Below, one piece after another: positions 1-64,000 of a stretch of DNA of 64,000 nucleotides; the stretch's first letter is position 1, and every line of letters begins with the position of its first letter. Under the pieces are notes generated by a model, which ran no database searches, was not told the DNA's origin, and saw only the letters and a list, made by a program, of their open reading frames with translations. The DNA lies in contig NZ_CP016447.1 in assembly GCF_001714725.1 (NCBI RefSeq), positions 620,001 to 684,000 on the forward strand. The letters run 5' to 3'. This DNA is from Acidovorax sp. RAC01 (lineage in GTDB: Bacteria; Pseudomonadota; Gammaproteobacteria; Burkholderiales; Burkholderiaceae_C). The translations under genes and the position numbers were made by a program.

Positions 1-244
1 CCAGCGTAGGCCCCAGCGGGTAGCGCAAACGGGGCTCACCAGGCTGGCCCTCCAGACGCCGCCGGGCCTCGGCAATGGCCTGGTGCTCCAGGTGGCCTCC
101 GCCAATGGTGCCGATGATGTGGTCGGCAAACACGGCCATCCAGGCACCGGCTTCGCGCGGCACCGAGCCCTGCGTGGCATCCACGCGCACCAGACATGCA
201 GGCGCACGGACCACACCTGCGACCAGGGCATCCAGATCAGTCAC
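1..244 (-). CDS. xdhC: XdhC-family xanthine dehydrogenase accessory protein (N-terminal part, runs off the window)
   Basis: Only the first ~81 residues are in the window. The reverse strand reads from a GTG at 244: VTDLDALVAGVVRAPACLVRV, then GSVPREAG, a methionine-rich stretch and TIGGGHLEHQAIAEARRRL. The GSVPREAG...TIGGGHLE pattern is the conserved N-terminus of XdhC, which binds and delivers the sulfurated molybdenum cofactor to xanthine dehydrogenase. GTG was chosen because GAAGGA sits about 8 bases upstream; an ATG at 261 in another frame stops after six codons. The gene points left, away from the urate genes, so xdhA/xdhB may lie outside the window (inference). It shares a divergent promoter region with the lipoprotein gene at 307. 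Confidence 0.85.
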   Translation of the reverse strand, partial: MTDLDALVAGVVRAPACLVRVDATQGSVPREAGAWMAVFADHIIGTIGGGHLEHQAIAEARRRLEGQPGEPRLRYPLGPTL

Positions 245-306
245 GGGGTGTGTTCCTTCATACAATGCGGACCGCAACGCCCACCGAACGCCATTGGTCC
301 GCCCAC

Positions 307-855
307 ATGTCCCAAGACGCCCCCCAACGCACTTCCGACCCCCGCAGCCACTGGCTGACGGCGGGCGTCTTGGCCGCAGTGGCCGCCCTGGTGGCGGCTT
401 GCAAGTCGGCTCCCGAATCCCCGCCCCAGCCCCCGCAAGACAGTCGCATGCCCGGTGGCGACGCTCAGCCCACCGTCAAGGGCCCGGTGCCGGCCGCAGC
501 CGGGTCTGCCCGCGCTTCGGCAGCGAGCAACGCCCGTGCGTACCGGCAAGATGCAGCCACCCACCTGTATGGCCTGAATGCTGCGCGCGTGTTCAAGGGC
601 AAGCTGCCGCCCATGCTCTATGCCATCGGCGTGCTGGAAGTGGATGTCGACCGCACGGGCCGGGTGACCCGCCTGCACTGGCTGCGTGCGCCGCGCCATG
701 CGCCCGAGGTGATCGCCGAGATCGAACGCACGGTACGCGCTGCGGCACCGTTCCCGGCGCCTTCGCGCATGGGCAAGGTCACGTACACCGACACCTGGCT
801 GTGGGACAAGAGCGGGCACTTTCAGCTCGATACGCTGACTGAGGGGCAACTTTAA
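307..855 (+). CDS. Small lipoprotein with TonB-C-like domain, function unknown
   Basis: 182 aa. After a short polar start the sequence has a hydrophobic stretch (LTAGVLAAVAALVAAC) ending in an LVAAC lipobox, so it is probably a lipid-anchored envelope protein. A proline- and alanine-rich linker follows. The C-terminal ~95 residues (LYAIGVLEVDVDRTGRVTRLHWLRAPRHAPEV...IERTVRAAAPFPAPSRMGKVTYTDTW) have the pattern of a TonB C-terminal/energy-transducer-like domain. ATG at 307 is used; an upstream ATG at 265 is possible but has no clear ribosome site. It is not an obvious purine-catabolic protein and may simply be a neighbour. Exact role not recognised. Confidence 0.7.
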   Translation: MSQDAPQRTSDPRSHWLTAGVLAAVAALVAACKSAPESPPQPPQDSRMPGGDAQPTVKGPVPAAAGSARASAASNARAYRQDAATHLYGLNAARVFKGKLPPMLYAIGVLEVDVDRTGRVTRLHWLRAPRHAPEVIAEIERTVRAAAPFPAPSRMGKVTYTDTWLWDKSGHFQLDTLTEGQL

Positions 856-860
856 GCACA

Positions 861-958
861 TCCCCCTGAGGCGCTGCGCGCCTTCCCCCTTCTCTCGAAA
901 TCGCTGTGCGACTTCGGGAAGGGGGACGATGCCCTCGCGGCGGGGCGGCCCTTGCTTG
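861..958. repeat. GC-rich palindromic intergenic repeat, copy A
   Basis: Begins TCCCCCTGAGGCGCTGCGC and ends near GGGCGGCCCTTGC. Its reverse complement matches the sequence at 43,213-43,298 between urtB and urtA (shared blocks GCAAGGGCCGCCCCGCCGCG, AGAGAGGGGGAAG, CTCAGGGGGA). It lies between the convergent ends of the lipoprotein gene and uraH, and its inverted sequence could act as a bidirectional stem-loop. A REP-like dispersed element is the likely interpretation. Confidence 0.65.
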
Positions 959-1023
959 GCATCCCTGTCACACGCCACGTCGATTTTCAGGCTGCGCCCC
1001 ATGCTGTCCGCCGTAAGCGCCTG

Positions 1024-1374
1024 CTACGACCCACGGTAAGTGGAATAGCTCCAGGGGCTGACCAGAAGCGGCACGTGGTAGTGCTGGTCGGCATGGGCAA
1101 TGCCAAAGTCCAGGTTTACACGGTCAAGGAAGTTGGGTTCAGGCAAGGCCACACCACGGCCCTTGAAGTAACTGGCCACATCAAACTCCAGCCGGTAGGT
1201 GCCGGTGCGCAGGCTGGCGTTGTCAAACAGGGGTGCATCGGTGCGGCCATCGTGGTTGAGCACCAGGCGCTTGATGACGGTGGCGGTATTGCCATCGGTC
1301 GAATACAGGGTCACCTCCATGCCCGCTGCGGGGCAGCCGTGCATGGTGTCCAGAACGTGGGTGCTGAGGCCCAT
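1024..1374 (-). CDS. uraH: 5-hydroxyisourate hydrolase (transthyretin-like)
   Basis: 116 aa. Hydrolyses 5-hydroxyisourate, the product of urate oxidation, to OHCU, the substrate of the UraD domain encoded nearby. The N-terminal [18 protein letters not shown] motif and the C-terminal YRGS tetrapeptide are the family signatures, and the length matches the usual 110-120 aa. The start at 1374 is preferred over one 21 bases upstream because AGGAG is correctly spaced before it and MGLSTHVLD is the conserved N-terminus. It is transcribed divergently from the GntR gene across a perfect 18-bp palindrome. No urate oxidase or FAD-type HpxO/HpyO gene is visible in the window. Confidence 0.95.
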
Positions 1375-1444
1375 GGAAATCTCCTGAGGTTGCAAGGCAA
1401 GACGATAGCGGGGCGCTTCTCCGTAGAAACGCTAGGTGTAGACC

Positions 1445-1462
1445 AAAAGTGTATACACTTTT
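1445..1462. promoter_or_regulatory. Candidate GntR operator, site 1 (uraH / gntR divergent region)
   Basis: AAAAGTGTATACACTTTT is a perfect 18-bp palindrome centred in the uraH-gntR intergenic region, 71 bp from the uraH start and 26 bp from the gntR start. Sixteen bases from here (GTGTATACACTTTTTG) recur exactly at 7440-7455 upstream of the NCS2 permease. FCD-type GntR proteins commonly bind short palindromes with a GTATAC-like core. Assignment to the adjacent regulator is inference. Confidence 0.75.
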
Positions 1463-1487
1463 TGGTGTTGCACCGTATCATGCCACC

Positions 1488-2156
1488 ATGGAATCCTCGT
1501 CTACCAGCGCCATTGTTGAAGCCCTTACCCGCGCTATCGTGGAGCACCGTCTGCAGCCGGGCACCAAGCTGGCCGAGCAAAAGCTGGCGGACCACTTTGG
1601 CGTGTCGCGCACGCTGGTGCGCCAGGCACTGTTCCAGATGGCACAGAACCGGCTGGTCACGCTGGAGCCTGCGCGCGGCGCATTCGTGTCCACCCCTTCG
1701 GTCGAGGAAGCCCGCCAGGTGTTTGCCGTGCGCCGCATGCTCGAAACCGAGATGACCCGCGCCTTCGTGCGCAGCAGCACCCCCGCCAAGATCAAGGCCC
1801 TGCGCGCCCACGTTGCGGCCGAGAAAGCCGCCATGGGCACCGATGACGCCAGCAGCCGCACCGAGCTGCTGGGCGACTTCCATGTGCGCATGGCCGAGCT
1901 GATGGGCAACGAGGTACTGGCGCAGATGCTGGGCGATCTGATCTCGCGCTGTGCACTGATCACGCTGATGTACCAGTCGGCCAGCGCCGCCGAGCATTCG
2001 CACGAAGAGCATGCCGACATCGTGGCGGCCCTGGCCGCCCGCGATGAAGACCGCGCCGTATCGCTCATGCAGGCGCACCTCGAACACGTGGAAGCCAGCC
2101 TTACCTTTGACCGCAAGCGCCCTGTCAGCGACCTTGCCGCTGCCCTGGCCACCTGA
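1488..2156 (+). CDS. GntR-family transcriptional regulator (FadR/FCD subfamily), likely urate-catabolism regulator
   Basis: 222 aa. Residues ~5-70 form a GntR winged helix (AIVEALTRAIVEHRLQPG, LAEQKLADHFGVSRTLVRQAL). Residues ~80-215 form an FCD ligand-binding domain with the expected metal/ligand residues (DFHVRMAEL, HSHEEHADIVAAL, HLEHVE). ATG at 1488 is used because it starts just before the HTH; a longer version would run through the palindrome at 1445-1462. The gene is followed 17 bp later by puuE on the same strand, so regulator and catabolic genes are probably co-transcribed. The palindrome immediately upstream suggests autoregulation. The effector (urate, allantoin or another ureide) cannot be read from the sequence. 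Confidence 0.9.
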   Translation: MESSSTSAIVEALTRAIVEHRLQPGTKLAEQKLADHFGVSRTLVRQALFQMAQNRLVTLEPARGAFVSTPSVEEARQVFAVRRMLETEMTRAFVRSSTPAKIKALRAHVAAEKAAMGTDDASSRTELLGDFHVRMAELMGNEVLAQMLGDLISRCALITLMYQSASAAEHSHEEHADIVAALAARDEDRAVSLMQAHLEHVEASLTFDRKRPVSDLAAALAT

Positions 2157-2173
2157 CCAAACCGCACGCCGCC

Positions 2174-3130
2174 ATGATCTACGACGCCACCGCCCCCTAC
2201 CCCCGCGACCTGATTGGCTACGGCCGCACCGTGCCCCGCGCCCAATGGCCCGGCGGCGCCCGCGTTGCCGTGCAGTTTGTGCTGAACTACGAAGAAGGCG
2301 GCGAGAACGCCGTGCTGCACGGCGACGCGGGCAGCGAGCAGTTTTTGTCGGAGATGTTCAACCCCGCCAGCTACCCCGAGCGGCACATGAGCATGGAAGG
2401 CATCTACGAATACGGCTCCCGCGCCGGCGTGTGGCGCATCCTGCGCGAGTTTGAAAAGCGGCAGCTGCCACTCACGGTGTTCGGCGTGTCTACCGCGCTG
2501 CATCGCCACCCCGAGCTGACGGCGGCCTTTGTGGAGATGGGCCACGAGATCGCCTGCCACGGCCTCAAGTGGATCCACTACCAGCACATACCCGAAGACG
2601 TCGAGCGCGCCCACATGGCCGAAGCCATGGCCATCATCGAACGCATGACCGGTGACAGGGCGGTGGGCTGGTACACCGGCCGCGACAGCCCCAACACCCG
2701 CCGCCTGGTGGCCGACTTCGGCGGCTTTGAATACGACAGCGACTACTACGGCGACGACCTGCCCTTCTGGATGAAAGTGCAAAAGAGCGATGGCACCGTG
2801 GTGCCCCAGCTCATCGTGCCCTACACGCTGGACTGCAACGACATGCGCTTTGCGCTGCCCCAGGGCTACTCGCACGCCGACCCGTTCTTCCAGTACCTGA
2901 AGGACACGTTCGATGCCCTGTACGCCGAGGGCGACCCCGCGGGCGACAACGCCCCGAAAATGATGAGCATCGGCATGCACTGCCGCCTGCTGGGCCGCCC
3001 CGGGCGCATCACGGCGCTGCAGCGGTTTCTGGACCACATCCAGCAACACTCCCACGTATGGGTGGCACGGCGCATCGACATTGCGCGGCACTGGCAGCAG
3101 GTCCACCCGTACCCAGGCAGCAAGGCATGA
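2174..3130 (+). CDS. puuE: Allantoinase PuuE (cofactor-free, polysaccharide-deacetylase fold)
   Basis: 318 aa. Converts allantoin to allantoate. The sequence is the PuuE type, not the metal-dependent AllB type: RDLIGYGR near the N-terminus, VQFVLNYEEGGEN, the substrate-pocket segment MGHEIACHGLKWIHY and the YDSDYYGDDLPFW block. Length matches the family (~300-320 aa). It lies between the GntR gene and the uraD-allC fusion, so consecutive pathway steps are encoded in order. ATG 2174 follows the GntR stop by 17 bp. Confidence 0.95.
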   Translation: MIYDATAPYPRDLIGYGRTVPRAQWPGGARVAVQFVLNYEEGGENAVLHGDAGSEQFLSEMFNPASYPERHMSMEGIYEYGSRAGVWRILREFEKRQLPLTVFGVSTALHRHPELTAAFVEMGHEIACHGLKWIHYQHIPEDVERAHMAEAMAIIERMTGDRAVGWYTGRDSPNTRRLVADFGGFEYDSDYYGDDLPFWMKVQKSDGTVVPQLIVPYTLDCNDMRFALPQGYSHADPFFQYLKDTFDALYAEGDPAGDNAPKMMSIGMHCRLLGRPGRITALQRFLDHIQQHSHVWVARRIDIARHWQQVHPYPGSKA

Positions 3131-3167
3131 ACCCGGTAACCACCACGGCACAACCAAGGCAATCCTC

Positions 3168-4931
3168 ATGGCACTGACCATCAACCAGATCAACACTGCC
3201 AGCCTCGCCGACGCCATCCGGGCGCTGGATGGTGTGTACGAGCACTCTCCCTGGATCGCCCAGCAGGCCCTGGCACAGCGCCCGCTGCGCTCGGTCACGC
3301 ACCTCAAGCAGCTCATGGCAGACTGTGTGCGCCACGCCAGTGTGGATGCCCAGCTCAAGCTGATACGCGCCCACCCGGAGCTGGCGGGCAAGGCCATGGT
3401 CAGCAACACGCTGACCGCAGAGTCCACCAGCGAACAGAGCAAGGCCGGGCTGACCCAGTGCACGCCCGATGAGTTCGAGCGCATCCAGAAACTCAACGCA
3501 GACTACAACGCGCGTTTTGGCTTCCCCTTCATCCTGGCCGTGCGTGGCCCGCGGGGCACCGGGTTGACCAAGCAGCAGATCATCGACACCTTTGCGCGCA
3601 GGCTGACCCACCACCCCGACTACGAACGCGCCGAAGCCCTGCGCAACATCCACCGCATTGCAGAGCTGCGCCTGAACGACAAGTTCGGTGCCGAGCCCAC
3701 GCTGGGCAATGACGTGTGGGACTGGCACGAGTCGCTGGCCCAGCACAGCGACCCGGGCTACGCCGAGCAGGGCCAGCTCACCGTCACTTACCTTACCGAT
3801 GCCCACCGGGCCTGCGCCGAGAACATTCGCCAGCGCATGCTCGAATGCGGGTTTGACGAAGTGGGAATCGACGCCGTGGGCAACGTGGTGGGTCGCTACC
3901 ATGCATCGGCCCCCGGCCTGCGCAGCCTGCTCACCGGGTCGCACTACGACACGGTGCGCAACGGTGGCAAGTACGACGGCCGCCTGGGTATTTTTGTGCC
4001 CATGGCCTGCGTGCGCGAGCTGCACCGCAGCGGCAAACGGCTCTCGTTCGGAATCGAGGTGGTGGCCTTTGCCGAAGAAGAAGGCCAGCGGTACAAGGCC
4101 ACGTTCCTGGGCTCCAGCGCACTCACCGGCCACTTTGATTTCCAGTGGCTGGACCAGAAGGACGCCAACGGCATCGCCATGCGCGCCGCCATGTCCCACG
4201 CGGGCCTGAAGATCGAGGACATCCCCCGCCTCAAGCGCGATCCGGCCCAGTACCTCGGTTTTGTCGAAGTGCACATTGAGCAGGGCCCGGTGCTCAACGA
4301 ACTCGACCTGCCACTGGGCGTGGTCACCTCCATCAACGGCAGCGTGCGCTACCTGTGCGAGATGACCGGCATGGCCAGCCATGCAGGCACAACCCCCATG
4401 GACCGCCGGCGCGATGCTGCAGCGGGCGTGGCCGAACTCGTGCTGTACCTGGAAGAACGGGCCCGTATCGACGGCGATTCGGTCGGCACCGTCGGCATGC
4501 TGAACGTGCCCGGAGGCTCCATCAACGTGGTGCCGGGCCGCTGCCTGTTCAGTCTGGATCTGCGGGCGCCCAACAATGCCCAGCGCGACGCACTGGCGAC
4601 CGATGTGCTGGCCAGCCTGCAACGCATCGCCGAACGCCGGGGCCTGCGCTGCACGGTGGAAGAATCCATGCGTGCATCGGCAGCACCCAGCGCCCCCGAC
4701 TGGCAGCACCGCTGGGAACGCGCCGTCAATGCCCTGGGCTTGCCGCTGCACCGCATGCCCAGCGGGGCAGGACACGACGCGATGAAGCTGCACGAAATCA
4801 TGCCCCAGGCCATGCTTTTCGTGCGCGGCGAGAACGCAGGCATCAGCCACAACCCCCTCGAATCCACCACCAACAACGACATCCAGCTGGCTGTCGAGGC
4901 CTTCAGCCACGTGCTGCGCCAGCTTGCCTAG
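3168..4931 (+). CDS. uraD-allC: Fused OHCU decarboxylase - allantoate amidohydrolase
   Basis: 587 aa, two enzymes in one chain. Residues ~1-170 are OHCU decarboxylase (UraD): the catalytic His lies in IRAHPELAGK (H69) and FGFPFILAVRG is conserved. It yields S-allantoin. Residues ~180-587 are an M20 allantoate amidohydrolase/N-carbamoyl amino-acid hydrolase: SHYDTV and GGKYDGRLG (metal ligands), AEEEGQRY (Glu pair), EVHIEQGP and the C-terminal GISHNPLE. The two steps are not consecutive; puuE carries out the step between them. ATG 3168 follows the puuE stop by 37 bp. The junction is continuous with no stop or frameshift. Such fusions are known in some proteobacteria (from memory). Confidence 0.93.
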   Translation: MALTINQINTASLADAIRALDGVYEHSPWIAQQALAQRPLRSVTHLKQLMADCVRHASVDAQLKLIRAHPELAGKAMVSNTLTAESTSEQSKAGLTQCTPDEFERIQKLNADYNARFGFPFILAVRGPRGTGLTKQQIIDTFARRLTHHPDYERAEALRNIHRIAELRLNDKFGAEPTLGNDVWDWHESLAQHSDPGYAEQGQLTVTYLTDAHRACAENIRQRMLECGFDEVGIDAVGNVVGRYHASAPGLRSLLTGSHYDTVRNGGKYDGRLGIFVPMACVRELHRSGKRLSFGIEVVAFAEEEGQRYKATFLGSSALTGHFDFQWLDQKDANGIAMRAAMSHAGLKIEDIPRLKRDPAQYLGFVEVHIEQGPVLNELDLPLGVVTSINGSVRYLCEMTGMASHAGTTPMDRRRDAAAGVAELVLYLEERARIDGDSVGTVGMLNVPGGSINVVPGRCLFSLDLRAPNNAQRDALATDVLASLQRIAERRGLRCTVEESMRASAAPSAPDWQHRWERAVNALGLPLHRMPSGAGHDAMKLHEIMPQAMLFVRGENAGISHNPLESTTNNDIQLAVEAFSHVLRQLA

Positions 4932-4939
4932 GAACTCCC

Positions 4940-6169
4940 ATGACCGACTACTCCGCCCTCGACGCCTGGATCGACCAGCACTTTGACGAGGAAGTGCGCT
5001 TTTTGCAGGCGCTGGTGCGCGTGCCCACCGACACCCCTCCCGGCAATAACGCGCCGCACGCCGAACGCACCGCCGACCTGCTGCAGGAGTTTGGCTACGA
5101 CGCCGAAAAGCACGCTGTGCCCGCCGCCGAGGTGCAGGCCTACGGCATGGAATCCATTACCAACCTGATCGTGCGGCGACCCTATGGAGTCGGCGGCAAG
5201 ACCATTGCCCTGAACGCCCACGGCGACGTGGTGCCCCCCGGCGAAGGCTGGACGCACGACCCCTACGGCGCCGAGGTGGTCGACGGCAAGATGTACGGCC
5301 GCGCAACCGCGGTGAGCAAGAGCGACTTCGCCAGCTTCACCTTTGCAGTGCGCGCACTCGAAGCCGTGGCCCGCCCTGCCCGCGGCGCGGTCGAACTGCA
5401 CTTCACCTACGACGAAGAATTTGGCGGCGAACTCGGACCCGGCTGGCTGCTGCAAAAAGGCCTTACCAAACCAGACCTGCTGATTGCCGCGGGCTTCAGC
5501 TACGAAGTAGTGACCGCGCACAACGGCTGCCTGCAAATGGAAGTGACCGTGCACGGCAAGATGGCCCATGCCGCCGTGCCCCACACCGGCGTGGACGCGC
5601 TGCAGGGCGCGGTGCACATCCTCAACGCCCTGTATGCGCAGAACGATGAATACAAAAAGGTGACCTCCCAGGTCGCCGGCATCAAGCACCCGTACCTGAA
5701 CGTGGGCCGCATCGAGGGTGGTACCAACACCAACGTGGTGCCCGGCAAGGTCACGTTCAAGCTCGACCGCCGCATGATCCCCGAGGAGAACCCGGTGGAA
5801 GTGGAAGCCACCATCCGCCGCGTGATCGAGCAGGCCGCCGGCGAACGCGCCGGGATCAGTGTGGAGATCCGGCGGCTGCTTCTGGCCAATGCCATGACGC
5901 CGCTGGCGGGGAACGCCCCCCTGGTGCAAGCGCTGCAAAAGCATGCAGCCGCAGTGATCGGCGAACCGGTGCCGGCCGTGGGTACGCCGCTGTACACGGA
6001 TGTGCGTCTGTACGTGGAGCGCGGTATCCCCGGCGTGATCTACGGCGCCGGGCCACGCACCGTGCTGGAGTCGCATGCCAAGCGGGCCGATGAGCGGCTG
6101 GATCTGGAAGATCTGCGCCGGGCGACCAAGGTGGTGGCGCGGGCACTGAGTGACCTGCTGGCGGATTGA
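4940..6169 (+). CDS. M20-family amidohydrolase/peptidase in the ureide cluster
   Basis: 409 aa. M20 zinc hydrolase of the ArgE/DapE/carboxypeptidase type: LNAHGDVVPPGEGW (HxD ligands) at ~87-100, HFTYDEEFGGE (catalytic and bridging Glu) at ~154-164, a dimerisation domain with HGKMAHAAVPHTGVDA, and the C-terminal SHAKRADERLDLEDL. It begins 8 bp after the uraD-allC stop, so it is part of the same operon. No allA-type ureidoglycolate lyase is visible, so this enzyme may act on ureidoglycine or ureidoglycolate, but its substrate cannot be fixed from sequence. It is the last gene before the repeat element. Confidence 0.85.
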   Translation: MTDYSALDAWIDQHFDEEVRFLQALVRVPTDTPPGNNAPHAERTADLLQEFGYDAEKHAVPAAEVQAYGMESITNLIVRRPYGVGGKTIALNAHGDVVPPGEGWTHDPYGAEVVDGKMYGRATAVSKSDFASFTFAVRALEAVARPARGAVELHFTYDEEFGGELGPGWLLQKGLTKPDLLIAAGFSYEVVTAHNGCLQMEVTVHGKMAHAAVPHTGVDALQGAVHILNALYAQNDEYKKVTSQVAGIKHPYLNVGRIEGGTNTNVVPGKVTFKLDRRMIPEENPVEVEATIRRVIEQAAGERAGISVEIRRLLLANAMTPLAGNAPLVQALQKHAAAVIGEPVPAVGTPLYTDVRLYVERGIPGVIYGAGPRTVLESHAKRADERLDLEDLRRATKVVARALSDLLAD

Positions 6170-6199
6170 TGGGGTGCAGTTGGGGTGATTTTGGGCGCA

Positions 6200-6250
6200 A
6201 TCGCTTTCATTTATTGCCTTTATTGCTATAGTTTTAATAGCTTTTTATTC
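6200..6250. repeat. AT-rich intergenic element (member a)
   Basis: An AT-rich stretch just after the M20 stop, including TTGCTATAGTTTTAATAGC, an imperfect palindrome with GCTAT/AATAGC arms. Related sequences occur in at least seven other intergenic gaps of the window. Confidence 0.5.
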
Positions 6251-6332
6251 TTGAACAGGCGGAGTGTGTTGACGTGCTGCGCCGGTTGACGGCGACTGGC
6301 ATGGGTTGCCGGGTGCACGCTGCTGTTTCCCC

Positions 6333-6486
6333 CGTTCGGGCTTAGCTTTTCGAAGCCTGCGCACTGCTCCAACCCGTTCGGGTTGAGCCTGTCGAAGCCT
6401 GCGCAATACCCCCGTCCGTTCGGGCTGAGCCTGTCGGAGCCTGCGCACTACCCCCGCCCGTTCGGGCTGAGCTTGTCGAAGCCTGG
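6333..6486 (+). repeat. Four tandem GTTCGGGCTGAGC-TGTCGAAGCCTG repeats
   Basis: Units begin at about 6333, 6376, 6418 and 6460, spaced 42-43 bp, with consensus GTTCGGGCTGAGCCTGTC followed by GAAGCCTGC. The same unit occurs at 38,596-38,709 and 55,940-56,006 and inverted at 39,424-39,500. On the minus strand it reads LRQAQPER, a spurious translation familiar from Comamonadaceae genomes. Together with the element at 6,493-7,240 it fills the 6,170-7,534 gap. Confidence 0.85.
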
Positions 6487-6492
6487 TTTGGC

Positions 6493-7240
6493 GGTGGTTA
6501 CCGCGTGCCGGCGTTCAGGGCAGGATCCGGGAGTCGCCCGGCGTGCGAGTCCCTTTCTTTCGCGTCGCCGAAAGAAAGTCACCAAAGAAAGGGCGACCCC
6601 ACTGTCTGCGTCCCCTGCGCTTCGCTCCGGGGCAACCTGTGGTGCTCGTGCGTGGGGCGCGCTGCGGAACTCGCTGCGCGCCTGCGGCGCTCCGCTCAGA
6701 CAGCCGCAGCGAGTCAGTCGACGAAGCGTGTGTCCTTCGGCACACGCCGCCCCACGCCCTGCGCTCCTCGGCGCACACAGAGGGGATGGGGGAAAGGACA
6801 TCCATTCGGGCCATTGCTTCGCTCGGTCCCGTCTCGCGGGCGCATGCGCCTCGCGCAGCCAATCATCGCTAGCGCCGGCTGCGGCGCATGCCGGGTCGAG
6901 CGCAGCGACGACCCGTGCGGCTGTTCGACTGTTCGGCTCCCGCCCCCTTCTGGCTGCGCCTGCGCCGGGGCGGTTGCGGGGTGGCAGTCGCGCAAGTGCG
7001 CGGCTGCTTCGTCAACTGACTCGCCGCGGCTGTCCGAGCGGCGCGCGCCAGCGCAAAGCGAGTTCCACGGCGCACCCCGCAACCGCCATGGCGCAGGTCT
7101 GCCCCTTCGCACCGCGAAGGGGTCGCAGACTGAGGGACGCCTTTTTTTTGCTTACTTTCTTTTGGCGAAGCAAAAGAAAGTGAGTCGCACGCCGGGCGAC
7201 TCCCGGCTCCCCCCCTGAAAACAGGCACGCGGTAGCCACC
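6493..7240. repeat. 0.75 kb non-coding element with long terminal inverted repeats, copy 1
   Basis: The left end reads GTGGTTACCGCGTGCC, then GGGAGTCGCCCGGCGTGCGAG, then a CTTTCTTTCG...CGAAAGAAAG hairpin. The right end is the imperfect inverse: GCAAAAGAAAGTGAGTCGC, CGCCGGGCGACTCCCGG, GGCACGCGGTAGCCACC. The inverted ends extend over ~100 bp. Copy 2 lies at 38,717-39,416 and is closely similar along most of its length. All ORFs here (for example on + 6383-7183) are products of the GC-rich repeat; none has a credible ribosome site or domain. It separates the urate operon from the permease. About 290 bp at 7,241-7,534 then hold only the permease promoter region. Confidence 0.85.
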
Positions 7241-7436
7241 CATAACAAATGCTTCGACCCACTCATCCCGAACGAATGACGGTCACAGGTTCTCGCAACG
7301 TACAGCCAGACCTAACCGGAGCTTTGCGAACGATCCGCACGCCATGCGACACCCCAGAAAGCTACGTGATCAACGCGAAAGCCATCCATCACACTCCCCG
7401 GCCACCGAGGGTTTACCGCAAGACATCAACCCATCT

Positions 7437-7452
7437 AATGTGTATACACTTT
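7437..7452. promoter_or_regulatory. Candidate GntR operator, site 2 (NCS2 permease)
   Basis: GTGTATACAC at 7440-7449 followed by TTTTTG, identical over 16 bases to the operator at 1449-1464 between uraH and gntR. It lies 83 bp upstream of the permease ATG. The outer positions are only partly palindromic (one mismatch). This shared site is the main evidence that the permease belongs to the same regulon. Confidence 0.7.
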
Positions 7453-7534
7453 TTGTATGGATGGCAGTACACATAGCGGTACGCAACCCAGACCCGTCAC
7501 CCCGACAACGCGTCTTCGCCGACAGGAGCCCCCA

Positions 7535-9022
7535 ATGCAAACCCCCGTTCACCCCGTCGATGAACACCTGCCCCTGGGCCGCCTGTCGGCGCTGGGCCTG
7601 CAGCATGTGCTGGTGATGTACGCCGGCGCAGTGGCCGTGCCACTCATCGTCGGTCGCGCACTCAACCTCACGCCCGACCAGGTCGCCATGCTGATCTCGG
7701 CCGACCTGTTTTGCTGTGGCCTGGTCACCCTGATCCAGGCGCTGGGCGCCACGCAGTGGTTCGGTATCCGCCTGCCGGTGATGATGGGTGTGACCTTTGC
7801 CGCCGTGGCGCCGATGGTGTCGATGGCACAGGCCACCGGCGGCACGGCTGGTGCGGGGCTGATCTTTGGCGCGGTGATCGGTGCGGGCGTGATCTCCATA
7901 CTGATTGCCCCCATCGTCAGCCGGCTGCTGCGGTTCTTTCCGCCGGTGGTCACCGGCACGATCATCACGGTCATCGGCATCAGCCTGATGCGCGTGGGCA
8001 TCAACTGGATTTTTGGCAACCCCGTGGGGCCCACCGCTCCCAACGTGGTGAACCCCGAGCACCTCAAATGGCTGGCCGAGGCGCAGTCTGCAGCCGGCGC
8101 ACCCGGCAGTGCCATTCCGCCCGTGCCCAAGGGCCTGGCCATCGTGCCCACCGTGCCCAACCCGCGCTATGCCGACCTGAGCGGCATCGGTATCTCGGCG
8201 CTCGTACTGGTTTCCATCCTGCTGATCGCGCGCTTTGCCAAAGGCTTCATCGCCAACATCTCGGTGCTGCTGGGCATCGTCATCGGGGCTGTGGTGGCTA
8301 CCGCGATGGGTCTGATGAACTTTGACAAGGTCGCCAAGGCGAACTGGTTCGACCTGGTGCTGCCCTTCGAGATCGCCACGCCCGTGTTCGACCCGATCCT
8401 GATCCTCACCATGACGCTGGTGATGATCGTGGTGATGATCGAATCCACCGGCATGTTCCTGGCGCTGGGCGACATGACCGACCGCAAGGTGGACCAGGCG
8501 GCCCTCACGCGTGGCCTGCGCACTGACGGCCTGGGCACGCTGCTGGGCGGCATCTTCAATACCTTCCCGTACACCAGCTTCTCGCAGAACGTGGGTCTGG
8601 TGGCCGTCACGGGCGTCAAGAGCCGCTTTGTGTGTGTGGCGGGCGGCGTGATCCTGATCGTGCTGGGTGTGCTGCCCAAGATGGCGGCGCTGGTCGAATC
8701 GCTGCCCACCATGGTGCTCGGTGGCGCGGGGCTGGTGATGTTCGGCATGGTGGCCGCCACGGGCATCCGCATCCTGGGCGGGGTGGACTTCAAGAACAAC
8801 CGTTTCAACGCGATGATCGTGGCGGTGTCGATCGGCGTGGGCATGATCCCGCTGATTGCGCCGAGCTTCCGCCAGTGGATGCCGCACGCCATCCACCCGC
8901 TGATCGAATCCGGTATCCTCCTGGCCTCGATCGCGGCCGTGGCCCTGAACGTTTTCTTCAATGGCGCCAGCCGCGACACCTCCGCTGCTGTGAATGCCGC
9001 ACGACAGGCCGACGCCCACTAG
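7535..9022 (+). CDS. NCS2 (NAT) family urate/xanthine permease
   Basis: 495 aa integral membrane transporter of the nucleobase:cation symporter-2 family, with ~12-14 hydrophobic segments. The NAT signature [QEP]-N-x-G-x4-T-[RKG] is present as QNVGLVAVTG at ~351-360, and the N-terminal segment SALGLQHVLVMYAGAVAVPLIVG is conserved. ATG 7535 is chosen because CAGGAG lies 7 bases upstream; the reading frame stays open further upstream but has no conserved sequence. The gene carries the same operator-like palindrome as uraH/gntR, which supports urate or xanthine as substrate. Which purine it carries cannot be told from sequence. A strong terminator follows at 9071. Confidence 0.92.
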   Translation: MQTPVHPVDEHLPLGRLSALGLQHVLVMYAGAVAVPLIVGRALNLTPDQVAMLISADLFCCGLVTLIQALGATQWFGIRLPVMMGVTFAAVAPMVSMAQATGGTAGAGLIFGAVIGAGVISILIAPIVSRLLRFFPPVVTGTIITVIGISLMRVGINWIFGNPVGPTAPNVVNPEHLKWLAEAQSAAGAPGSAIPPVPKGLAIVPTVPNPRYADLSGIGISALVLVSILLIARFAKGFIANISVLLGIVIGAVVATAMGLMNFDKVAKANWFDLVLPFEIATPVFDPILILTMTLVMIVVMIESTGMFLALGDMTDRKVDQAALTRGLRTDGLGTLLGGIFNTFPYTSFSQNVGLVAVTGVKSRFVCVAGGVILIVLGVLPKMAALVESLPTMVLGGAGLVMFGMVAATGIRILGGVDFKNNRFNAMIVAVSIGVGMIPLIAPSFRQWMPHAIHPLIESGILLASIAAVALNVFFNGASRDTSAAVNAARQADAH

Positions 9023-9070
9023 CGTCCTGCCTGGCCGCTGCCAGAAAACCCGCCACCGCCCGTGTGGCAC

Positions 9071-9104
9071 AACCCCCTGTCCGCCACGGCTGTCAGGGGG
9101 TTTT
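9071..9104 (+). terminator. Rho-independent terminator after the NCS2 permease
   Basis: AACCCCCTG (9071-9079) pairs with CAGGGGGTT (9094-9102), followed by TT. Placed 48 bp after the permease stop. Confidence 0.8.
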
Positions 9105-9111
9105 GGCCTTA

Positions 9112-9379
9112 GAGCCTGTTCAAAGTCTTTTTGGAGATCGCATTGGAGTGCAATCGGGAGGAGTGGATGCCTCGGATGCGCCGCATGGGCTCATGCCCAT
9201 GGAAGCAGCCGGGGCGTTCAATCACCCGATTTCACTCCAACCCTTCGGGCAAGTGCCTTGCCGGGCGGCCTGCGGCGTTGCGGCGCTTGTTGATAGCCGA
9301 GCTATCAACCGCACACCGCGCCTTGCATCCCATCCCGGCAAGGCACTTGTGCAACTCCAAAAAGACTTTGAACAGGCTC
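9112..9379. mobile_element. 268-bp MITE with perfect 25-bp terminal inverted repeats
   Basis: The ends are GAGCCTGTTCAAAGTCTTTT (continuing TGGAG) at 9112-9136 and the exact reverse complement at 9355-9379. The flanking TTA at 9109-9111 and 9380-9382 is a likely 3-bp target duplication. Internally a second inverted pair (CAAGTGCCTTGCCGGG near 9250, its inverse near 9335-9353) surrounds GTTGATAGC-CGA-GCTATCAAC. There is no transposase ORF. The TNA-type duplication is consistent with mobilisation by an IS5-like transposase (inference). With the terminator it accounts for the 9,023-9,472 gap. Confidence 0.85.
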
Positions 9380-9472
9380 TTATGCTCCATACGCATAAAC
9401 CTGCATGTGCGCCACCCACGCCATCGGGTACGCTTGTTTTCGCTTTACGCCCGCATTTCCAGGATTTTCCGA

Positions 9473-11785
9473 ATGACCCAGAACATTTCCGCCGCCGAAC
9501 AGGCCCTGCGCGACGCTGCGCGCGAATACCACCGCAACCCCACCCGGGGCAAGATTTCGGTCACCCCCACCAAGCCTTTGTCCAACCAGCGCGACCTGTC
9601 GCTGGCCTACTCGCCGGGCGTGGCCTATCCGTGCCTCGACATCGCTGCCGACCCCTCCAAGGCATTCGACTACACCTCGCGCGGCAACCTGGTGGCGGTG
9701 ATCACCAACGGCACGGCCGTGCTGGGCCTGGGTGACATCGGCCCGCTTGCCAGCAAGCCGGTGATGGAGGGCAAGGGTTGCCTGTTCAAGAAATTTGCCG
9801 GCGTTGATGTGTTCGACATCGAGCTGGCCGAGCGCGACCCCGACAAGCTCATCGAGATCATCGCGGCCCTGGAGCCCACGCTGGGCGGCATCAACCTCGA
9901 AGACATCAAGGCGCCCGAGTGCTTCTACATCGAGCGCGAACTCAGCAAGCGCATGAACATCCCGGTGTTCCATGACGACCAGCATGGCACGGCCATCATC
10001 AGCAGCGCGGCGCTGCTCAACGGCCTGGAGCTGGTGGGCAAACAAATCGACCAGGTCAAGATCGCCGTGTCGGGCGCAGGCGCGGCCGCCATTGCCTGCC
10101 TGAACGTGATGGTGGGCCTGGGCGTGAAGATCGAGAACGTCTTCGTCTGCGACTCCAAGGGTGTGATCTACGAAGGCCGCCCCGGTGGTTACGATGAGTC
10201 GAAGGCGCGCTACGCGCAAAAGACCGACGCCCGCACGCTGGCCGATGCGGTCAACGGCGCCGACGTGTTCCTGGGCTGCTCGGCCCCCGGCGTGCTCACG
10301 GCCGAGATGGTCAAGACCATGGCGCCGAAGCCCATCATCCTGGCCCTGGCCAACCCCGAGCCCGAAATCCGCCCCGAACTGGCCAAGGCCATCCGCCCCG
10401 ATTGCATCATCGCCACGGGCCGCTCGGACTACCCGAACCAGGTCAACAACGTTCTCTGTTTCCCGTACATCTTCCGCGGCGCACTGGACTGCGGCGCCAC
10501 CAAGATCACCGAGGCCATGAAGCTGGCCTGCGTGCGTCAGATCGCCGACCTGGCCAAGGCCGACATCAGCGAGGAAGTGGCCAGCGCCTATGCAGGCAAA
10601 GAGCTGACTTTCGGCCCCGACTACCTGATCCCCACGCCGTTCGACTCGCGCCTGATCCTCAAGATCGCGCCCGCCGTGGCCAAGGCCGCGGCCGAATCCG
10701 GCGTGGCCACGCGCCCCATCGAAGACATGGAGGCCTACAAGGAAACGCTGTCGCGCTTTGTCTACCAGACGGGCATGCTGATGCGCCCTGTGATCAACGC
10801 GGCCAAGGCCCTGCCTAATGCGCAAAAGCGCGTGGCCTACGCCGACGGTGAAGACGAGCGCGCCCTGCGCGCTGCGCAGATGGCGATTGACGACAAGATC
10901 GCCCAGCCCATCCTCGTTGGCCGCCCTGCAGTGATTGCTGCGCGCATTGCCAAGGCCGGGCTGCGCATGCAGCTGGGCAAGGATGTGGAGGTGTGCAACC
11001 CCGAAGACGACCCGCGCTTTCGCCAGTACTGGGAGCATTACCACCAGCTCATGAAGCGCAATGGCGCCTCGCCCGAAGTGGCCAAGGCCGCGGTGCGGCG
11101 CTCCAACACCATCATCGCTTCGCTGATGGTCAAGCTCGGCGATGCCGACGCCATGATCTGCGGCCTGGTGGGCACGTATGAGACGCACCTGGAGCGCATC
11201 CACAGCATCATCGGCCGCCAGGCCGGTGCCAGCGACTACGCCGCGCTGAACGCGCTGATGACCAACCAGGGCACCCTGTTCATCGCAGACACCTACGTGA
11301 ACGAAAACCCCACGGCCCAGCAGCTGGCAGACATTGCCTGGATGTCGGTGCAGGAAGTACAGCGCTTCGGTCTGCCGCCCAAGGTGGCGTTCCTGTCGCA
11401 CTCCAGCTACGGCTCCTCGAAGAAGCCCTCGGCCCGCAAGATGCGCGAAGCCCGCGACCTGTTCGTGGCGGCCCACCCCGAGATCGAGTGCGATGGCGAG
11501 CTGCACGGTGACGCCGCGCTGGAGCCTGGCATCCGCAAGAACTACCTGGCCGAAGCCGACACCACGCTCAACGATGCGGCCAACCTGCTGATCTGCCCCA
11601 ACCTGGATGCCGCCAACATCCTCTACAACGTGCTCAAGACCACCACCAGCGGCGGTGTGACGGTGGGGCCCATCCTGATGGGGGCCGCTGCCACGGCCTA
11701 CATCCTGACCCCCGCTGCCACGGTGCGCCGGGTGTTCAACATGACGGCCCTGGCCGTAGCCAGCGCAGCGGCACGGCCGCGCTGA
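9473..11785 (+). CDS. maeB: NADP-dependent malic enzyme (MaeB type, with phosphotransacetylase-like domain)
   Basis: 770 aa. Oxidatively decarboxylates malate to pyruvate, giving NADPH. Residues ~1-430 hold the malic enzyme catalytic and NAD(P)-binding domains: [11 protein letters not shown], the catalytic/metal segment [23 protein letters not shown] (dinucleotide-binding glycine motif), [10 protein letters not shown]. Residues ~440-765 are the C-terminal PTA-like domain typical of MaeB ([30 protein letters not shown]), which is regulatory rather than catalytic in this family. Full length for the family. ATG 9473 is the conserved MTQN... start. The gene has no evident link to the purine genes; its promoter region abuts the MITE, which ends 93 bp upstream. 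Confidence 0.95.
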
Positions 11786-11844
11786 ACGCCAGACCGAGGG
11801 AGTCCGTCAGCAGGGCATTGCGCCCTGCCGGGGTCCGGTGGGGA

Positions 11845-12663
11845 TCACCTCACTGGCACATCCACAAACCCGTCCACGGGCGGCAGGTGCTCGGCCAGCC
11901 AGCCTGAGTCGAGCTGCAGGGCCTGCTTGAGCTCGGCGGGCAGGCTGGCAATGGTGTCTGCCGCGGACATGGGTTCTTCGAGCCCGATTTCGGCCAGCAA
12001 CATGGCCACATGCACGATGCCGCCCTGCCGGCAAAACGGCGTGTGTGCCAGCGGGTCTTCGGCGGTTTCGAGCGCCAGCACCAGGCTGTCGGGGAAGCGC
12101 CAGCGCCGCGCCAGTTCGGCCGTGACCTGCGCCTCCGAAAACCCCAGCAGGGTGCGCTCGCGCTCCCATCGGCCGCCTGCATGGTGCGGCAGGTGCTCGA
12201 TGGCCTCGATCTGCTCGGGCGCCTTCTGCGCAATGATCAGCTCGCCCAGCCGCACCAGAAAACCCGCCATCCACGACTGCTGGGCATCGGCCCCCAGCGT
12301 GCGCGCCAGCCACTGCGCATAGCCGGCAATGGCCATGCTTTCCTTCCAGAAGGCCGTGGCATCCACCCCTGGCGCGTCCTTGAACACGCCCGACATGCAC
12401 GCCGCCAGCGCCAGCGTGCGCACCTGGTTGAGCCCCACCATGGTGATGGCGTCGTCCAGCGACGCCACCTGGCGCGGCAGGCCAAAACGGGCGCTGTTGG
12501 CCAGGCGGATCAGCTTGGCCGTGAGGGCCGGGTCCTTGGCGATGGCGCTGCGCACCTTCTCGAACGGGATGTCATCGTCGCGCATGGTCGCTATCAGCTC
12601 ACGCGCCACGTCGGGCATGGTGGGCAATTGCACGTTCTCGAAAAACTCTGACACCTTGGGCAT
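11845..12663 (-). CDS. HDOD domain protein
   Basis: 272 aa. An HDOD domain (degenerate HD-like output domain found in signalling proteins) covers roughly residues 15-210: LPTMPDVARELIATMRDDDIPFEKV, IAKDPALTAKLIRLANSARFG, SLDDAITMVGLNQVRTLALAACM. The start MPKVSEFFENVQLP at 12663 is the family's usual N-terminus and is preceded by AAGGGGA; the open frame extends further upstream without conserved sequence. No second signalling domain is present. It converges on maeB and is divergent from the ABC importer. Partners are not identifiable from context. Confidence 0.88.
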   Translation of the reverse strand: MPKVSEFFENVQLPTMPDVARELIATMRDDDIPFEKVRSAIAKDPALTAKLIRLANSARFGLPRQVASLDDAITMVGLNQVRTLALAACMSGVFKDAPGVDATAFWKESMAIAGYAQWLARTLGADAQQSWMAGFLVRLGELIIAQKAPEQIEAIEHLPHHAGGRWERERTLLGFSEAQVTAELARRWRFPDSLVLALETAEDPLAHTPFCRQGGIVHVAMLLAEIGLEEPMSAADTIASLPAELKQALQLDSGWLAEHLPPVDGFVDVPVR

Positions 12664-13007
12664 GGCGGGGTCCCCTTGTTGGTTGTTGGTTGTGTGGTGG
12701 GCTGTCGCCATGTCGTTGTACCACCGGGCCCCGTGGCTGCCCTTCGCGTTTGTCCCGATACAGGCGGCGCGCATTGCAACAGGGGCCATCGGCCGCGCGC
12801 ACCATTTCGGGAAACCCTGCATGGCAGAGCGCACCATTGCGGTGAACAATATGCACGCACAGCAAGCGCGGCGCCACAAAGCAGGCACCGATTTTGCTGT
12901 CAGCGCAGCAGGTCACCGGCGGCATGGCGCCTGCCGGGTTTTCCAGCGACAGCCATTGTTTTTCTCTCTCCGTATTTCCCCATCCGATGCCTGACAGGAG
13001 CCCCACA
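12664..13007. promoter_or_regulatory. Divergent promoter region with candidate NtrC-like site and -24/-12 element
   Basis: 344 bp without a gene between the HDOD gene and the ABC importer. GCACC-ATTGC-GGTGA at 12831-12845 resembles the NtrC site (GCACC-N5-GGTGC, one mismatch). GG at 12921-12922 and GC at 12933-12934 have the 10-base separation of a sigma-54 promoter, although the -12 element CCTGCC is poor. Both are visual matches only. Confidence 0.25.
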
Positions 13008-14039
13008 ATGCAAAAACGAACTTTCCTCCAGACCGCCGCTGTGCTCGCCCTTGCCAGCACCGCGCAGCTGGTCCAGGCACAACAAACCACACCCATCAAG
13101 TTCCAGCTGGACTGGCGTTTCGAAGGCCCTGCCGCGCTGTTCCTGCAGCCAGTGGCCAAGGGCTATTTCAAGGCCGCAGGCCTGGATGTGACGGTGGACT
13201 CCGGCAACGGCTCGGGCGGCGCGGTGCAGCGCGTGGCCTCCGGCACGTACGACATGGGGTTTGCCGACCTGGCCGCCGTGATGGAGTTCCACGCCAACAA
13301 CCCCGACGCACAAAACAAGCCGGTGGCCGTGATGATGGTCTACAACAACACCCCGGCATCGGTGATGGCCCTCAAGAAAAGCGGCATCGCCAAACCCGCC
13401 GACCTGGCTGGCAAGAAACTGGGCGCGCCCGTGTTCGACGCCGGCCGCCGCGCGTTCCCCATCTTCCAGAAGGCCAACGGCATCGGCAACGTGACCTGGA
13501 CCGCCATGGACCCTCCGCTGCGCGAGACCATGCTGGTGCGCGGCGATGTGGATGCCATCACCGGCTTCACCTTCACCTCGCTGCTGAACCTGGAGGCCCG
13601 CGGCGCCAAGGCCGCCGACGTGGTCGTGCTGCCCTATGCCGACTTCGGCGTGAAGCTCTACGGTAACGTGATCATCGCGAGCCCCAAGCTGATCAAGGAG
13701 AACCCGGCCGCCGTCAAGGCGTTCCTGTCGGCCTTTGCCAAGGGTGCCAAGGAAGTCCTCGCCAACCCTGCCGCGTCCATCGAGCATGTGAAGGCCCGCG
13801 ACGGCATCGTCAACGTGCCGCTGGAAACCCGCCGCCTGCAGCTGGCCATCGACACCGTCATCAACAGCCCCGACGCCCGCGCCGAAGGCTTTGGCCGCGT
13901 GGTGCCAGGGCGCCTGTCGCTGATGGCATCGCAGGTATCTGACGCGTTCAACACCAAGACGCGCGTGAACCCCGACGACGTGTGGAACCCAGGCTTCCTG
14001 CCCAGCGCAGCCGAGCTGAACGTGCTTCCCAAGAAGTAA
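13008..14039 (+). CDS. ABC transporter substrate-binding protein (SsuA/THI5-like)
   Basis: 343 aa. A signal peptide (MQKRTFLQTAAVLALASTAQ...VQA) precedes a periplasmic binding fold of the NMT1/THI5/SsuA class: TPIKFQLDWRFEGPAALFLQP, VDSGNGSGGAVQRVASGTYDMGF, and ADLAGKKLGAPVFDAGRRAFP. CAGGAG lies 9 bases before the ATG at 13008. It heads a three-gene importer with an ATPase and a permease. Family members bind sulfonates, nitrate, thiamine precursors, pyrimidines and other small organics; the ligand cannot be told here. Nearness to purine genes is only weak evidence, since maeB and an HDOD gene intervene. Confidence 0.88.
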   Translation: MQKRTFLQTAAVLALASTAQLVQAQQTTPIKFQLDWRFEGPAALFLQPVAKGYFKAAGLDVTVDSGNGSGGAVQRVASGTYDMGFADLAAVMEFHANNPDAQNKPVAVMMVYNNTPASVMALKKSGIAKPADLAGKKLGAPVFDAGRRAFPIFQKANGIGNVTWTAMDPPLRETMLVRGDVDAITGFTFTSLLNLEARGAKAADVVVLPYADFGVKLYGNVIIASPKLIKENPAAVKAFLSAFAKGAKEVLANPAASIEHVKARDGIVNVPLETRRLQLAIDTVINSPDARAEGFGRVVPGRLSLMASQVSDAFNTKTRVNPDDVWNPGFLPSAAELNVLPKK

Positions 14040-14050
14040 CTCGGCCTCTT

Positions 14051-14115
14051 TGCTACAAAATAGATAGCTACCATCGCTTACAAATCAAGCGCTAGGAGCT
14101 ATTTTTTACTTAAAT
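14051..14115. repeat. AT-rich intergenic element (member b)
   Basis: Read on the minus strand it gives TAGCGCTTGATTTGTAAGCG followed by a TAGCTATCTATTTTGTAGC-like palindrome, matching the order seen at 28,213, 52,827 and 56,779. It sits between the binding-protein and ATPase genes of the ABC importer and may change expression between them. Confidence 0.65.
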
Positions 14116-14121
14116 ACCGTC

Positions 14122-14946
14122 ATGCAGGCTGCCGATTCCTATTTCGTGGACTTCAGCGACGTCTGGCTCGCCTACAACGAAGAGCTGCGCGCCCAGAACC
14201 ACTTTGCCGTCGAGGCCATCGACCTGAAGGTGCGCCGTGGCGAATTCATCGCCATCGTCGGGCCCTCGGGCTGTGGCAAGTCCACCTTCATGAAGCTGGC
14301 CACGGGACTGAAGATGCCTTCCATGGGCAAGATCCTCATCGACGGGAAGCCCGTGACCGGCCCGCTCAAGATCTCGGGCATGGCCTTCCAGGCGCCCTCG
14401 CTGCTGCCCTGGCGCACCACGGTCGACAACGTGCTGCTGCCGCTGGAGATCGTGGAGCCCTACCGCAGCAACTTCAAGCAAAAGCGCAAGGAATACGAGG
14501 AGCGCGCCCGCAAGCTGCTGCAGAAGGTGGGCCTGGCGGGTTACGAAGACAAGTTTCCGTGGCAGCTGTCGGGCGGCATGCAGCAGCGCGCCAGCATCTG
14601 CCGCGCCCTCATCCACGAGCCCAAGATGCTGCTGCTGGACGAACCGTTCGGCGCACTGGATGCCTTCACGCGCGAGGAGCTGTGGTGCATCCTGCGCGAC
14701 CTGTGGACGGAGCAGCAATTCAACGTGATCCTGGTCACGCACGACCTGCGCGAATCCGTGTTCCTGGCCGACACCGTGTACGTGATGAGCAAGAGCCCTG
14801 GCCGCTTCGTGGTGAAGAAAGAGATCGAACTGCCGCGCCCGCGCGACCTGGAGATCACCTACACCAAGGAATTCACCGACATCGTGCACGAGCTGCGCGG
14901 GCACATCGGCGCCCTGCGCAAAGCTGGCGCCCCCATCCAGCAATAA
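14122..14946 (+). CDS. ABC transporter ATP-binding protein (SsuB/TauB type)
   Basis: 274 aa. A complete ABC ATPase: Walker A GPSGCGKST (~residues 50-58), Q-loop around MAFQAPSLLPWR, signature LSGGMQQRASICRAL, Walker B LLLDEPFGALDAFTREEL, switch His VTHDLRES. The LPWRT...PFGALDAFTR pattern is characteristic of the nitrate/sulfonate/taurine/thiamine-precursor group. It drives import with the permease 17 bp downstream. It is separated from the binding-protein gene by 82 bp that hold an AT-rich repeat. Confidence 0.93.
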   Translation: MQAADSYFVDFSDVWLAYNEELRAQNHFAVEAIDLKVRRGEFIAIVGPSGCGKSTFMKLATGLKMPSMGKILIDGKPVTGPLKISGMAFQAPSLLPWRTTVDNVLLPLEIVEPYRSNFKQKRKEYEERARKLLQKVGLAGYEDKFPWQLSGGMQQRASICRALIHEPKMLLLDEPFGALDAFTREELWCILRDLWTEQQFNVILVTHDLRESVFLADTVYVMSKSPGRFVVKKEIELPRPRDLEITYTKEFTDIVHELRGHIGALRKAGAPIQQ

Positions 14947-14963
14947 CGGCCTCGAGATACACC

Positions 14964-15731
14964 ATGCACAAGAAAACCGTAGAGCGCTGGTCGCCCTGGA
15001 TACTGCTGACCGCCACCATCGTGCTGTGGCAGATCATCTGCTCGGCCTTCAACGTGTCGGAGTTCATTTTCCCCAGCCCCTGGGCGATCGGCATGCAGCT
15101 GGTGGAGTTCAGCGGCGTCATCGCCGGGCACGCGTGGCGCACCTTCTGGGTCACCATGGCCGGGTTCGGAATCGCCATCGTGGTGGGGGTGCTGCTGGGC
15201 TTCATCATCGGATCGTCGCGCCTGGCGTATGCCGCGGTGTACCCGCTGATGACGGCCTTCAACGCCCTGCCCAAGGCGGCGTTCGTGCCCATCCTGGTGG
15301 TGTGGTTCGGCATTGGCGTGGGGCCGGCCATCCTCACGGCGTTCCTCATCAGCTTCTTTCCGATCATGGTGAACATCGCTACCGGGCTGGCCACGCTGGA
15401 GCCCGAACTGGAAGACGTGCTGCGCGTGCTGGGTGCCAGGCGCTGGGACGTGCTCACCAAGGTGGGCCTGCCGCGCTCCATGCCGTACTTCTACGGTTCG
15501 CTCAAGGTCGCCATCACCCTGGCCTTTGTCGGTACCACGGTGTCGGAGATGACCGCAGCCAACGAAGGCATTGGCTATCTGCTCATCAGCGCTGGCTCGT
15601 CGATGCAGATGGGCCTGGCCTTTGCGGGACTGATGGTGGTGGGCGCCATGGCGATGGTGATGTACGAGCTGTTTAGTGCGCTGGAAAAGCACACGACCGG
15701 CTGGGCGCACCGGGGCTCCCAAGGGGAGTAA
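14964..15731 (+). CDS. ABC transporter permease (SsuC/TauC type)
   Basis: 255 aa with about six membrane segments and the inner-membrane EAA-like loop (LEPELEDVLRVLGARRWDVLTKVGLPRS). It pairs with the upstream ATPase and the binding protein to form a small-molecule importer. ATG 14964 follows the ATPase stop by 17 bp. The C-terminus converges on the large sensor kinase gene, leaving 42 bp between stops. Confidence 0.92.
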   Translation: MHKKTVERWSPWILLTATIVLWQIICSAFNVSEFIFPSPWAIGMQLVEFSGVIAGHAWRTFWVTMAGFGIAIVVGVLLGFIIGSSRLAYAAVYPLMTAFNALPKAAFVPILVVWFGIGVGPAILTAFLISFFPIMVNIATGLATLEPELEDVLRVLGARRWDVLTKVGLPRSMPYFYGSLKVAITLAFVGTTVSEMTAANEGIGYLLISAGSSMQMGLAFAGLMVVGAMAMVMYELFSALEKHTTGWAHRGSQGE

Positions 15732-15773
15732 CAGCACCGCAGCGGCCGCCCAAGCCCCCCTGTGACCGCAAGC

Positions 15774-18700
15774 TCAGGGAAGGGGCACGGCCAGTTCAAC
15801 CCGCGTGCCGGGCTGCAGCCGCTCTATGTGCAGCCGGCCACCCATGCGCTGGGCGCGGGTGTGCATGTTGGACAGCCCCCGGCTTCCCGGCATCGCATCC
15901 CCGCCGATGCCGCAGCCATCGTCTTGCACACTGACCTGAAGGAAGCGGCCGGTGGGGCGCAGCGCCACCTCCACCTGCCCGGCCGCTGCGTGCTTGAGCA
16001 CGTTGGTCAGGGCTTCCTGGGCCACGCGCAGGATCTGCAGGCCGCTGGCTGGAGCCAGCTCCAGGGCATCGCCCGGCGTGTCGTCGATCCAACGGGTCTG
16101 CAGGCCAGCGGCCCGGAGTTGCGCATCCCAGCGAAATCGGAAGCTGCCCCAGGCCGCCATGAAGTCGTTTCCATCGGGGCCCATGGCTTCCAGCACCAGC
16201 CGCATGTCGGCAATGCAGGCGCGCAGCGCATCGCTGATCTCGCCGCGCGAAATCTCCTCGCGCTCCACGCGCGACAGCATCACGAAGAGTTGCGAGCCCA
16301 GGCCGTCGTGCAGGTCACGCATGATGCGCTGGCGCTCCTCGTCGACCGCATGCAGGCGCTCAAGCCGGCGCATCTGCGCGTGGTTGTCCTCCAGCGCACG
16401 CGTGCGTTCCAGCACACGTTCCTCCAGGCGCAGGTTGGCTGACTGCAGCGCATCGTGCGCTTCGCTCAATTCGGCGTACAGGCGGGCGTTGCTCAGCGCC
16501 ACAGCCGCCTGCCCCGCCAGCACGCGGGCAACGGTAGCCCGCTCGGGGGTAAAGCAGGCCGCGGACAATTCGTTTTCCAGATAGAGCGCGCCCAGTGGGC
16601 GACCGGCGGCCACCACCGGCACGCACAGCACCGACACCTGCGTTAGACCCATCCAGCGTTGCGCCGCAGCCCAGGCGTGGGGCGCGCACGCATCCTCCAG
16701 CACCACGGGCTCGCGTCCCTGCAGCACAGAACGCAGCAGGGTCTGGGGCAGGCCCGTGCGCTCCAGATCCGCAGGCACCTGGGCTTCGACCCGCGCGCCG
16801 GGGCTGGCGCGCTGAGCCGCCAGCACCAGGCGTTCATCCCGTTGCAGCAAGAGCGCGCCATAGCGCGCGCCCGCGTTTTCCATCACCTGCTGCAGCAGAC
16901 GTTCGGCCACAGCCCCCATCTCCAGTTCCGCACCAATGGTCTGCGACGCCTTGATCAAGGTGGCCGTATCCAGCGGCAGCGGGGGCGGGTCGCGCCGCGG
17001 GCGCGCAAAGGTGGGAAGACTGCGTTCAAGCAACTCCACCATGCACCCCGCCCCCCACTGCGAATACAGGGCATGGGCGCGCTCAAGGCTGCTGCGCAGG
17101 CCGTCCGGATTGCCGGTGCGCGCGCAGTGGCGCGCCCAGCGGTGCGCCAGGATGGCGGCATCCCCGGTGAAACCGTGGTCGCAGGCGATTTGCACGGCCC
17201 GGGCGTACAGCGCGTCGGCCTCGGGCGTGCCAGCCAAAGCAGCCCATTCGGCTTCCAGGCTCACCACGCGGTGCGCGTGATTCGCAGGACAGTGGGCCGA
17301 CCAGGAGCGCAGTTTGCGCAGGTGCCGCTGCACCAGCCGCCTGGAGCCAGCCCCCGGACGTTCACGCAGGCGGTCGGCGTGGAGCAGGGCCTCGAACCAG
17401 TGGTGAAGCGGCGTGGAAAAGTTTCCGGCCATGCGATGCAGGTTGCGCCGCACGCGCTGGCCACACTCGACCACGGCATCGCCCGTGAACCCGGCCATGA
17501 CATTGAGCATGACTGCCAGCTGGTCATGGATGAGCGCAAAAATCTCGTCATGCGGCAGCACCTGCCCGCTGGCGCGCTGGAGTTTCAGGGGCGCAATCTC
17601 GGCCTGAGGAGCGGGGCCGCGCAGCAGGCGCAGCAGCGCATCGAAGGTGTCGCAACAATCCCGCACCAGCGCGTTGTCACGGCGCTCCACAAAACCCCGC
17701 GCGTCATGGATGGCCTCGTCCAGGGCCGTGAGGGACCCCATGGCATTCCAGGTCACGCCCACCAGCATGCCGGCCGCGTAGCCGGCGATCTCGAAGTTGC
17801 CGCTGCGCTCTGCCAGATCAAAGCACTCGCGCAAGAGCGGCAGTGTGGACGCGACCGGCACCTTCCAGTGCATCACGTAGAACAGGTGGTTGAAGCTGAG
17901 GCTGTGCGTGCCCAGGCGCTCACCCAGCTGCACCGACAGCTCGCCCAGCGCGTGGCCGGTGTCGATGTCGTCGAACACGCCCGAGAGCACATGCGCCGCC
18001 GCCGAGATAGGTTGCCACGACCACGGCGTGAGACCGCGTACCAGCGCAAAGCGCGCGCCCGCAAGGCCGAGCACGGCATACAGCGGAGACGCCATCGTGT
18101 GCGCCACGCTGATGCAGGCAAAGATCAGCCGGTCCGTCTGCAGGTGCAGCGGTTCGGACGTCACCGGCAGCTCTGCCCAGCGTGCTTGCGGAATGCCGCG
18201 CAACGCGCTCTTCAGGCGCAGCCACTGCCACAGTGATTCCAGCGTGGCCCGCTGCGGGCGGACCACCACGCCCAGGCGGGCCAGCGCCTGCACCCCCAGT
18301 GCCAGCGCCTCGGCGCCCCGGTCCTGGGCGATCAGCCAGCCAATACGCAACTCGTCGGCGCGGGCGCGGGAGAGCGTGTCCGTGACCAACGGCTCAGCCG
18401 TTCCAAGGCACTGGTCCGCCGCGGCAAAGTCTCGCGCCAGCACCAGGGCCTCTGCCGCATCGAACAGCAGCGAGCGCTGCCCGGCCGAATCCATGAGCAG
18501 GTCCGACCGCAAAGCATCCACGGCAGTGCGCAACAACGCGACCTGCTGTGCGAACGCGGCCCCGAGGCCCGCCTTGCGGGCTGCCCGCTGTGCCGCCAAC
18601 ACGAACGCATGGCGTTGCTGCGCAGTGAGCAAGGTCTGCGCGAGTGCCAGGTGACGGCACAGGTCGAACAGCAGGGCATCCTCGTCCGCGTCCAGCAGGG

Positions 18701-20702
18701 CTGTGCCCAACCGCAGATGCCACTGCTGGCGCACGGCTTCATCGCCGCCCTGGTAAGCGGCCTGCTGAAGCCGGTCGTGCAGGAAACGCCACCGCCCCTG
18801 GCGGGTGGGCTCGACCAATCCTTCTGCCTGCGCGCGTTCCAGCGTGGACCTTACCTGCGACGGGCTGCGGGATGCGGCACGCGCCAGCAACAGGGCGTCC
18901 AGCGCCCCGCCGTGCGCCGCTGCCAGACCGAGCAACCAGGCGTCCTCTGGCTCCAACGCACGCAGTCTGGCAGCCCCAGCCTCAAGCGCGGAGGCAGGCA
19001 GTGCCGAGAGTCCGGCAGCGCGGTCGTCCAGCTCCCAGCGCCCATCGTCACCGGGCGTCAGCTGCCCCTGCGCCACCATCGCGTCCAGCAGCTGGCCCAG
19101 AAACAGCGGGTTGCCTGCACTGCGCTGCACCAGTCGTGCCAGGGTAGGTGCCGGATGAACCAGACCGCCCGGCAATGCGGCCTGAACCCAACTGCGGATC
19201 TCGTCATCGTGCAGGCCTGAAAGCTCGATCTCGATGCCGGGCAGACCGCGGAATACGGACCGGTCCGGCAGGGCCCCCGTCTCGTCGCTGCGTTGCCCCA
19301 CCAGCAGCAACACGCGCCGCAACGAGCGATCGGCCAGCACCGCCTGCAGCAGAAGCAGGGTGGCCTGATCGCTCCAATGGGCATCATCCACCCACAGGAC
19401 CAGTGCCTGGTCTCGCGTCAGCGCCGCCAGCAGTTCCACCAGCCCCGACAGCAGGCGCTGGCGCGCCTGGTCGGGCGGCAACGCCTGCCCGGAAGCAGCC
19501 CCCTCCGCCTGCGCGGCCAGGCCCGGCGAAAGCGCCACCAGGGCTGCCGCCTCCGGGCCTGGCATGGCACGCGGCAAGCCCCCCCCTTGCGAGGCCAGAT
19601 CGTCCAGCAGATCGGCCACCACGGGATAGGGGCGTGGCGCGGGCTGCTGCTCGCACTTGGCCGACAGAACACGCGCACCCCGCTGGCGCGCAGCGTCCAG
19701 AAACCTCCGCGCCAGGGCCGTCTTGCCAATGCCGGCAGGTCCGGTCAATTCAACCCGCTCCACCCGTCCGCTGCTGACCCGCTCCAGCGCCTGCTCCAGG
19801 GCTTCGTACTCTGCCTCGCGGCCCAGCAGCAGCCGCGGTTGCGCAAACAGCGCGCGAGGAGAACGCAGCGGCATGGCCCGCGGCACTACGGGCTGCTCCA
19901 GTGCCTGAAGGCAGGCCTGGAGGTCTTGCGCCACGATGGCCGCAGAAGCCGGGCGCTGCTCCGGCGATTTGGCAAGCAGCGCTGCCACCAACCCGGCCAG
20001 CTCTGCCGGAACATCGGGCCGCCCCTGGCGAACATCGGGGGCGGGTACCGTGAGATGGGCATGCAGCCAGCCCAGCGCATCATCGGCCTCAAAGGGAGCC
20101 CGCCCGGTCAACACCCGGTACGCCAGCATCCCCAGCAGGTACAGGTCCGTGCGCGGCCCAAGCCGTGTGGCCGTGCGGCCGCTCAGCTCGGGCGCGCTGT
20201 AGCAGGCGTCGTGGCGCGCGGCTCCGTCCTGGAGCGCGGCCACATCCTCGATCGGCACGGCCTCAGCGGGCACCAGCTGGACCTGCGGCGGGTTTCCTGC
20301 CCGTACACGCACGGTCGCGGGACGAAGGTGCAGGTGCAGCACACCGTGGCGGTGCAAGGCGTCGAGCGCCAGGGCCATCGAATGCAGCATTTGCAACGCT
20401 GCGGCAAGCGGCACCAGGCCGTGCTGGGCCGTCCAGTTATCCAGAAAAACAGCGCGGTCATCGGGCACCACCCAGGTCACCCCCGATGGGCCCTGGTGAA
20501 AGTCCACCACACCGGACAACTGCGCACCCTGCAGGCGCTCGCACACCGCACGGCTTGCAGCGGCTACCGCCGGATGCGGCTCTGCCAGGTGCCACAAAGT
20601 CACGGGCTGGCCACGCCAACGCGCCCGGGCCAGCAGCAGATTGCCGCACTGGCGCAGGGCCACGAGGTCATCGAACCGGGCTGCCAGCGCAGTCATCACC
20701 AT
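15774..20702 (-). CDS. Giant signalling protein: pseudokinase - AAA ATPase - GAF - histidine kinase
   Basis: 1642 aa from ATG 20702 (a TTG at 20792 would add 30 Pro/Arg-rich residues; ATG 20696 is also possible). Residues ~1-265 have a Ser/Thr-kinase fold, but the HRD loop reads HLHLRPATV and no DFG is seen, so it is probably inactive. Residues ~290-650 are an AAA/STAND ATPase: Walker A GPAGIGKT at ~321, Walker B LVLWVDDAHWSD. A long helical, probably TPR-like region follows. GAF is at ~1295-1425. The HisKA_3 box RIMRDLHDGLGSQL (phospho-His ~1464) and HATPase (EALTNVLKHA, DDGCGIG) end the protein. This is the PknB-AAA-GAF-HK architecture. The next gene upstream is its likely LuxR-type response regulator. 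The signal is unknown. Confidence 0.88.
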   Translation of the reverse strand: MVMTALAARFDDLVALRQCGNLLLARARWRGQPVTLWHLAEPHPAVAAASRAVCERLQGAQLSGVVDFHQGPSGVTWVVPDDRAVFLDNWTAQHGLVPLAAALQMLHSMALALDALHRHGVLHLHLRPATVRVRAGNPPQVQLVPAEAVPIEDVAALQDGAARHDACYSAPELSGRTATRLGPRTDLYLLGMLAYRVLTGRAPFEADDALGWLHAHLTVPAPDVRQGRPDVPAELAGLVAALLAKSPEQRPASAAIVAQDLQACLQALEQPVVPRAMPLRSPRALFAQPRLLLGREAEYEALEQALERVSSGRVERVELTGPAGIGKTALARRFLDAARQRGARVLSAKCEQQPAPRPYPVVADLLDDLASQGGGLPRAMPGPEAAALVALSPGLAAQAEGAASGQALPPDQARQRLLSGLVELLAALTRDQALVLWVDDAHWSDQATLLLLQAVLADRSLRRVLLLVGQRSDETGALPDRSVFRGLPGIEIELSGLHDDEIRSWVQAALPGGLVHPAPTLARLVQRSAGNPLFLGQLLDAMVAQGQLTPGDDGRWELDDRAAGLSALPASALEAGAARLRALEPEDAWLLGLAAAHGGALDALLLARAASRSPSQVRSTLERAQAEGLVEPTRQGRWRFLHDRLQQAAYQGGDEAVRQQWHLRLGTALLDADEDALLFDLCRHLALAQTLLTAQQRHAFVLAAQRAARKAGLGAAFAQQVALLRTAVDALRSDLLMDSAGQRSLLFDAAEALVLARDFAAADQCLGTAEPLVTDTLSRARADELRIGWLIAQDRGAEALALGVQALARLGVVVRPQRATLESLWQWLRLKSALRGIPQARWAELPVTSEPLHLQTDRLIFACISVAHTMASPLYAVLGLAGARFALVRGLTPWSWQPISAAAHVLSGVFDDIDTGHALGELSVQLGERLGTHSLSFNHLFYVMHWKVPVASTLPLLRECFDLAERSGNFEIAGYAAGMLVGVTWNAMGSLTALDEAIHDARGFVERRDNALVRDCCDTFDALLRLLRGPAPQAEIAPLKLQRASGQVLPHDEIFALIHDQLAVMLNVMAGFTGDAVVECGQRVRRNLHRMAGNFSTPLHHWFEALLHADRLRERPGAGSRRLVQRHLRKLRSWSAHCPANHAHRVVSLEAEWAALAGTPEADALYARAVQIACDHGFTGDAAILAHRWARHCARTGNPDGLRSSLERAHALYSQWGAGCMVELLERSLPTFARPRRDPPPLPLDTATLIKASQTIGAELEMGAVAERLLQQVMENAGARYGALLLQRDERLVLAAQRASPGARVEAQVPADLERTGLPQTLLRSVLQGREPVVLEDACAPHAWAAAQRWMGLTQVSVLCVPVVAAGRPLGALYLENELSAACFTPERATVARVLAGQAAVALSNARLYAELSEAHDALQSANLRLEERVLERTRALEDNHAQMRRLERLHAVDEERQRIMRDLHDGLGSQLFVMLSRVEREEISRGEISDALRACIADMRLVLEAMGPDGNDFMAAWGSFRFRWDAQLRAAGLQTRWIDDTPGDALELAPASGLQILRVAQEALTNVLKHAAAGQVEVALRPTGRFLQVSVQDDGCGIGGDAMPGSRGLSNMHTRAQRMGGRLHIERLQPGTRVELAVPLP

Positions 20703-20810
20703 GCCTGCCCCGCTGTCCTCACGTGCCCAGGGCGCAGGCCCCGGCCCCACTCTGCGTGGTCCAGGCCGAGGCCTCCCAAAACGCCGCTGCAACGCATCGA
20801 GATGGCAGCC

Positions 20811-21479
20811 TCAGAGCAGGCCAATCGCCTGCGCCTCGTACACCGCCTCACCCCGCGAATGCACGGCCAGCTTGCGGTAGATGCGTTTCACATGGGCGAC
20901 GACGGTGTGCGGAGAAATGTCGAGCACATCGCCAATGTCGGCAAAGCTCAAGCCCTTGGCCACCAGGCGCAGGATGTCGGTCTCCCGCGCGGTGAGCGGG
21001 TTGGCGTCCGGGGCCGGCACCGGGAGGGATGGCGCAGGTACTGCGGCTCCCGGCTCCGAAGTCCGAAACCTCTGCAGCACCCGCCGCGCAATGCCTGGAC
21101 TGATCGGCGATCCGCCCTCATGCACCTGGATGATGGAATCGGCCATGCTGTCGGGCAGGGCGTCCTTCATCAGGTAACCGGTGGCGCCTGCCGCGATGCT
21201 TTCGGTCACGTGGGCGTCATCGCCAAACATGGTGACCACCAGCACATCGCAATCGGTGCGCCGGTTCATCGCATGGCGGATGACGTCCGTGCCATCGCCG
21301 TCTGGCAAGCCGAGATCGGTGAGCACCACGTCGGGCACGAGTGCATCGATCATGGCGCACGCTGCCGACACGCTGGTCACCGCACCCACCAGCTCCAGCC
21401 GGGCGTGGCCCAGCACCGCCTCCGAAAACCGCTGAAGGAAGGCGGGTTCGTCTTCGACCACCAACACACGGATGGGCAT
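20811..21479 (-). CDS. NarL/LuxR-type response regulator, partner of the giant sensor kinase
   Basis: 222 aa. Receiver domain ~1-125 (VLVVEDEPAF, phospho-Asp in DVVLTDLGLPDGDG, conserved Lys in YLMKDAL). LuxR HTH ~155-218 (LTARETDILRLVAKGLSFADIGDVLDISPHTVVAHVKRIYRKL). ATG 21479 has a strong AGGAGG site 7 bases upstream. The gene precedes the giant kinase on the same strand by about 108 bp, so the two are probably one transcript. Its HisKA_3-type kinase partner is of the class that normally pairs with NarL/LuxR regulators. Confidence 0.93.
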   Translation of the reverse strand: MPIRVLVVEDEPAFLQRFSEAVLGHARLELVGAVTSVSAACAMIDALVPDVVLTDLGLPDGDGTDVIRHAMNRRTDCDVLVVTMFGDDAHVTESIAAGATGYLMKDALPDSMADSIIQVHEGGSPISPGIARRVLQRFRTSEPGAAVPAPSLPVPAPDANPLTARETDILRLVAKGLSFADIGDVLDISPHTVVAHVKRIYRKLAVHSRGEAVYEAQAIGLL

Positions 21480-21620
21480 GGGCTAACCTCCTGTCGAAGA
21501 TTGTCGCATCGGCGCGATAGAAAGGACTCCCATGTTCACGGGAGCCGTGCCACCCCCCACCGCGCAGCGGACAGGCCGGCAGGGGCGAAACGCAAGCCGG
21601 GGCTGAGCCCCGGAGCGTGC

Positions 21621-23987
21621 TCAGTCGGCTGCGGCCAGACGGGCATTCGCGGTAAAAAAGCCGATGGCGGCCGTCCCCTGCCCCATGTCGCTCTGCAGCG
21701 CCGCCAAACCAAACCCCGAACCCACAACGTTGGGGGTGAACACGGCCCACCCCAACTGCCCGCCATGGTCGAAAAGATGGTGCACCACATAGCGCCCGCG
21801 GCCGCCCACCCGGCTCGCCAGCAATCCCACGGACGTGGACGGCACATCAAAGGTGTTGACCACCCCAGCGTCAAAAAAGCCGTCTTTGCGCGAGCGCAGC
21901 AGCTGGACCGTGACGCGCCCGCCCAGCGCGCCCACGCGCACCAGGTCCGCTGCGCCGTCTTCGTCGGCATCGACCACGAGCCAGCCAATCAGGGCGCCGC
22001 TGAATGCATGCTTCTGGCGGTCCAGCACATCAAAACCACGGCCGTCAGCGCCGAGCCGGCACACCCGCGTGAACCCACCCGTGGCATCGGCCGACTCGCC
22101 GATGCAGACGATGGCCTGCCTGCCGCTTCCGTCCACGTCCGCAGCGAGCGCCTGCAAGCGGCTGGCGCGCGGCTGCTCGCGCGGCTCCACCAGCACTTGC
22201 GGCCCATGGTCGCCCAGCCGCGCTGCGGCCAGGCACAGAGACATGTTGCTGGATACACCCATCCACACGAGTTCATCGTTGCCGTCGCCGTCGATATCGG
22301 CCGCCAGCAGACAGCCCTCGGGCGGCTGGGCAAAGAGTTGTGGCGCGCGCCACAGCACCTCGATACCCAGCGTCGGCGCGTCCGTGCGGGCATGCAGTGC
22401 GTCCAGACTCAGCGCCCCGGCGGCGGCGCTGCGCACCATCCACGCCCCGCCCTCGCGCCGCCGGCAGCTGCGCCATTGCCCGCCAGCGGCACCCGCCAGC
22501 ACCCCGGCGCTGGAGTACCGCACCGCATAGCCGGCCGCCTGCGCATCCGGGCCGTACACGATGGCGCCCGTGTCCGCACCCGCCTGCCACAACTGTACGA
22601 ACTGTGTAGCCCCGTCCCCTTCCAGGTCCATGTCGAGCAAGGCCACAAGCCCGGCACCCTGGCCCATGTCGCCGCCCCCCCAGAGGGTGCCGTATCCGGC
22701 GGCACCCGGGCCGTATTCGATCATTCCCATGCGCCCATCGCCATTGCGGAAAAATTGCACCACGATGGGATCGATGTTGAGCGGCGTGTCGGCACGGCCC
22801 GCGAGGCGCTGGGACTCCATGCTCCGCAGCAGGGCCACCGTGGACGCGAGCCACCAGTCGTTGGTCCAGTCGCGGCTGGTCAGGTCCACGACGTCCTTGC
22901 GGCGCAGCACCTGTCCGCCGATCTCGGCCGTGAACAGCGGCGCGAGGTTGGCCGAATCATGGCGATCCTGCAGGGCCGCCAGGTCTGGCGTGTACGCCAG
23001 CGCGGCATAACGTTCGGGGACTTGGCCGCTTGCAAACGCGTTCCAGATCTCTGCGGCCGAGGCCTGTACCGCAGCCACCACCCGGCGCAGGTTTTCTGCA
23101 TCGCCATGGTCGAGCAGCTTCTTGTCACCATACGCGCGCCAGGTTTCGCCCCGGGCGTTGCGGACGCTGAGCCCGTGGTAGCTGTCCTCGTCATGCATGG
23201 CCTTGGCACACAGGCCGGCCAGCGCGGCGCCCTCGGGCACAGAAGACTGCCGACCGATGCGGTCAAGCGCGCGGCGTGGCGTGCGCAGGTGCCCTGACGA
23301 GAACAGATCCGATAAGAAATGGTCGGCGAACGCGTTTTGCGCATAGGCCAGTTGCAATGCGTTCTCACGGGCGGCGCCGCTGAGCCTGCGCGCCAGCAGC
23401 GCCTGGCTCAAGGCCTGCCCATGCCCCATGGCGTAAGCGCTTACGGCATCTTCCCCGAAGTGGTCGAAGTTCGACGCTGCCAGAGCGAGGTAGCGCCCCA
23501 TGGGCCAGTAGTCGGTGAAAAAGCTGCCACCGCCCGTGGCCCGGTTGTAGCGCCCGTTCAGGTCCAGGCTCTGGTAGACCTTGTAGAGGTCGGTTTCGCC
23601 CCGTTCAATGGCCTGCTGGAGGGCCGTGATTTCGTCCTGCATCACGGCGTTGATGGCCTGGACCTGGGAGACACCGCCAGGGTCCGTTGCCATCTGGCCA
23701 AAGGCACGCAAGAAGCGGTCTGGCGCACGGGGATCGTCCGCGATGGCTTCGCCCGGGATGCCGAAGAAGTCCCCGGCCAGAGCGACCACGCGACCGTAGG
23801 TCAGTTGCAGCCCGTTGGGCAGCGCAAGGGGGTAGTCGGCACCGCGACGCACCGTACCATCCGCGGTCTGCAGTTCGATCTGGTTGCCAATGAACAGATG
23901 TTCGAAGGATTCGAACAATACCGATGGACGGGTCCGTGCGAACGAAACGAATCGGGAGGCGGGGCGTGGATGCGAGGATCGGGACAT
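21621..23987 (-). CDS. Large protein with zinc-phospholipase C/S1-P1-nuclease-like domain and FG-GAP/VCBS repeats
   Basis: 788 aa. Residues ~130-300 hold GHGQAL..., AYAQNAFADHFLSDLFSSGH and the following RTPRRAL: the HxxxD...H spacing resembles the metal-binding helix of zinc-dependent phospholipase C and S1/P1 nucleases. The second half carries several FG-GAP-type blocks with D-x-D-x-D-G calcium-loop signatures (DMDLEGDGATQF, DIDGDGNDELVWMG, DVDGSGRQAIVCIG, DADEDGAADLVRVG), suggesting a beta-propeller. No signal peptide is evident, which is odd for such a fold. ATG 23987 has AAGGAG before it. It is divergent from the PQQ-like propeller gene. Function is not established; the PLC-like reading is an inference from one motif. 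Confidence 0.7.
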   Translation of the reverse strand: MSRSSHPRPASRFVSFARTRPSVLFESFEHLFIGNQIELQTADGTVRRGADYPLALPNGLQLTYGRVVALAGDFFGIPGEAIADDPRAPDRFLRAFGQMATDPGGVSQVQAINAVMQDEITALQQAIERGETDLYKVYQSLDLNGRYNRATGGGSFFTDYWPMGRYLALAASNFDHFGEDAVSAYAMGHGQALSQALLARRLSGAARENALQLAYAQNAFADHFLSDLFSSGHLRTPRRALDRIGRQSSVPEGAALAGLCAKAMHDEDSYHGLSVRNARGETWRAYGDKKLLDHGDAENLRRVVAAVQASAAEIWNAFASGQVPERYAALAYTPDLAALQDRHDSANLAPLFTAEIGGQVLRRKDVVDLTSRDWTNDWWLASTVALLRSMESQRLAGRADTPLNIDPIVVQFFRNGDGRMGMIEYGPGAAGYGTLWGGGDMGQGAGLVALLDMDLEGDGATQFVQLWQAGADTGAIVYGPDAQAAGYAVRYSSAGVLAGAAGGQWRSCRRREGGAWMVRSAAAGALSLDALHARTDAPTLGIEVLWRAPQLFAQPPEGCLLAADIDGDGNDELVWMGVSSNMSLCLAAARLGDHGPQVLVEPREQPRASRLQALAADVDGSGRQAIVCIGESADATGGFTRVCRLGADGRGFDVLDRQKHAFSGALIGWLVVDADEDGAADLVRVGALGGRVTVQLLRSRKDGFFDAGVVNTFDVPSTSVGLLASRVGGRGRYVVHHLFDHGGQLGWAVFTPNVVGSGFGLAALQSDMGQGTAAIGFFTANARLAAAD

Positions 23988-24282
23988 GGCGGCTCCTTGG
24001 CGAGGTGGTGAATGGACCCAAGCCCAGATGGGCTGCGACCGCAGGCCCCGGCTTCGTGGTCGGCTGCGACTCTAAAAATCCCGCTACCTGCTGCCTATCC
24101 CATGAACGCGCGGCGCCACACTGCGGGCGTGCGCCGCTCACAAGGCCGGCCATGCCTCAGAGCCAGTGGCGGCGCGTTCGTCCCGCGATCACGGGATGAC
24201 CCACCCGCCGGGCCTCGCAGGATGGAACAAACCCGCCTAAAGTCGCGCTCACCGCGCAGCGGCCTGTACGAAAGGTAACGCC

Positions 24283-26922
24283 ATGACCCCGACCCATACC
24301 CCGTCCGCTCCCTGGTCCACGATGCGCGGCAACCCGCAGAACACGGGTTGCTGGAACTTCGGTGCGCCCTCGGCGCCTGCGCAGTTGATTTCGCATGTGC
24401 CCGCGGACACCACAGGCATTCTCAATGCCACACCCGTCGTCGATGCCAGTGGCACCATCCATGTCGGTTCGTCGGATGGCTATCTGTACTCATTGGGACC
24501 CTCCGGCACATGGAACCGCCTGCCCGTGGCCGCATCCGATGCGGCCACGGGCGCATCGACAGATGCCCGCAAGCATGGGGCTGTGGTGGACTCGGCTGCG
24601 TGCATCCTTCCTACCGGATGGCTGTACGTTCCCGCTGGCGACCGATCCATCTATGCCACCTGCGATGGAACAACGCTTGCGCGGTCTGAGCTCAGGAAAG
24701 AGAGCAGCTCACCCAGTACGATCGATTGGCTCGAGGGCAATGTGGTCACCGATGGCCATGGCGGGCTGTACGCTGGCTGCGACAACTTCTTTTTCTACGC
24801 CCTCCGTGCCGAAGGCAAGGATGCCAGGCCACGCTGGGCTTTTGCCACCGGTTTTTTCATCTGGAGTGCCGCCGCCTTTCACCCCGACGGCTCCATGGGC
24901 TGCTTTGCCTCGGCCGACATGACGGTTTACGCGTTCGACCCGCGCTCGGACCAGGCCCGCATTCTGTGGACAGCGCCGCTGGACAACCTGTGCGCCAGCT
25001 CGCCCGCGATCACGCGCGATGGACGGGTGATGCTGGGAGCGTTCGACGGACGGATCTACTGCCTCGACGCAGAGCAGGCTGGCCGTCGCATCGCCACATT
25101 CGACACGCCAGCGCTGGTGTATGCGTCACCCGCTCTGTACGAGCAAGGCGACGTGCAGCAGATGTTCGTGCTGTCGTCCGACGGCGTGCTGCGCGGTTTT
25201 GACATCTCCGCCCGAGGTGCCGCACCCCGGCTGCGGTGGTCCTGCTTTACCGGCATGCCCAGCTTTTCATCGCCGGTGGTGGGGCCGGCACCGGGCGATG
25301 GCGGGTCTTACCGCGTGTATGTCGCCACCGGAGATGGCGTTGTGCTGTCGATCGACCCGACCAAGGGCCAGATCGCGGGACGTTTCGACCTGTGCGTTTT
25401 AGGCCGAAAGCCCGAGGACACCGGGGACGACCCGGCGTTCTGGACATCGGTGCAGTACCCGGCGATCAACGCGTCACTCGCACTGAGTCCCCAGGGCGTG
25501 GTGGCCGTCAGCTCCGGCGGCATCGTGGCCCGTATTCCGTACACTGCGTTTTCCGAATGCCCGGCACCCCAGCGACTCCGGAGCCTGCGCTACGTGTCGC
25601 CTGCGGGCCGCATGGCAGCAGATGCGCTGGACGGCCAGACACCGCTGCTCGTCGATGGCGGTCAAGTGCTGACCCTGGCATCGGTATCGGACCAGGGCTT
25701 TGAGCCCCTGCAGGCCGACCCTCTTTCCGTGATGCTGGACGGGCAAAGCGTGCCGTTTTCGCTGAGTGCGGATGGCACACTCATCCACATGCATGCCCCG
25801 GTCGACCGGCCAGGCTTCACGGTGTCTGTGCACTACCAGGGCGCGCTGTACGGCAGCGCTCCGTGTCAGGTGCGGGTCATTCAGTCACCGCCGCCTGCCT
25901 GCACCTTGCCAGGACGGATGTGGGAAGTCACGCGCATGTCCGTGTTTTCGCCCTTCGTGGTACCGGCGCTGGACCAGCTCGCCATCGCCACCATCAAGAT
26001 CACCTTGCGGGTGCTGTATGTGGGCAGTCCCGACGACGACGGGTCGTACCCGGTGGCCGTGTACGGCTGCGAACACTATGCAGGGGGCGGCGCCGGAAGC
26101 CCGGCCCGAAACCTGATGTACTTGTTCACCGGCAGCTACCGCGGCGGTGTGCTGACCCTGGAGGCACGCAACACCTACTTTGAACTCAGTGCCTTGCCCG
26201 TTGGGCTCGATACGTTCCGGCTGAGTGCGGTGCTGGACGCAACGCAGACCCGCGGGGTCTCGCTGTCTGCCACGTACCGCAAGAGCTTCTGGACCACCAT
26301 GGCGTGGCTGTACAACCTGGTACACAAGTGGCTCGCCCAGACCACAGCGCGCGATGCCGAGGCGCATGGGACGCACACCGGCCATGAAGCAGTGAATAGC
26401 GCAGAACCCCTGCAAACCACCGAAACAGCCTCGGTGGGCTGGCGCGTGACGGCATTCCTGGGGCGATTGCTGCAACGGGGTGCGGCGCAGCTCATTCGTC
26501 CGTGGAAGCTGCTGGATGCCCGTGGCGCCTTTGTGTGGGCGGGCACTTTTTCCCTCGCCAGCACCCAAGACCCACAGGCGCCGAAGCTGAAGGTGGACGC
26601 GGCACACTGCAGCTTTCGCTGGCCGTACCTGCATGTGCAAGCGGCCTGCATCGAACCGGCAGACGCCGCGACCCTGCCAGACCAGGTCATTGGCATCGTG
26701 CTGTGGGACGCTGACACGCAGGAACCTCTGGGCTTGCCGTACACCACGCTGAACGAGATGCCGGTGATCCGTGACGCCACCGTGACGTGCACCCTCATCT
26801 GGGACGACGTGCACTCGCAGCGCATAGGTGGGAACCGGCGTCTGGTTGCGCGGGTGATGGTCGGTCCACAGATGGCCAACGGCGAGTTCGCATTCCAGAT
26901 GCCGGACGCGGTGCAGCGCTGA
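24283..26922 (+). CDS. PQQ-like/WD-type beta-propeller protein with a large C-terminal extension, unknown function
   Basis: 879 aa. Residues ~10-430 hold propeller blades with repeats such as SAPWSTMRGNPQNTG, VVDASGTIHVGSSDGYLYSL, AITRDGRVMLGAFDGRIYCLDAE and YVATGDGVVLSIDP, typical of outer-membrane-assembly BamB-like or PQQ-binding propellers. Residues ~450-879 are unlike anything I recognise. No signal peptide or membrane segment is visible. ATG 24283 follows AAAGG. It is divergent from the PLC-like/FG-GAP protein over 295 bp, and both are repeat-rich proteins without export signals, so they may act together (inference). Confidence 0.7.
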   Translation: MTPTHTPSAPWSTMRGNPQNTGCWNFGAPSAPAQLISHVPADTTGILNATPVVDASGTIHVGSSDGYLYSLGPSGTWNRLPVAASDAATGASTDARKHGAVVDSAACILPTGWLYVPAGDRSIYATCDGTTLARSELRKESSSPSTIDWLEGNVVTDGHGGLYAGCDNFFFYALRAEGKDARPRWAFATGFFIWSAAAFHPDGSMGCFASADMTVYAFDPRSDQARILWTAPLDNLCASSPAITRDGRVMLGAFDGRIYCLDAEQAGRRIATFDTPALVYASPALYEQGDVQQMFVLSSDGVLRGFDISARGAAPRLRWSCFTGMPSFSSPVVGPAPGDGGSYRVYVATGDGVVLSIDPTKGQIAGRFDLCVLGRKPEDTGDDPAFWTSVQYPAINASLALSPQGVVAVSSGGIVARIPYTAFSECPAPQRLRSLRYVSPAGRMAADALDGQTPLLVDGGQVLTLASVSDQGFEPLQADPLSVMLDGQSVPFSLSADGTLIHMHAPVDRPGFTVSVHYQGALYGSAPCQVRVIQSPPPACTLPGRMWEVTRMSVFSPFVVPALDQLAIATIKITLRVLYVGSPDDDGSYPVAVYGCEHYAGGGAGSPARNLMYLFTGSYRGGVLTLEARNTYFELSALPVGLDTFRLSAVLDATQTRGVSLSATYRKSFWTTMAWLYNLVHKWLAQTTARDAEAHGTHTGHEAVNSAEPLQTTETASVGWRVTAFLGRLLQRGAAQLIRPWKLLDARGAFVWAGTFSLASTQDPQAPKLKVDAAHCSFRWPYLHVQAACIEPADAATLPDQVIGIVLWDADTQEPLGLPYTTLNEMPVIRDATVTCTLIWDDVHSQRIGGNRRLVARVMVGPQMANGEFAFQMPDAVQR

Positions 26923-27037
26923 AGGCGAGCCCCGGGTGCAGCGGGCGGAGGCTGGGGTTACCATGCTCGGCCACGACGCGCTGGCGCGGCCGCATCTGCG
27001 GTGCCATGCGTCGCCGCTCCGTATTTTTGGTTGCTCC

Positions 27038-28123
27038 ATGCTGCTCTCCCGTTCACTGCCTTCCCGCTCTATCCGGCGCCCTCTGCATGCGCAGGCGGAC
27101 CTCCTCACCCGCCGTGGGGCCACGCTGCTGCTGGCAGCGGTGCTGGCTGGCTGTACGGGGGGTGCGCCCGTACGCACCGCGGCCCCCGAGGCATCGCCCT
27201 CGCCCGGAGCTGCGCCCGTGCGCATCGGACTGGCGTTGGGCGGCGGCGCGGCCAAGGGGTTTGCCCATATCGGCGTGATCAAGATGCTCGAAGCCAATGG
27301 CCTGGTGCCCGCAGTGGTGTCCGGCACCAGCGCGGGGAGCGTGGTGGGAGCGCTGTACGCCAGCGGCCTGAACGCGTTCGAGCTGCAGGAAAAAGCCGTG
27401 GGGCTCGACGAATCAAAGATACGCGACCTGCAGATTTCATCTGGCGGCCTGGTCCAGGGCCAGAAGCTGGAGGACTACGTTAACGAACAGGTGCGGCGCA
27501 AGCCCCTCGAGCAGCTTGCCAAGCCGTTCGTCGCCGTGGCCACGCGGCTGGAGGATGGCGAGCGCACCGTGTTTGCCCGGGGCAACACGGGCCAGGCGGT
27601 GCGTGCATCGAGCAGCGTTCCTGGCGTTTTCCAGCCGGTCACCATCGGCAAGTTTCACTTCGTCGATGGCGGCATCGTCAGCCCCGTGCCCGTGGACGCG
27701 GCGCGCCAGCTGGGTGCAGACATCGTCATCGCGGTGGACATCTCGAACAAGGCACGCGGCCAATCGCCCGGCGACATGCTGGGCACGCTGGGCCAGTCGA
27801 TTGCCATCATGGGCCAGAAGCTCGGCCAGGCCGAGCTGGCGCGCGCGGACGTGATCATCCGACCGCGGGTGCTGGACATCGGCGCCGCCGACTTCAGCCA
27901 GCGTGCCAACGCCATCCTTGAGGGCGAAAAGGCCGCCCTGGCCGCCATGCCGCAGATCCGCGAGCGCGTGGCACAGCTTCAGGCCGACCGCGCCCAGGCC
28001 GCCCGCCTCGCCCAGCAGAAGGCGGCCGAAGCGCAATACCAGGCCTGCCTTGAAAACCGCAGCCGGCTGCAGAAGATTGCCGGCATGGCCAGGCTGGACG
28101 ATTCCTGCGTCGCACCGCGCTAG
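27038..28123 (+). CDS. Patatin-like phospholipase lipoprotein (RssA type)
   Basis: 361 aa. The ATG at 27038 starts an N-terminus with a lipoprotein signal (LLLAAVLAGC), so it is probably lipid-anchored in the envelope. The patatin domain (~60-275) has the oxyanion GGGAAKG, the nucleophile motif GTSAG, and the catalytic Asp in VDGGIVSPVPV. The C-terminal ~60 residues are helical and alanine/glutamine-rich. An upstream GTG (26936) in frame lacks a signal and is rejected. It follows the propeller gene by 115 bp. Substrate lipid unknown. Confidence 0.88.
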   Translation: MLLSRSLPSRSIRRPLHAQADLLTRRGATLLLAAVLAGCTGGAPVRTAAPEASPSPGAAPVRIGLALGGGAAKGFAHIGVIKMLEANGLVPAVVSGTSAGSVVGALYASGLNAFELQEKAVGLDESKIRDLQISSGGLVQGQKLEDYVNEQVRRKPLEQLAKPFVAVATRLEDGERTVFARGNTGQAVRASSSVPGVFQPVTIGKFHFVDGGIVSPVPVDAARQLGADIVIAVDISNKARGQSPGDMLGTLGQSIAIMGQKLGQAELARADVIIRPRVLDIGAADFSQRANAILEGEKAALAAMPQIRERVAQLQADRAQAARLAQQKAAEAQYQACLENRSRLQKIAGMARLDDSCVAPR

Positions 28124-28212
28124 GACCTCTTCAGAGCCGGCACGGTGCTTGCTGTGGTGAACGGGGCTCGTCCTGCCCCCACTGGCCAGGCGCCCACCGC
28201 ACCGCGCTACAT

Positions 28213-28280
28213 GAATAAAAAAGCCTTTCAGCGCTTTACCCATAACACTTTATAGCTATTAAAACAATAGCACAATAGCC
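28213..28280. repeat. AT-rich intergenic element (member c)
   Basis: Contains CAGCGCTTTACCCATAACAC and then TAGCTATTAAAACAATAGC, an imperfect palindrome, immediately before ureD. Same arrangement as the elements before ureC and ureG. Confidence 0.65.
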
Positions 28281-28283
28281 ACT

Positions 28284-29117
28284 ATGCCCTGGCACGCCCG
28301 TCTGCAACTGGACTACACCGTGGAAAGCGGCCGCACCGTGGCGCGCTACGCGCACCACGGCCCACTGCGCATCCTGCAAAGCCTCTACCCCGAGGGCGAT
28401 CGGGTATGCCACAACGTGCTGGTGCACCCGCCCGGGGGGCTGGTGGGCGGCGACACGCTGGACATCACCACCACCGTGGGCCCCGGCGCCCACGGCCTGG
28501 TCACCACGCCCGGCGCCACGCGCTTTTACCGCTCCACCGGCCCGCTGGCACTGCAGCGCAGCCACCTCACCGTGGCCGAAGGCGCGCGGCTGGAGTGGCT
28601 GCCGCTCGAAGCCCTGTGCTACAGCGCCTGCCACGCCGAAAACCACCTCACGCTGGCCCTGGCCCCCGGTGCCGAATGTATGGCCTGGGACGTGACCGCA
28701 CTGGGCCTTCCGCACGCAGGCCAGCCGTTTGACCAAGGCCGCTTTACCCAGCACCTGGAAGTGCCCGGCCTGTGGCTGGAGCGCGGCGTGATCGACGCCA
28801 CCGATGACCGGCTGCTGAGCAGCCCCTTGGGCCTGGCAGGCCACCGCTGCATGGCCAGCATGTTCTTTGCCACAGGCACGCCCCTGGACCGCACCCGCCG
28901 CGACGCGGCCTTGGACGCGGCCCGCGCGGTGATTGATCAACACCCCCAGGTCAAAGCCACCGCAGGCGCCACCAGCCCCAACGACCGCATGGTAGTGGTG
29001 CGCGTGCTGGCACCGCAGGTGGAGCCTGCGATGAAGCTGCTCAAGGCGGTGCGGGTGGCTTGGCGCCAGTCGATGTGGGGCATCAGCGGGGAGACCCCGC
29101 GCATCTGGTCGATGTAG
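28284..29117 (+). CDS. ureD: Urease accessory protein UreD
   Basis: 277 aa. Part of the UreDFG complex that delivers nickel to apo-urease. Recognised from the N-terminal LQLDYTVESGRTVARYAHHGPLRI, LVHPPGGLVGGDTL, TPGATRFYRS and the C-terminal VAWRQSMWGISGETPRIW. Length matches UreD. It is stranded 23 kb from ureA; in many relatives ureD directly precedes ureA. The other urease genes are complete elsewhere in the window, and no second ureD is present. ATG 28284 lies a few bases after an AT-rich repeat. It converges on a hybrid sensor kinase gene. Confidence 0.95.
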   Translation: MPWHARLQLDYTVESGRTVARYAHHGPLRILQSLYPEGDRVCHNVLVHPPGGLVGGDTLDITTTVGPGAHGLVTTPGATRFYRSTGPLALQRSHLTVAEGARLEWLPLEALCYSACHAENHLTLALAPGAECMAWDVTALGLPHAGQPFDQGRFTQHLEVPGLWLERGVIDATDDRLLSSPLGLAGHRCMASMFFATGTPLDRTRRDAALDAARAVIDQHPQVKATAGATSPNDRMVVVRVLAPQVEPAMKLLKAVRVAWRQSMWGISGETPRIWSM

Positions 29118-29202
29118 GGCGGCCAAGGCCGTGCGCCCTGCAGGGGCCCAACGGGGCGCACGGGGCGCTGCGCCGCAGCCAGGCACCACCGCACTGGCGG
29201 CG

Positions 29203-31344
29203 CTACGAACAGACGCGCAGGATGGCTGCGTGCAGCATCTGCGGGGTACACGGCTTGGGCAGCACGTCGAACCCCATGCGCTTGATGTTGTCGAGCTGCT
29301 CGGCGTAGCCGGTCATCAGCAGCAAGCGCTGGGCAGGCCACACTTCACGAATGTGCTGCGCCAGCGAAACCCCATCCATCTCACCGGGCATGACCACGTC
29401 CGACACGATCAGGTCGGGCCGTGTGCCCTGCTCCAGCAGATCGCGCGCCTTCACAGCCCGGTCTACATGCGTGACCCGGCAGCCTAGCGATTCGAGGATG
29501 GGCACGACCGACGCGGCCACTTCTTCGTTGTCTTCCACCAGAACCACCGTCTTGTTCAGTGCGACGAGCGCAGGCGCTGGTCCGGTTGCCGCCGTGGTTG
29601 CCCTGTCGGCAGCGCGCGGGATGAACAGCGTCACGCAGGTCCCCTCGCCCACCGTGCTTGCAATCGAGGCACGCCCGCCCACGCGTTCGCACATGCCATA
29701 CACCTGGCTCAGGCCCAGGCCCGTGCCCTGCCCCACGGCTTTGGTCGTGAAGAACGGCTCGAACACCTTGCTCAGAAGCTCGGGCGCAATACCGGTGCCG
29801 GTGTCGCGCACCTCGATCATGACCATGGCGGGTGTGCTGCTAGCCGCCGCGTCGGCGGGTGCGTTGCAGGCATGGATGACCAGTGTGCCGCCGGATGGCA
29901 TGGCGTCACGCGCGTTGATACCCAGGTTGAGCAAGGCCAGCTCCAGCTCGGCCAGGTCCAGCTGTACCGGTGCCGTGTCGGGCTCCACGATCACCAGCAG
30001 CTGCACCTTGCTGCCCAGCACCGGCGCAATCAGGCCTTGCAACGGCGGCAGCTTTTCCTGCAGAACAATGTGCTCGGTCACCAGCGGCTGCCGGCGCGAG
30101 AACGCCAGCAGCTGCCGCGTGAGGTTGGTGGCCGACTTCACGGCCCGCGTCATCGATTCGATCTGCTTGGAGCCCACGTCGGGCGCCATGCGCCTGAGCA
30201 GGAACAGGTTATTGCTGATGACCATCAGCGCATTGTTGAAGTCGTGTGCCACGCCGCCAGTCAGGCGGCCCAGGGCTTCGAGCTTTTGCGCCTGCAGCAG
30301 CGCTTCTTCAGCGCGCCGGCGGGTTTCTGTTTCCTTTTCCAGCTGCTCCATGGTCGACAGCACGATCCGCGCATTGCGCAGGGCCACCGTTGCCGTGGCA
30401 AACAGCGCACACACCGGCAGCGCGCCTACCAGGAAAAGCAGCGCCAGCTCGCCCAGCAGGGCTTGCTGCATGGGGGATCGGTCACGACCGGCGGCCAGGA
30501 ACAGCGGGTAGCTGCCCACCTTGCGATAGGCCAGGTAGCTGTCTTCACCACTGATGGACGATACGCCGCGCAGCCGCGCCGCGTCGCCCCCTTCATGGAT
30601 GCTTTGCATGATCGGGCCCGCAGCCGACAGCCGGGTTCCGTCGCCCGGCATCTCGGGCCACTGTGCGTAGACCTCGCCGCTGGCCGCGAACAGGCTCATC
30701 GTGAGCTCCGGGTCGCCGGCGACCATGTCGCGGAAGAAGCCGCCGAAATAGGAGGTGAGCACGGCCACGTTCACCACACCGCCAAAGCGACCTTGGTCAT
30801 CGTTGAACGCAACGCTGAGGTTCAGCACGCGCTCACCGGAGGTGCGGGTGACGATGGGCCGGGAAAGGTAGGTGCCGGCAAAACCATCGCGGTGGACCCG
30901 GAAGTACTCGCCGTCGGACATGTCCACGACGGGAAACGGAAACAAACGGCTGCTGGCCAGCGTCTTGCCCTGGGCGTCCAGGATCAGGATGGACTGGATC
31001 TGGGGCTGGTCTACCGTACGCGCACGCAAGGCCTCGTGCAGCGCAGCCTCGCTGGCACGCAGGTCGGCCAGGCTGCGGCTGTTGACCAGCAACAGCACCC
31101 GCTCATGCAGCACCTCGGACGCTGACATGACCTTGGCGGCATGCTCGTGGGCGACACGCAGGGACCGGTCAACCCGCAGCACGGCTTCCTCTTGCGCCGC
31201 GCCGTAGCGAATGACCCCGAAGATCAGATAGATGGACAGCGGCACCACCACGCTGAGCCAGGCCAGCAGGCGCAACCAGCGCACGGAGGCATGGGACCGC
31301 AGCGGGGAGCCCGCATCCACCGAGGTGCGCCTGCGCGTTGCCAT
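29203..31344 (-). CDS. Hybrid sensor histidine kinase with dCache-like sensor and C-terminal receiver
   Basis: 713 aa. Transmembrane segment ~24-46, a periplasmic dCache-like sensor ~50-300, a second transmembrane segment ~310-335 and a coiled linker. HisKA has GGVAHDFNN (phospho-His), HATPase has LNLGINARDAM and DTGTGIAPELL, and the receiver (~595-710) has phospho-Asp in LIVSDVVMPG and Lys in LPKP. The HDFNN-type kinase with fused receiver lacks an output domain, so the phosphoryl group must pass to an unlinked partner. ATG 31344. Its stop faces ureD; upstream on the same strand lies alaC, 311 bp away. Ligand unknown. Confidence 0.9.
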   Translation of the reverse strand: MATRRRTSVDAGSPLRSHASVRWLRLLAWLSVVVPLSIYLIFGVIRYGAAQEEAVLRVDRSLRVAHEHAAKVMSASEVLHERVLLLVNSRSLADLRASEAALHEALRARTVDQPQIQSILILDAQGKTLASSRLFPFPVVDMSDGEYFRVHRDGFAGTYLSRPIVTRTSGERVLNLSVAFNDDQGRFGGVVNVAVLTSYFGGFFRDMVAGDPELTMSLFAASGEVYAQWPEMPGDGTRLSAAGPIMQSIHEGGDAARLRGVSSISGEDSYLAYRKVGSYPLFLAAGRDRSPMQQALLGELALLFLVGALPVCALFATATVALRNARIVLSTMEQLEKETETRRRAEEALLQAQKLEALGRLTGGVAHDFNNALMVISNNLFLLRRMAPDVGSKQIESMTRAVKSATNLTRQLLAFSRRQPLVTEHIVLQEKLPPLQGLIAPVLGSKVQLLVIVEPDTAPVQLDLAELELALLNLGINARDAMPSGGTLVIHACNAPADAAASSTPAMVMIEVRDTGTGIAPELLSKVFEPFFTTKAVGQGTGLGLSQVYGMCERVGGRASIASTVGEGTCVTLFIPRAADRATTAATGPAPALVALNKTVVLVEDNEEVAASVVPILESLGCRVTHVDRAVKARDLLEQGTRPDLIVSDVVMPGEMDGVSLAQHIREVWPAQRLLLMTGYAEQLDNIKRMGFDVLPKPCTPQMLHAAILRVCS

Positions 31345-31655
31345 GTTTCAGGGCCGGTACGCGGCGCGGGCACCGGCCACAGCAGCCAGGGTAGCGGGGC
31401 CTTGCGAAGTTGGGGGCAAATGCATCGCCATAGGATAGTGCAGCGCTGGGCGCGCGGACGGGTGTACCGGCGCGGTGGTCTGGACAACCCTGCTGCGCTT
31501 GTGCGGCCGCCCCGCGACCCACTCCATCAGCGCCCCGCCCCACTGCAAATGCTGGTGGAGGTGCGCCCCGGGGGGTGCTGCGTCACCCCGACTGGCGGCA
31601 ACGTTGCCAGCTGGCATGGCGGGGCGGCGCCCGTCCCGCCCACGCCGGCGGCGGC
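31345..31655. other. Intergenic stretch, no gene seen
   Basis: 311 bp between the hybrid sensor kinase start and the alaC stop. No RNA gene, strong hairpin or repeat was recognised; presumably holds the kinase promoter. Confidence 0.5.
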
Positions 31656-32873
31656 TCAGCCCCCTGGCACCTTCAGCAGCCCGTCTGCCTTGAACATTGC
31701 GCGAATCCCCCGCACCGCCTGCCGGATCCGCGCCTCGTTCTCGATCAGCGCAAAGCGCACGTACTCGTCTCCCTGGTCGCCAAAGCCGATGCCTGGCGAC
31801 ACACACACCTTGGCTTTTTCAAGCAGTTGCCGCGCAAATTCCAGCGAGCCCAGCGCGCGGTACGGCTCGGGGATGCGGGCCCAGATGTACATGCTGGCCT
31901 TGGGGCAGTCCACCGCCCAGCCCGCTTCGGTGAGTCCCTTGTAGAGCACGTCACGGCGGCGCTGGTACTGGGCGGCGATGTCTTTCACGCACTGCTGGTC
32001 GCCCTCCAGTGCGGCAATCGCGGCCACCTGCAGGGGAGTGAAGGTGCCGTAGTCGTGGTAGCTCTTGATGCGGGCGAGCGCGGCCACCAGGTCGGGGTTG
32101 CCCACCATGAAGCCCACGCGCCAGCCTGCCATGTTGTAGCTTTTGGAGAGGGTGAAAAACTCCACCGCCACATCCTTGGCGCCGGGCACTTCCATGATGC
32201 TGGGGGCGCGGTAGCCGTCGTACACGATGTCGGCATAGGCCAGGTCGTGCACCACCAGGATGTCGTGCTTCTTGGCCAGGGCGATCACGCGCTCGAAGAA
32301 CGAGAGGTCCACACACTGCGCGGTGGGGTTGCTGGGGAAGCCGAAGATCATCATCTTGGGCTTGGGGTAGCTGCCGCGGATGGCCTTTTCCAGCTCGGCA
32401 AAAAAGTCCACATCGGGCGCCACGGGCACGCTGCGGATGTCGGCACCGGCGATCACCGCGCCGTAGATGTGGATGGGGTAGCTCGGGTCGGGCACCAGCA
32501 CGGTGTCGCCCCGGTCCAGCGTGGCCAGCATCAGGTGGGCCAGGCCCTCCTTGGAGCCGATGGTGACGATGGCCTCGGTGTCGGGGTGGATGTCCACCGC
32601 GTAGCGGTCTTTGTACCAGTGGCTGATGGCGCGGCGCAGGCGCGGGATACCCTTGCTGGCGCTGTAGCCGTGGGTATCAGGCCGCTGGGCCACTTCGGTG
32701 AGCTTGGCGACGATGTGCGGTGGTGTGGCCCCGTCGGGGTTGCCCATGCTCATGTCGATGATGTCTTCGCCCCGGCGGCGGGCGGCGAGTTTGAGCTCGG
32801 CCGTGATGTTGAAGACGTAGGGAGGGAGGCGATCGATGCGCGCAAAACGGCGCTTGCCCTGCGATGCAGACAT
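31656..32873 (-). CDS. alaC: PLP-dependent aminotransferase, AlaC type (glutamate-pyruvate)
   Basis: 405 aa. Class I/II fold: [52 protein letters not shown], the PLP lysine in [12 protein letters not shown] and a C-terminal [20 protein letters not shown]. These match AlaC, which makes alanine from pyruvate and glutamate. ATG 32873. It is flanked by signalling genes on the same strand with gaps of 186-311 bp, so it is probably expressed alone. Confidence 0.9.
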
Positions 32874-33059
32874 GCGGTGTGACTTTCACGTAAGCGCCCG
32901 GAACCGTCCGAGCGACGTGGCCGGCAGAAAGGCTGGCCCGGACGCAATCTAACGCATGGCGCGCGAGGCGCCAAGCGGCTTCGCATGGTGTGGCGGCTTT
33001 GCCTCACCGGGCGCCGTCATGCGCGATGGCCCGCAGAGCCCAGAAGCCCGCCCAGGGGT

Positions 33060-34139
33060 CTACCGTGTCCCGACCAGAACCTGCACAAACATCTGGACCT
33101 TCGCACTGCACTCCGGGCTGATCGTGGTGAATTCCATGCCGGCCATCCATTCGGTGCCCTCTTGCTTGAGGGTGATGACGCGGGCATACACGTCTGTGGC
33201 GCGGTAGTTGACCAGGGCCAGGTCAAACCCCAGCCGTACTTCGGCATGGAGCGGCAAGGGTTCATCGGTCACCAACAAAAGGCCGTGGTAGCCCATGTCG
33301 CGTACCGTACCGTGCACCACGTGCGGGGTCACGATGCCGTCTTGCACCTGCTGGCATTGACAGGGCAGGCGCGCCTCGACACGGTGGCTGCGCCGAAACT
33401 CCTGCCGTGGCACCTTCAGCCTGCGCGAAGGCACGGCCACAAGTTCACGCAGGCTCTCAGGCTGGGAACGCCCCTTGATACAGACCTGCATGGGAGCGCT
33501 CGCTGACGCCATTCCCCAGCAGCGCTGATACACAGCGTCGCTGATGAGCACCTGTCCGCGCAGGCTGAACGACTGCATGCGAACGACCAGGTCCACATCG
33601 TCCCCCAGCACGGTGAACCCCGGGCACACAGGCGCTCCAAAATGGCCCGCCATCACCGTGCCGGTGTGCACACCCACACCCAGAAACAGAGGGGGCAGGC
33701 GCTCGTCAAGATGCGCCTGGTTGAGATCACGCATCGCCATCTGCATCTCGACAGCGCATAGCACAGCGCGTTCCACATCGTCTTCACGCGCGGCCGGCAC
33801 GCCAAACAGCACCATGAGCGAGTCCCGCATGAAATGGTCAATGCTCCCGCCGTACCGCACGGCGACCTCACCCAGCCTTCGAAAGCAACGGTCGATGACG
33901 GCTACGGCACTGGTATCGGGCTGCGATGCGAGCAAGTCCGGCAGACCGCGTATGCCTGCCACCAGCAACGCCATGCCGCGCTGCCCCGGGGTGTCGTGCG
34001 GGTACGGGCCAGCCGCATCCGCGGCCGGCAGCAAAGCGGCCATTTCGGCCTGATCAGCGGCGTTCAGCCGGGTACCGGTGGCCCGCGCGATCAGGCTCTG
34101 CAAGGCCTCCAGGGTGTCTGAACGGGAAGAAGTACGCAT
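33060..34139 (-). CDS. Degenerate adenylate/guanylate-cyclase-like domain fused to PilZ
   Basis: 359 aa. Residues ~55-225 have a class III nucleotide cyclase fold: LLVAGIRGLPDLL, GGSIDHFMRDSLMVLFG, LGVGVHTGTVMAGHFG, FTVLGDDVDLVVRM. The first metal-binding Asp (FADIRGF in active enzymes) is Gly, and the usual Asn of the VNLAAR-type motif is Asp, so it is probably not catalytic. Residues ~250-355 are a PilZ domain (RRSHRVEARLPCQC..., DMGYHGLLLVTDE), which suggests c-di-GMP binding. ATG 34139 was picked over an upstream in-frame extension with no conserved residues. Possible role: a c-di-GMP receptor with a vestigial cyclase. Confidence 0.82.
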   Translation of the reverse strand: MRTSSRSDTLEALQSLIARATGTRLNAADQAEMAALLPAADAAGPYPHDTPGQRGMALLVAGIRGLPDLLASQPDTSAVAVIDRCFRRLGEVAVRYGGSIDHFMRDSLMVLFGVPAAREDDVERAVLCAVEMQMAMRDLNQAHLDERLPPLFLGVGVHTGTVMAGHFGAPVCPGFTVLGDDVDLVVRMQSFSLRGQVLISDAVYQRCWGMASASAPMQVCIKGRSQPESLRELVAVPSRRLKVPRQEFRRSHRVEARLPCQCQQVQDGIVTPHVVHGTVRDMGYHGLLLVTDEPLPLHAEVRLGFDLALVNYRATDVYARVITLKQEGTEWMAGMEFTTISPECSAKVQMFVQVLVGTR

Positions 34140-34346
34140 GAAATTCACAGATAACAGGCCGCCGCACCACCATGGCACGGCACGGGCATTCGGTGCGGGG
34201 GCCAGAATAGGGGGCGGCACAGGCCGGGTCAAGCTAGGAAACCTCTGCATGACCCTTCGTACATGGCGCGCGGACGATTCCGTGTAGCCACATCAGCGGT
34301 GGCCGTTGTCTTTGCGCATCAAACCCCCGCCAGGCGCGCCATGCCA

Positions 34347-35135
34347 TCAGTCCACGGCAAGGCGCTGAACCATCTGAAAGTCACCGCTGGCGTGGTCATA
34401 GTCCCAGCGCGCTGCATGGCGCCCCCTGCCGGTGGCAGACGCGCCCGACGCCTCAGTCGTCAGGACCACCAGGCTGTTGGGGCTGCCATGCCGCAACCGG
34501 TGCGATACCGCGGTGCCCGCGCGGCTCACCCAGACCCCGGGCGGAGCCAGCATGAGGCCAGGGTCATGCGCATGCCCCGACAGCAGCATCCGCGCCCCGG
34601 CTGCTTGCCAGCGCTGCACGGCCTCCTCGGCACGGTGGGGGCGATGCGCCCGGTCCTGCGCATCGCGCGGCACCAGGGGGTGGTGGCAGGTGACGATGGG
34701 CCAGGCGCCCGGCGGGGCCTTCGCCAGCAAACCGGCCACATGCGCGATCTGGGCCGACGACAGCGAGCCCCGTTCGTGCCGCCAGGGGCGTGTGGTGTCC
34801 ACCCCCACCACGTAGAAATCGCCCGCCTGGCGCACCATTTCATGCTCCAGCCCAAACTGGTCCGCAAAGCGCTCGTACGCGCGGCCCCAGCGCATCCACC
34901 AGGCGTACAGCGGGATGTCGTGGTTGCCTGCCAGCACCAGCGTGGAGCGGGCCTGCAGCCCGCGGATAAAGCGCGAGGCCTGCTCGAACTGCAGGGCGGT
35001 GGCGCGCTGGGTGAGGTCTCCGGACACCACCACCATGGACACCGGCAGCCGCAGCGCCAGCCGCTGCACGGCGGCACACACATCGGGGTCGTGTGCGCCG
35101 AAGTGCAGGTCAGACAAGTGCATCAGGGACGACAT
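34347..35135 (-). CDS. Calcineurin-like metallophosphoesterase
   Basis: 262 aa. All metal-site motifs are present in order: MHLSDLHFG, SGDLTQRA, AGNHD, VTCHHPLVP, LLSGHAHD. Start at 35135 (MSSLMHLSDLHFG) is chosen because the open frame upstream is low-complexity. It lies 121 bp downstream of the lipid-kinase gene on the same strand, so it may share its transcript. Substrate unknown; cAMP phosphodiesterase-like enzymes share this pattern. Confidence 0.88.
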   Translation of the reverse strand: MSSLMHLSDLHFGAHDPDVCAAVQRLALRLPVSMVVVSGDLTQRATALQFEQASRFIRGLQARSTLVLAGNHDIPLYAWWMRWGRAYERFADQFGLEHEMVRQAGDFYVVGVDTTRPWRHERGSLSSAQIAHVAGLLAKAPPGAWPIVTCHHPLVPRDAQDRAHRPHRAEEAVQRWQAAGARMLLSGHAHDPGLMLAPPGVWVSRAGTAVSHRLRHGSPNSLVVLTTEASGASATGRGRHAARWDYDHASGDFQMVQRLAVD

Positions 35136-35256
35136 CTTGGAAAGCGGCGGTGCAGAGGGGCAGGTGTGTTCGGAGGTTTTCCGCAATCGGCGGGTACAGC
35201 TGCCGTGTTGCGCCTGGCTGGGTGCGGCGTGGTGCAGCCTGTGCGGCCCCGCCAGC

Positions 35257-36342
35257 CTACACCGGCAGCAGCCCGCCGGCCACAGGGGGCGCGGCCACAG
35301 GCAATTCGGCCGATGCCCCAGCCTGTGCGGGCGGGCGCTCGGCTGCGCCTTCGTCGTCCCGTACCAGCGTTTGCGGCGTGACCAGCCACAGCGGGCGCGC
35401 ACCCACCCGAAAGTGCAGCGGCGGGGCCATCCACTCGCGCTCGCCATCAAAAGCGAGCTTCACCTGCGGCGGCTTCCAGCTGGCGGGCGCCACGGTGAAC
35501 TCCGTGCAAGCCATGCTGACCACGGCCTTGTCGCGGTCGAGCCTGCCTGTAGCAGCGTTCCACATGGTGCGCGCCACGGCCCACCGCCCCTGCGGTTGCA
35601 GCAGGACCACACCCAGCCGCCCGCCATCGGCCACCACGCGCGCCTGGGGCAGGCCCATGCGGTCCAGCTGCAGCGGGTTGTTGCCTACAAACAGCGTGGT
35701 GACCAGGTGCTCCTCCTGCTGCGCAGGGGCGCCCTCATGGGCCTTGACGACGACGCGCCAGCGGCGGCCCGAGGCAGGGCGGAACATGCTCCAGATGGCA
35801 GCGGCCACCGCCACCATGCGCGACCGGCCAAAGCGCTTGGAGGCCATTTCGCGCTCGGCCAGCAGCTTGGGGTATACGCCCACGCTGGCATTGACCACGA
35901 ACATGCGCTGGTTCACAAAACCCACCTGCACCGGGCGCATGTGGCCGTCGCGCAGTGCAGCAAGCATGTCCTGCACGGCCACCTCGGGTTCCAGCGCCAG
36001 CCCGTGTTCGCGGCTGAAATAGTTGAAAGTGCCCATGGGCAGCACCCCGACGGGTACGTTGGCGCGCAGGGCTGCCGCCGCCACGGCGTTGATCGTGCCG
36101 TCGCCCCCCGCAGCCACCACCAGGCCGTGGTCGTCGCGGGCGGCCTGCGCAGCGCGCTCTGCCAGCCCCACGATGTCCGCGCGCTGGTCGGGCACATGCC
36201 ACACCACGTTGTGCTCCTGCAGGGCCTGCACGTTTTCCAGCCGGTCGCGCAGTGCCTGCAAATCGGCGCCCGGGCGGCGTGGCACCACCAGGTGGATGGT
36301 GCCGCCGGGGCGCAGGGTCAGGGGACGTTCAGGGGTGGTCAT
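35257..36342 (-). CDS. Diacylglycerol kinase-family lipid kinase
   Basis: 361 aa. DAGK catalytic domain with VVAAGGDGTINAV (phosphate-binding GGDGT), GVLPMGTFNYFSR and a C-terminal domain containing LFVGNNPLQ, matching the YegS/BmrU family. No membrane segment. ATG 36342. It phosphorylates a lipid alcohol such as diacylglycerol or undecaprenol (family knowledge). A PAP2 lipid phosphatase is encoded divergently 526 bp away, so opposing lipid phosphorylation and dephosphorylation activities are neighbours. Confidence 0.88.
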   Translation of the reverse strand: MTTPERPLTLRPGGTIHLVVPRRPGADLQALRDRLENVQALQEHNVVWHVPDQRADIVGLAERAAQAARDDHGLVVAAGGDGTINAVAAAALRANVPVGVLPMGTFNYFSREHGLALEPEVAVQDMLAALRDGHMRPVQVGFVNQRMFVVNASVGVYPKLLAEREMASKRFGRSRMVAVAAAIWSMFRPASGRRWRVVVKAHEGAPAQQEEHLVTTLFVGNNPLQLDRMGLPQARVVADGGRLGVVLLQPQGRWAVARTMWNAATGRLDRDKAVVSMACTEFTVAPASWKPPQVKLAFDGEREWMAPPLHFRVGARPLWLVTPQTLVRDDEGAAERPPAQAGASAELPVAAPPVAGGLLPV

Positions 36343-36868
36343 GGTGCGTCGTCAAGGGAATCGGTTGGCGCGGGATGCCGGGCCGGCTGGCATTTCGGGG
36401 CGCGGCAGATGCGTACAAACCCGCATGGGCTGTCTGCGCATGCCCGGGCATCCACGTCCGCTATCGTGCATGCACGGGATGCAGCGCGCAGCCGGTACCG
36501 GCGCCTTTGCATTGTCAGCGCCAGCCGACAAGCTGACCGCGAAGGGAGGCCCAATCCACGGGCCGGCAATCGTCTTGCATTCCGTCCATTTCTTCGCGAC
36601 TGTGCGCCAAAGATGCTGCCACCGTCAGACATTCACCCATTTCGCACCGGGTTGTGCGCCACCACGTTAAAAATCCGGGGGGGAGAAAAGTCCACCCGCT
36701 GCACTGCTGCGATGTCATCGCAGCGTTCCCGCAGACAGGTGGCCGGGATCTGCCTGCAGGTGCGAGCAGGTCTGCTGCAGCCCCGCGTGGCGGGTCTGTT
36801 CCTTTCCCGCCCTTCCCAATCGCCGAAATGTTTCGTCCCCCTTCCGCCCATCGCCCGAAAGCTCACCC
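36343..36868. promoter_or_regulatory. 526-bp divergent intergenic region; one perfect inverted repeat
   Basis: No gene was found between the lipid kinase and PAP2 genes. The only structure noticed is GCTGCGATG-T-CATCGCAGC at 36706-36724, a perfect 9-bp inverted repeat about 145 bp before the PAP2 start that could be an operator. Confidence 0.35.
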
Positions 36869-37723
36869 ATGACAGACACCGTACAAGCGTTCCCCCTAGC
36901 CACCTTGCTGGCCCAGCACCCCGTGGCATGGTGGCTGGTCGGCATGGCCGCCGGGAGCTTGCTCGCACTGGGTGGCCTTGCCGCGCTGGGCGCGCTGCGC
37001 AGGTCTGGCAAGCGCTGGTGGCCGGCCACACTGGACCCGATGCAGGCGCGCTGGGTGCTGGTGGGCGCAATGGCAGCGAGCGCCTGCGCCTTGTTGCTGG
37101 GCGGTACGGTGATGGCCGAGCTGGCCGAATCGTGGCGCGACGATAGCACCCGAGGCTGGGGTGCTTTCGACGATGCCGTGGCGGTCGGCCTGCAAGCCGG
37201 CGCCAGCATGGCTGCGCTGCAGCTGTTTGCCACGCTGACCCACCTGGGCGACAAATGGACGCTCTCGGCGGTGGCCGTGGGGGTGGCTGCGGCACTGTGG
37301 CTGCGCCAGCACCGGCTGCTGGCCATTGGCTGGCTGGTGGCGCTGGCAGGCAACGGGTTTCTGACGCGCGTGCTCAAGAGCCTGTTCGAGCGCGTGCGGC
37401 CCGAGCATGTGCACGGCGTGGCCACGGCCGACGGGTACAGCTTTCCCAGCGGGCACACCAGCGCATCGATGGTGGCCTTCACGATGCTGGCCTATCTGGC
37501 CACGCGGCTGCTGCAGCCGCGCTGGCATGTCCCGGTGGCGATTGCGGCTGGGGCGGCCATCTTTACCACCGGCTGGAGCCGCGTGGTGCTGCAGGTGCAC
37601 TACGTGAGCGACGTGCTGGCTGGCTGGGTGCTGGGCGGCGTATGGGCGCTGTGCACGGTACTGATCATGGAAAGCATTTCGCACTGGCGCCACGCAGCGC
37701 GGACCATGCCAGCGACGGACTGA
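36869..37723 (+). CDS. PAP2-family phosphatase, membrane-bound
   Basis: 284 aa with about six hydrophobic segments. The three PAP2 motifs are intact: KSLFERVRP, YSFPSGHTS, and SRVVLQVHYVSDVLAG. The active site faces the periplasm in this family, which dephosphorylates lipid phosphates such as phosphatidic acid or undecaprenyl pyrophosphate. Residues before ~90 form extra hydrophobic helices. ATG 36869. It converges on urtE. Confidence 0.92.
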   Translation: MTDTVQAFPLATLLAQHPVAWWLVGMAAGSLLALGGLAALGALRRSGKRWWPATLDPMQARWVLVGAMAASACALLLGGTVMAELAESWRDDSTRGWGAFDDAVAVGLQAGASMAALQLFATLTHLGDKWTLSAVAVGVAAALWLRQHRLLAIGWLVALAGNGFLTRVLKSLFERVRPEHVHGVATADGYSFPSGHTSASMVAFTMLAYLATRLLQPRWHVPVAIAAGAAIFTTGWSRVVLQVHYVSDVLAGWVLGGVWALCTVLIMESISHWRHAARTMPATD

Positions 37724-37824
37724 GATACTGGCGCAGGACCGCTCGCGGTCACCAAACGCGGCATGCTGCACCCCGGCCGCATCGTGCAAAGCACCAGCGT
37801 TGGCGTCACGCTGGCCAGCGTGCC

Positions 37825-38517
37825 TCAGATCGCGACCAGGTTGCGGATGCCCTTGGCCTCCATCTCGCTGCCGGGGCCGCGCGCGATGACTTCGCCGCGC
37901 TCCATCACCAGGTACTCGTCGGCCAGCTCCTGCGCAAAGTCGTAGTACTGCTCGCACAGCAGGATCGCCATCTCGCCCTGGTCGGCGAGCATGCGAATCA
38001 CGCGACCGATGTCCTTGATGATGCTGGGCTGGATGCCCTCGGTGGGCTCGTCCAGGATGAGCAGGCGCGGGCCGGGGGCCAGGGCGCGCGCAATGGCCAG
38101 CTGCTGCTGCTGGCCGCCTGAGAGATCCCCCCCCCTGCGCTTGAGCATTTGATGGAGCACGGGGAAGAGTTCGTACAGGTGCGGGGGAACGGGGGTGGAG
38201 CCACTTTTGTAGGCCAGGCCCATGCGCAGGTTTTCTTCTACGGTGAGGCGGCCGAAGATCTCGCGGCCTTGCGGCACAAAGCCGATGCCGGCGCGGGCGC
38301 GGTCGTACGGTGTGGCCTTGTCGATGGGTTTGCCGTCGAACTGGATGCTGCCGCTCTTGATGGGCACCAGGCCCATGAGGCTTTTGAGCAGCGTGGTCTT
38401 GCCCACGCCGTTGCGGCCCAGCAGGACGGTGACTTTGCCGGGGGCGGCGGTCAGGCTCACGTCGCGCAGGATGTGGGAGCCGCCGTAGTACTGGTTGATG
38501 TTTTGGACGGTGAGCAT
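37825..38517 (-). CDS. urtE: Urea ABC transporter ATP-binding subunit UrtE
   Basis: 230 aa. LivF-like ATPase: Walker A GRNGVGKTT, signature LSGGQQQQLAIARAL, Walker B LLILDEPTEGIQPS, switch region ILLCEQYYDFA. The GIQPSII and EQYYDFA details fit UrtE. Last gene of the urt set, but a 1,025-bp gap holding a repeat element separates it from urtD, so it may be expressed at a different level. ATG 38517. Confidence 0.93.
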   Translation of the reverse strand: MLTVQNINQYYGGSHILRDVSLTAAPGKVTVLLGRNGVGKTTLLKSLMGLVPIKSGSIQFDGKPIDKATPYDRARAGIGFVPQGREIFGRLTVEENLRMGLAYKSGSTPVPPHLYELFPVLHQMLKRRGGDLSGGQQQQLAIARALAPGPRLLILDEPTEGIQPSIIKDIGRVIRMLADQGEMAILLCEQYYDFAQELADEYLVMERGEVIARGPGSEMEAKGIRNLVAI

Positions 38518-38555
38518 GGTGGTTTTTGAGTGTTTTGGGCTGCCAGGGCTTGTTC

Positions 38556-38591
38556 CTTAAGCGCCCGTAGCTATATTTTTAATAGTGTTTG
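38556..38591. repeat. AT-rich intergenic element (member d)
   Basis: AAGCGCCCGTAGCTATATTT then TTAATAGTG, a shorter relative of the AT-rich family, 38 bp upstream of urtE. Confidence 0.45.
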
Positions 38592-38595
38592 CAGC

Positions 38596-38709
38596 CGTTC
38601 GGGCTGGGGGCATCGAAGCCAGGGCGCCACTCCCCCGCCCGTTCGGGCTGAGTCTGTCGAAGCCTGGGTACCGCCCCAGTCCGTTCGGGCTGAGCTTGTC
38701 GAAGCCTGG
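38596..38709 (+). repeat. GTTCGGGCTGAGC repeats at the left flank of element copy 2
   Basis: Three units, at 38596 (diverged), 38641 and 38683, of the same sequence as 6333-6486. Inverted units at 39424-39450 and 39469-39500 lie on the other side of the element, so the repeats bracket copy 2 in opposite orientations. Confidence 0.8.
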
Positions 38710-38716
38710 TTTTTTC

Positions 38717-39416
38717 GTGGTTACCGCGTGCCCGTGCTGAGGGCGGAGGCCGGGAGTCGCCCGGCGTGCGAGTAACTTTCTTTCGCGTCGCCGAAAGAAA
38801 GTCACCAAAGAAAGGGCGACCCCACTGTCTGCGTCCCTGCGCTCCGCTTCGGGCAACCTGCGGTGCTCGGGTTTGGCGGGGTCTCGCTCGAACTCGCTTC
38901 GCTCAGACAATCGCGAGCCCTGATCCGCCAAACCCTGCGCTCCTCGGCGCATACAGAGGGGAGTGGGAGCGGACATCCATTCGGGCCTTTGCTTCGCTCG
39001 GCCCCACTTCGCGGGCGCGAGCGCCTCGCGCAGCCAAGCGCCGTTGGCGCTTGGCGCGGCCCATGCCGGGCCGAGCGCAGCGATGACCCGTGTGGCTGTT
39101 CGGATGTTCGGTGCCCCACCCCCTTCTGGCTGCGCATGCGCCGGGGCGGTTGCGGGGTGGCAGTCGCGCCAGTGCGCGGCTGCTTCGTCAACTGACTCTC
39201 CGCGGCTGTCCGAGCGGCGCTGCGCAGCAGCAAAGCGAGTTCCGCGGCGCACCCCGCAATCGCCACGGCGCAGGTTTGCCCCGCAGCGAAGCGAAGGGGT
39301 CGCAGACTGGGGGTCGCCTTTTCTTTGCTTACTTTCTTTTGGCGAAGCAAAAGAAAGTGAGTCGCGCGCCGGGCGACTCCCGGCTTCCGCCCTGAACAAA
39401 GGCACGCAGTAACCAC
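38717..39416. repeat. 0.7 kb non-coding element with long terminal inverted repeats, copy 2, between urtD and urtE
   Basis: Same ends as copy 1: GTGGTTACCGCGTGCC at the left, GGCACGCAGTAACCACC at the right, with internal GGGAGTCGCCCGGCG and its inverse CGCCGGGCGACTCCCGG, plus CTTTCTTTCG/CGAAAGAAAG hairpins. Blocks of 20-60 bases are identical to 6493-7240, and the remainder is closely similar. ORFs here are translations of the repeat. It occupies most of the 38,518-39,542 gap and interrupts an operon that is normally contiguous. Confidence 0.85.
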
Positions 39417-39423
39417 CGCTAAA

Positions 39424-39500
39424 CCAGGCTTCGACAAGCTCAGCCCGACCAGTCACTAAGCAGCGCCGAAGCTTCGACAAGCTCAGCCGGAACGGATATC
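39424..39500 (-). repeat. Inverted GTTCGGGCTGAGC repeats at the right flank of element copy 2
   Basis: AGGCTTCGACAAGCTCAGCC at 39427 and a second unit from 39470 (GCTTCGACAAGCTCAGCCGG) are the reverse complement of the left-flank units. Confidence 0.75.
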
Positions 39501-39542
39501 GGGCAGCCAGAAGACAAAAGACGCAGATGCGGCACACCACCA

Positions 39543-40418
39543 TCACCGCCCCAGATAAACCTCAATCACCCGCTCATCCGCCTGCACCTGATCCAGCGTC
39601 CCCTCGGCCAGCACCGACCCATCGCACAGCACCGTCACCTTCTCCGAGATGGTGCGGATGAACCCCATGTCATGCTCCACCACCATCAGCGAATGTTTTC
39701 CCTTGAGGGTGAGAAACAGCTCCGCCGTGCGCGCCGTCTCTTCATCTGTCATGCCCGCTACAGGCTCGTCCAGCAGCAACAGCTTGGGGTCCTGCATCAG
39801 CAACATGCCAATCTCCAGCCACTGCTTTTGCCCGTGGCTCAGATTGCCCGACTGGCGCGTCACGCTATCGGCCAGGTGGATGGTGTGCAACACATCGGCC
39901 AGCCGGTCCGACTGCGCCGAATCGAGCTTGAAGAACATGCTCGACTTCACGCCCTTGTGCGTCTTGAGCGCCAGCTCCAGGTTTTCGAACACGCTGAGCT
40001 GCTCGAACACCGTGGGCTTTTGAAACTTGCGGCCGATGCCCAGGCTGGCAATCTCGGGCTCGTTGTGGCGCAGCAGGTCGATGGTGGAGCCAAAGAACAC
40101 CGTGCCTTTTTGCGGCCGAGTCTTGCCGGTGATGATGTCCATCATCGTCGTCTTGCCCGCGCCGTTGGGGCCGATGATGCAGCGCAGTTCGCCCGGGGCG
40201 ATGTCCAGACTCAGGCCGTTGATGGCCTTGAAGCCGTCAAAGCTCACATGCACGTCCTCCAGGTACAGGATGCGGCCGTGGGTCACGTCCACTTCGCCCG
40301 GGGTGGCGATGCGCGAGAAACCTGCCACGCGCCCGCCTGACTCGGTTTGTCCGGCAGATACAGGCGCCAGCTTTGCCTGGATACGCCGTGCGCCTTCTTC
40401 CATCAGGTCGGGCGTCAT
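39543..40418 (-). CDS. urtD: Urea ABC transporter ATP-binding subunit UrtD
   Basis: 291 aa. LivG-like ATPase: Walker A GPNGAGKTTMMD, signature SHGQKQWLEIGMLL (the 'SHGQKQW' form is typical of UrtD), Walker B LLLDEPVAGMTDEE, switch His VVEHDMGF. ATG 40418 overlaps the urtC stop by four bases (ATGA), implying translational coupling; the longer frame upstream only reads through urtC. With UrtE it powers urea uptake. Confidence 0.94.
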   Translation of the reverse strand: MTPDLMEEGARRIQAKLAPVSAGQTESGGRVAGFSRIATPGEVDVTHGRILYLEDVHVSFDGFKAINGLSLDIAPGELRCIIGPNGAGKTTMMDIITGKTRPQKGTVFFGSTIDLLRHNEPEIASLGIGRKFQKPTVFEQLSVFENLELALKTHKGVKSSMFFKLDSAQSDRLADVLHTIHLADSVTRQSGNLSHGQKQWLEIGMLLMQDPKLLLLDEPVAGMTDEETARTAELFLTLKGKHSLMVVEHDMGFIRTISEKVTVLCDGSVLAEGTLDQVQADERVIEVYLGR

Positions 40419-41542
40419 TGCGCAGCTCCCTTCTTGTCCTTCAACTTCTTGACCAGGCCCACCACCCCGTTCGGCAAAAACAGCGTGACGGCGATGAACA
40501 GCGCACCCAGAAAGTACAGCCAGAACTCCGGCGCCGTCACGGTGAGCCAGCTCTTGGCACCGTTGACGATGAAGGCCCCCACAATGGGCCCAATCAGCGT
40601 GGCGCGCCCGCCCACGGCCGCCCACACTGCTATTTCGATGGAGTTGGCGGCGCTCATCTCACCGGGGTTGATGATGCCGACCTGCGGCACATACAAAGCG
40701 CCCGCCACGCCGCACATCATGGCGCTGATGGTCCAGATGGTGAGCTTGTAAGGCAGCGGCGAGTAGCCCGAGAACATGACCCGGCTCTCGGCATCGCGCA
40801 CGGCCTGCAGCACCCGGCCAAACTTGCTGCGCACCAGCCAGCGGGCCAGCAAGAAGAACCCCAGCAGCGCCAGCCCGGTCAGCACAAACAGCGTCATGCG
40901 CATATTCTGCGTGGCCAGCGGCATGCCCAGGATCCGCTTGAAATCGGTAAAACCGTTGTTGCCGCCAAAGCCCGTTTCGTTGCGAAAGAACAGCAGCATG
41001 GCTGCGTACGTCATGGCCTGCGTGATGATGGAAAAGTACACACCCTTGATGCGCGAGCGGAAGGCAAAGTAGCCGAACACGAACGCGATCACGCCCGGCA
41101 CAGCCACGATGAGGATCAGCGTGGCGATGAAGCTGTCGGACAGCGCCCAGTGCCAGGGCAGTTCTTTCCAGTCGAGGAACACCATGAAGTCGGGCAGGTC
41201 GCTCTTGTAGTTGCCGTCGCGGCCGATCTGGCGCATGAGGTACATGCCCATCACATAGCCACCCAGCGCAAAGAACAGGCCATGGCCCAGGCTCAGGATG
41301 CCGGTGTAGCCCCAGATGAGGTCCATGGCCAGCGCGCAGATGGCGTAGCACATGATCTTGCCGAGCAGTGCCACGGCGTAGTCCGACAGGTGGAACAGGC
41401 TGCCTGCGGGTACCCACAGGTTGAGCACGGGAGCCACAGCGCACACCACGATGAGCGCCACGATGAAGGCCGACCAGCCACCGCGCGTGAGCAGCGGCGC
41501 GGGTGCGGGCAGTTGGATGGAGGTAGGAGATGGAGTCGTCAT
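40415..41542 (-). CDS. urtC: Urea ABC transporter permease UrtC
   Basis: 375 aa. LivM-like membrane subunit with ~10 hydrophobic segments: AICALAMDLIWGYTGILSLGHGLFFALGGYVMGMY, FRSRIKGVYFSIITQAMTYAAML and QAVRDAESRVMFSGYSP. ATG 41542 (MTTPSPTSIQLP) is chosen; the frame continues upstream through urtB without conserved sequence. It lies 20 bp after the urtB stop and overlaps urtD by 4 bp. Confidence 0.94.
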   Translation of the reverse strand: MTTPSPTSIQLPAPAPLLTRGGWSAFIVALIVVCAVAPVLNLWVPAGSLFHLSDYAVALLGKIMCYAICALAMDLIWGYTGILSLGHGLFFALGGYVMGMYLMRQIGRDGNYKSDLPDFMVFLDWKELPWHWALSDSFIATLILIVAVPGVIAFVFGYFAFRSRIKGVYFSIITQAMTYAAMLLFFRNETGFGGNNGFTDFKRILGMPLATQNMRMTLFVLTGLALLGFFLLARWLVRSKFGRVLQAVRDAESRVMFSGYSPLPYKLTIWTISAMMCGVAGALYVPQVGIINPGEMSAANSIEIAVWAAVGGRATLIGPIVGAFIVNGAKSWLTVTAPEFWLYFLGALFIAVTLFLPNGVVGLVKKLKDKKGAAQ

Positions 41543-41562
41543 GATGGTTGTCGCGTGGCTAC

Positions 41563-43143
41563 TCAATCTGCCGTGCGGCCCTTGACCGCGAAGATGCCCT
41601 GGGGCCGCTTCTGGATGAAGATGATGATGAACACCAGCACCGCGATCTTGGCCAGCACCGCGCCCGCCCAGCCCTCTAGGAACTTGTTGAGAATCCCCAG
41701 GCCCAGCGCGGCATACACGGTACCGGCCAGCTGACCGACGCCGCCCAGCACCACCACCATGAAGGCATCGACGATGTAGCTCTGGCCCAGGTCGGGGCCT
41801 ACATTGCCCACCTGGCTCAGCGCACAGCCCGCCAGGCCCGCAATGCCCGAGCCCAGCGCAAAGGCCATGGTGTCGATGCGCGCGGTGTTCACGCCCATGC
41901 ACGAGGCAATGGGGCGGTTTTGCGTCACACCGCGCACAAACAGGCCCAGGCGCGTGCGGGCAATCAGGTAGCCCATGCCCAGCAGCACGGCAATGGCAAA
42001 GCCGATGATGACCAGCCGGTTGTAGGGCAGCGTGAGGTTGGACAGGACCTGTACGCCGCCGCTCATCCAAGCAGGGTTTTCCACGCCCACGTTCTGCGCG
42101 CCAAAAATCGTGCGCACCAGCTGCATCAGCACCAGGCTGATACCCCAGGTGGCGAGCAATGTCTCCAGCGGGCGGCCATACAGAAAGCGCAGCACGCTGC
42201 GCTCCAGCACCGCACCCACGCAGGCTGACGCAGCAAAGGCCAGGGGAACGGCGGCGACGAGGTACCAGTCGAACGCGCCAGGGAAATATTTTTGAAAGAT
42301 GCCTTGCACCACATAGGTGGCGTACGCGCCGATCATCATCAGCTCACCATGGGCCATGTTGATCACGCCCATGAGGCCGTAGGTGATGGCCAGGCCCAGC
42401 GCCACCAGCAGCAGGATGGAGCCCAGGCTGATGCCCGAGAACGCGGCGCCCAGGCGCTCGCCCCAGGCCAGCTTGCCGTCGATGGCGCGCAGGGCTGCCT
42501 GCAGTGCGGCCTTGACTTTCGCGTCTTCCTCGACCGTGGCGCGCTCGTTGAGCAGCAGGCGCGTGTCGGGCGTAGCGCTGAGCGACAGGGCCTGTGCGGC
42601 CGCAATGCGTTGCGCAGCGTCGTCGCTGCCCAGCAGCGTGGCGGCACGCGCCAGCTCCAGCTGGGTCTTGATGCGATCGCTCGTCTCCTGCGCCAGGGCC
42701 TTGTCCAGCAGCGGCAGCCGTCCGGCATCGGGCTCGCGGGTCAGGGCCTTCGCGGCGGCCATGCGCCGGGCTTCGTCCTTGCCAAACAGCGCCAGGCCCG
42801 CCAGGGCCGTATCGATCTCGCCGCGCATGCGGTTGTTGTTGATGATGTCTTCGGCATCCGCGGGCACAGGCACCTCGGCGCCGGTCACCGGGTCCTGGCC
42901 CTTGTCGTCACGCACGATCAGAGCCTTGCCAGCGGCGATCTTCACCGCGTCATCGGCCAGCGCCTGCAAAAACGCTGCCGTGCGCTCGCCGGGCTCCGCC
43001 ACGGCCTGCTGCACGGCAGCGACCCGGTCATCGGTCTCGCCAGCGGCCATGGCCATGGCCTGCTCGGCGGTGAGGGCGTGGGCCTGGGCGGCAAAGCACA
43101 GCCACAGACAAGCGATCAGGCGGAAAAAGAGAGTGGAATGCAT
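41563..43143 (-). CDS. urtB: Urea ABC transporter permease UrtB
   Basis: 526 aa. Signal peptide (MHSTLFFRLIACLWLCFAAQ...A), a ~200-residue N-terminal extracytoplasmic domain, then a LivH-like permease domain from ~235 (ITYGLMGVINMAHGELMMIGAYATY, GRPLETLLATWGISLVLMQ, MGVNTARIDTMAFALGSGIAGLAG). The long N-terminal domain is normal for proteobacterial UrtB. It begins 156 bp after urtA, across a GC-rich palindromic repeat. Confidence 0.94.
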   Translation of the reverse strand: MHSTLFFRLIACLWLCFAAQAHALTAEQAMAMAAGETDDRVAAVQQAVAEPGERTAAFLQALADDAVKIAAGKALIVRDDKGQDPVTGAEVPVPADAEDIINNNRMRGEIDTALAGLALFGKDEARRMAAAKALTREPDAGRLPLLDKALAQETSDRIKTQLELARAATLLGSDDAAQRIAAAQALSLSATPDTRLLLNERATVEEDAKVKAALQAALRAIDGKLAWGERLGAAFSGISLGSILLLVALGLAITYGLMGVINMAHGELMMIGAYATYVVQGIFQKYFPGAFDWYLVAAVPLAFAASACVGAVLERSVLRFLYGRPLETLLATWGISLVLMQLVRTIFGAQNVGVENPAWMSGGVQVLSNLTLPYNRLVIIGFAIAVLLGMGYLIARTRLGLFVRGVTQNRPIASCMGVNTARIDTMAFALGSGIAGLAGCALSQVGNVGPDLGQSYIVDAFMVVVLGGVGQLAGTVYAALGLGILNKFLEGWAGAVLAKIAVLVFIIIFIQKRPQGIFAVKGRTAD

Positions 43144-43212
43144 GGAAGAGGCCAGTGGTTCAAAAAGCGCGCGGCCTGTGCGACGTGCACAGACCCAGGC
43201 CAGCGCCCCCGC

Positions 43213-43298
43213 GCAAGGGCCGCCCCGCCGCGCTGGGGGCGTCCCCCTCCCACGCGCAGCGTGAGAGAGGGGGAAGCGGCGCAGCCGCTCAGGGGGAG
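43213..43298. repeat. GC-rich palindromic intergenic repeat, copy B (urtA-urtB gap)
   Basis: GCAAGGGCCGCCCCGCCGCG ... AGAGAGGGGGAAGCGGCGCA ... CTCAGGGGGAGAT, the reverse complement of the repeat at 861-958. Its stem-loop just after the urtA stop could attenuate or protect the abundant binding-protein transcript (inference). Confidence 0.6.
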
Positions 43299-43299
43299 A

Positions 43300-44562
43300 T
43301 CACTTCTTCTCAGGCTCATCCTTCTTCTTGTCATTGCCCTCGATGTACGGGCTCCATGGCTTGGCCTTCACGGGGCCAGGCGTCTTCCACACCACGTTGA
43401 ACTGTCCGTCGGCCTTGATCTCGCCGATGAACACGCTCTTGTGCAGGTGGTGGTTCTTCTCGTCCATCTTGCTCACAATGCCGCTAGGTGCCTTGAAGGT
43501 CTGGCCTGCCATGGCGGCAATCACCTTGTCCACATCGGTGCTCTTGGCCTTCTCCACGGCCTGCTTCCACATGTTGATCCCGATGTAGGTGGCTTCCATC
43601 GGGTCGTTGGTGAGCGGCTTGTCCTTGTGGCCGGCAATGCCCTTTGCCTTGGCGTAGTCGCTCCACTTCTTGATGAAGGCGGTGTTCTCGGGGTTCTTGA
43701 TGGACTGGAAGTAGTTCCAGGCGGCCAGGTGGCCCACCAGCGGCTTGGTGTCCACACCGCGCAGTTCTTCTTCACCCACGCTGAAGGCCACCACCGGCAC
43801 ATCCTTGGCCTTCAGGCCCGCGTTGCCCAGTTCCTTGTAGAACGGCACGTTGGAGTCACCGTTGATGGTGGACACCACGGCCGTCTTGCCGCCCTGGCTG
43901 AACTTCTTGATGTCGGCCACGATGGTCTGGTAGTCAGAATGGCCGAACGGTGTGTACTTCTCGTCGATGTCGCTGTCCTTCACGCCCTTGCTCTTCAGAT
44001 AGGCGCGCAGGATCTTGTTGGTGGTGCGGGGGTACACGTAGTCGGTGCCCAGCAGCACCCAGCGCTTGGCGCCGCCGCCGTCCTTGCTCATCAGGTAATC
44101 GACCGCAGGAATGGCCTGCTGGTTGGGCGTGGCGCCGGTGTAGAACACGTTCTTTGACAGTTCTTCGCCTTCGTACTGCACGGGGTAGAACAGCAGGCCG
44201 TTGAGTTCCTCGACCACGGGCAGCACCGACTTGCGGCTCACCGAGGTCCAGCAGCCGAAGATCACGGCGACCTTGTCCTGCGTGAGCAGCTGCTTGGTCT
44301 TTTCGGCAAACAGCGGCCAGTTGGAGGCCGGGTCCACGATCACGGGTTCGAGCTTCTTGCCCAGCACGCCGCCCTTGGCATTGATTTCGTCGATGGCCAT
44401 GAGCACCGTGTCTTTGAGCACGGTTTCAGAAATGGCCATGGTGCCCGACAGGCTGTGCAGGATGCCGACCTTGATCGTGTCCTGAGCATGGGCGGGCAGT
44501 GCAGACAGGCCAGCCAGGGCTGCGGCGGCCGCGAGGGCCTTGAGGGAATAACGACGTTGCAT
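43300..44562 (-). CDS. urtA: Urea ABC transporter substrate-binding protein UrtA
   Basis: 420 aa. Signal peptide (MQRRYSLKALAAAAALAGLS...AHA) then a type I periplasmic binding fold: TIKVGILHSLSGTMAISE, FGCWTSVSRKSVLPVVEE, LLFYPVQYEGEE, GTDYVYPRTTNKI, and a Lys-rich end. The LHSLSGTMAISE and YPVQYEG segments are hallmarks of UrtA rather than amino-acid binders. ATG 44562 follows GGAGAAG; a longer start 24 bases upstream lacks one. First gene of urtABCD(E). Confidence 0.95.
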   Translation of the reverse strand: MQRRYSLKALAAAAALAGLSALPAHAQDTIKVGILHSLSGTMAISETVLKDTVLMAIDEINAKGGVLGKKLEPVIVDPASNWPLFAEKTKQLLTQDKVAVIFGCWTSVSRKSVLPVVEELNGLLFYPVQYEGEELSKNVFYTGATPNQQAIPAVDYLMSKDGGGAKRWVLLGTDYVYPRTTNKILRAYLKSKGVKDSDIDEKYTPFGHSDYQTIVADIKKFSQGGKTAVVSTINGDSNVPFYKELGNAGLKAKDVPVVAFSVGEEELRGVDTKPLVGHLAAWNYFQSIKNPENTAFIKKWSDYAKAKGIAGHKDKPLTNDPMEATYIGINMWKQAVEKAKSTDVDKVIAAMAGQTFKAPSGIVSKMDEKNHHLHKSVFIGEIKADGQFNVVWKTPGPVKAKPWSPYIEGNDKKKDEPEKK

Positions 44563-44721
44563 GTGCTTCTCCAGTGGGGTGGTCAAACCGTTTCGCCTGC
44601 AGGCCCTGTGGGCCGTGGTCTCAGGCGATGGAATGAATTCTGGAGAGGGGCACGGTTTACGGAAATACGCCGGGTGGCGTACACGGGCGTGCGGCCCGGC
44701 CTGCCTGGGCAGGCGGCTGAC

Positions 44722-45915
44722 CTAGCCCGCCGGGCTGGCGGTGGTGACGGAGGCGGCGGGCGGGGTATCGGCCGGTCCCGGAGGCGCTGTGCAAATGCGC
44801 GGCAGCCGCATGCAGAACTCGGTGGCTTGCGCGGTGGATGTGACCTCCACCGTACCGCCGTGCGCGGTGGCGATCTCGCGCACCACGTAGAGGCCCAGGC
44901 CCAGGTTGGCACCGGCCACCTGCGAGCCCGATTCATCGTCCTCGCGCTCCTCACGCACCAGCGGGTCGAAAAGGCGCGGCAACAGATGCGGCGCAATGGG
45001 TTTGCCGGTGTTGCGCACGCCCAGTTGCACGTGGCTGGCCGTACCGTCGATCGCCACGACGATGGGCGAATCGGCAAAGCCGTATTTCAGTGCGTTGAAC
45101 ACCAGGTTGGACAGCGCCTGGTGAATGCGCCGCTGGTCCCACTCCACCGCCATGTCGCCGTGGCACTCCAGCTGCAGCGTGCGGCCCTTGGTGACGGTCT
45201 CGATCTCGTCGAGCGTCTCGCGCGCAAACTGGTCGAGCTGCATGTGGGTGGGCGAGAGGTTCAGGCCCTTGCCCAGGCGGTAGGTGGTGAACTCCATCAA
45301 GTCGTCGAGCAGGGCCTTCATCTGCCGCACGCTGCGCAGCACCAGGGGTGCAAACCGCACGTCGTCGGGCCATTTGCGCAGCTCCACGGCAGCGGCACTG
45401 GCAATCGAGCTCAGGGGCCCGCGCAGGTCGTGGCCCATCACGCCCAGGAACAAATCGCGCGCACGGTCCAGTTCGGCAATGAAAACCTCTACCGACTCGG
45501 CCAGTGCCTGGTCCACCGCTTCGTTGAAGCGCATCATGTCGTCCAGGTCATCCGGGCCCGCATCCCGGCTGGAATCGCGCCACAGCCGCAGCACTGTCGC
45601 GCGCAGGGCGCGGTACTCGGCCACCATCTGGCCCACCTCGAACCCCTGGCGCTCGCGCTGGCGCGCGTGGCTGCGTGAGGGCACCCGTGCGGACGTCGAG
45701 GCCAGCAGGCTGTTGCCTTCCGACTTGGCCTTGACCTCGCGCTCATCCTCCGTCACGCCCATGTTGCGCACGATCTCTTCGAGGATCTTGGTGCCATGGT
45801 CTTCCAGACCCATGGCGTCCAGGTTGCGCGCCGCAGGCAGCTGGTTGCGCGCGAAAGCCACCCAGGCGTGAAGGATCGACTCGTGGTGCGATGCGATGAA
45901 GGTGGCAAGTCTCAT
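44722..45915 (-). CDS. Histidine kinase with RsbRD-like N-terminal domain
   Basis: 397 aa, soluble. Residues ~5-150 resemble the RsbRD/RsbT co-antagonist N-terminal domain (IASHHESILHAWVAFAR, FEVGQMVAEYRALRATVLRLW). HisKA at ~170-230 (FLGVMGHDLRGPLSSIASA), HATPase at ~270-370 (HQALSNLVFNALKYG, NTGKPIAPHLLPRLFDP, GANLGLGLYVVREIATAHGG). ATG 45915 starts the conserved part. It lies 159 bp upstream of urtA on the same strand, but its link to urea uptake is unproven. Confidence 0.87.
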   Translation of the reverse strand: MRLATFIASHHESILHAWVAFARNQLPAARNLDAMGLEDHGTKILEEIVRNMGVTEDEREVKAKSEGNSLLASTSARVPSRSHARQRERQGFEVGQMVAEYRALRATVLRLWRDSSRDAGPDDLDDMMRFNEAVDQALAESVEVFIAELDRARDLFLGVMGHDLRGPLSSIASAAAVELRKWPDDVRFAPLVLRSVRQMKALLDDLMEFTTYRLGKGLNLSPTHMQLDQFARETLDEIETVTKGRTLQLECHGDMAVEWDQRRIHQALSNLVFNALKYGFADSPIVVAIDGTASHVQLGVRNTGKPIAPHLLPRLFDPLVREEREDDESGSQVAGANLGLGLYVVREIATAHGGTVEVTSTAQATEFCMRLPRICTAPPGPADTPPAASVTTASPAG

Positions 45916-46100
45916 CGCAGCATTGTGCACGGCAGCACAAGCCGCCTCTCCACGCCCCGATGCCCGGGGCCTCGACGGTTGACGGCCCACCGCAAAAACC
46001 CGGTGGCCGCGACCGGCGCCTTCGCCTATGCTCGGCACATCGCGAATTCTCGATTTTTTGACCTCTATTGCGCTTGCAGCCCTGCTGACGCCACCTCACC

Positions 46101-46790
46101 ATGAGCCCTACTGATACGCCCACCGCCTACGGCACCGAAGACCTGCTGATCAGCCTGTGCAACTCTGTCACCCGGGTGCTGAACGTGGCCACACACAGCC
46201 AGATCCATTACTCGGGCATGGTCCAGCGCATCAGCAAGACCTGCCTGAAGCCCGACATCGGCTGCTTTGTGCTGTTTGATGGCGGCTTTTCGGGCCTGGT
46301 CATCATCAACTTCTCGGCCCCGGCCGCGATGGAGCTGTATTCGAACTACCTGCTGAACATGGGCATGTCGCAAGACGACCTGGTGACCTCGTTCACGTCG
46401 GACGAGGTGAGCAACGTGATGGGCGAGCTGATGAACCAGGTGGTGGGCGACTTCACCGGCAAGGTGCGCCGCGAGCTGCAGACGCACATCACGCAGAACC
46501 AGCCCAAGATGCTGGTGCTGAACAAGCAGGTGATGCTGAGCGTGGACGCCAACCTGGACAAGCCCGAAGCACGGCGCGTGACCTTCTACACCAGCAACAA
46601 CAACATCTTCTACCTTGAGCTGGCCATCGACCGCACCGAGTTCATCAAGCTCTACGACTTTGATGCGCAGGAGACGCCGGACATCGACGCACTGATGGCC
46701 CAGTCGCAGGCGCCCGCGGCAGCGGCCGAGCCGGCACCGCAGGCTGGAGCGTCGGATACGGACGAGCTGCTCAAGTCCCTGGGCATGTGA
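46101..46790 (+). CDS. DUF3334-like / CheX-like protein
   Basis: 229 aa. One domain over ~1-190: SQIHYSGMVQRISKTCLKPDIGCF, then SFTSDEVSNVMGELMNQVVGD, which has the E-x2-N pattern of CheC/CheX phosphatases, and VLNKQVMLSVDAN. The length and sequence match the DUF3334 family as I remember it. A flexible Ala/Pro tail ends in DTDELLKSLGM. If it acts like CheX it would dephosphorylate a response regulator. ATG 46101; divergent from the RsbRD-type kinase by 185 bp. Confidence 0.75.
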   Translation: MSPTDTPTAYGTEDLLISLCNSVTRVLNVATHSQIHYSGMVQRISKTCLKPDIGCFVLFDGGFSGLVIINFSAPAAMELYSNYLLNMGMSQDDLVTSFTSDEVSNVMGELMNQVVGDFTGKVRRELQTHITQNQPKMLVLNKQVMLSVDANLDKPEARRVTFYTSNNNIFYLELAIDRTEFIKLYDFDAQETPDIDALMAQSQAPAAAAEPAPQAGASDTDELLKSLGM

Positions 46791-46847
46791 GCCACGCGAC
46801 CCGGGCGGCTGGTCTGGGATGCAGCAGGCACCATCGCACAATGCTTC

Positions 46848-46876
46848 CTGCTATATAAAACGTAGCTGCGAGACGT
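46848..46876. repeat. AT-rich intergenic element (member e)
   Basis: CTGCTATATAAAACGTAGCTGCG, a short relative of the AT-rich family, 60 bp after the CheX-like gene. Confidence 0.4.
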
Positions 46877-46883
46877 TTATTTA

Positions 46884-46904
46884 CAAGCCCCACGGGCTTT
46901 TTTG
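46884..46904 (+). terminator. Rho-independent terminator after the CheX-like gene
   Basis: AAGCCC-CAC-GGGCTT followed by TTTT. Serves the plus-strand gene ending at 46790. Confidence 0.8.
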
Positions 46905-47056
46905 AGCATCATTTCCCCCTGAAAGGGCCGCTGCGGCATGGCTGCTGCAGCGTTTGGCAGCCCGGTACGGCACTGCCAGGCGCGAGCGGCAACCTTGCAC
47001 CGTACTCCGCGCACGCCGCACGGTGGGTAACTGCCGGCCGCCAGAGGCCGTGCAGC

Positions 47057-48115
47057 TCAGCCCTCAAACTGCGGATGCAGCTGCCGGATGCGGTTCATGG
47101 CCATGGCTGCGGCTGCCGTGCGCGTCTCCACACCCAGCTTGGCAAACACCCGCTCCAGGTGCTTCTTCACCGTGGCCGGGCTCGCGCCCAGGATGTCGCC
47201 GATGTCTCGGTTGATCTTGCCCTTGACCACCCAGTACAGCACCTCGGCCTCGCGCGCAGTCAGCTTGAACGACAGGCTCATGGATTCGATGATCTTCGCG
47301 TCCGACACCTCGCGCATCACGATCAGCCAGTCGCCACCGCCCGCGCTGTCGCCCGCCTGCTGGTGCAGGCGGAAGGTGAGGCGGCGCGCGCCCTGCTCCA
47401 CCGCCAGCCGCGGCGGCTCGGCCAGCGATGCGGCCAGCAGCTCGGCGGCGTTGTCGGCCAGCACATGGCGGCGCAGCCAGGCCTGCACGGGCTCGGGCGC
47501 CCATTGGCCGAAGGCGGTGGGCGCACCGTCGGGCCCTACCTCGCCAAAGTAGCTTTGCAGCAGTTCGCGCGCCAGCGGGGTCTGCCACACGATGCGGCCA
47601 TCGGACGCGCGCACGGTGATGCTGGCGTAGCCGAACGCATCCAGGGCGTTGCGTGCTTCCCGCGCCTGGCGGGCGTCTTGCCGCGCCTTGCGGGCGGCGC
47701 CCAGGTGCACGCCCATGCGGGCCATCACCTCGCGCGGCTTGATGGGTTTGGTCACGTAGTCGATGCCACCGGCCTCCAACGCGGCCACCAGGTGCTCCGT
47801 CTCCGTCAGCCCCGTCATGAAGATGATGGGAATGTGCGCGGTGGCGGGGTTGGCCTTCAGGCGCCGGGCGACTTCAAAGCCGTCCATGCCGGGCATCATG
47901 GCGTCGAGCAGCACGATGTCGGGCAGGGCCTGCGCAGCGCGCTGCAGCGCCGCCTAGCCATGCATGGCCACCAGCACGGTGTAGCCCGATTCGTCGAGCG
48001 CATCGTGCAGCACGGCCAGGTTGTCGGGCACGTCGTCCACGATCAGGACAACATCGCTGTCGGCGCGGTCAAGCATGTGGGAAGCCCCGGTGGCGGTTGC
48101 GGAAGGAACGTTCAT
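47057..48115 (-). pseudogene. Response regulator (REC - middle domain - LuxR HTH) interrupted by an in-frame TAG
   Basis: The frame from ATG 48115 reads a normal receiver start (DVVLIVDDVPDNLAVLHDAL, GYTVLVAMHG), hits TAG at 47956-47954 (codon 54), then continues in the same frame AALQRAAQALPDIVLLDAMMPG (phospho-Asp), KPIKPREVMARM and a LuxR HTH (LTAREAEVLYWVVKGKINRDIGDIL). Without the stop it would be 352 aa. The consensus at that place is usually G-E-A-A, so GAG to TAG is one substitution. The ATG overlaps the stop of the permease-kinase gene by four bases, so this is its cognate regulator. Nonsense mutation, sequencing error or amber readthrough are all possible; restart at 47914 would remove the acidic pocket. 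Confidence 0.85.
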
Positions 48116-51100
48116 GGCGTGGCGTGTTGCGCAAGGATCTGGCCCATGGCATCGAACTGGAACTGCCGGGCCAGGCCCCGCATGCGCTGCACAAAGGCCG
48201 CGTGTTCGGGGTGCTGGCGCTCGATGTCGGCCAGTGCATTGAGGATGCCCCGGTAGTAGCCCAGCGAGACCGACTGCGCCAGTTCGACCAGCGCTGCGGG
48301 CGGTGGGTATGCGGCTGGCTCTGCAGTCGTGGCGGCAGGCAGTGCTGCAGGCTGCATGGGCGCTGCCATAGCCGCTCCCGGTTGCGCAGCGGCCGCGGTG
48401 CCGTCGGTCCACACCAGGTCCAGCCGTTGCTCCAGCCAGTCCAGCAGCTCGCTGTGGCGCACGGGCTTGACGATGAAATCCTCGGGGCGGATGCCCACGT
48501 CGTTGTCCAGCGCCTTGTCAAACGCGTTGGCCGACACGATGGCCATGCGCGGCCCCGTGCCATCGGCTGCCGGGCCCCAGCCCTGCGCGTGGATACGGCG
48601 CAGGGTCTCCCACCCGTCGATGCCGGGCATGGCCAGGTCCATGAAGATGGCGTGCGGGCGGTAGCCGGTAGCCAGCAGGTCCAGCGCGTCATGCCCGCTG
48701 GCCGCCTGCCGCAGCTCAAAGCCCAGGGGCTCCAGCAGCTGCCGCAGCAGCTCGCGGTCGGGCTCTTCGTTGTCCACCACCAGGATGCGGCGGCGCTCGC
48801 CCGCGTAGCCCGTGCGCAGCCGCGGCGGCCGCGCCGAAGGTGCTGCGCTGGGCGGCAGCTTGCCCAGCGCATCGGCATGCACTTCCGGCAGGAACAGCTT
48901 GACGTGGAACACCGAGCCTGCGCCCGGCGTGCTGGTCACTGTCAGCTCGCCGCCCATCAGTGCCGTCAGCATGCGGGCAATGGTGAGCCCGAGCCCCGCC
49001 CCGGGCGCTCCCGTGTTGCTGCTGCCGCCCGCGCCCCCGCGCGTGAAGGGCTCGAAGATGCGCTCGATCTCGTCGGCCGTGAGGCCCGGCCCCGTGTCCT
49101 GCACGTCAATGCGCGCCATCTCGCGGGCGTAGCGCACGCGCAGCGTGACGGTGCCCTGCGCCGTGAACTTGATGGCGTTGCCCAGCAGGTTGATGAGGAT
49201 CTGTCGCAGGCGCTTGTCGTCGGCCCGCACGACCTCGGGGATCACGCCCTGCACGTCAAACTGGAAGGCCAGCCCCTTGGCCGCCGCCTGCAGCTCGAAC
49301 AGCGCCGCCATCTCGTGCAGCCCATCGGCAAAGCGCATGGGCGCCACATCCAGCGTGAGCTTGCCCGATTCGATGCGGGCGATGTCCAGCGTGCCCTCGA
49401 TGAGCGAGAGCAGGTGCTCGCCGCCGCGCTTGATCACGTGCACGGCCTGCTTGCGGTGCGGCGGCACGCCCGCGTCTTCGCCCATGAGCTGTGCGTAGCC
49501 CAGGATGGAATTGAGCGGCGTGCGGATCTCATGGCTGATGGCGCTGATGTAGCGGCTCTTGGCCTGGTTGGCCTGGTCGGCCGCGCGCTTGGCCTCCTCG
49601 GCCACCTGGCGCGCCTGCTCGGCCACGCTGCGGGCGGTCTGCAGGGCTTCGTCAGTCTGGCGGTGCAGTTCGATCTCTCGCATGAGCAGGCCGGTCTGGC
49701 GGTTGGATTCCTCTTGCGCCACCTGGCGGCTCTTGTGCGCCAGCACCAGCCACCACGCCACGATGCCCGAGATGACCAGCAGCGCCAGGTACGCCTTGAG
49801 CAGGCCCGAGCGCAAGGCCCCCTCCGGTGCGGCCAGCACTTCGGTGTCGGTCAGGGCATGCGCAATGGTGTTGAGCTCCTGGTGGTACAGCAGGCCCATC
49901 ACGGCGGCCAGCAGCGGCGCAATCACCAGCATCAGCAGCAGGAAGTGGCCTAGGCCCGTGTCCAGGTAGCGCCACACCGAGCGCGGCAGCACCCAGCGCA
50001 GCGCGGCAGACCACTGCACCGCCATGCTGGCGTGCGGCTTGCACAGGTCGCCGCAGCGCGCATCGAGCGTGCAGCACAGCGAGCAGATGGCGCCCCGGTA
50101 GGCGGGGCACTGGGCCATGTCGGGGCCCTCGTATTCGCGCTCGCAGATCACGCAGCGCTGCACGGCCAGCCGCTGGTAGCGGCCCACATCGGCCGGTACA
50201 TCGCCATGCGGTGCGCCACGGCCGCCCGGCACCGGCCCGTGCATGGGTACGGCCACTGGCTCGCTCTGCCGGGCGATGTAGTACTTGCCGCGCGTGGCCC
50301 AGGCAATGAGTGGCGCGGTGACAAACGCCACCGCCATGGCGATCACAGCCGAGAACGCCTGCGGCAGCGGGCCGAAAACGCCCAGGTGCGCGCTGATGGA
50401 CACCACCGACGCCAGCGCCATCGCGCCCACGCCTACGGGGTTGATGTCGTACAGGTGCGCGCGCTTGAACTCGATGCCCTTGGGCGACAGGCCCAGCGGC
50501 TTGTTGACCACCAGGTCGGCTACCACGGCCATCATCCAGGCGATGGCGATGTTGGAATACAGCCCCAGCACCTCACCCATGGCACGGAACACGTTCATCT
50601 CCATCAGCATGAACGCGATCAGGGTGTTGAACACCACCCACACCACGCGCCCCGGGTGGCTGTGCGTGAGGCGCGAGAAAAAGTTCGACCACGCCAGCGA
50701 GCCCGCATAGGCGTTGGTCACGTTGATCTTCATCTGCGAGATCACGACAAATAGCGCCGTGGCGGCCACGGCCCAGCCGTAGTCGGAAAACACGTAGCCA
50801 TAGGCCACCAGGTACATCTGGTTGGGGTCCACCGCCCGGTCGGCCGGCACCATCTGTGTGAGCGCCAGCCAGGCCAGCAGCACCCCGCCCAGCATCTTGA
50901 GCACGCCCAGCACCACCCAGCCGGGCCCGCCCACCAGCACCCCCAGCCACCAGCGCCCGCGCCTGCCTGGCGCTGGTGCAGGCATGAAGCGCAGGTAGTC
51001 GGCCTGCTCGCCCATCTGCGTGATCAGCGCAATGCCCACCGTGAGCGCCGCACCAAACAAGGGCAATTCAAACCCGGCGCCCCGCCCCGATTCACCACCG

Positions 51101-51807
51101 TAGTGCACCACGCCCGCAAACGCACCAGGATCGCGCGCCAGCACGTAACCGAACGGCACCACCAGCATCAGCAGCCACAGCGGCTGTGTCCACATCTGCA
51201 GCCGGCTGATGACCGACACCCCGTGCGTGACCAGCGGTATCACCACGATGGAGCAGATCAGGTAGCCCCAGGTGGGCGGGATGTCGAGCGCCAGCTCCAG
51301 CGCGTAGGCCATCACGGCCGCTTCGAGCGCAAAGAAGATGAAGGTGAACGACGCGTAGATCAGCGACGTGAGCGTGGAGCCGATGTAGCCAAAGCCCGCG
51401 CCACGGGTGAGCAGGTCCATGTCCACCCCGTAGCGCGCCGCATAGATGCTGATGGGCAGGCCCGCAATGAAGATGATGAGACCCGTGGCCACGATGGCCC
51501 AGAAGGCGTTGATGAAGCCGTACTGCCCCAGCAGCGTGGCGCCCACCGCTTCCAGGATCAGGAACGACGCCGCCCCGAACGCGGTATTGGCCACCCGCCA
51601 CTCGGACCACTTGCGAAAGCGCTGGGGCGTGTAGCGCAGCGCGTAGTCCTCCATGGTTTCGGTGGCCACCCAGCTGTTGTAGTCGCGCCGCACCTTCACC
51701 ACCTGCTGGGGCGGCTGGGCGGCGGGCTCCTGCCCCTGCGCGGCCGGCCATGTGGCAGCGGGCGGCGCGGCGGCGGGCGTGGGCAAGGCGGTGGGGTCGG
51801 GGGTCAT
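48112..51807 (-). CDS. NCS1-type permease - Cys-rich module - histidine kinase - receiver fusion
   Basis: 1231 aa. Residues ~40-515: NCS1/CodB-like purine/cytosine permease, ~12 membrane segments (RRDYNSWVATETMEDYALRY, FIAGLPISIYAARYGVDMDLLTRGAGFGYIGS, SQMKINVTNAYAGSLAWSNF). ~551-592: Cys-rich module (CVIC, CPAYRGAICSLCC, RCGDLC). Two further membrane helices ~620-645 and ~672-692, coiled coil ~700-750, HisKA (AISHEIRTPLNSILGYAQLM, H759), HATPase (LINLLGNAIKFT, GLGLTIARML), receiver ~1007-1125 (D1057 in FMDLAMPGIDGW) and a C-terminal helical domain. ATG 51807. Divergent from ureA by 174 bp. A transporter-like sensor, comparable in design to CbrA; ligand unknown. Confidence 0.9.
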   Translation of the reverse strand: MTPDPTALPTPAAAPPAATWPAAQGQEPAAQPPQQVVKVRRDYNSWVATETMEDYALRYTPQRFRKWSEWRVANTAFGAASFLILEAVGATLLGQYGFINAFWAIVATGLIIFIAGLPISIYAARYGVDMDLLTRGAGFGYIGSTLTSLIYASFTFIFFALEAAVMAYALELALDIPPTWGYLICSIVVIPLVTHGVSVISRLQMWTQPLWLLMLVVPFGYVLARDPGAFAGVVHYGGESGRGAGFELPLFGAALTVGIALITQMGEQADYLRFMPAPAPGRRGRWWLGVLVGGPGWVVLGVLKMLGGVLLAWLALTQMVPADRAVDPNQMYLVAYGYVFSDYGWAVAATALFVVISQMKINVTNAYAGSLAWSNFFSRLTHSHPGRVVWVVFNTLIAFMLMEMNVFRAMGEVLGLYSNIAIAWMMAVVADLVVNKPLGLSPKGIEFKRAHLYDINPVGVGAMALASVVSISAHLGVFGPLPQAFSAVIAMAVAFVTAPLIAWATRGKYYIARQSEPVAVPMHGPVPGGRGAPHGDVPADVGRYQRLAVQRCVICEREYEGPDMAQCPAYRGAICSLCCTLDARCGDLCKPHASMAVQWSAALRWVLPRSVWRYLDTGLGHFLLLMLVIAPLLAAVMGLLYHQELNTIAHALTDTEVLAAPEGALRSGLLKAYLALLVISGIVAWWLVLAHKSRQVAQEESNRQTGLLMREIELHRQTDEALQTARSVAEQARQVAEEAKRAADQANQAKSRYISAISHEIRTPLNSILGYAQLMGEDAGVPPHRKQAVHVIKRGGEHLLSLIEGTLDIARIESGKLTLDVAPMRFADGLHEMAALFELQAAAKGLAFQFDVQGVIPEVVRADDKRLRQILINLLGNAIKFTAQGTVTLRVRYAREMARIDVQDTGPGLTADEIERIFEPFTRGGAGGSSNTGAPGAGLGLTIARMLTALMGGELTVTSTPGAGSVFHVKLFLPEVHADALGKLPPSAAPSARPPRLRTGYAGERRRILVVDNEEPDRELLRQLLEPLGFELRQAASGHDALDLLATGYRPHAIFMDLAMPGIDGWETLRRIHAQGWGPAADGTGPRMAIVSANAFDKALDNDVGIRPEDFIVKPVRHSELLDWLEQRLDLVWTDGTAAAAQPGAAMAAPMQPAALPAATTAEPAAYPPPAALVELAQSVSLGYYRGILNALADIERQHPEHAAFVQRMRGLARQFQFDAMGQILAQHATP

Positions 51808-51885
51808 GGGCGGGCGGGCAAGCCCTGTTCCGTGCAGATTCCATGCCACCGGCAAGGCCTGTGTGCGCCATGTGGCGTATGGCCG

Positions 51886-51899
51886 GGCATGGGGCTTGC
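51886..51899 (+). promoter_or_regulatory. Candidate sigma-54 -24/-12 promoter for the urease operon
   Basis: GGCATGGGGCTTGC has GG at 51886-51887 and GC at 51898-51899 with the required 10-base spacing, and a good TTGC -12. It lies 83 bp upstream of the ureA ATG and points toward it. Nitrogen-regulated urease would fit, but this is a visual match only. Confidence 0.35.
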
Positions 51900-51981
51900 G
51901 GCGTACGATGCCAAAGCGCTGGAAATGCGGCCGCGGTTTGCGGCTGAACGGGCTAACGGCCCCCACATTGAGTGAGACGAA

Positions 51982-52284
51982 ATGGAACTGACCCCCCGTG
52001 AAAAGGACAAGCTGCTGATCTTCACAGCGGCTCTGCTGGCCGAGCGGCGCAAGGCGCGGGGCCTGAAGCTCAACTACCCCGAAGCCGTGGCCCTGATCAG
52101 CGCCGCCGTGATGGAGGGCGCGCGCGACGGCAAGACCGTGGCGCAGCTCATGAGCGAGGGGCGTACCGTGCTCACCCGGGCCGATGTGATGGACGGCATC
52201 GCCGAGATGATTCCGGACATCCAGATCGAAGCCACGTTCCCCGACGGCACCAAGCTCGTCACCGTGCACCAGCCCATCGTCTGA
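51982..52284 (+). CDS. ureA: Urease gamma subunit
   Basis: 100 aa, the standard length. [38 protein letters not shown], and [31 protein letters not shown] are diagnostic. It forms the urease trimer-of-trimers with UreB and UreC in the cytoplasm. First gene of the structural operon; ATG 51982. A 62-aa His-rich gene, not ureB, follows 24 bp later. Confidence 0.97.
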
Positions 52285-52308
52285 ACTGACACCCCACAGG
52301 ACTGCCCC

Positions 52309-52497
52309 ATGCTGCGCATCACCTCCACCCGCATCCGATCCACCCTGGCCGCCGGCGCGCTGTGCCTGAGCACGGCCGCCGCCTTTGCCCACGAGGGCCA
52401 CGCCCAGCACGGCAGCCACTGGCACGCCACCGACCTGTGGGGCTTTGTGGTGGTGGGCGTGCTGCTGGTCGCAGCCGCATGGCGCGGCCGCAAGTGA
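52309..52497 (+). CDS. His-rich membrane miniprotein inside the urease operon
   Basis: 62 aa. A signal-like N-terminus ([17 protein letters not shown]) is followed by a histidine-dense stretch [15 protein letters not shown] (six His in 15 residues), then one hydrophobic helix ([16 protein letters not shown]) and a basic end RGRK. It is placed 24 bp after ureA and 22 bp before ureB, in the same direction, so it is very likely co-transcribed. The His cluster would face the periplasm and could bind nickel or another metal (inference). No known family recognised. Confidence 0.75.
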
Positions 52498-52519
52498 TGA
52501 CACCGCTCGGAGGCACCCC

Positions 52520-52825
52520 ATGATTCCAGGCGAACTGATCACCGAACCCGGCGAGCACCCGCTCAATACCGGCCGGCGCACGCTGACGCTGGTGGTGCGC
52601 AACACGGGCGACCGCCCCATCCAGGTGGGCTCGCACTACCACTTTGCCGAAACCAACAACGCCCTGGGTTTTGACCGCACGGCCGCGCGCGGCATGCGGC
52701 TGAACATTGCATCGGGCACGGCGGTGCGGTTCGAGCCCGGCCAGGAGCGCACGGTGGAGCTGGTGGACTACGCCGGCGAGCGCCAGGTGTACGGCTTTCG
52801 CGGCCTCGTTCACGGCGCACTGTAG
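52520..52825 (+). CDS. ureB: Urease beta subunit
   Basis: 101 aa. [38 protein letters not shown] and [19 protein letters not shown] are conserved UreB segments; length normal. CGGAGG precedes ATG 52520. A 92-bp gap with an AT-rich repeat precedes ureC. Confidence 0.97.
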
Positions 52826-52826
52826 C

Positions 52827-52895
52827 GTTTTCAGGCCAAATTGGCCTGTAGCGCTTGATTCACATGCACCTATTGCTATTAAAAGCATAGTAAAC
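52827..52895. repeat. AT-rich intergenic element (member f), between ureB and ureC
   Basis: Contains CAGGCCAAATTGGCCTG (perfect 8-bp-arm inverted repeat), TAGCGCTTGATTCACATG and TTGCTATTAAAAGCATAG. Same order of blocks as at 28,213 and 56,779. It ends just before ureC's ribosome site, so it could affect ureC translation. Confidence 0.65.
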
Positions 52896-52917
52896 AAGTT
52901 TTCGCGGAGCACCCCCC

Positions 52918-54636
<1,719 letters not shown>

Positions 54637-54637
54637 C

Positions 54638-55147
54638 ATGGCCTCCACCGCGAGCCCTCTGCTTGCCAGCCTGTCCATCCGCCTGGACGACCTGCGCGAC
54701 CAGCGCATTGCCGCCTTCATGGAAGAGCACCTGCAGGACATGCGGGCCACCTCGCCGCCCGAGAGCGTGCATGCGCTGAACATGGACCAGCTGCGCCGCC
54801 CCGAGATCCGCTTCTGGACGGCCTGGCTACCCGACGACGCAGCGCCAGCCCCCGGCCAGCTGGTAGGCACCGGCGCCCTCAAGGACCTGGGCGCGGAGCA
54901 TGCTGAACTCAAATCCATGCGCAGCGCCGGGGCTGTGCGCGGCCACGGCGTGGGCCGCGCGATCCTGGAACATATCCTGGGCCAGGCCGTGGACCTGGGC
55001 TACCAGCGCATCAGTCTGGAAACCGGCACCCAGCCCTTCTTCGAGCCCGCATGGCAGCTGTACCTGCGCTACGGTTTCGCGGACTGCGCACCGTTCGGCT
55101 CCTACCAGCCCGACCCGAACAGCCGCTACATGATGCGCCTTCTGTAG
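54638..55147 (+). CDS. GNAT-family N-acetyltransferase in the urease operon
   Basis: 169 aa. GNAT fold: LVGTGALKDLG (beta4), ELKSMRSAGAVRGHGVGRAILEHIL (acetyl-CoA loop with RGHGVG), ISLETGTQPFFEPAWQLYLRYGFADCAPFGSY. It begins one base after the ureC stop, so it is translationally linked to ureC. GNATs are not needed for urease maturation; substrate unknown. From memory, a GNAT in this position recurs in related bacteria, which may mean a real role such as protein or polyamine acetylation. Confidence 0.88.
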   Translation: MASTASPLLASLSIRLDDLRDQRIAAFMEEHLQDMRATSPPESVHALNMDQLRRPEIRFWTAWLPDDAAPAPGQLVGTGALKDLGAEHAELKSMRSAGAVRGHGVGRAILEHILGQAVDLGYQRISLETGTQPFFEPAWQLYLRYGFADCAPFGSYQPDPNSRYMMRLL

Positions 55148-55210
55148 GGTCAGGGCATCCACGCCACAATGCCCGCCTCGCCTTCAAGGCTCTGCAACAC
55201 GCTCTTCACC

Positions 55211-55906
55211 ATGATCCAGGTTTCCAAACTCCTCCCCCAGGGCCAGGGCCTCGCCCCTGTGCTGCTCAAGCGCGCCACCACGGTCGAACTGGACTGGGAC
55301 GTGCGCCAGAAAAGCCGATTTGCCGCCACCGACTCCGCCGGGCGCGAGCTGGGCATCTTCCTGCCCCGCGGCACGCTGGTGCGCGGCGGCGACGTGCTGG
55401 TGGCCGAGGACGGCTCCATGGTCCGCGTGGTCGCCGCGCCCCAGCCGGTGCTGGTCATCACCCACTGCCAGAACCACGGCACGCCGTTTGACCTGACCCG
55501 CGCTGCCTACCACCTGGGCAACCGGCACGTCCCCATCGAACTGCAGCCCGACCACCTCAAGATCGAGCCCGACCATGTGCTGGCCGACATGCTGCGTGCC
55601 ATGCACCTGATCGTGAAAGAGCAAAACCTGGCGTTCGAGCCCGAAGGCGGCGCGTATGCACCCGGGCATGGCGGCGGGCACCACCACGCGGGGCATGGTC
55701 ACGGGCACGACCATGACCATGCGCACGATCACGATCACGATCACGGCCACAGCCATGCATCCCCCGCACACGACCACGCCGACGGGCACGCCCATGGCGA
55801 TGCCCCCGCTGCCGCCACGCCCCCGGCCCGTGGCCGCACCGTGTCCATCCCGGTGGTCGCCAACACGGGGCATGTGCACGGCCCGCACTGCAACCACGAC
55901 CACTGA
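55211..55906 (+). CDS. ureE: Urease accessory nickel metallochaperone UreE
   Basis: 231 aa. Core UreE domains ~1-150: [78 protein letters not shown]. The remaining ~80 residues are an unusually long His/Asp/Gly-rich tail (about thirty His, for example [20 protein letters not shown]), with another cluster at the very end ([11 protein letters not shown]). The tail should store or capture nickel. ATG 55211 chosen; 14 codons further upstream lack UreE sequence. Confidence 0.96.
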
Positions 55907-55939
55907 GCGCCGCGCCCGATGCTCCAATGCGTCTTTACC

Positions 55940-56006
55940 GTTCAGGCTGAGCTTGTCGAAGCCAGGGCGCCCACCCCATCCGTTCGGGCTGAGCCGGTCG
56001 AAGCCG
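55940..56006 (+). repeat. Two GTTCGGGCTGAGC repeats between ureE and ureF
   Basis: GTTCAGGCTGAGCTTGTCGA (55940) and GTTCGGGCTGAGCCGGTCGA (55982), the third location of this repeat in the window. They enlarge the ureE-ureF gap to 163 bp within an otherwise tight operon. Confidence 0.8.
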
Positions 56007-56069
56007 GGGCACGCACAGTGGCCGCCCCAGCCGACCGCTCACAGCGACGCGCCTGACGAGACATTCCCC

Positions 56070-56780
56070 GTGCGCACCGACCGCCCCGCCCCCCTCCCCG
56101 CAGCCAGCCTGCTCCAGCTCATCTGGCTCGCATCCCCCGCGCTGCCCGTGGGGGGGTTTTCGTATTCCGAGGGGCTGGAAAGCGCCATTGAAAACGCCGG
56201 TGTCGCCAGCGAATCCGCCGTGGCCGACTGGCTGCTCGACCAGTTGCACCTCGCACAGTCGCGTGGCGACATGGCGCTCATCGCCAAAGCGGTGGGCGCC
56301 TGGCGCCGCACTGACTGGGCGCATGTGCGTGAGCTCAACGACTGGGTGCTGCACACCCGCGAGACCAGTGAGCTGCGTTTGCAAAGCGAGCAAATGGGCC
56401 GGTCGATGGCCGACTGGCTGCGCAACCAGCACCAGGGCGATCCAACGCACATGCCTGCGGTGCAGCACCTGGCCGCCCTGCCCCCCACCTACCCGGTGGC
56501 GTTTGCACTGGCCGCCTCCATCACGCAGGCCTCGGTGCGCGATGTGCTGCTGGCCTACGCCTTCGGCTGGGCCGAGAACATGGTGCAGGCCGCCCTCAAG
56601 TCCATGCAACTGGGCCAGAGCGCAGGCCAGCGCATCCTGGCCAGGCTGGCAGACGCCATACCCGCCGCCGCCGACCACGCCATCAGCCTGATGGACAGCG
56701 AGCGCCAGGCCTTTTCGCCCATGCTGGCCATCCTGAGTGCCCAGCATGAAGTGCAGTATTCAAGACTTTTCCGCTCCTAG
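56070..56780 (+). CDS. ureF: Urease accessory protein UreF
   Basis: 236 aa from a [46 protein letters not shown], and [24 protein letters not shown] identify UreF, which acts with UreD and UreG in nickel insertion. No ATG lies near the conserved start, and the long upstream frame runs through the repeats and the ureE tail, so GTG 56070 is the best start. Stop is 50 bp before ureG. Confidence 0.9.
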
Positions 56781-56822
56781 CGCTTTCCACGATTGCACAT
56801 ACAGCTATTGATTTGATAGTGA
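56779..56822. repeat. AT-rich intergenic element (member g), before ureG
   Basis: TAGCGCTTTCCACGATTGCA then CAGCTATTGATTTGATAGTG: the same blocks, in the same order, as members c and f. Confidence 0.6.
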
Positions 56823-56830
56823 ATGACGCC

Positions 56831-57511
56831 ATGACCACCCCACTGCACCACATCCCCCACCGCACCAAGAACCTGCCCCCGCTGCGCGTAGGCATCGGCG
56901 GCCCCGTCGGCTCGGGCAAGACCACCCTGCTCGAAATGCTGTGCAAGGCCATGCGCGACGACTACGACCTGGTGGCCATCACCAACGACATCTACACCAA
57001 GGAAGACCAGCGCCTGCTCACCGTGAGCGGCGCCCTGCCGGCCGAGCGCATCCTGGGCGTGGAAACCGGTGGCTGCCCCCACACTGCCATCCGCGAAGAC
57101 TGCTCCATCAACCTCGAAGCCATCGACCGCATGCTGGGCGACTTCCCCGATGCCGACATCGTGTTCGTGGAAAGCGGCGGCGACAACCTGGCCGCCACCT
57201 TCAGCCCCGAACTGAGCGACCTCACCATCTACGTCATCGACGTGGCCGCTGGCGAGAAGATCCCCAGGAAGGGCGGCCCCGGCATCACCAAGAGCGACCT
57301 GTTCATCATCAACAAGACCGACCTGGCCCCCCATGTGGGCGCCAACCTGGATGTGATGCACGCCGACACCACGCGCATGCGCACCAGTGCGCAGGGCCAG
57401 CTCAAGCCTTTTGCAATGACCAACCTCAAGACCCTGGACGGCCTGAACGCCGTCATCCAGTTCATCGAGACCCGCGGAATGCTGCAAAAGACCCCGCGCG
57501 CAGTCGGCTAG
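56831..57511 (+). CDS. ureG: Urease accessory GTPase UreG
   Basis: 226 aa. P-loop [53 protein letters not shown] (nickel CPH motif), [16 protein letters not shown] and [13 protein letters not shown] are classic UreG. GTP hydrolysis drives nickel transfer to urease. ATG 56831 ([20 protein letters not shown]). Last gene of the cluster; tRNA-Ser begins 19 bp after its stop. Confidence 0.97.
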
Positions 57512-57530
57512 AATTCGCGGCTTCGCACCC

Positions 57531-57618
57531 GGAGACTTGGGTGAGTGGTTTAAACCAGCAGTCTTGAAAACTGCCGACGGGCAACCGTCCGTGAGTTCGA
57601 ATCTCACAGTCTCCGCCA
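57531..57618 (+). tRNA. tRNA-Ser (anticodon TGA)
   Basis: The acceptor arm GGAGACT pairs with AGTCTCC, with discriminator G and encoded CCA. The anticodon arm is GCAGT-CTTGAAA-ACTGC, giving anticodon TGA. A long variable arm and the TTCGAATC T-loop are present, as expected for serine (88 nt). TAGAAT at 57509-57514, overlapping the ureG stop, could be a -10 box. Confidence 0.95.
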
Positions 57619-57632
57619 GCAGCTCCCTCATT

Positions 57633-57660
57633 GAAAAAGCGCCCATTCGGGCGCTTTTTC
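57633..57660 (+). terminator. Rho-independent terminator after tRNA-Ser
   Basis: GAAAAAGCGCCC-ATTC-GGGCGCTTTTTC, a perfect 12-bp stem. It works in both directions: for the tRNA, and for the small Cys-rich gene coming from the other side. Confidence 0.9.
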
Positions 57661-57719
57661 CGTTTCTGCATGGCCCTGCAACCGCAAACCCATTCCGCTT
57701 GCGGTCGATGCCTAAACGC

Positions 57720-57902
57720 TCAGTGCTCGCCTGCTTCCTCGCTCAAGGATGTCGGCCCGGGCGACGTGCCCGCCGCATCGGACGGGTGCTGGTTCGCGGC
57801 TGGAAAGCACATCTTCGTGCCATCCCATTGCTGGCCGCACCAGCAAAAGCCGTCGTCGTTGATGATGCAGGTGCCCGTGCCGCAGCAGCGTTCGTCTTCC
57901 AT
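57720..57902 (-). CDS. Small Cys-rich protein (60 aa), unknown function
   Basis: Starts MEDERCCGTGTCIINDDGFC, then WCGQQWDGTKMC, followed by a Pro/Ser-rich polar tail. Six Cys in the first ~32 residues (CC, C, C-x-C, C) suggest a metal- or cluster-binding knuckle. I remember similar short proteins as conserved hypotheticals in Burkholderiales. ATG 57902. No role is known. Confidence 0.65.
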   Translation of the reverse strand: MEDERCCGTGTCIINDDGFCWCGQQWDGTKMCFPAANQHPSDAAGTSPGPTSLSEEAGEH

Positions 57903-58232
57903 GGTGTGCTCCGCTCAGGTATTTGGTTGGCCGCAGGGTACCGGACATGCGGAGCCCTTGGGGGTTGTGGGGCTCTGCAGAAACGTTGAGCCTAACGGCT
58001 TGCGTGCCAAAGCGCCGCAATCGTCCCCAGGCGCGATGCAGGCAAAAAAAAGCCCGCTCAAGGCGGGCTTAACACTTGCATGGTGCAAGCGGGAGGGATG
58101 TCGAGGGGGTATCGACGGATAAATATTAGATGGGGCACTGCAAGCCCCCTGTAGGACAAGGCCGATTCCTGGCGGGTCGTCACGCAGGCGCAGGGCCGCG
58201 CTCCATGCGCTGCCCAGAATGCACCCCCGGCG
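57903..58232. other. Intergenic region between the Cys-rich gene and the PAS-GGDEF gene
   Basis: 330 bp. Apart from the terminator hairpin at 58,050-58,070 no gene was recognised. It must hold the promoter of the Cys-rich gene. Confidence 0.5.
58050..58070 (-). terminator. Rho-independent terminator for the PAS-GGDEF gene
   Basis: On the minus strand AAGCCCGC-CTTGA-GCGGGCTT followed by TTTTTT. About 165 bp after the gene's stop. Confidence 0.85.
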
Positions 58233-59972
58233 TTAACCGCCAAATACCCTGGCTCGGTTGCGGCCTGCGGCTTTGGCCTCGTACATGGCTGCGTCGGCCT
58301 GGCGCAAGAGCAGCAGGGTATCCGTCGCTTCGGCGCCCTCAGCGGGCGGCACCATCACGATGCCGATGGAGATGCCGACTTGCAGCCGGTGCGAGTCCAC
58401 GGCGATGGGCTGGCTCACGGCTTCGACCAGGCGCTCGGCCAGGCGCAGGGCGCCCTGGTCGTCTGCCACGCCGCGCTGCAGCAGTGCGAATTCGTCACCG
58501 CCCAGGCGTGCCACCCGGTCTTCCTCGCGTGCCACCTGGCGCAGGCGGGATGCCACCTCGGCCAGCACCTGGTCGCCCACGGCGTGGCCAAAGCGGTCGT
58601 TCACGGGCTTGAAGCCGTCAAGGTCCATGTACAGCACGGCCATGCCGCGGCTCTGGCGACGGACATCGGCCACAGCGGCGCGCAGTGCCTGCAAAAAAGC
58701 CGCCCGGTTCAGCAAAGAAGTGAGTGCATCGTGATCGGCGACATGGCGGATACGCTGCTCGGCTGCGCGGCGTGCCGTGACGTCGGTGATGGTGCGCAGC
58801 GCACCACCGCCGGTGATGGGGATCGTCTGCACCTCCAGCACGGTGCCATCGGGCCGGACCCGGTCGTACATGTGCAGGCGGTCGAGCCCGCCGTCCTGTA
58901 GCAGCATGGCCTGCACTTCGGGCGGCGACGGCACGAACTCACCGCGCTCGCGCAGGTGGGCCAGCACCTGTGCCAGCGTGGGGCGTGCCGCCAGCAGCTC
59001 GGGCGACAGGTCCAGCAGCTCCAGCGCACGCCGGTTGCACAGCTCCACCACTCCGTCGGGGCCGATCTTGGCAATGCCCTGGTCCATGTGCTCCAGCGTC
59101 GCTTCCAGCACGATGGATTTCTCGCGCAGGCGGGCCTCGCTTTCGCGGGCGCTGCGCTCGGCTTGCGCCAGCAGGTATTGCTGGCGCTTGAGCTCCGTAA
59201 TATCCACGTGGGCATAGAACACGGTGCCATCGGCTGCATCCTTGGCAATCACGCGGCTCCAGCGCCCGCGCGGCAGGGGCACCTCAAACGGCGCCCCGGC
59301 AAAGCGCATGTTCTCTTTCAGGATGACGGCGCCCGCACGGTACAGGTCGTCGTCATCCAGCCCGCGTGCAGCCCAGGCGCGGTGGTAGATCGCGTCAAAG
59401 GTGAGGCCGATGGCACTGCCGCTGCGGCCCAGGCCGTACATCTGCACAAACGAAGCGTTCACCCACTGGATGGTGTGGTCCTTCGCGCAGACCATCAGGC
59501 CATCGGGAATGCGGTCGAACAGCTCGTGCCCGGCAAGCCCCGTGGCGGGGGACGAGGCGTCACCACCAGCGACGGGCAGGAAATGCAGCGCAGCATCCAT
59601 CTGCCCGGCGCGCCACACGCGCACCCGCCCACCCTCGGCCAGCGGCTGTGACGAAGCGTGCAGATGCAGGCCGCGGTGCTCGAACTGGTAGGGCCGAAAC
59701 TGCTGCCTGTGACGCTCGATACCGGCGGCGATATACCGGTCGATGTGGCGCATTTCATGCGCGTCCAGGCGGTGCGTGTAGAAGCGCCGCAGGTTGGCAG
59801 CGTACGGTTCCCCGACATGCACGTGCCCTTCATGCTCCGGGAAAAACCGCAGGAAGGTGCTGTTCCACGCCAGCGCACGGTCGCCCGCATCAAACGCACA
59901 CAGCGCAACGTCCAAGCCATCCAATGCGTCGCCGAGGCTCTGGATCGGATTGATGGCGAGTGGCTCAAGCAT
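58233..59972 (-). CDS. PAS-domain diguanylate cyclase (GGDEF)
   Basis: 579 aa, soluble. Three PAS-like segments: ~10-120 (LDGLDVALCAFDAGDRALAWN), ~150-265 (RIPDGLMVCAKDHTIQWVNASF, ending VDITELKRQQ) and ~290-395 (MDQGIAKIGPDGVVELCN, ending ITDVTARR). A coiled helix lies between the last two. The GGDEF domain at ~410-575 has YMDLDGFKPVNDRFGH and the active-site RLGGDEF intact, so it should make c-di-GMP. An RxxD inhibitory site five residues before GGDEF is present (REEDRVARLGGDEF). ATG 59972 is preferred to TTG 59990. Confidence 0.92.
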   Translation of the reverse strand: MLEPLAINPIQSLGDALDGLDVALCAFDAGDRALAWNSTFLRFFPEHEGHVHVGEPYAANLRRFYTHRLDAHEMRHIDRYIAAGIERHRQQFRPYQFEHRGLHLHASSQPLAEGGRVRVWRAGQMDAALHFLPVAGGDASSPATGLAGHELFDRIPDGLMVCAKDHTIQWVNASFVQMYGLGRSGSAIGLTFDAIYHRAWAARGLDDDDLYRAGAVILKENMRFAGAPFEVPLPRGRWSRVIAKDAADGTVFYAHVDITELKRQQYLLAQAERSARESEARLREKSIVLEATLEHMDQGIAKIGPDGVVELCNRRALELLDLSPELLAARPTLAQVLAHLRERGEFVPSPPEVQAMLLQDGGLDRLHMYDRVRPDGTVLEVQTIPITGGGALRTITDVTARRAAEQRIRHVADHDALTSLLNRAAFLQALRAAVADVRRQSRGMAVLYMDLDGFKPVNDRFGHAVGDQVLAEVASRLRQVAREEDRVARLGGDEFALLQRGVADDQGALRLAERLVEAVSQPIAVDSHRLQVGISIGIVMVPPAEGAEATDTLLLLRQADAAMYEAKAAGRNRARVFGG

Positions 59973-60293
59973 GGCGTGCGGTGGCGGCAACAGAAAGGGA
60001 GCCGCCGGAACTGTGGTGGTGGGGCCGGTGGCTGGCGGGGCGAAACGAGCGGTATTTTGCCAGCGCCCCCTTCGGGAACGCCCATGGGGCAGCGCGTCTG
60101 CCTGTTCTGATGTGTGGACGATTCACCGCCATAACGCGCGTTGCAACGCGGCAGCGTTACGGATGGACACCCACGCCACGCCTTCGTCCGCTATCGTGGT
60201 GGCGTGGGTTAACAGCGCTGGTGGCCTTTGCGCCACCCTGGTGGTTAACCCGATCAACAGGAAGACAAAGCGAGCCCAAGGAACCCAAGGACC
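59973..60293. promoter_or_regulatory. Divergent intergenic region with a perfect 14-bp palindrome
   Basis: 321 bp with no gene. CGCGTTGCAACGCG at 60137-60150 is a perfect palindrome, flanked by CCATAACG (60129) and CGTTACGG (60155-60162), extending the symmetry imperfectly. Possible operator for either neighbour. Confidence 0.35.
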
Positions 60294-60665
60294 ATGACCA
60301 CACCCCTCAAGACCACTGCCCATGCCATCGCCCTGGCTGCTGCTTTTGCGCTGACCGGCTGCGCAGGCTACGGGCAGCCGCCCGCCTCTGCCACACCTGT
60401 GGGGCAAGCTCCGTCAGGCCCCACGGCAGCCCCTGCCCCGGTTGATGCACCTGCAATGGCCACGCCCTGCAACGCCCAGCCTGCGCAGTTTGCGGTGGGG
60501 CAGAGCAGTACGGCCAGCGTGATGGAATCGGCCAGGGCGCGCTCGGGCGCGCAGATGGCCCGCATCCTGCGGCCGGGACAGATCACCACCAAGGAATTCA
60601 ACGCACAGCGCCTGAACCTGGAGGTAGACGCCACGGGCCGCATCATCGCCGTGCGCTGCGGTTAG
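60294..60665 (+). CDS. I78-family peptidase-inhibitor lipoprotein
   Basis: 123 aa. Lipoprotein signal (TTAHAIALAAAFALTGC), a Pro/Ala linker to ~55, then the I78 domain: NAQPAQFAVGQ, MESARARSGAQMARILRPGQ, TTKEFNAQRLNLEVD, and IIAVRCG at the end. The family inhibits serine proteases; a lipid-anchored version would protect the periplasm (inference). Start is supported by AAGGA before ATG 60294. Confidence 0.88.
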   Translation: MTTPLKTTAHAIALAAAFALTGCAGYGQPPASATPVGQAPSGPTAAPAPVDAPAMATPCNAQPAQFAVGQSSTASVMESARARSGAQMARILRPGQITTKEFNAQRLNLEVDATGRIIAVRCG

Positions 60666-60741
60666 GCGGGGCGCGCCGCGCGGCCCGAAGATTCACTCAG
60701 GCTTTGGCACTGCACACGCCCGACGCATGACGCGTGCGTAG

Positions 60742-62028
60742 TCAGTCGGCAAGAAACAGCTCCTGCAGGTCGCTCAGAAAGTCGAACCCCCGCTCGGTGG
60801 GCCGCACGCGCGCCATGTCGCGCTCGATCAGGCCCTTGCGCTCGGCTTCTTCCAGCGCACGGGCGATGGACGTGAGCGGCAGCCCGGTGCGGGCCACAAA
60901 GTCCTGCAGCGCAAAACCTTCGCGCAGGCGCAGGGCGTTGAGCATGTATTCAAACGGCAGATCGCTGCGGCGCACGTCTTCATCCTGCGCCACCGCATGC
61001 CCGGCCAGGGCGTTGTCCATGTAGCGGCGCGGGTCGCGAAAGCGCACCTGGCGCACCACCCGGTGCGCAAAGCTCAGCTTGCTGTGGGCGCCCGCGCCAA
61101 TGCCCAGGTAGTCGCCAAACTGCCAGTAGTTGGTGTTGTGAAAGCACTGGTGGCCGGGGCGCGCGTAGGCTGAAATCTCGTAGCGCGCCAGCCCCGCCTG
61201 GCCGGTCATCTCGGTGATGCGGTCGAGCATGGCGTAGGCCTGGTCGTCCTCGGGGATCACGGGCGGAAACTTGGCGAAGTAGGTGTTGGGCTCGATGGTG
61301 AGGTGGTAGATCGAGATGTGCGGCGGCTTGAGCGCCAGCGCGGTCTGCATGTCGGCCTCCAGCTCTTGCAGCGTCTGGCCTGGCAGGCCGTACATGATGT
61401 CGAGGTTGAAGGTGTCAAACGCCTCGGCGGCCTCCTGCACGGCGGCCAGCGCCTGCGCGCGGTCGTGCACGCGGCCCAGCGCTTTCAGGTGGTGGTCATT
61501 GAAGCTCTGCACCCCCACCGACAGCCGTGTGACGCCCGCCGCACGGAACGCGCGGAACCGGTCTTTCTCGAAGGTGCCAGGGTTGGCCTCCAGCGTGATC
61601 TCGCAGTCGGCCTCCAGCCGCAGCCGTGCGCGGATGTCGCCGATCAGCCGGTCGATGGCGGCGGGCGAGAACAGGCTGGGCGTGCCGCCGCCAATGAAGA
61701 TGCTGTGCACGGTGCGGCCCCAGACGAGGGGCAGCGCGGCTTCCAGGTCGGCCATCAGCGCATCGATGTAGCGCTGCTCTGGCACAGCGGCCTGCATGGC
61801 ACCACTGTGATCGCCAGCGGTTACGCCATCACCGCGGAACTCGTGCGAATTGAAGTCGCAGTACGGGCATTTCTTGAGGCACCAGGGCAAGTGCACGTAC
61901 AGCGACAGCGGGGGCAGGCTGGTGAGCTGCAGCGTGCCGGCCCGCATGTAGTGCTGGATGTCGCGCACCACAGCGGGCGCGTCATCTGCGTCTGTTGCTG
62001 CCGCGGCGGGAATGATGGGAATGGACAT
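60742..62028 (-). CDS. hemW: Radical SAM protein HemW (heme chaperone)
   Basis: 428 aa. The N-terminal 4Fe-4S/SAM motif lies in SLYVHLPWCLKKCPYCDFNSHE (C-x3-C-x2-C). IFIGGGTPSLFSP, EANPGTFEKDRFRAFRAAGVTRLSVGVQSF and NTNYWQFGDYLGIGAGAHSK follow, then a C-terminal HemN domain. The CxxxCxxC spacing without HemN's extra C-terminal Cys fits HemW, which handles heme rather than oxidising coproporphyrinogen. It lies 99 bp after rdgB on the same strand. Confidence 0.93.
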   Translation of the reverse strand: MSIPIIPAAAATDADDAPAVVRDIQHYMRAGTLQLTSLPPLSLYVHLPWCLKKCPYCDFNSHEFRGDGVTAGDHSGAMQAAVPEQRYIDALMADLEAALPLVWGRTVHSIFIGGGTPSLFSPAAIDRLIGDIRARLRLEADCEITLEANPGTFEKDRFRAFRAAGVTRLSVGVQSFNDHHLKALGRVHDRAQALAAVQEAAEAFDTFNLDIMYGLPGQTLQELEADMQTALALKPPHISIYHLTIEPNTYFAKFPPVIPEDDQAYAMLDRITEMTGQAGLARYEISAYARPGHQCFHNTNYWQFGDYLGIGAGAHSKLSFAHRVVRQVRFRDPRRYMDNALAGHAVAQDEDVRRSDLPFEYMLNALRLREGFALQDFVARTGLPLTSIARALEEAERKGLIERDMARVRPTERGFDFLSDLQELFLAD

Positions 62029-62127
62029 GGGAAGAATCCGGTGGGGGAAGCGCCTGGAATCTTGCCGATCACTGCCTGTCGCAGGCGGCAGCGGCGACCA
62101 GCACCTCAGGCAGTTGGCGCAGGCCGG

Positions 62128-62730
62128 TCAGGCCAGCCAGCGCTCCCGCATCAGCGCCAGCATCTGCTGTGCTGCGCGGCCACGGTGGCTGTGGGCGTTC
62201 TTGACCTCGGTGGGCAGCTCGGCAAAGGTCTTGCCGAATTCGGGCAGGAACATGATGGGGTCGAACCCGAAGCCGTTGCTGCCCTGCCGCTGCCGGGTGA
62301 TCTCGCCCACCACGCGGCCCACGGCAATGAGCGGCTCGGGGTCTTGCGGGCTGCGCACGGCCACCAGCGTGCTGACCATGGCGGCGCGGCGCTGGTCCAC
62401 GCCCTGCATCTGCTCCAGCAGTGCCTGCACGTTGGTGTCGTCGCCCTTTTCGTAGCCAAACTGCGTGGCGTAGTACGCGGTGTCCACACCCGGCAGCCCG
62501 CCAAAGGCGTCCACGCACAGGCCGGCATCGTCGGCCAGCGCGGGCAGTCCGGTGTGGGCACTGGCAAAGCGGGCTTTGGCCAGCGCGTTTTCGACAAAGG
62601 TGCGAAACGGCTCCTCGGCCTCCCCCACGCCCAGGTCGGCCTGGCGCACCAGCTCGACCCCCAGCGGTGCAAACATGGCTTGCAGTTCGGCCAGTTTGCC
62701 GCGGTTATTCGATGCGAGCACGATTTTCAT
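62128..62730 (-). CDS. rdgB: XTP/dITP diphosphatase (Ham1/RdgB)
   Basis: 200 aa. Removes non-canonical purine triphosphates (XTP, dITP). VLASNNRGKLAEL (substrate loop), VENALAKARFASAHTGLPALADDAGL (catalytic Asp pair), GSNGFGFDPIM and SHRGRA are the family signatures. ATG 62730. It lies 60 bp after rph, across an AT-rich repeat; the rph-rdgB-hemW order is widespread. Confidence 0.96.
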   Translation of the reverse strand: MKIVLASNNRGKLAELQAMFAPLGVELVRQADLGVGEAEEPFRTFVENALAKARFASAHTGLPALADDAGLCVDAFGGLPGVDTAYYATQFGYEKGDDTNVQALLEQMQGVDQRRAAMVSTLVAVRSPQDPEPLIAVGRVVGEITRQRQGSNGFGFDPIMFLPEFGKTFAELPTEVKNAHSHRGRAAQQMLALMRERWLA

Positions 62731-62795
62731 GGTCTAAATGGCCTCTGAGGCTTGTATTTATTGCCCTGAAAGCTATTACTTTTATAGCAATCAGA
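62731..62795. repeat. AT-rich intergenic element (member h), rph-rdgB gap
   Basis: GCTTGTATTTATTGCCCTGA then AAGCTATTACTTTTATAGC, an imperfect palindrome with GCTAT/ATAGC arms; fits the same family. It slightly overlaps the end of rph. Confidence 0.55.
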
Positions 62796-63534
62796 GTGGC
62801 ATTGCCAGGGCCTTGCGCTGCAGCTCCACCAGCTCGGCGATGCCCTTTTCGGCCAGGCCCAGCAGCTGGTCCATCTCGTGGCGCGAAAAAGCAGCCCCCT
62901 CGGCGGTGCCCTGCACTTCCACGTAGTGGCCCGCGCCTGTCATCACGACGTTCATGTCGGTATCACAGCCCACGTCTTCCACGTATTCCAGGTCGAGCAC
63001 GGGCGTGCCCTGGACGATGCCCACCGAGATGGCGGCCACGGGCTGCAGCAGAGGCGTCTGCGTGATCTTGCCGGCTGCCAGCAGGCCAGCCACCGCATCG
63101 TGCGCGGCCACCCAGGCCCCGGTGATGGCAGCCGTGCGGGTGCCGCCGTCGGCCTGGATCACGTCGCAATCGAACTGGATGGTGCGCTCGCCCAGCAGCT
63201 TGAGATCGAACACCGCGCGCAGCGAACGGCCGATAAGGCGCTGGATCTCTTGCGTGCGCCCGCTTTGCTTGCCGCGTGCCGCTTCGCGGTCGCTGCGGGT
63301 GTGGGTGGCGCGCGGCAGCATGCCGTATTCGGCCGTGACCCAGCCCTCACCGCTGCCGCGCTTGTGCGGCGGCACGCGCTCTTCTACCGAAGCCGTACAC
63401 AGCACCTTGGTGTTGCCGAACTCGATGAGCACCGAACCTTCGGCATGCATCGTGTAGTGGCGGGTGATGCGCACGGGGCGCAGGGCGTCCAGGGGGCGGT
63501 TGTCGGGTCGGGTGCAGGGGACCGAGGTGTTCAT
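62791..63534 (-). CDS. rph: Ribonuclease PH
   Basis: 247 aa. Phosphorolytic 3'-5' exoribonuclease that trims tRNA 3' ends. [87 protein letters not shown] (active site) and [17 protein letters not shown] are conserved. Normal length. ATG 63534. Confidence 0.97.
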
Positions 63535-63721
63535 GGAGGTTGGGGCTGTTGGGCGAAATGGAGCAAATACGAAGGAAGGGCGCGGGTTCCGTCCGGATAC
63601 GCCCAGTTGAACGCAGCGGGTGGCCCAGCAGCCTGGCTATGGCCCAGGTCAACGGGCAATCCGAGCCAGCCAACGCGGCGCCCGGCTGCGCGGGCGGCCG
63701 TGCCGTCTGGCCCTGGGGCTG

Positions 63722-64000
63722 TCAGGCCTTGCGCGCAGCAGACCGGCGGATGGCTTCGTTGATTTCTGCAATCGACCGTTCGATCGCGGCATCGTCGAGA
63801 TCATCCACCAGACCGTCGAGCGGACCCGCCTGGATGGTGGACGCAAACACGTCGTCGCTGATGCTGTCGGTGGAGACCCCTTGCGTGGACTCGAAGGCGT
63901 CGGGTGTCTCCCACTCCAGGGCCACCACGGTCACGTTGTCGCTGCTGTCACCGGCCACGCGCAGGGCATCTTCGACCAGATCCGGCACGGCGTGCGATAC
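63722..64000 (-). CDS. PP2C-family protein phosphatase, C-terminal part (5' end outside the window)
   Basis: The visible ~92 residues begin VSHAVPDLVEDALRVAGDSS, then DNVTVVALEWE, the last strand motif of the PP2C fold (the D-N-V/I-T Asp binds metal). An acidic tail of ~60 residues (SISDDVFAST, DGLVDDLDDAAIERS) ending RRSAARKA follows. The protein therefore carries an extension beyond the phosphatase. Partners such as a Ser/Thr kinase would be outside. It lies 187 bp upstream of rph on the same strand. Confidence 0.85.
   Translation of the reverse strand, partial: VSHAVPDLVEDALRVAGDSSDNVTVVALEWETPDAFESTQGVSTDSISDDVFASTIQAGPLDGLVDDLDDAAIERSIAEINEAIRRSAARKA

Follow-up and report, generated by a model that had tools for sequence, protein, structure and literature searches.

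According to the available text of one report (PMC7096432), the CbrA/CbrB system, which is linked to carbon/nitrogen balance, consists of an SLC5-STAC-PAS kinase and a response regulator. Ks-Amt5 is presented in the accessible part of a second report (PMC5764959) as an ammonium sensor kinase whose regulator is reported as unknown, and the available sections of a third (PMC12918730) describe GrtK/GrtR of Burkholderia glumae as a two-component system for external ammonia. Our literature search, with most subscription papers and preprints outside its reach, returned no NCS1-kinase and no urea-sensing kinase of this sort that we recognised among the matches listed. In soil and in animal hosts, urea ranks among the main nitrogen sources; to our knowledge, few bacterial urea receptors have been described. 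Here we analyse a stretch of 64,000 nucleotides from the genome of Acidovorax sp. RAC01 (contig NZ_CP016447.1, positions 620,001 to 684,000; the window), which encodes a transporter-fold kinase that probably serves as membrane receptor and kinase in a two-component system responding to urea and short-chain amides.

Architecture and distribution of the kinase

HisKA, HATPase_c and Response_reg domains, together with the phospho-accepting His and phospho-accepting Asp residues, lie in a single chain that is thus a hybrid histidine kinase (Table 1). In the predicted model, the hairpin continues as a long helix that reaches the kinase part. The linker between residues 516 and 745 gave one sub-threshold Pfam family and nothing more, and the full kinase has no Pfam match to PAS. 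The original prediction, that a permease-type domain, a Cys-rich module, a histidine kinase and a receiver share one chain, is confirmed by the domain matches and the model. It had also raised a misassembly, or absence of the fusion from close relatives, as grounds for doubt; the fusion in fact recurs in relatives, both in the same genus and at 57 places in a sample of Pseudomonadota. An artefact is ruled out by the orthologues at 83% identity or more in 32 of 35 genomes of the same genus, three of the 32 having them only in pieces.

Table 1. Positions of the kinase, its domains, neighbouring genes and regulatory elements in the window
Feature	Position	Strand	Basis
Transporter-fold hybrid sensor histidine kinase, 1231 aa including the stop codon	48112..51807	-	
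NCS1/LeuT-fold domain, residues 34-513	50269..51708	-	model and fold match; profile match
Cys-rich module, residues 552-589, eight Cys, possible two-zinc finger	50041..50154	-	Cys conservation; weak non-significant fold matches
Two-helix hairpin, residues about 619-690, putative membrane placement	49738..49953	-	model secondary structure
HisKA, residues 749-815, phospho-accepting His759	49363..49563	-	domain match and motif position
HATPase_c, residues 863-973	48889..49221	-	domain match
Receiver domain, residues 1008-1124, Asp1057	48436..48786	-	domain match and motif position
LuxR-type response regulator gene, overlapping the kinase stop (ATGA)	47057..48115	-	
urtA, urea ABC transporter binding protein	43300..44586	-	
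ureA, urease gamma subunit	51982..52284	+	domain match
Frame with ureB, urease beta subunit	52385..52825	+	
ureC, urease alpha subunit	52918..54636	+	domain match
ureE	55169..55906	+	
Frame with ureF	55656..56780	+	
Perfect operator-like palindrome upstream of urtA	44666..44681	.	
Operator-like repeat between kinase and ureA, a perfect palindrome but for one half-site base	51864..51879	-	
Sigma-54-type -24/-12 element in front of the kinase gene	51833..51848	-	

Relatives of the kinase are numerous, with at least 8000 database matches (8000 of the 8000 candidates scored); their names include 'hybrid sensor histidine kinase', 'ATP-binding protein' and 'signal transduction histidine kinase/purine-cytosine permease-like protein', the last at JGI. 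The Pseudomonadota sample of 398 genomes, the window's own included, had matches in 58 genomes. The 57 fused kinases are found in 52 of these, two of them (G091 and G150) with an in-frame TAG within the matched part, and the other matches are a fragment or stand-alone permeases with 24-31% identity. Among 72,556 plasmid records 535 match, 503 of them with 80% or more of the query covered; Klebsiella accounts for 342 of the 535 and Sinorhizobium for 78. On one Klebsiella plasmid (L136, 9977-13357), the kinase, urtABCDE and a formamidase gene lie a few kilobases from the heat-shock genes clpK and hsp20. A related kinase is also present in two records of 330-380 kb named 'Acinetobacter phage' (H101, CAKLQF020000001.1, and H102, CAKLQH020000001.1), which may be bacterial DNA.

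In a tree of 161 rows, built by a quick search, with long branches and an unsure deep order, the window kinase falls inside a clade of 89 rows (SH-aLRT 100); 61 of these are ure-linked, 12 are linked at a distance, and 16 have no link or a short flank. None of the 61 urt/fmd-linked rows falls inside this clade, and the ure label changes 10 times on the tree, versus a shuffled mean of 50.

Gene neighbourhood

The minus strand of the window carries the kinase, the regulator, a second kinase gene and urtA. Between the regulator and urtA there are the second kinase gene, with an RsbRD_N domain (44722-46038, minus strand), and a DUF3334/CheX-like gene (46101-46790, plus strand); a GNAT acetyltransferase gene (54638-55147, plus strand) sits between ureC and ureE inside the urease cluster.

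Urea/amide genes occur within about 10 kb of the kinase in 53 of 53 loci of the phylum sample, 58 of 69 of the named set and 11 of 11 same-order paralogue loci, counts of sequences related by descent and not of independent events. A neighbour was scored by script as urease, UrtA, formamidase, amidase or AmiS/UreI, with identity cut-offs of 40-60% to reference proteins and an upstream flank of at least 3 kb. The phylum set is drawn from 55 of the 57 fused places (excluding the window and G042, which is the same as L042 and is counted among the paralogues), of which two with less than 3 kb upstream were dropped; the named set is the best 80 of 563 relative-encoding loci, less 11 dropped for the same reason. 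Nine of the genomes behind the 11 named-set exceptions carry urtA, one at only 45% identity, and in four of the nine it lies about 12-27 kb off on the same contig; the other two genomes, both MAGs, have no urtA at the threshold used.

In annotated plasmid records the kinase is divergent from urtABCDE and a formamidase gene in Paraburkholderia, Burkholderia, Azospirillum and Klebsiella plasmids, from urtABCDE in Shinella and Thioclava plasmids (with the Thioclava formamidase gene after the regulator), from a formamidase gene in Methylovirgula and Paracoccus plasmids (in Paracoccus with an AmiS/UreI gene), and from ureA in a Mitsuaria plasmid. Relatives of the kinase in many proteobacteria appear to control genes for the uptake and breakdown of urea and small amides.

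The NCS1-type domain and its ligand

The closest solved fold to the N-terminal domain of the model is that of an NCS1 transporter, and all 12 helices of the NCS1 fold are present. Alignment with hhalign against members of PF02133 gave a probability of 94.2 and an E of 1.1e-7 over 332 columns, the profile similarity being bridged via a relative, L227. Because the Pfam family PF02133 itself does not match the domain at E<=10, we class it from its sequence as a remote NCS1-type domain and not a PF02133 member; the search against Transp_cyt_pur and solved structures suggested beforehand thus bears out the NCS1 relationship in fold and profile but not at the Pfam cut-off.

The permease core is strongly conserved across the kinases, polar residues included. 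Position 86, four residues beyond the TM1 break of the model, is Glu in 122 of 122 ure- and urt-type kinases, as against Phe in three stand-alone permeases; E162 is kept in 121 of the 122, and E162, N362 and N365 are common to the stand-alone permeases too. Nine positions are near-fixed but different between the ure and urt types of kinase, four of them (88, 90, 265 and 269) in the TM1 and TM6 helices, near E86 and E267 in sequence; we infer that the differences there reflect a re-tuned site. Cytosine, uracil, hydantoin and allantoin, all known substrates of NCS1 proteins, contain an N-C(=O)-N group like that of urea, itself the smallest such compound; it is thus chemically plausible that a receptor for urea could be built on this fold.

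We prefer urea and short-chain amides over a nucleobase as the ligand because the usual neighbours are genes for urea and amide uptake and hydrolysis. The original prediction of a transporter-fold sensor for a nitrogen compound, in conserved synteny with urea-related genes and tied to nitrogen scavenging, has thus held up, whereas the nucleobase or ureide that it put forward as the ligand is now less likely, given the neighbours urtABCDE, formamidase, aliphatic amidase and urease.

It is therefore unlikely that the domain detects a nucleobase or ureide outside the cell (uracil, cytosine, hydantoin or allantoin) and that the urea genes respond to urea as the breakdown product. The solved NCS1 members do carry cytosine and hydantoin, and F158 and N365 align with the aromatic residue and the Asn of what we take, from its residue numbers, to be the Mhp1 substrate site, where both appear kept; a gap in the alignment keeps the TM6 residues from being mapped safely onto Mhp1. 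In addition, a Paracoccus stretch has genes for an LLM-class oxidoreductase and a nitroreductase, with putative roles, some kilobases off. The synteny nevertheless lowers the odds of a nucleobase receptor, since urea/amide neighbours recur over widely different taxa and the kinase loci include formamidase and amidase loci without urease. E86 in TM1 and other near-cavity residues also differ from those of stand-alone permeases and speak against such a receptor. No purine, pyrimidine or allantoin breakdown genes were found by name in nine annotated stretches, names being weak evidence.

It is also improbable that the domain is a transceptor, which would still transport urea or an amide and signal flux rather than mere binding. 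The well kept core and the complete set of helices would suit such a role. K360 and I361 align with the Ser and Thr of what is presumably the Mhp1 sodium site, which might argue against transport, but this does not decide the matter because stand-alone relatives have Lys or Arg there as well. The precedents point both ways: CbrA transports histidine according to the available text (PMC7096432), while Ks-Amt5 is described in the accessible part of its report as having lost transport (PMC5764959).

The Cys-rich module

The eight Cys residues (552, 555, 567, 575, 578, 579, 585 and 589) are invariant in 157 of 157 kinases and may bind zinc. Many of the top fold matches of the module are two-zinc fingers of the FYVE, RING or PHD type, none of them significant, and the model is confident in the core of the module only; no PHROGs family matched it. 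When the module by itself was searched against the 398 genomes, 57 strong matches came up (E<=2e-10, weaker ones beginning at E 7e-5), all in frames of at least 894 aa, which coincide with the same 57 fused kinase loci; the module has no other strong match in this sample. Arthrobacter stand-alone permeases keep the first Cys alone, inside a related C-terminal stretch. One of them (L137, 9935-11611), 43% identical to the window domain, retains the beginning of the module in Cys-poor form and is divergent from biotin-synthesis-type genes (radical SAM/BATS and class III aminotransferase).

The invariance of the eight Cys, and the fact that urease requires nickel, could suggest that the module is the true sensor, responding to a metal or to redox conditions, with the permease domain serving only as a scaffold. 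We consider this very unlikely: the permease core is itself strongly conserved, as described above, and many members stand beside transporters and amidases, not urease.

An operator-like repeat upstream of urtA

Dyad counts in the gaps between urtA and the kinase gave TACG-N8-CGTA in 43 of 50 gaps, and the pattern was refined to TACG-N8-CG(T/C)A. In the genome of 4.57 Mb there are three mismatch-free matches, of which two are those upstream of urtA and in the kinase-ureA gap; the third is at G000:C1:1244595-1244610. When one mismatch is allowed the pattern is not enriched genome-wide (43/41 matches versus 87/96 for the reversed control), and only close matches therefore count. A broader pattern was rejected as too loose, with 34 matches versus 25.7 expected.

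Upstream of urtA, the operator was found in 80 of 87 regions of kinase-bearing genomes, counted as urtA regions and not as genomes, some of which have two (30/31 in the named set, 4/4 in the same genus, 38/43 in the phylum loci, and 8/9 where the kinase has no urtA within about 10 kb). It was found in 0 of 29 such regions from 28 kinase-less genomes, obtained from 70 genomes that we picked as having no fused match (30 loci, one without a usable urtA start); these controls include a genome of the same family with a 91% identical UrtA. The identity floor was 50% for the kinase-bearing regions and 40%, with one more query, for the controls. The co-occurrence of operator and kinase gives a Fisher p of 4.6e-21, uncorrected for kinship.

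Of 54 ure-type gaps just 8 have the strict operator (shuffle mean 0.2, all shuffles being first-order Markov), as do 10 of 20 in the same genus, and for this reason control of urease would be less certain than control of the transporter; the urea transporter operon is the likely most conserved regulatory target that we found, ahead of urease. That the protein is an ordinary orphan kinase, beside urea genes for historical reasons and controlling another target, is hardly credible: it would suit the 11 of 69 named loci without urea/amide neighbours within reach, but the operator accompanies the kinase even where urtA is unlinked.

Promoter element and partner regulator

TGGC(A/C)-N7-TGC(A/T), whose spacing we take to be that of the sigma-54 promoter consensus, is present in the orientation of the kinase gene in 34 of the 54 ure-type gaps (shuffle mean 0.45) and in 20 of 20 same-genus stretches, and in the ureA sense in 10 of the 54 (shuffle mean 0.5); in urt-type gaps it was found in 1 of 45. 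A sigma-54 pattern with wrong spacing gave 0 matches; rpoN is present in the genome. An NtrC-type pattern, GCAC-N5..9-GTGC, was seen in 9 of 54 ure-type gaps versus a shuffle mean of 3.0 and maximum of 9, and is not claimed.

Where the downstream flank is at least 5.2 kb, a regulator frame follows the kinase on the same strand in 52 of 53 phylum, 72 of 74 named and 11 of 11 paralogue loci. The named loci without a regulator inside 5.5 kb are L094 and L117, the latter with potassium-transporter-like frames lying after the kinase and before a regulator-like frame. The regulator gene of the window has an in-frame TAG at residue 54 (47954-47956, minus strand), and Response_reg and GerE match the part after it. 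Because none of 20 same-genus stretches has a stop between the two parts, and the post-stop part in one of the same genus (L248) is 100% identical to that of the window, the TAG either arose recently or is an error, and there are intact copies. If the stop is neither a sequencing error nor suppressed, it would cut signalling in Acidovorax sp. RAC01.

A model for urea and amide sensing

We thus suggest that, under nitrogen shortage, sigma-54 would make the sensor, and that urea, in the ure clade, or urea or a short-chain amide, in the urt/fmd clade, would bind in the transporter-type cavity. The ligand-driven movement might then pass through the Cys module and the hairpin to the kinase, and the phosphorylated regulator would bind TACG-N8-CGTA and activate urtABCDE, together with urease in part of the lineage. 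The receptor, regulator, operator and target set are concrete and directly testable. We further propose, tentatively and with less confidence than for the receptor itself, that these proteins may form an undescribed and widespread class of urea/amide receptors in which a nucleobase-transporter fold would serve as the sensing domain of a hybrid kinase, coupled through a FYVE-like two-zinc module, with sigma-54 control in the ure branch, a single operator for urea transport throughout Proteobacteria and carriage on many Klebsiella plasmids. If true, thousands of proteins that now often go by the name 'ATP-binding protein' would gain a suggested function.

Comparison with known systems

CodB and Mhp1 share the fold of the N-terminal domain, at about 15-17% identity, but are stand-alone transporters without a kinase. 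GrtK/GrtR is likewise a two-component system for an external nitrogen compound; as far as the available text describes it, it has a PilS-like membrane domain, a Fis-type regulator and no transporter fold. Closer is Ks-Amt5, in which a nitrogen-compound transporter fold is also reused as the sensing domain of a kinase; unlike the kinase described here, it is built on the Amt fold, without a Cys module or a receiver in the accessible account. CbrA/CbrB, as presented in its available text, has the same combination of a LeuT-type transporter domain fused to a histidine kinase and a partner regulator, and CbrA was rightly named as a precedent for the design, though not for the transporter family (SLC5 versus NCS1). 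The present kinase lacks the SLC5 domain of the CbrA-type SLC5-STAC kinases; unlike CbrA, with its SLC5, STAC and PAS domains, it has an NCS1 domain, an eight-Cys module and a receiver, and no PAS by Pfam. Fusions of SLC5 (CbrA) and Amt (Ks-Amt5) to kinases are thus known, whereas an NCS1 version tied to urea was not found within the literature that our search reached; if our reading is true, NCS1 would join these two on the short list of transporter folds turned sensor kinases.
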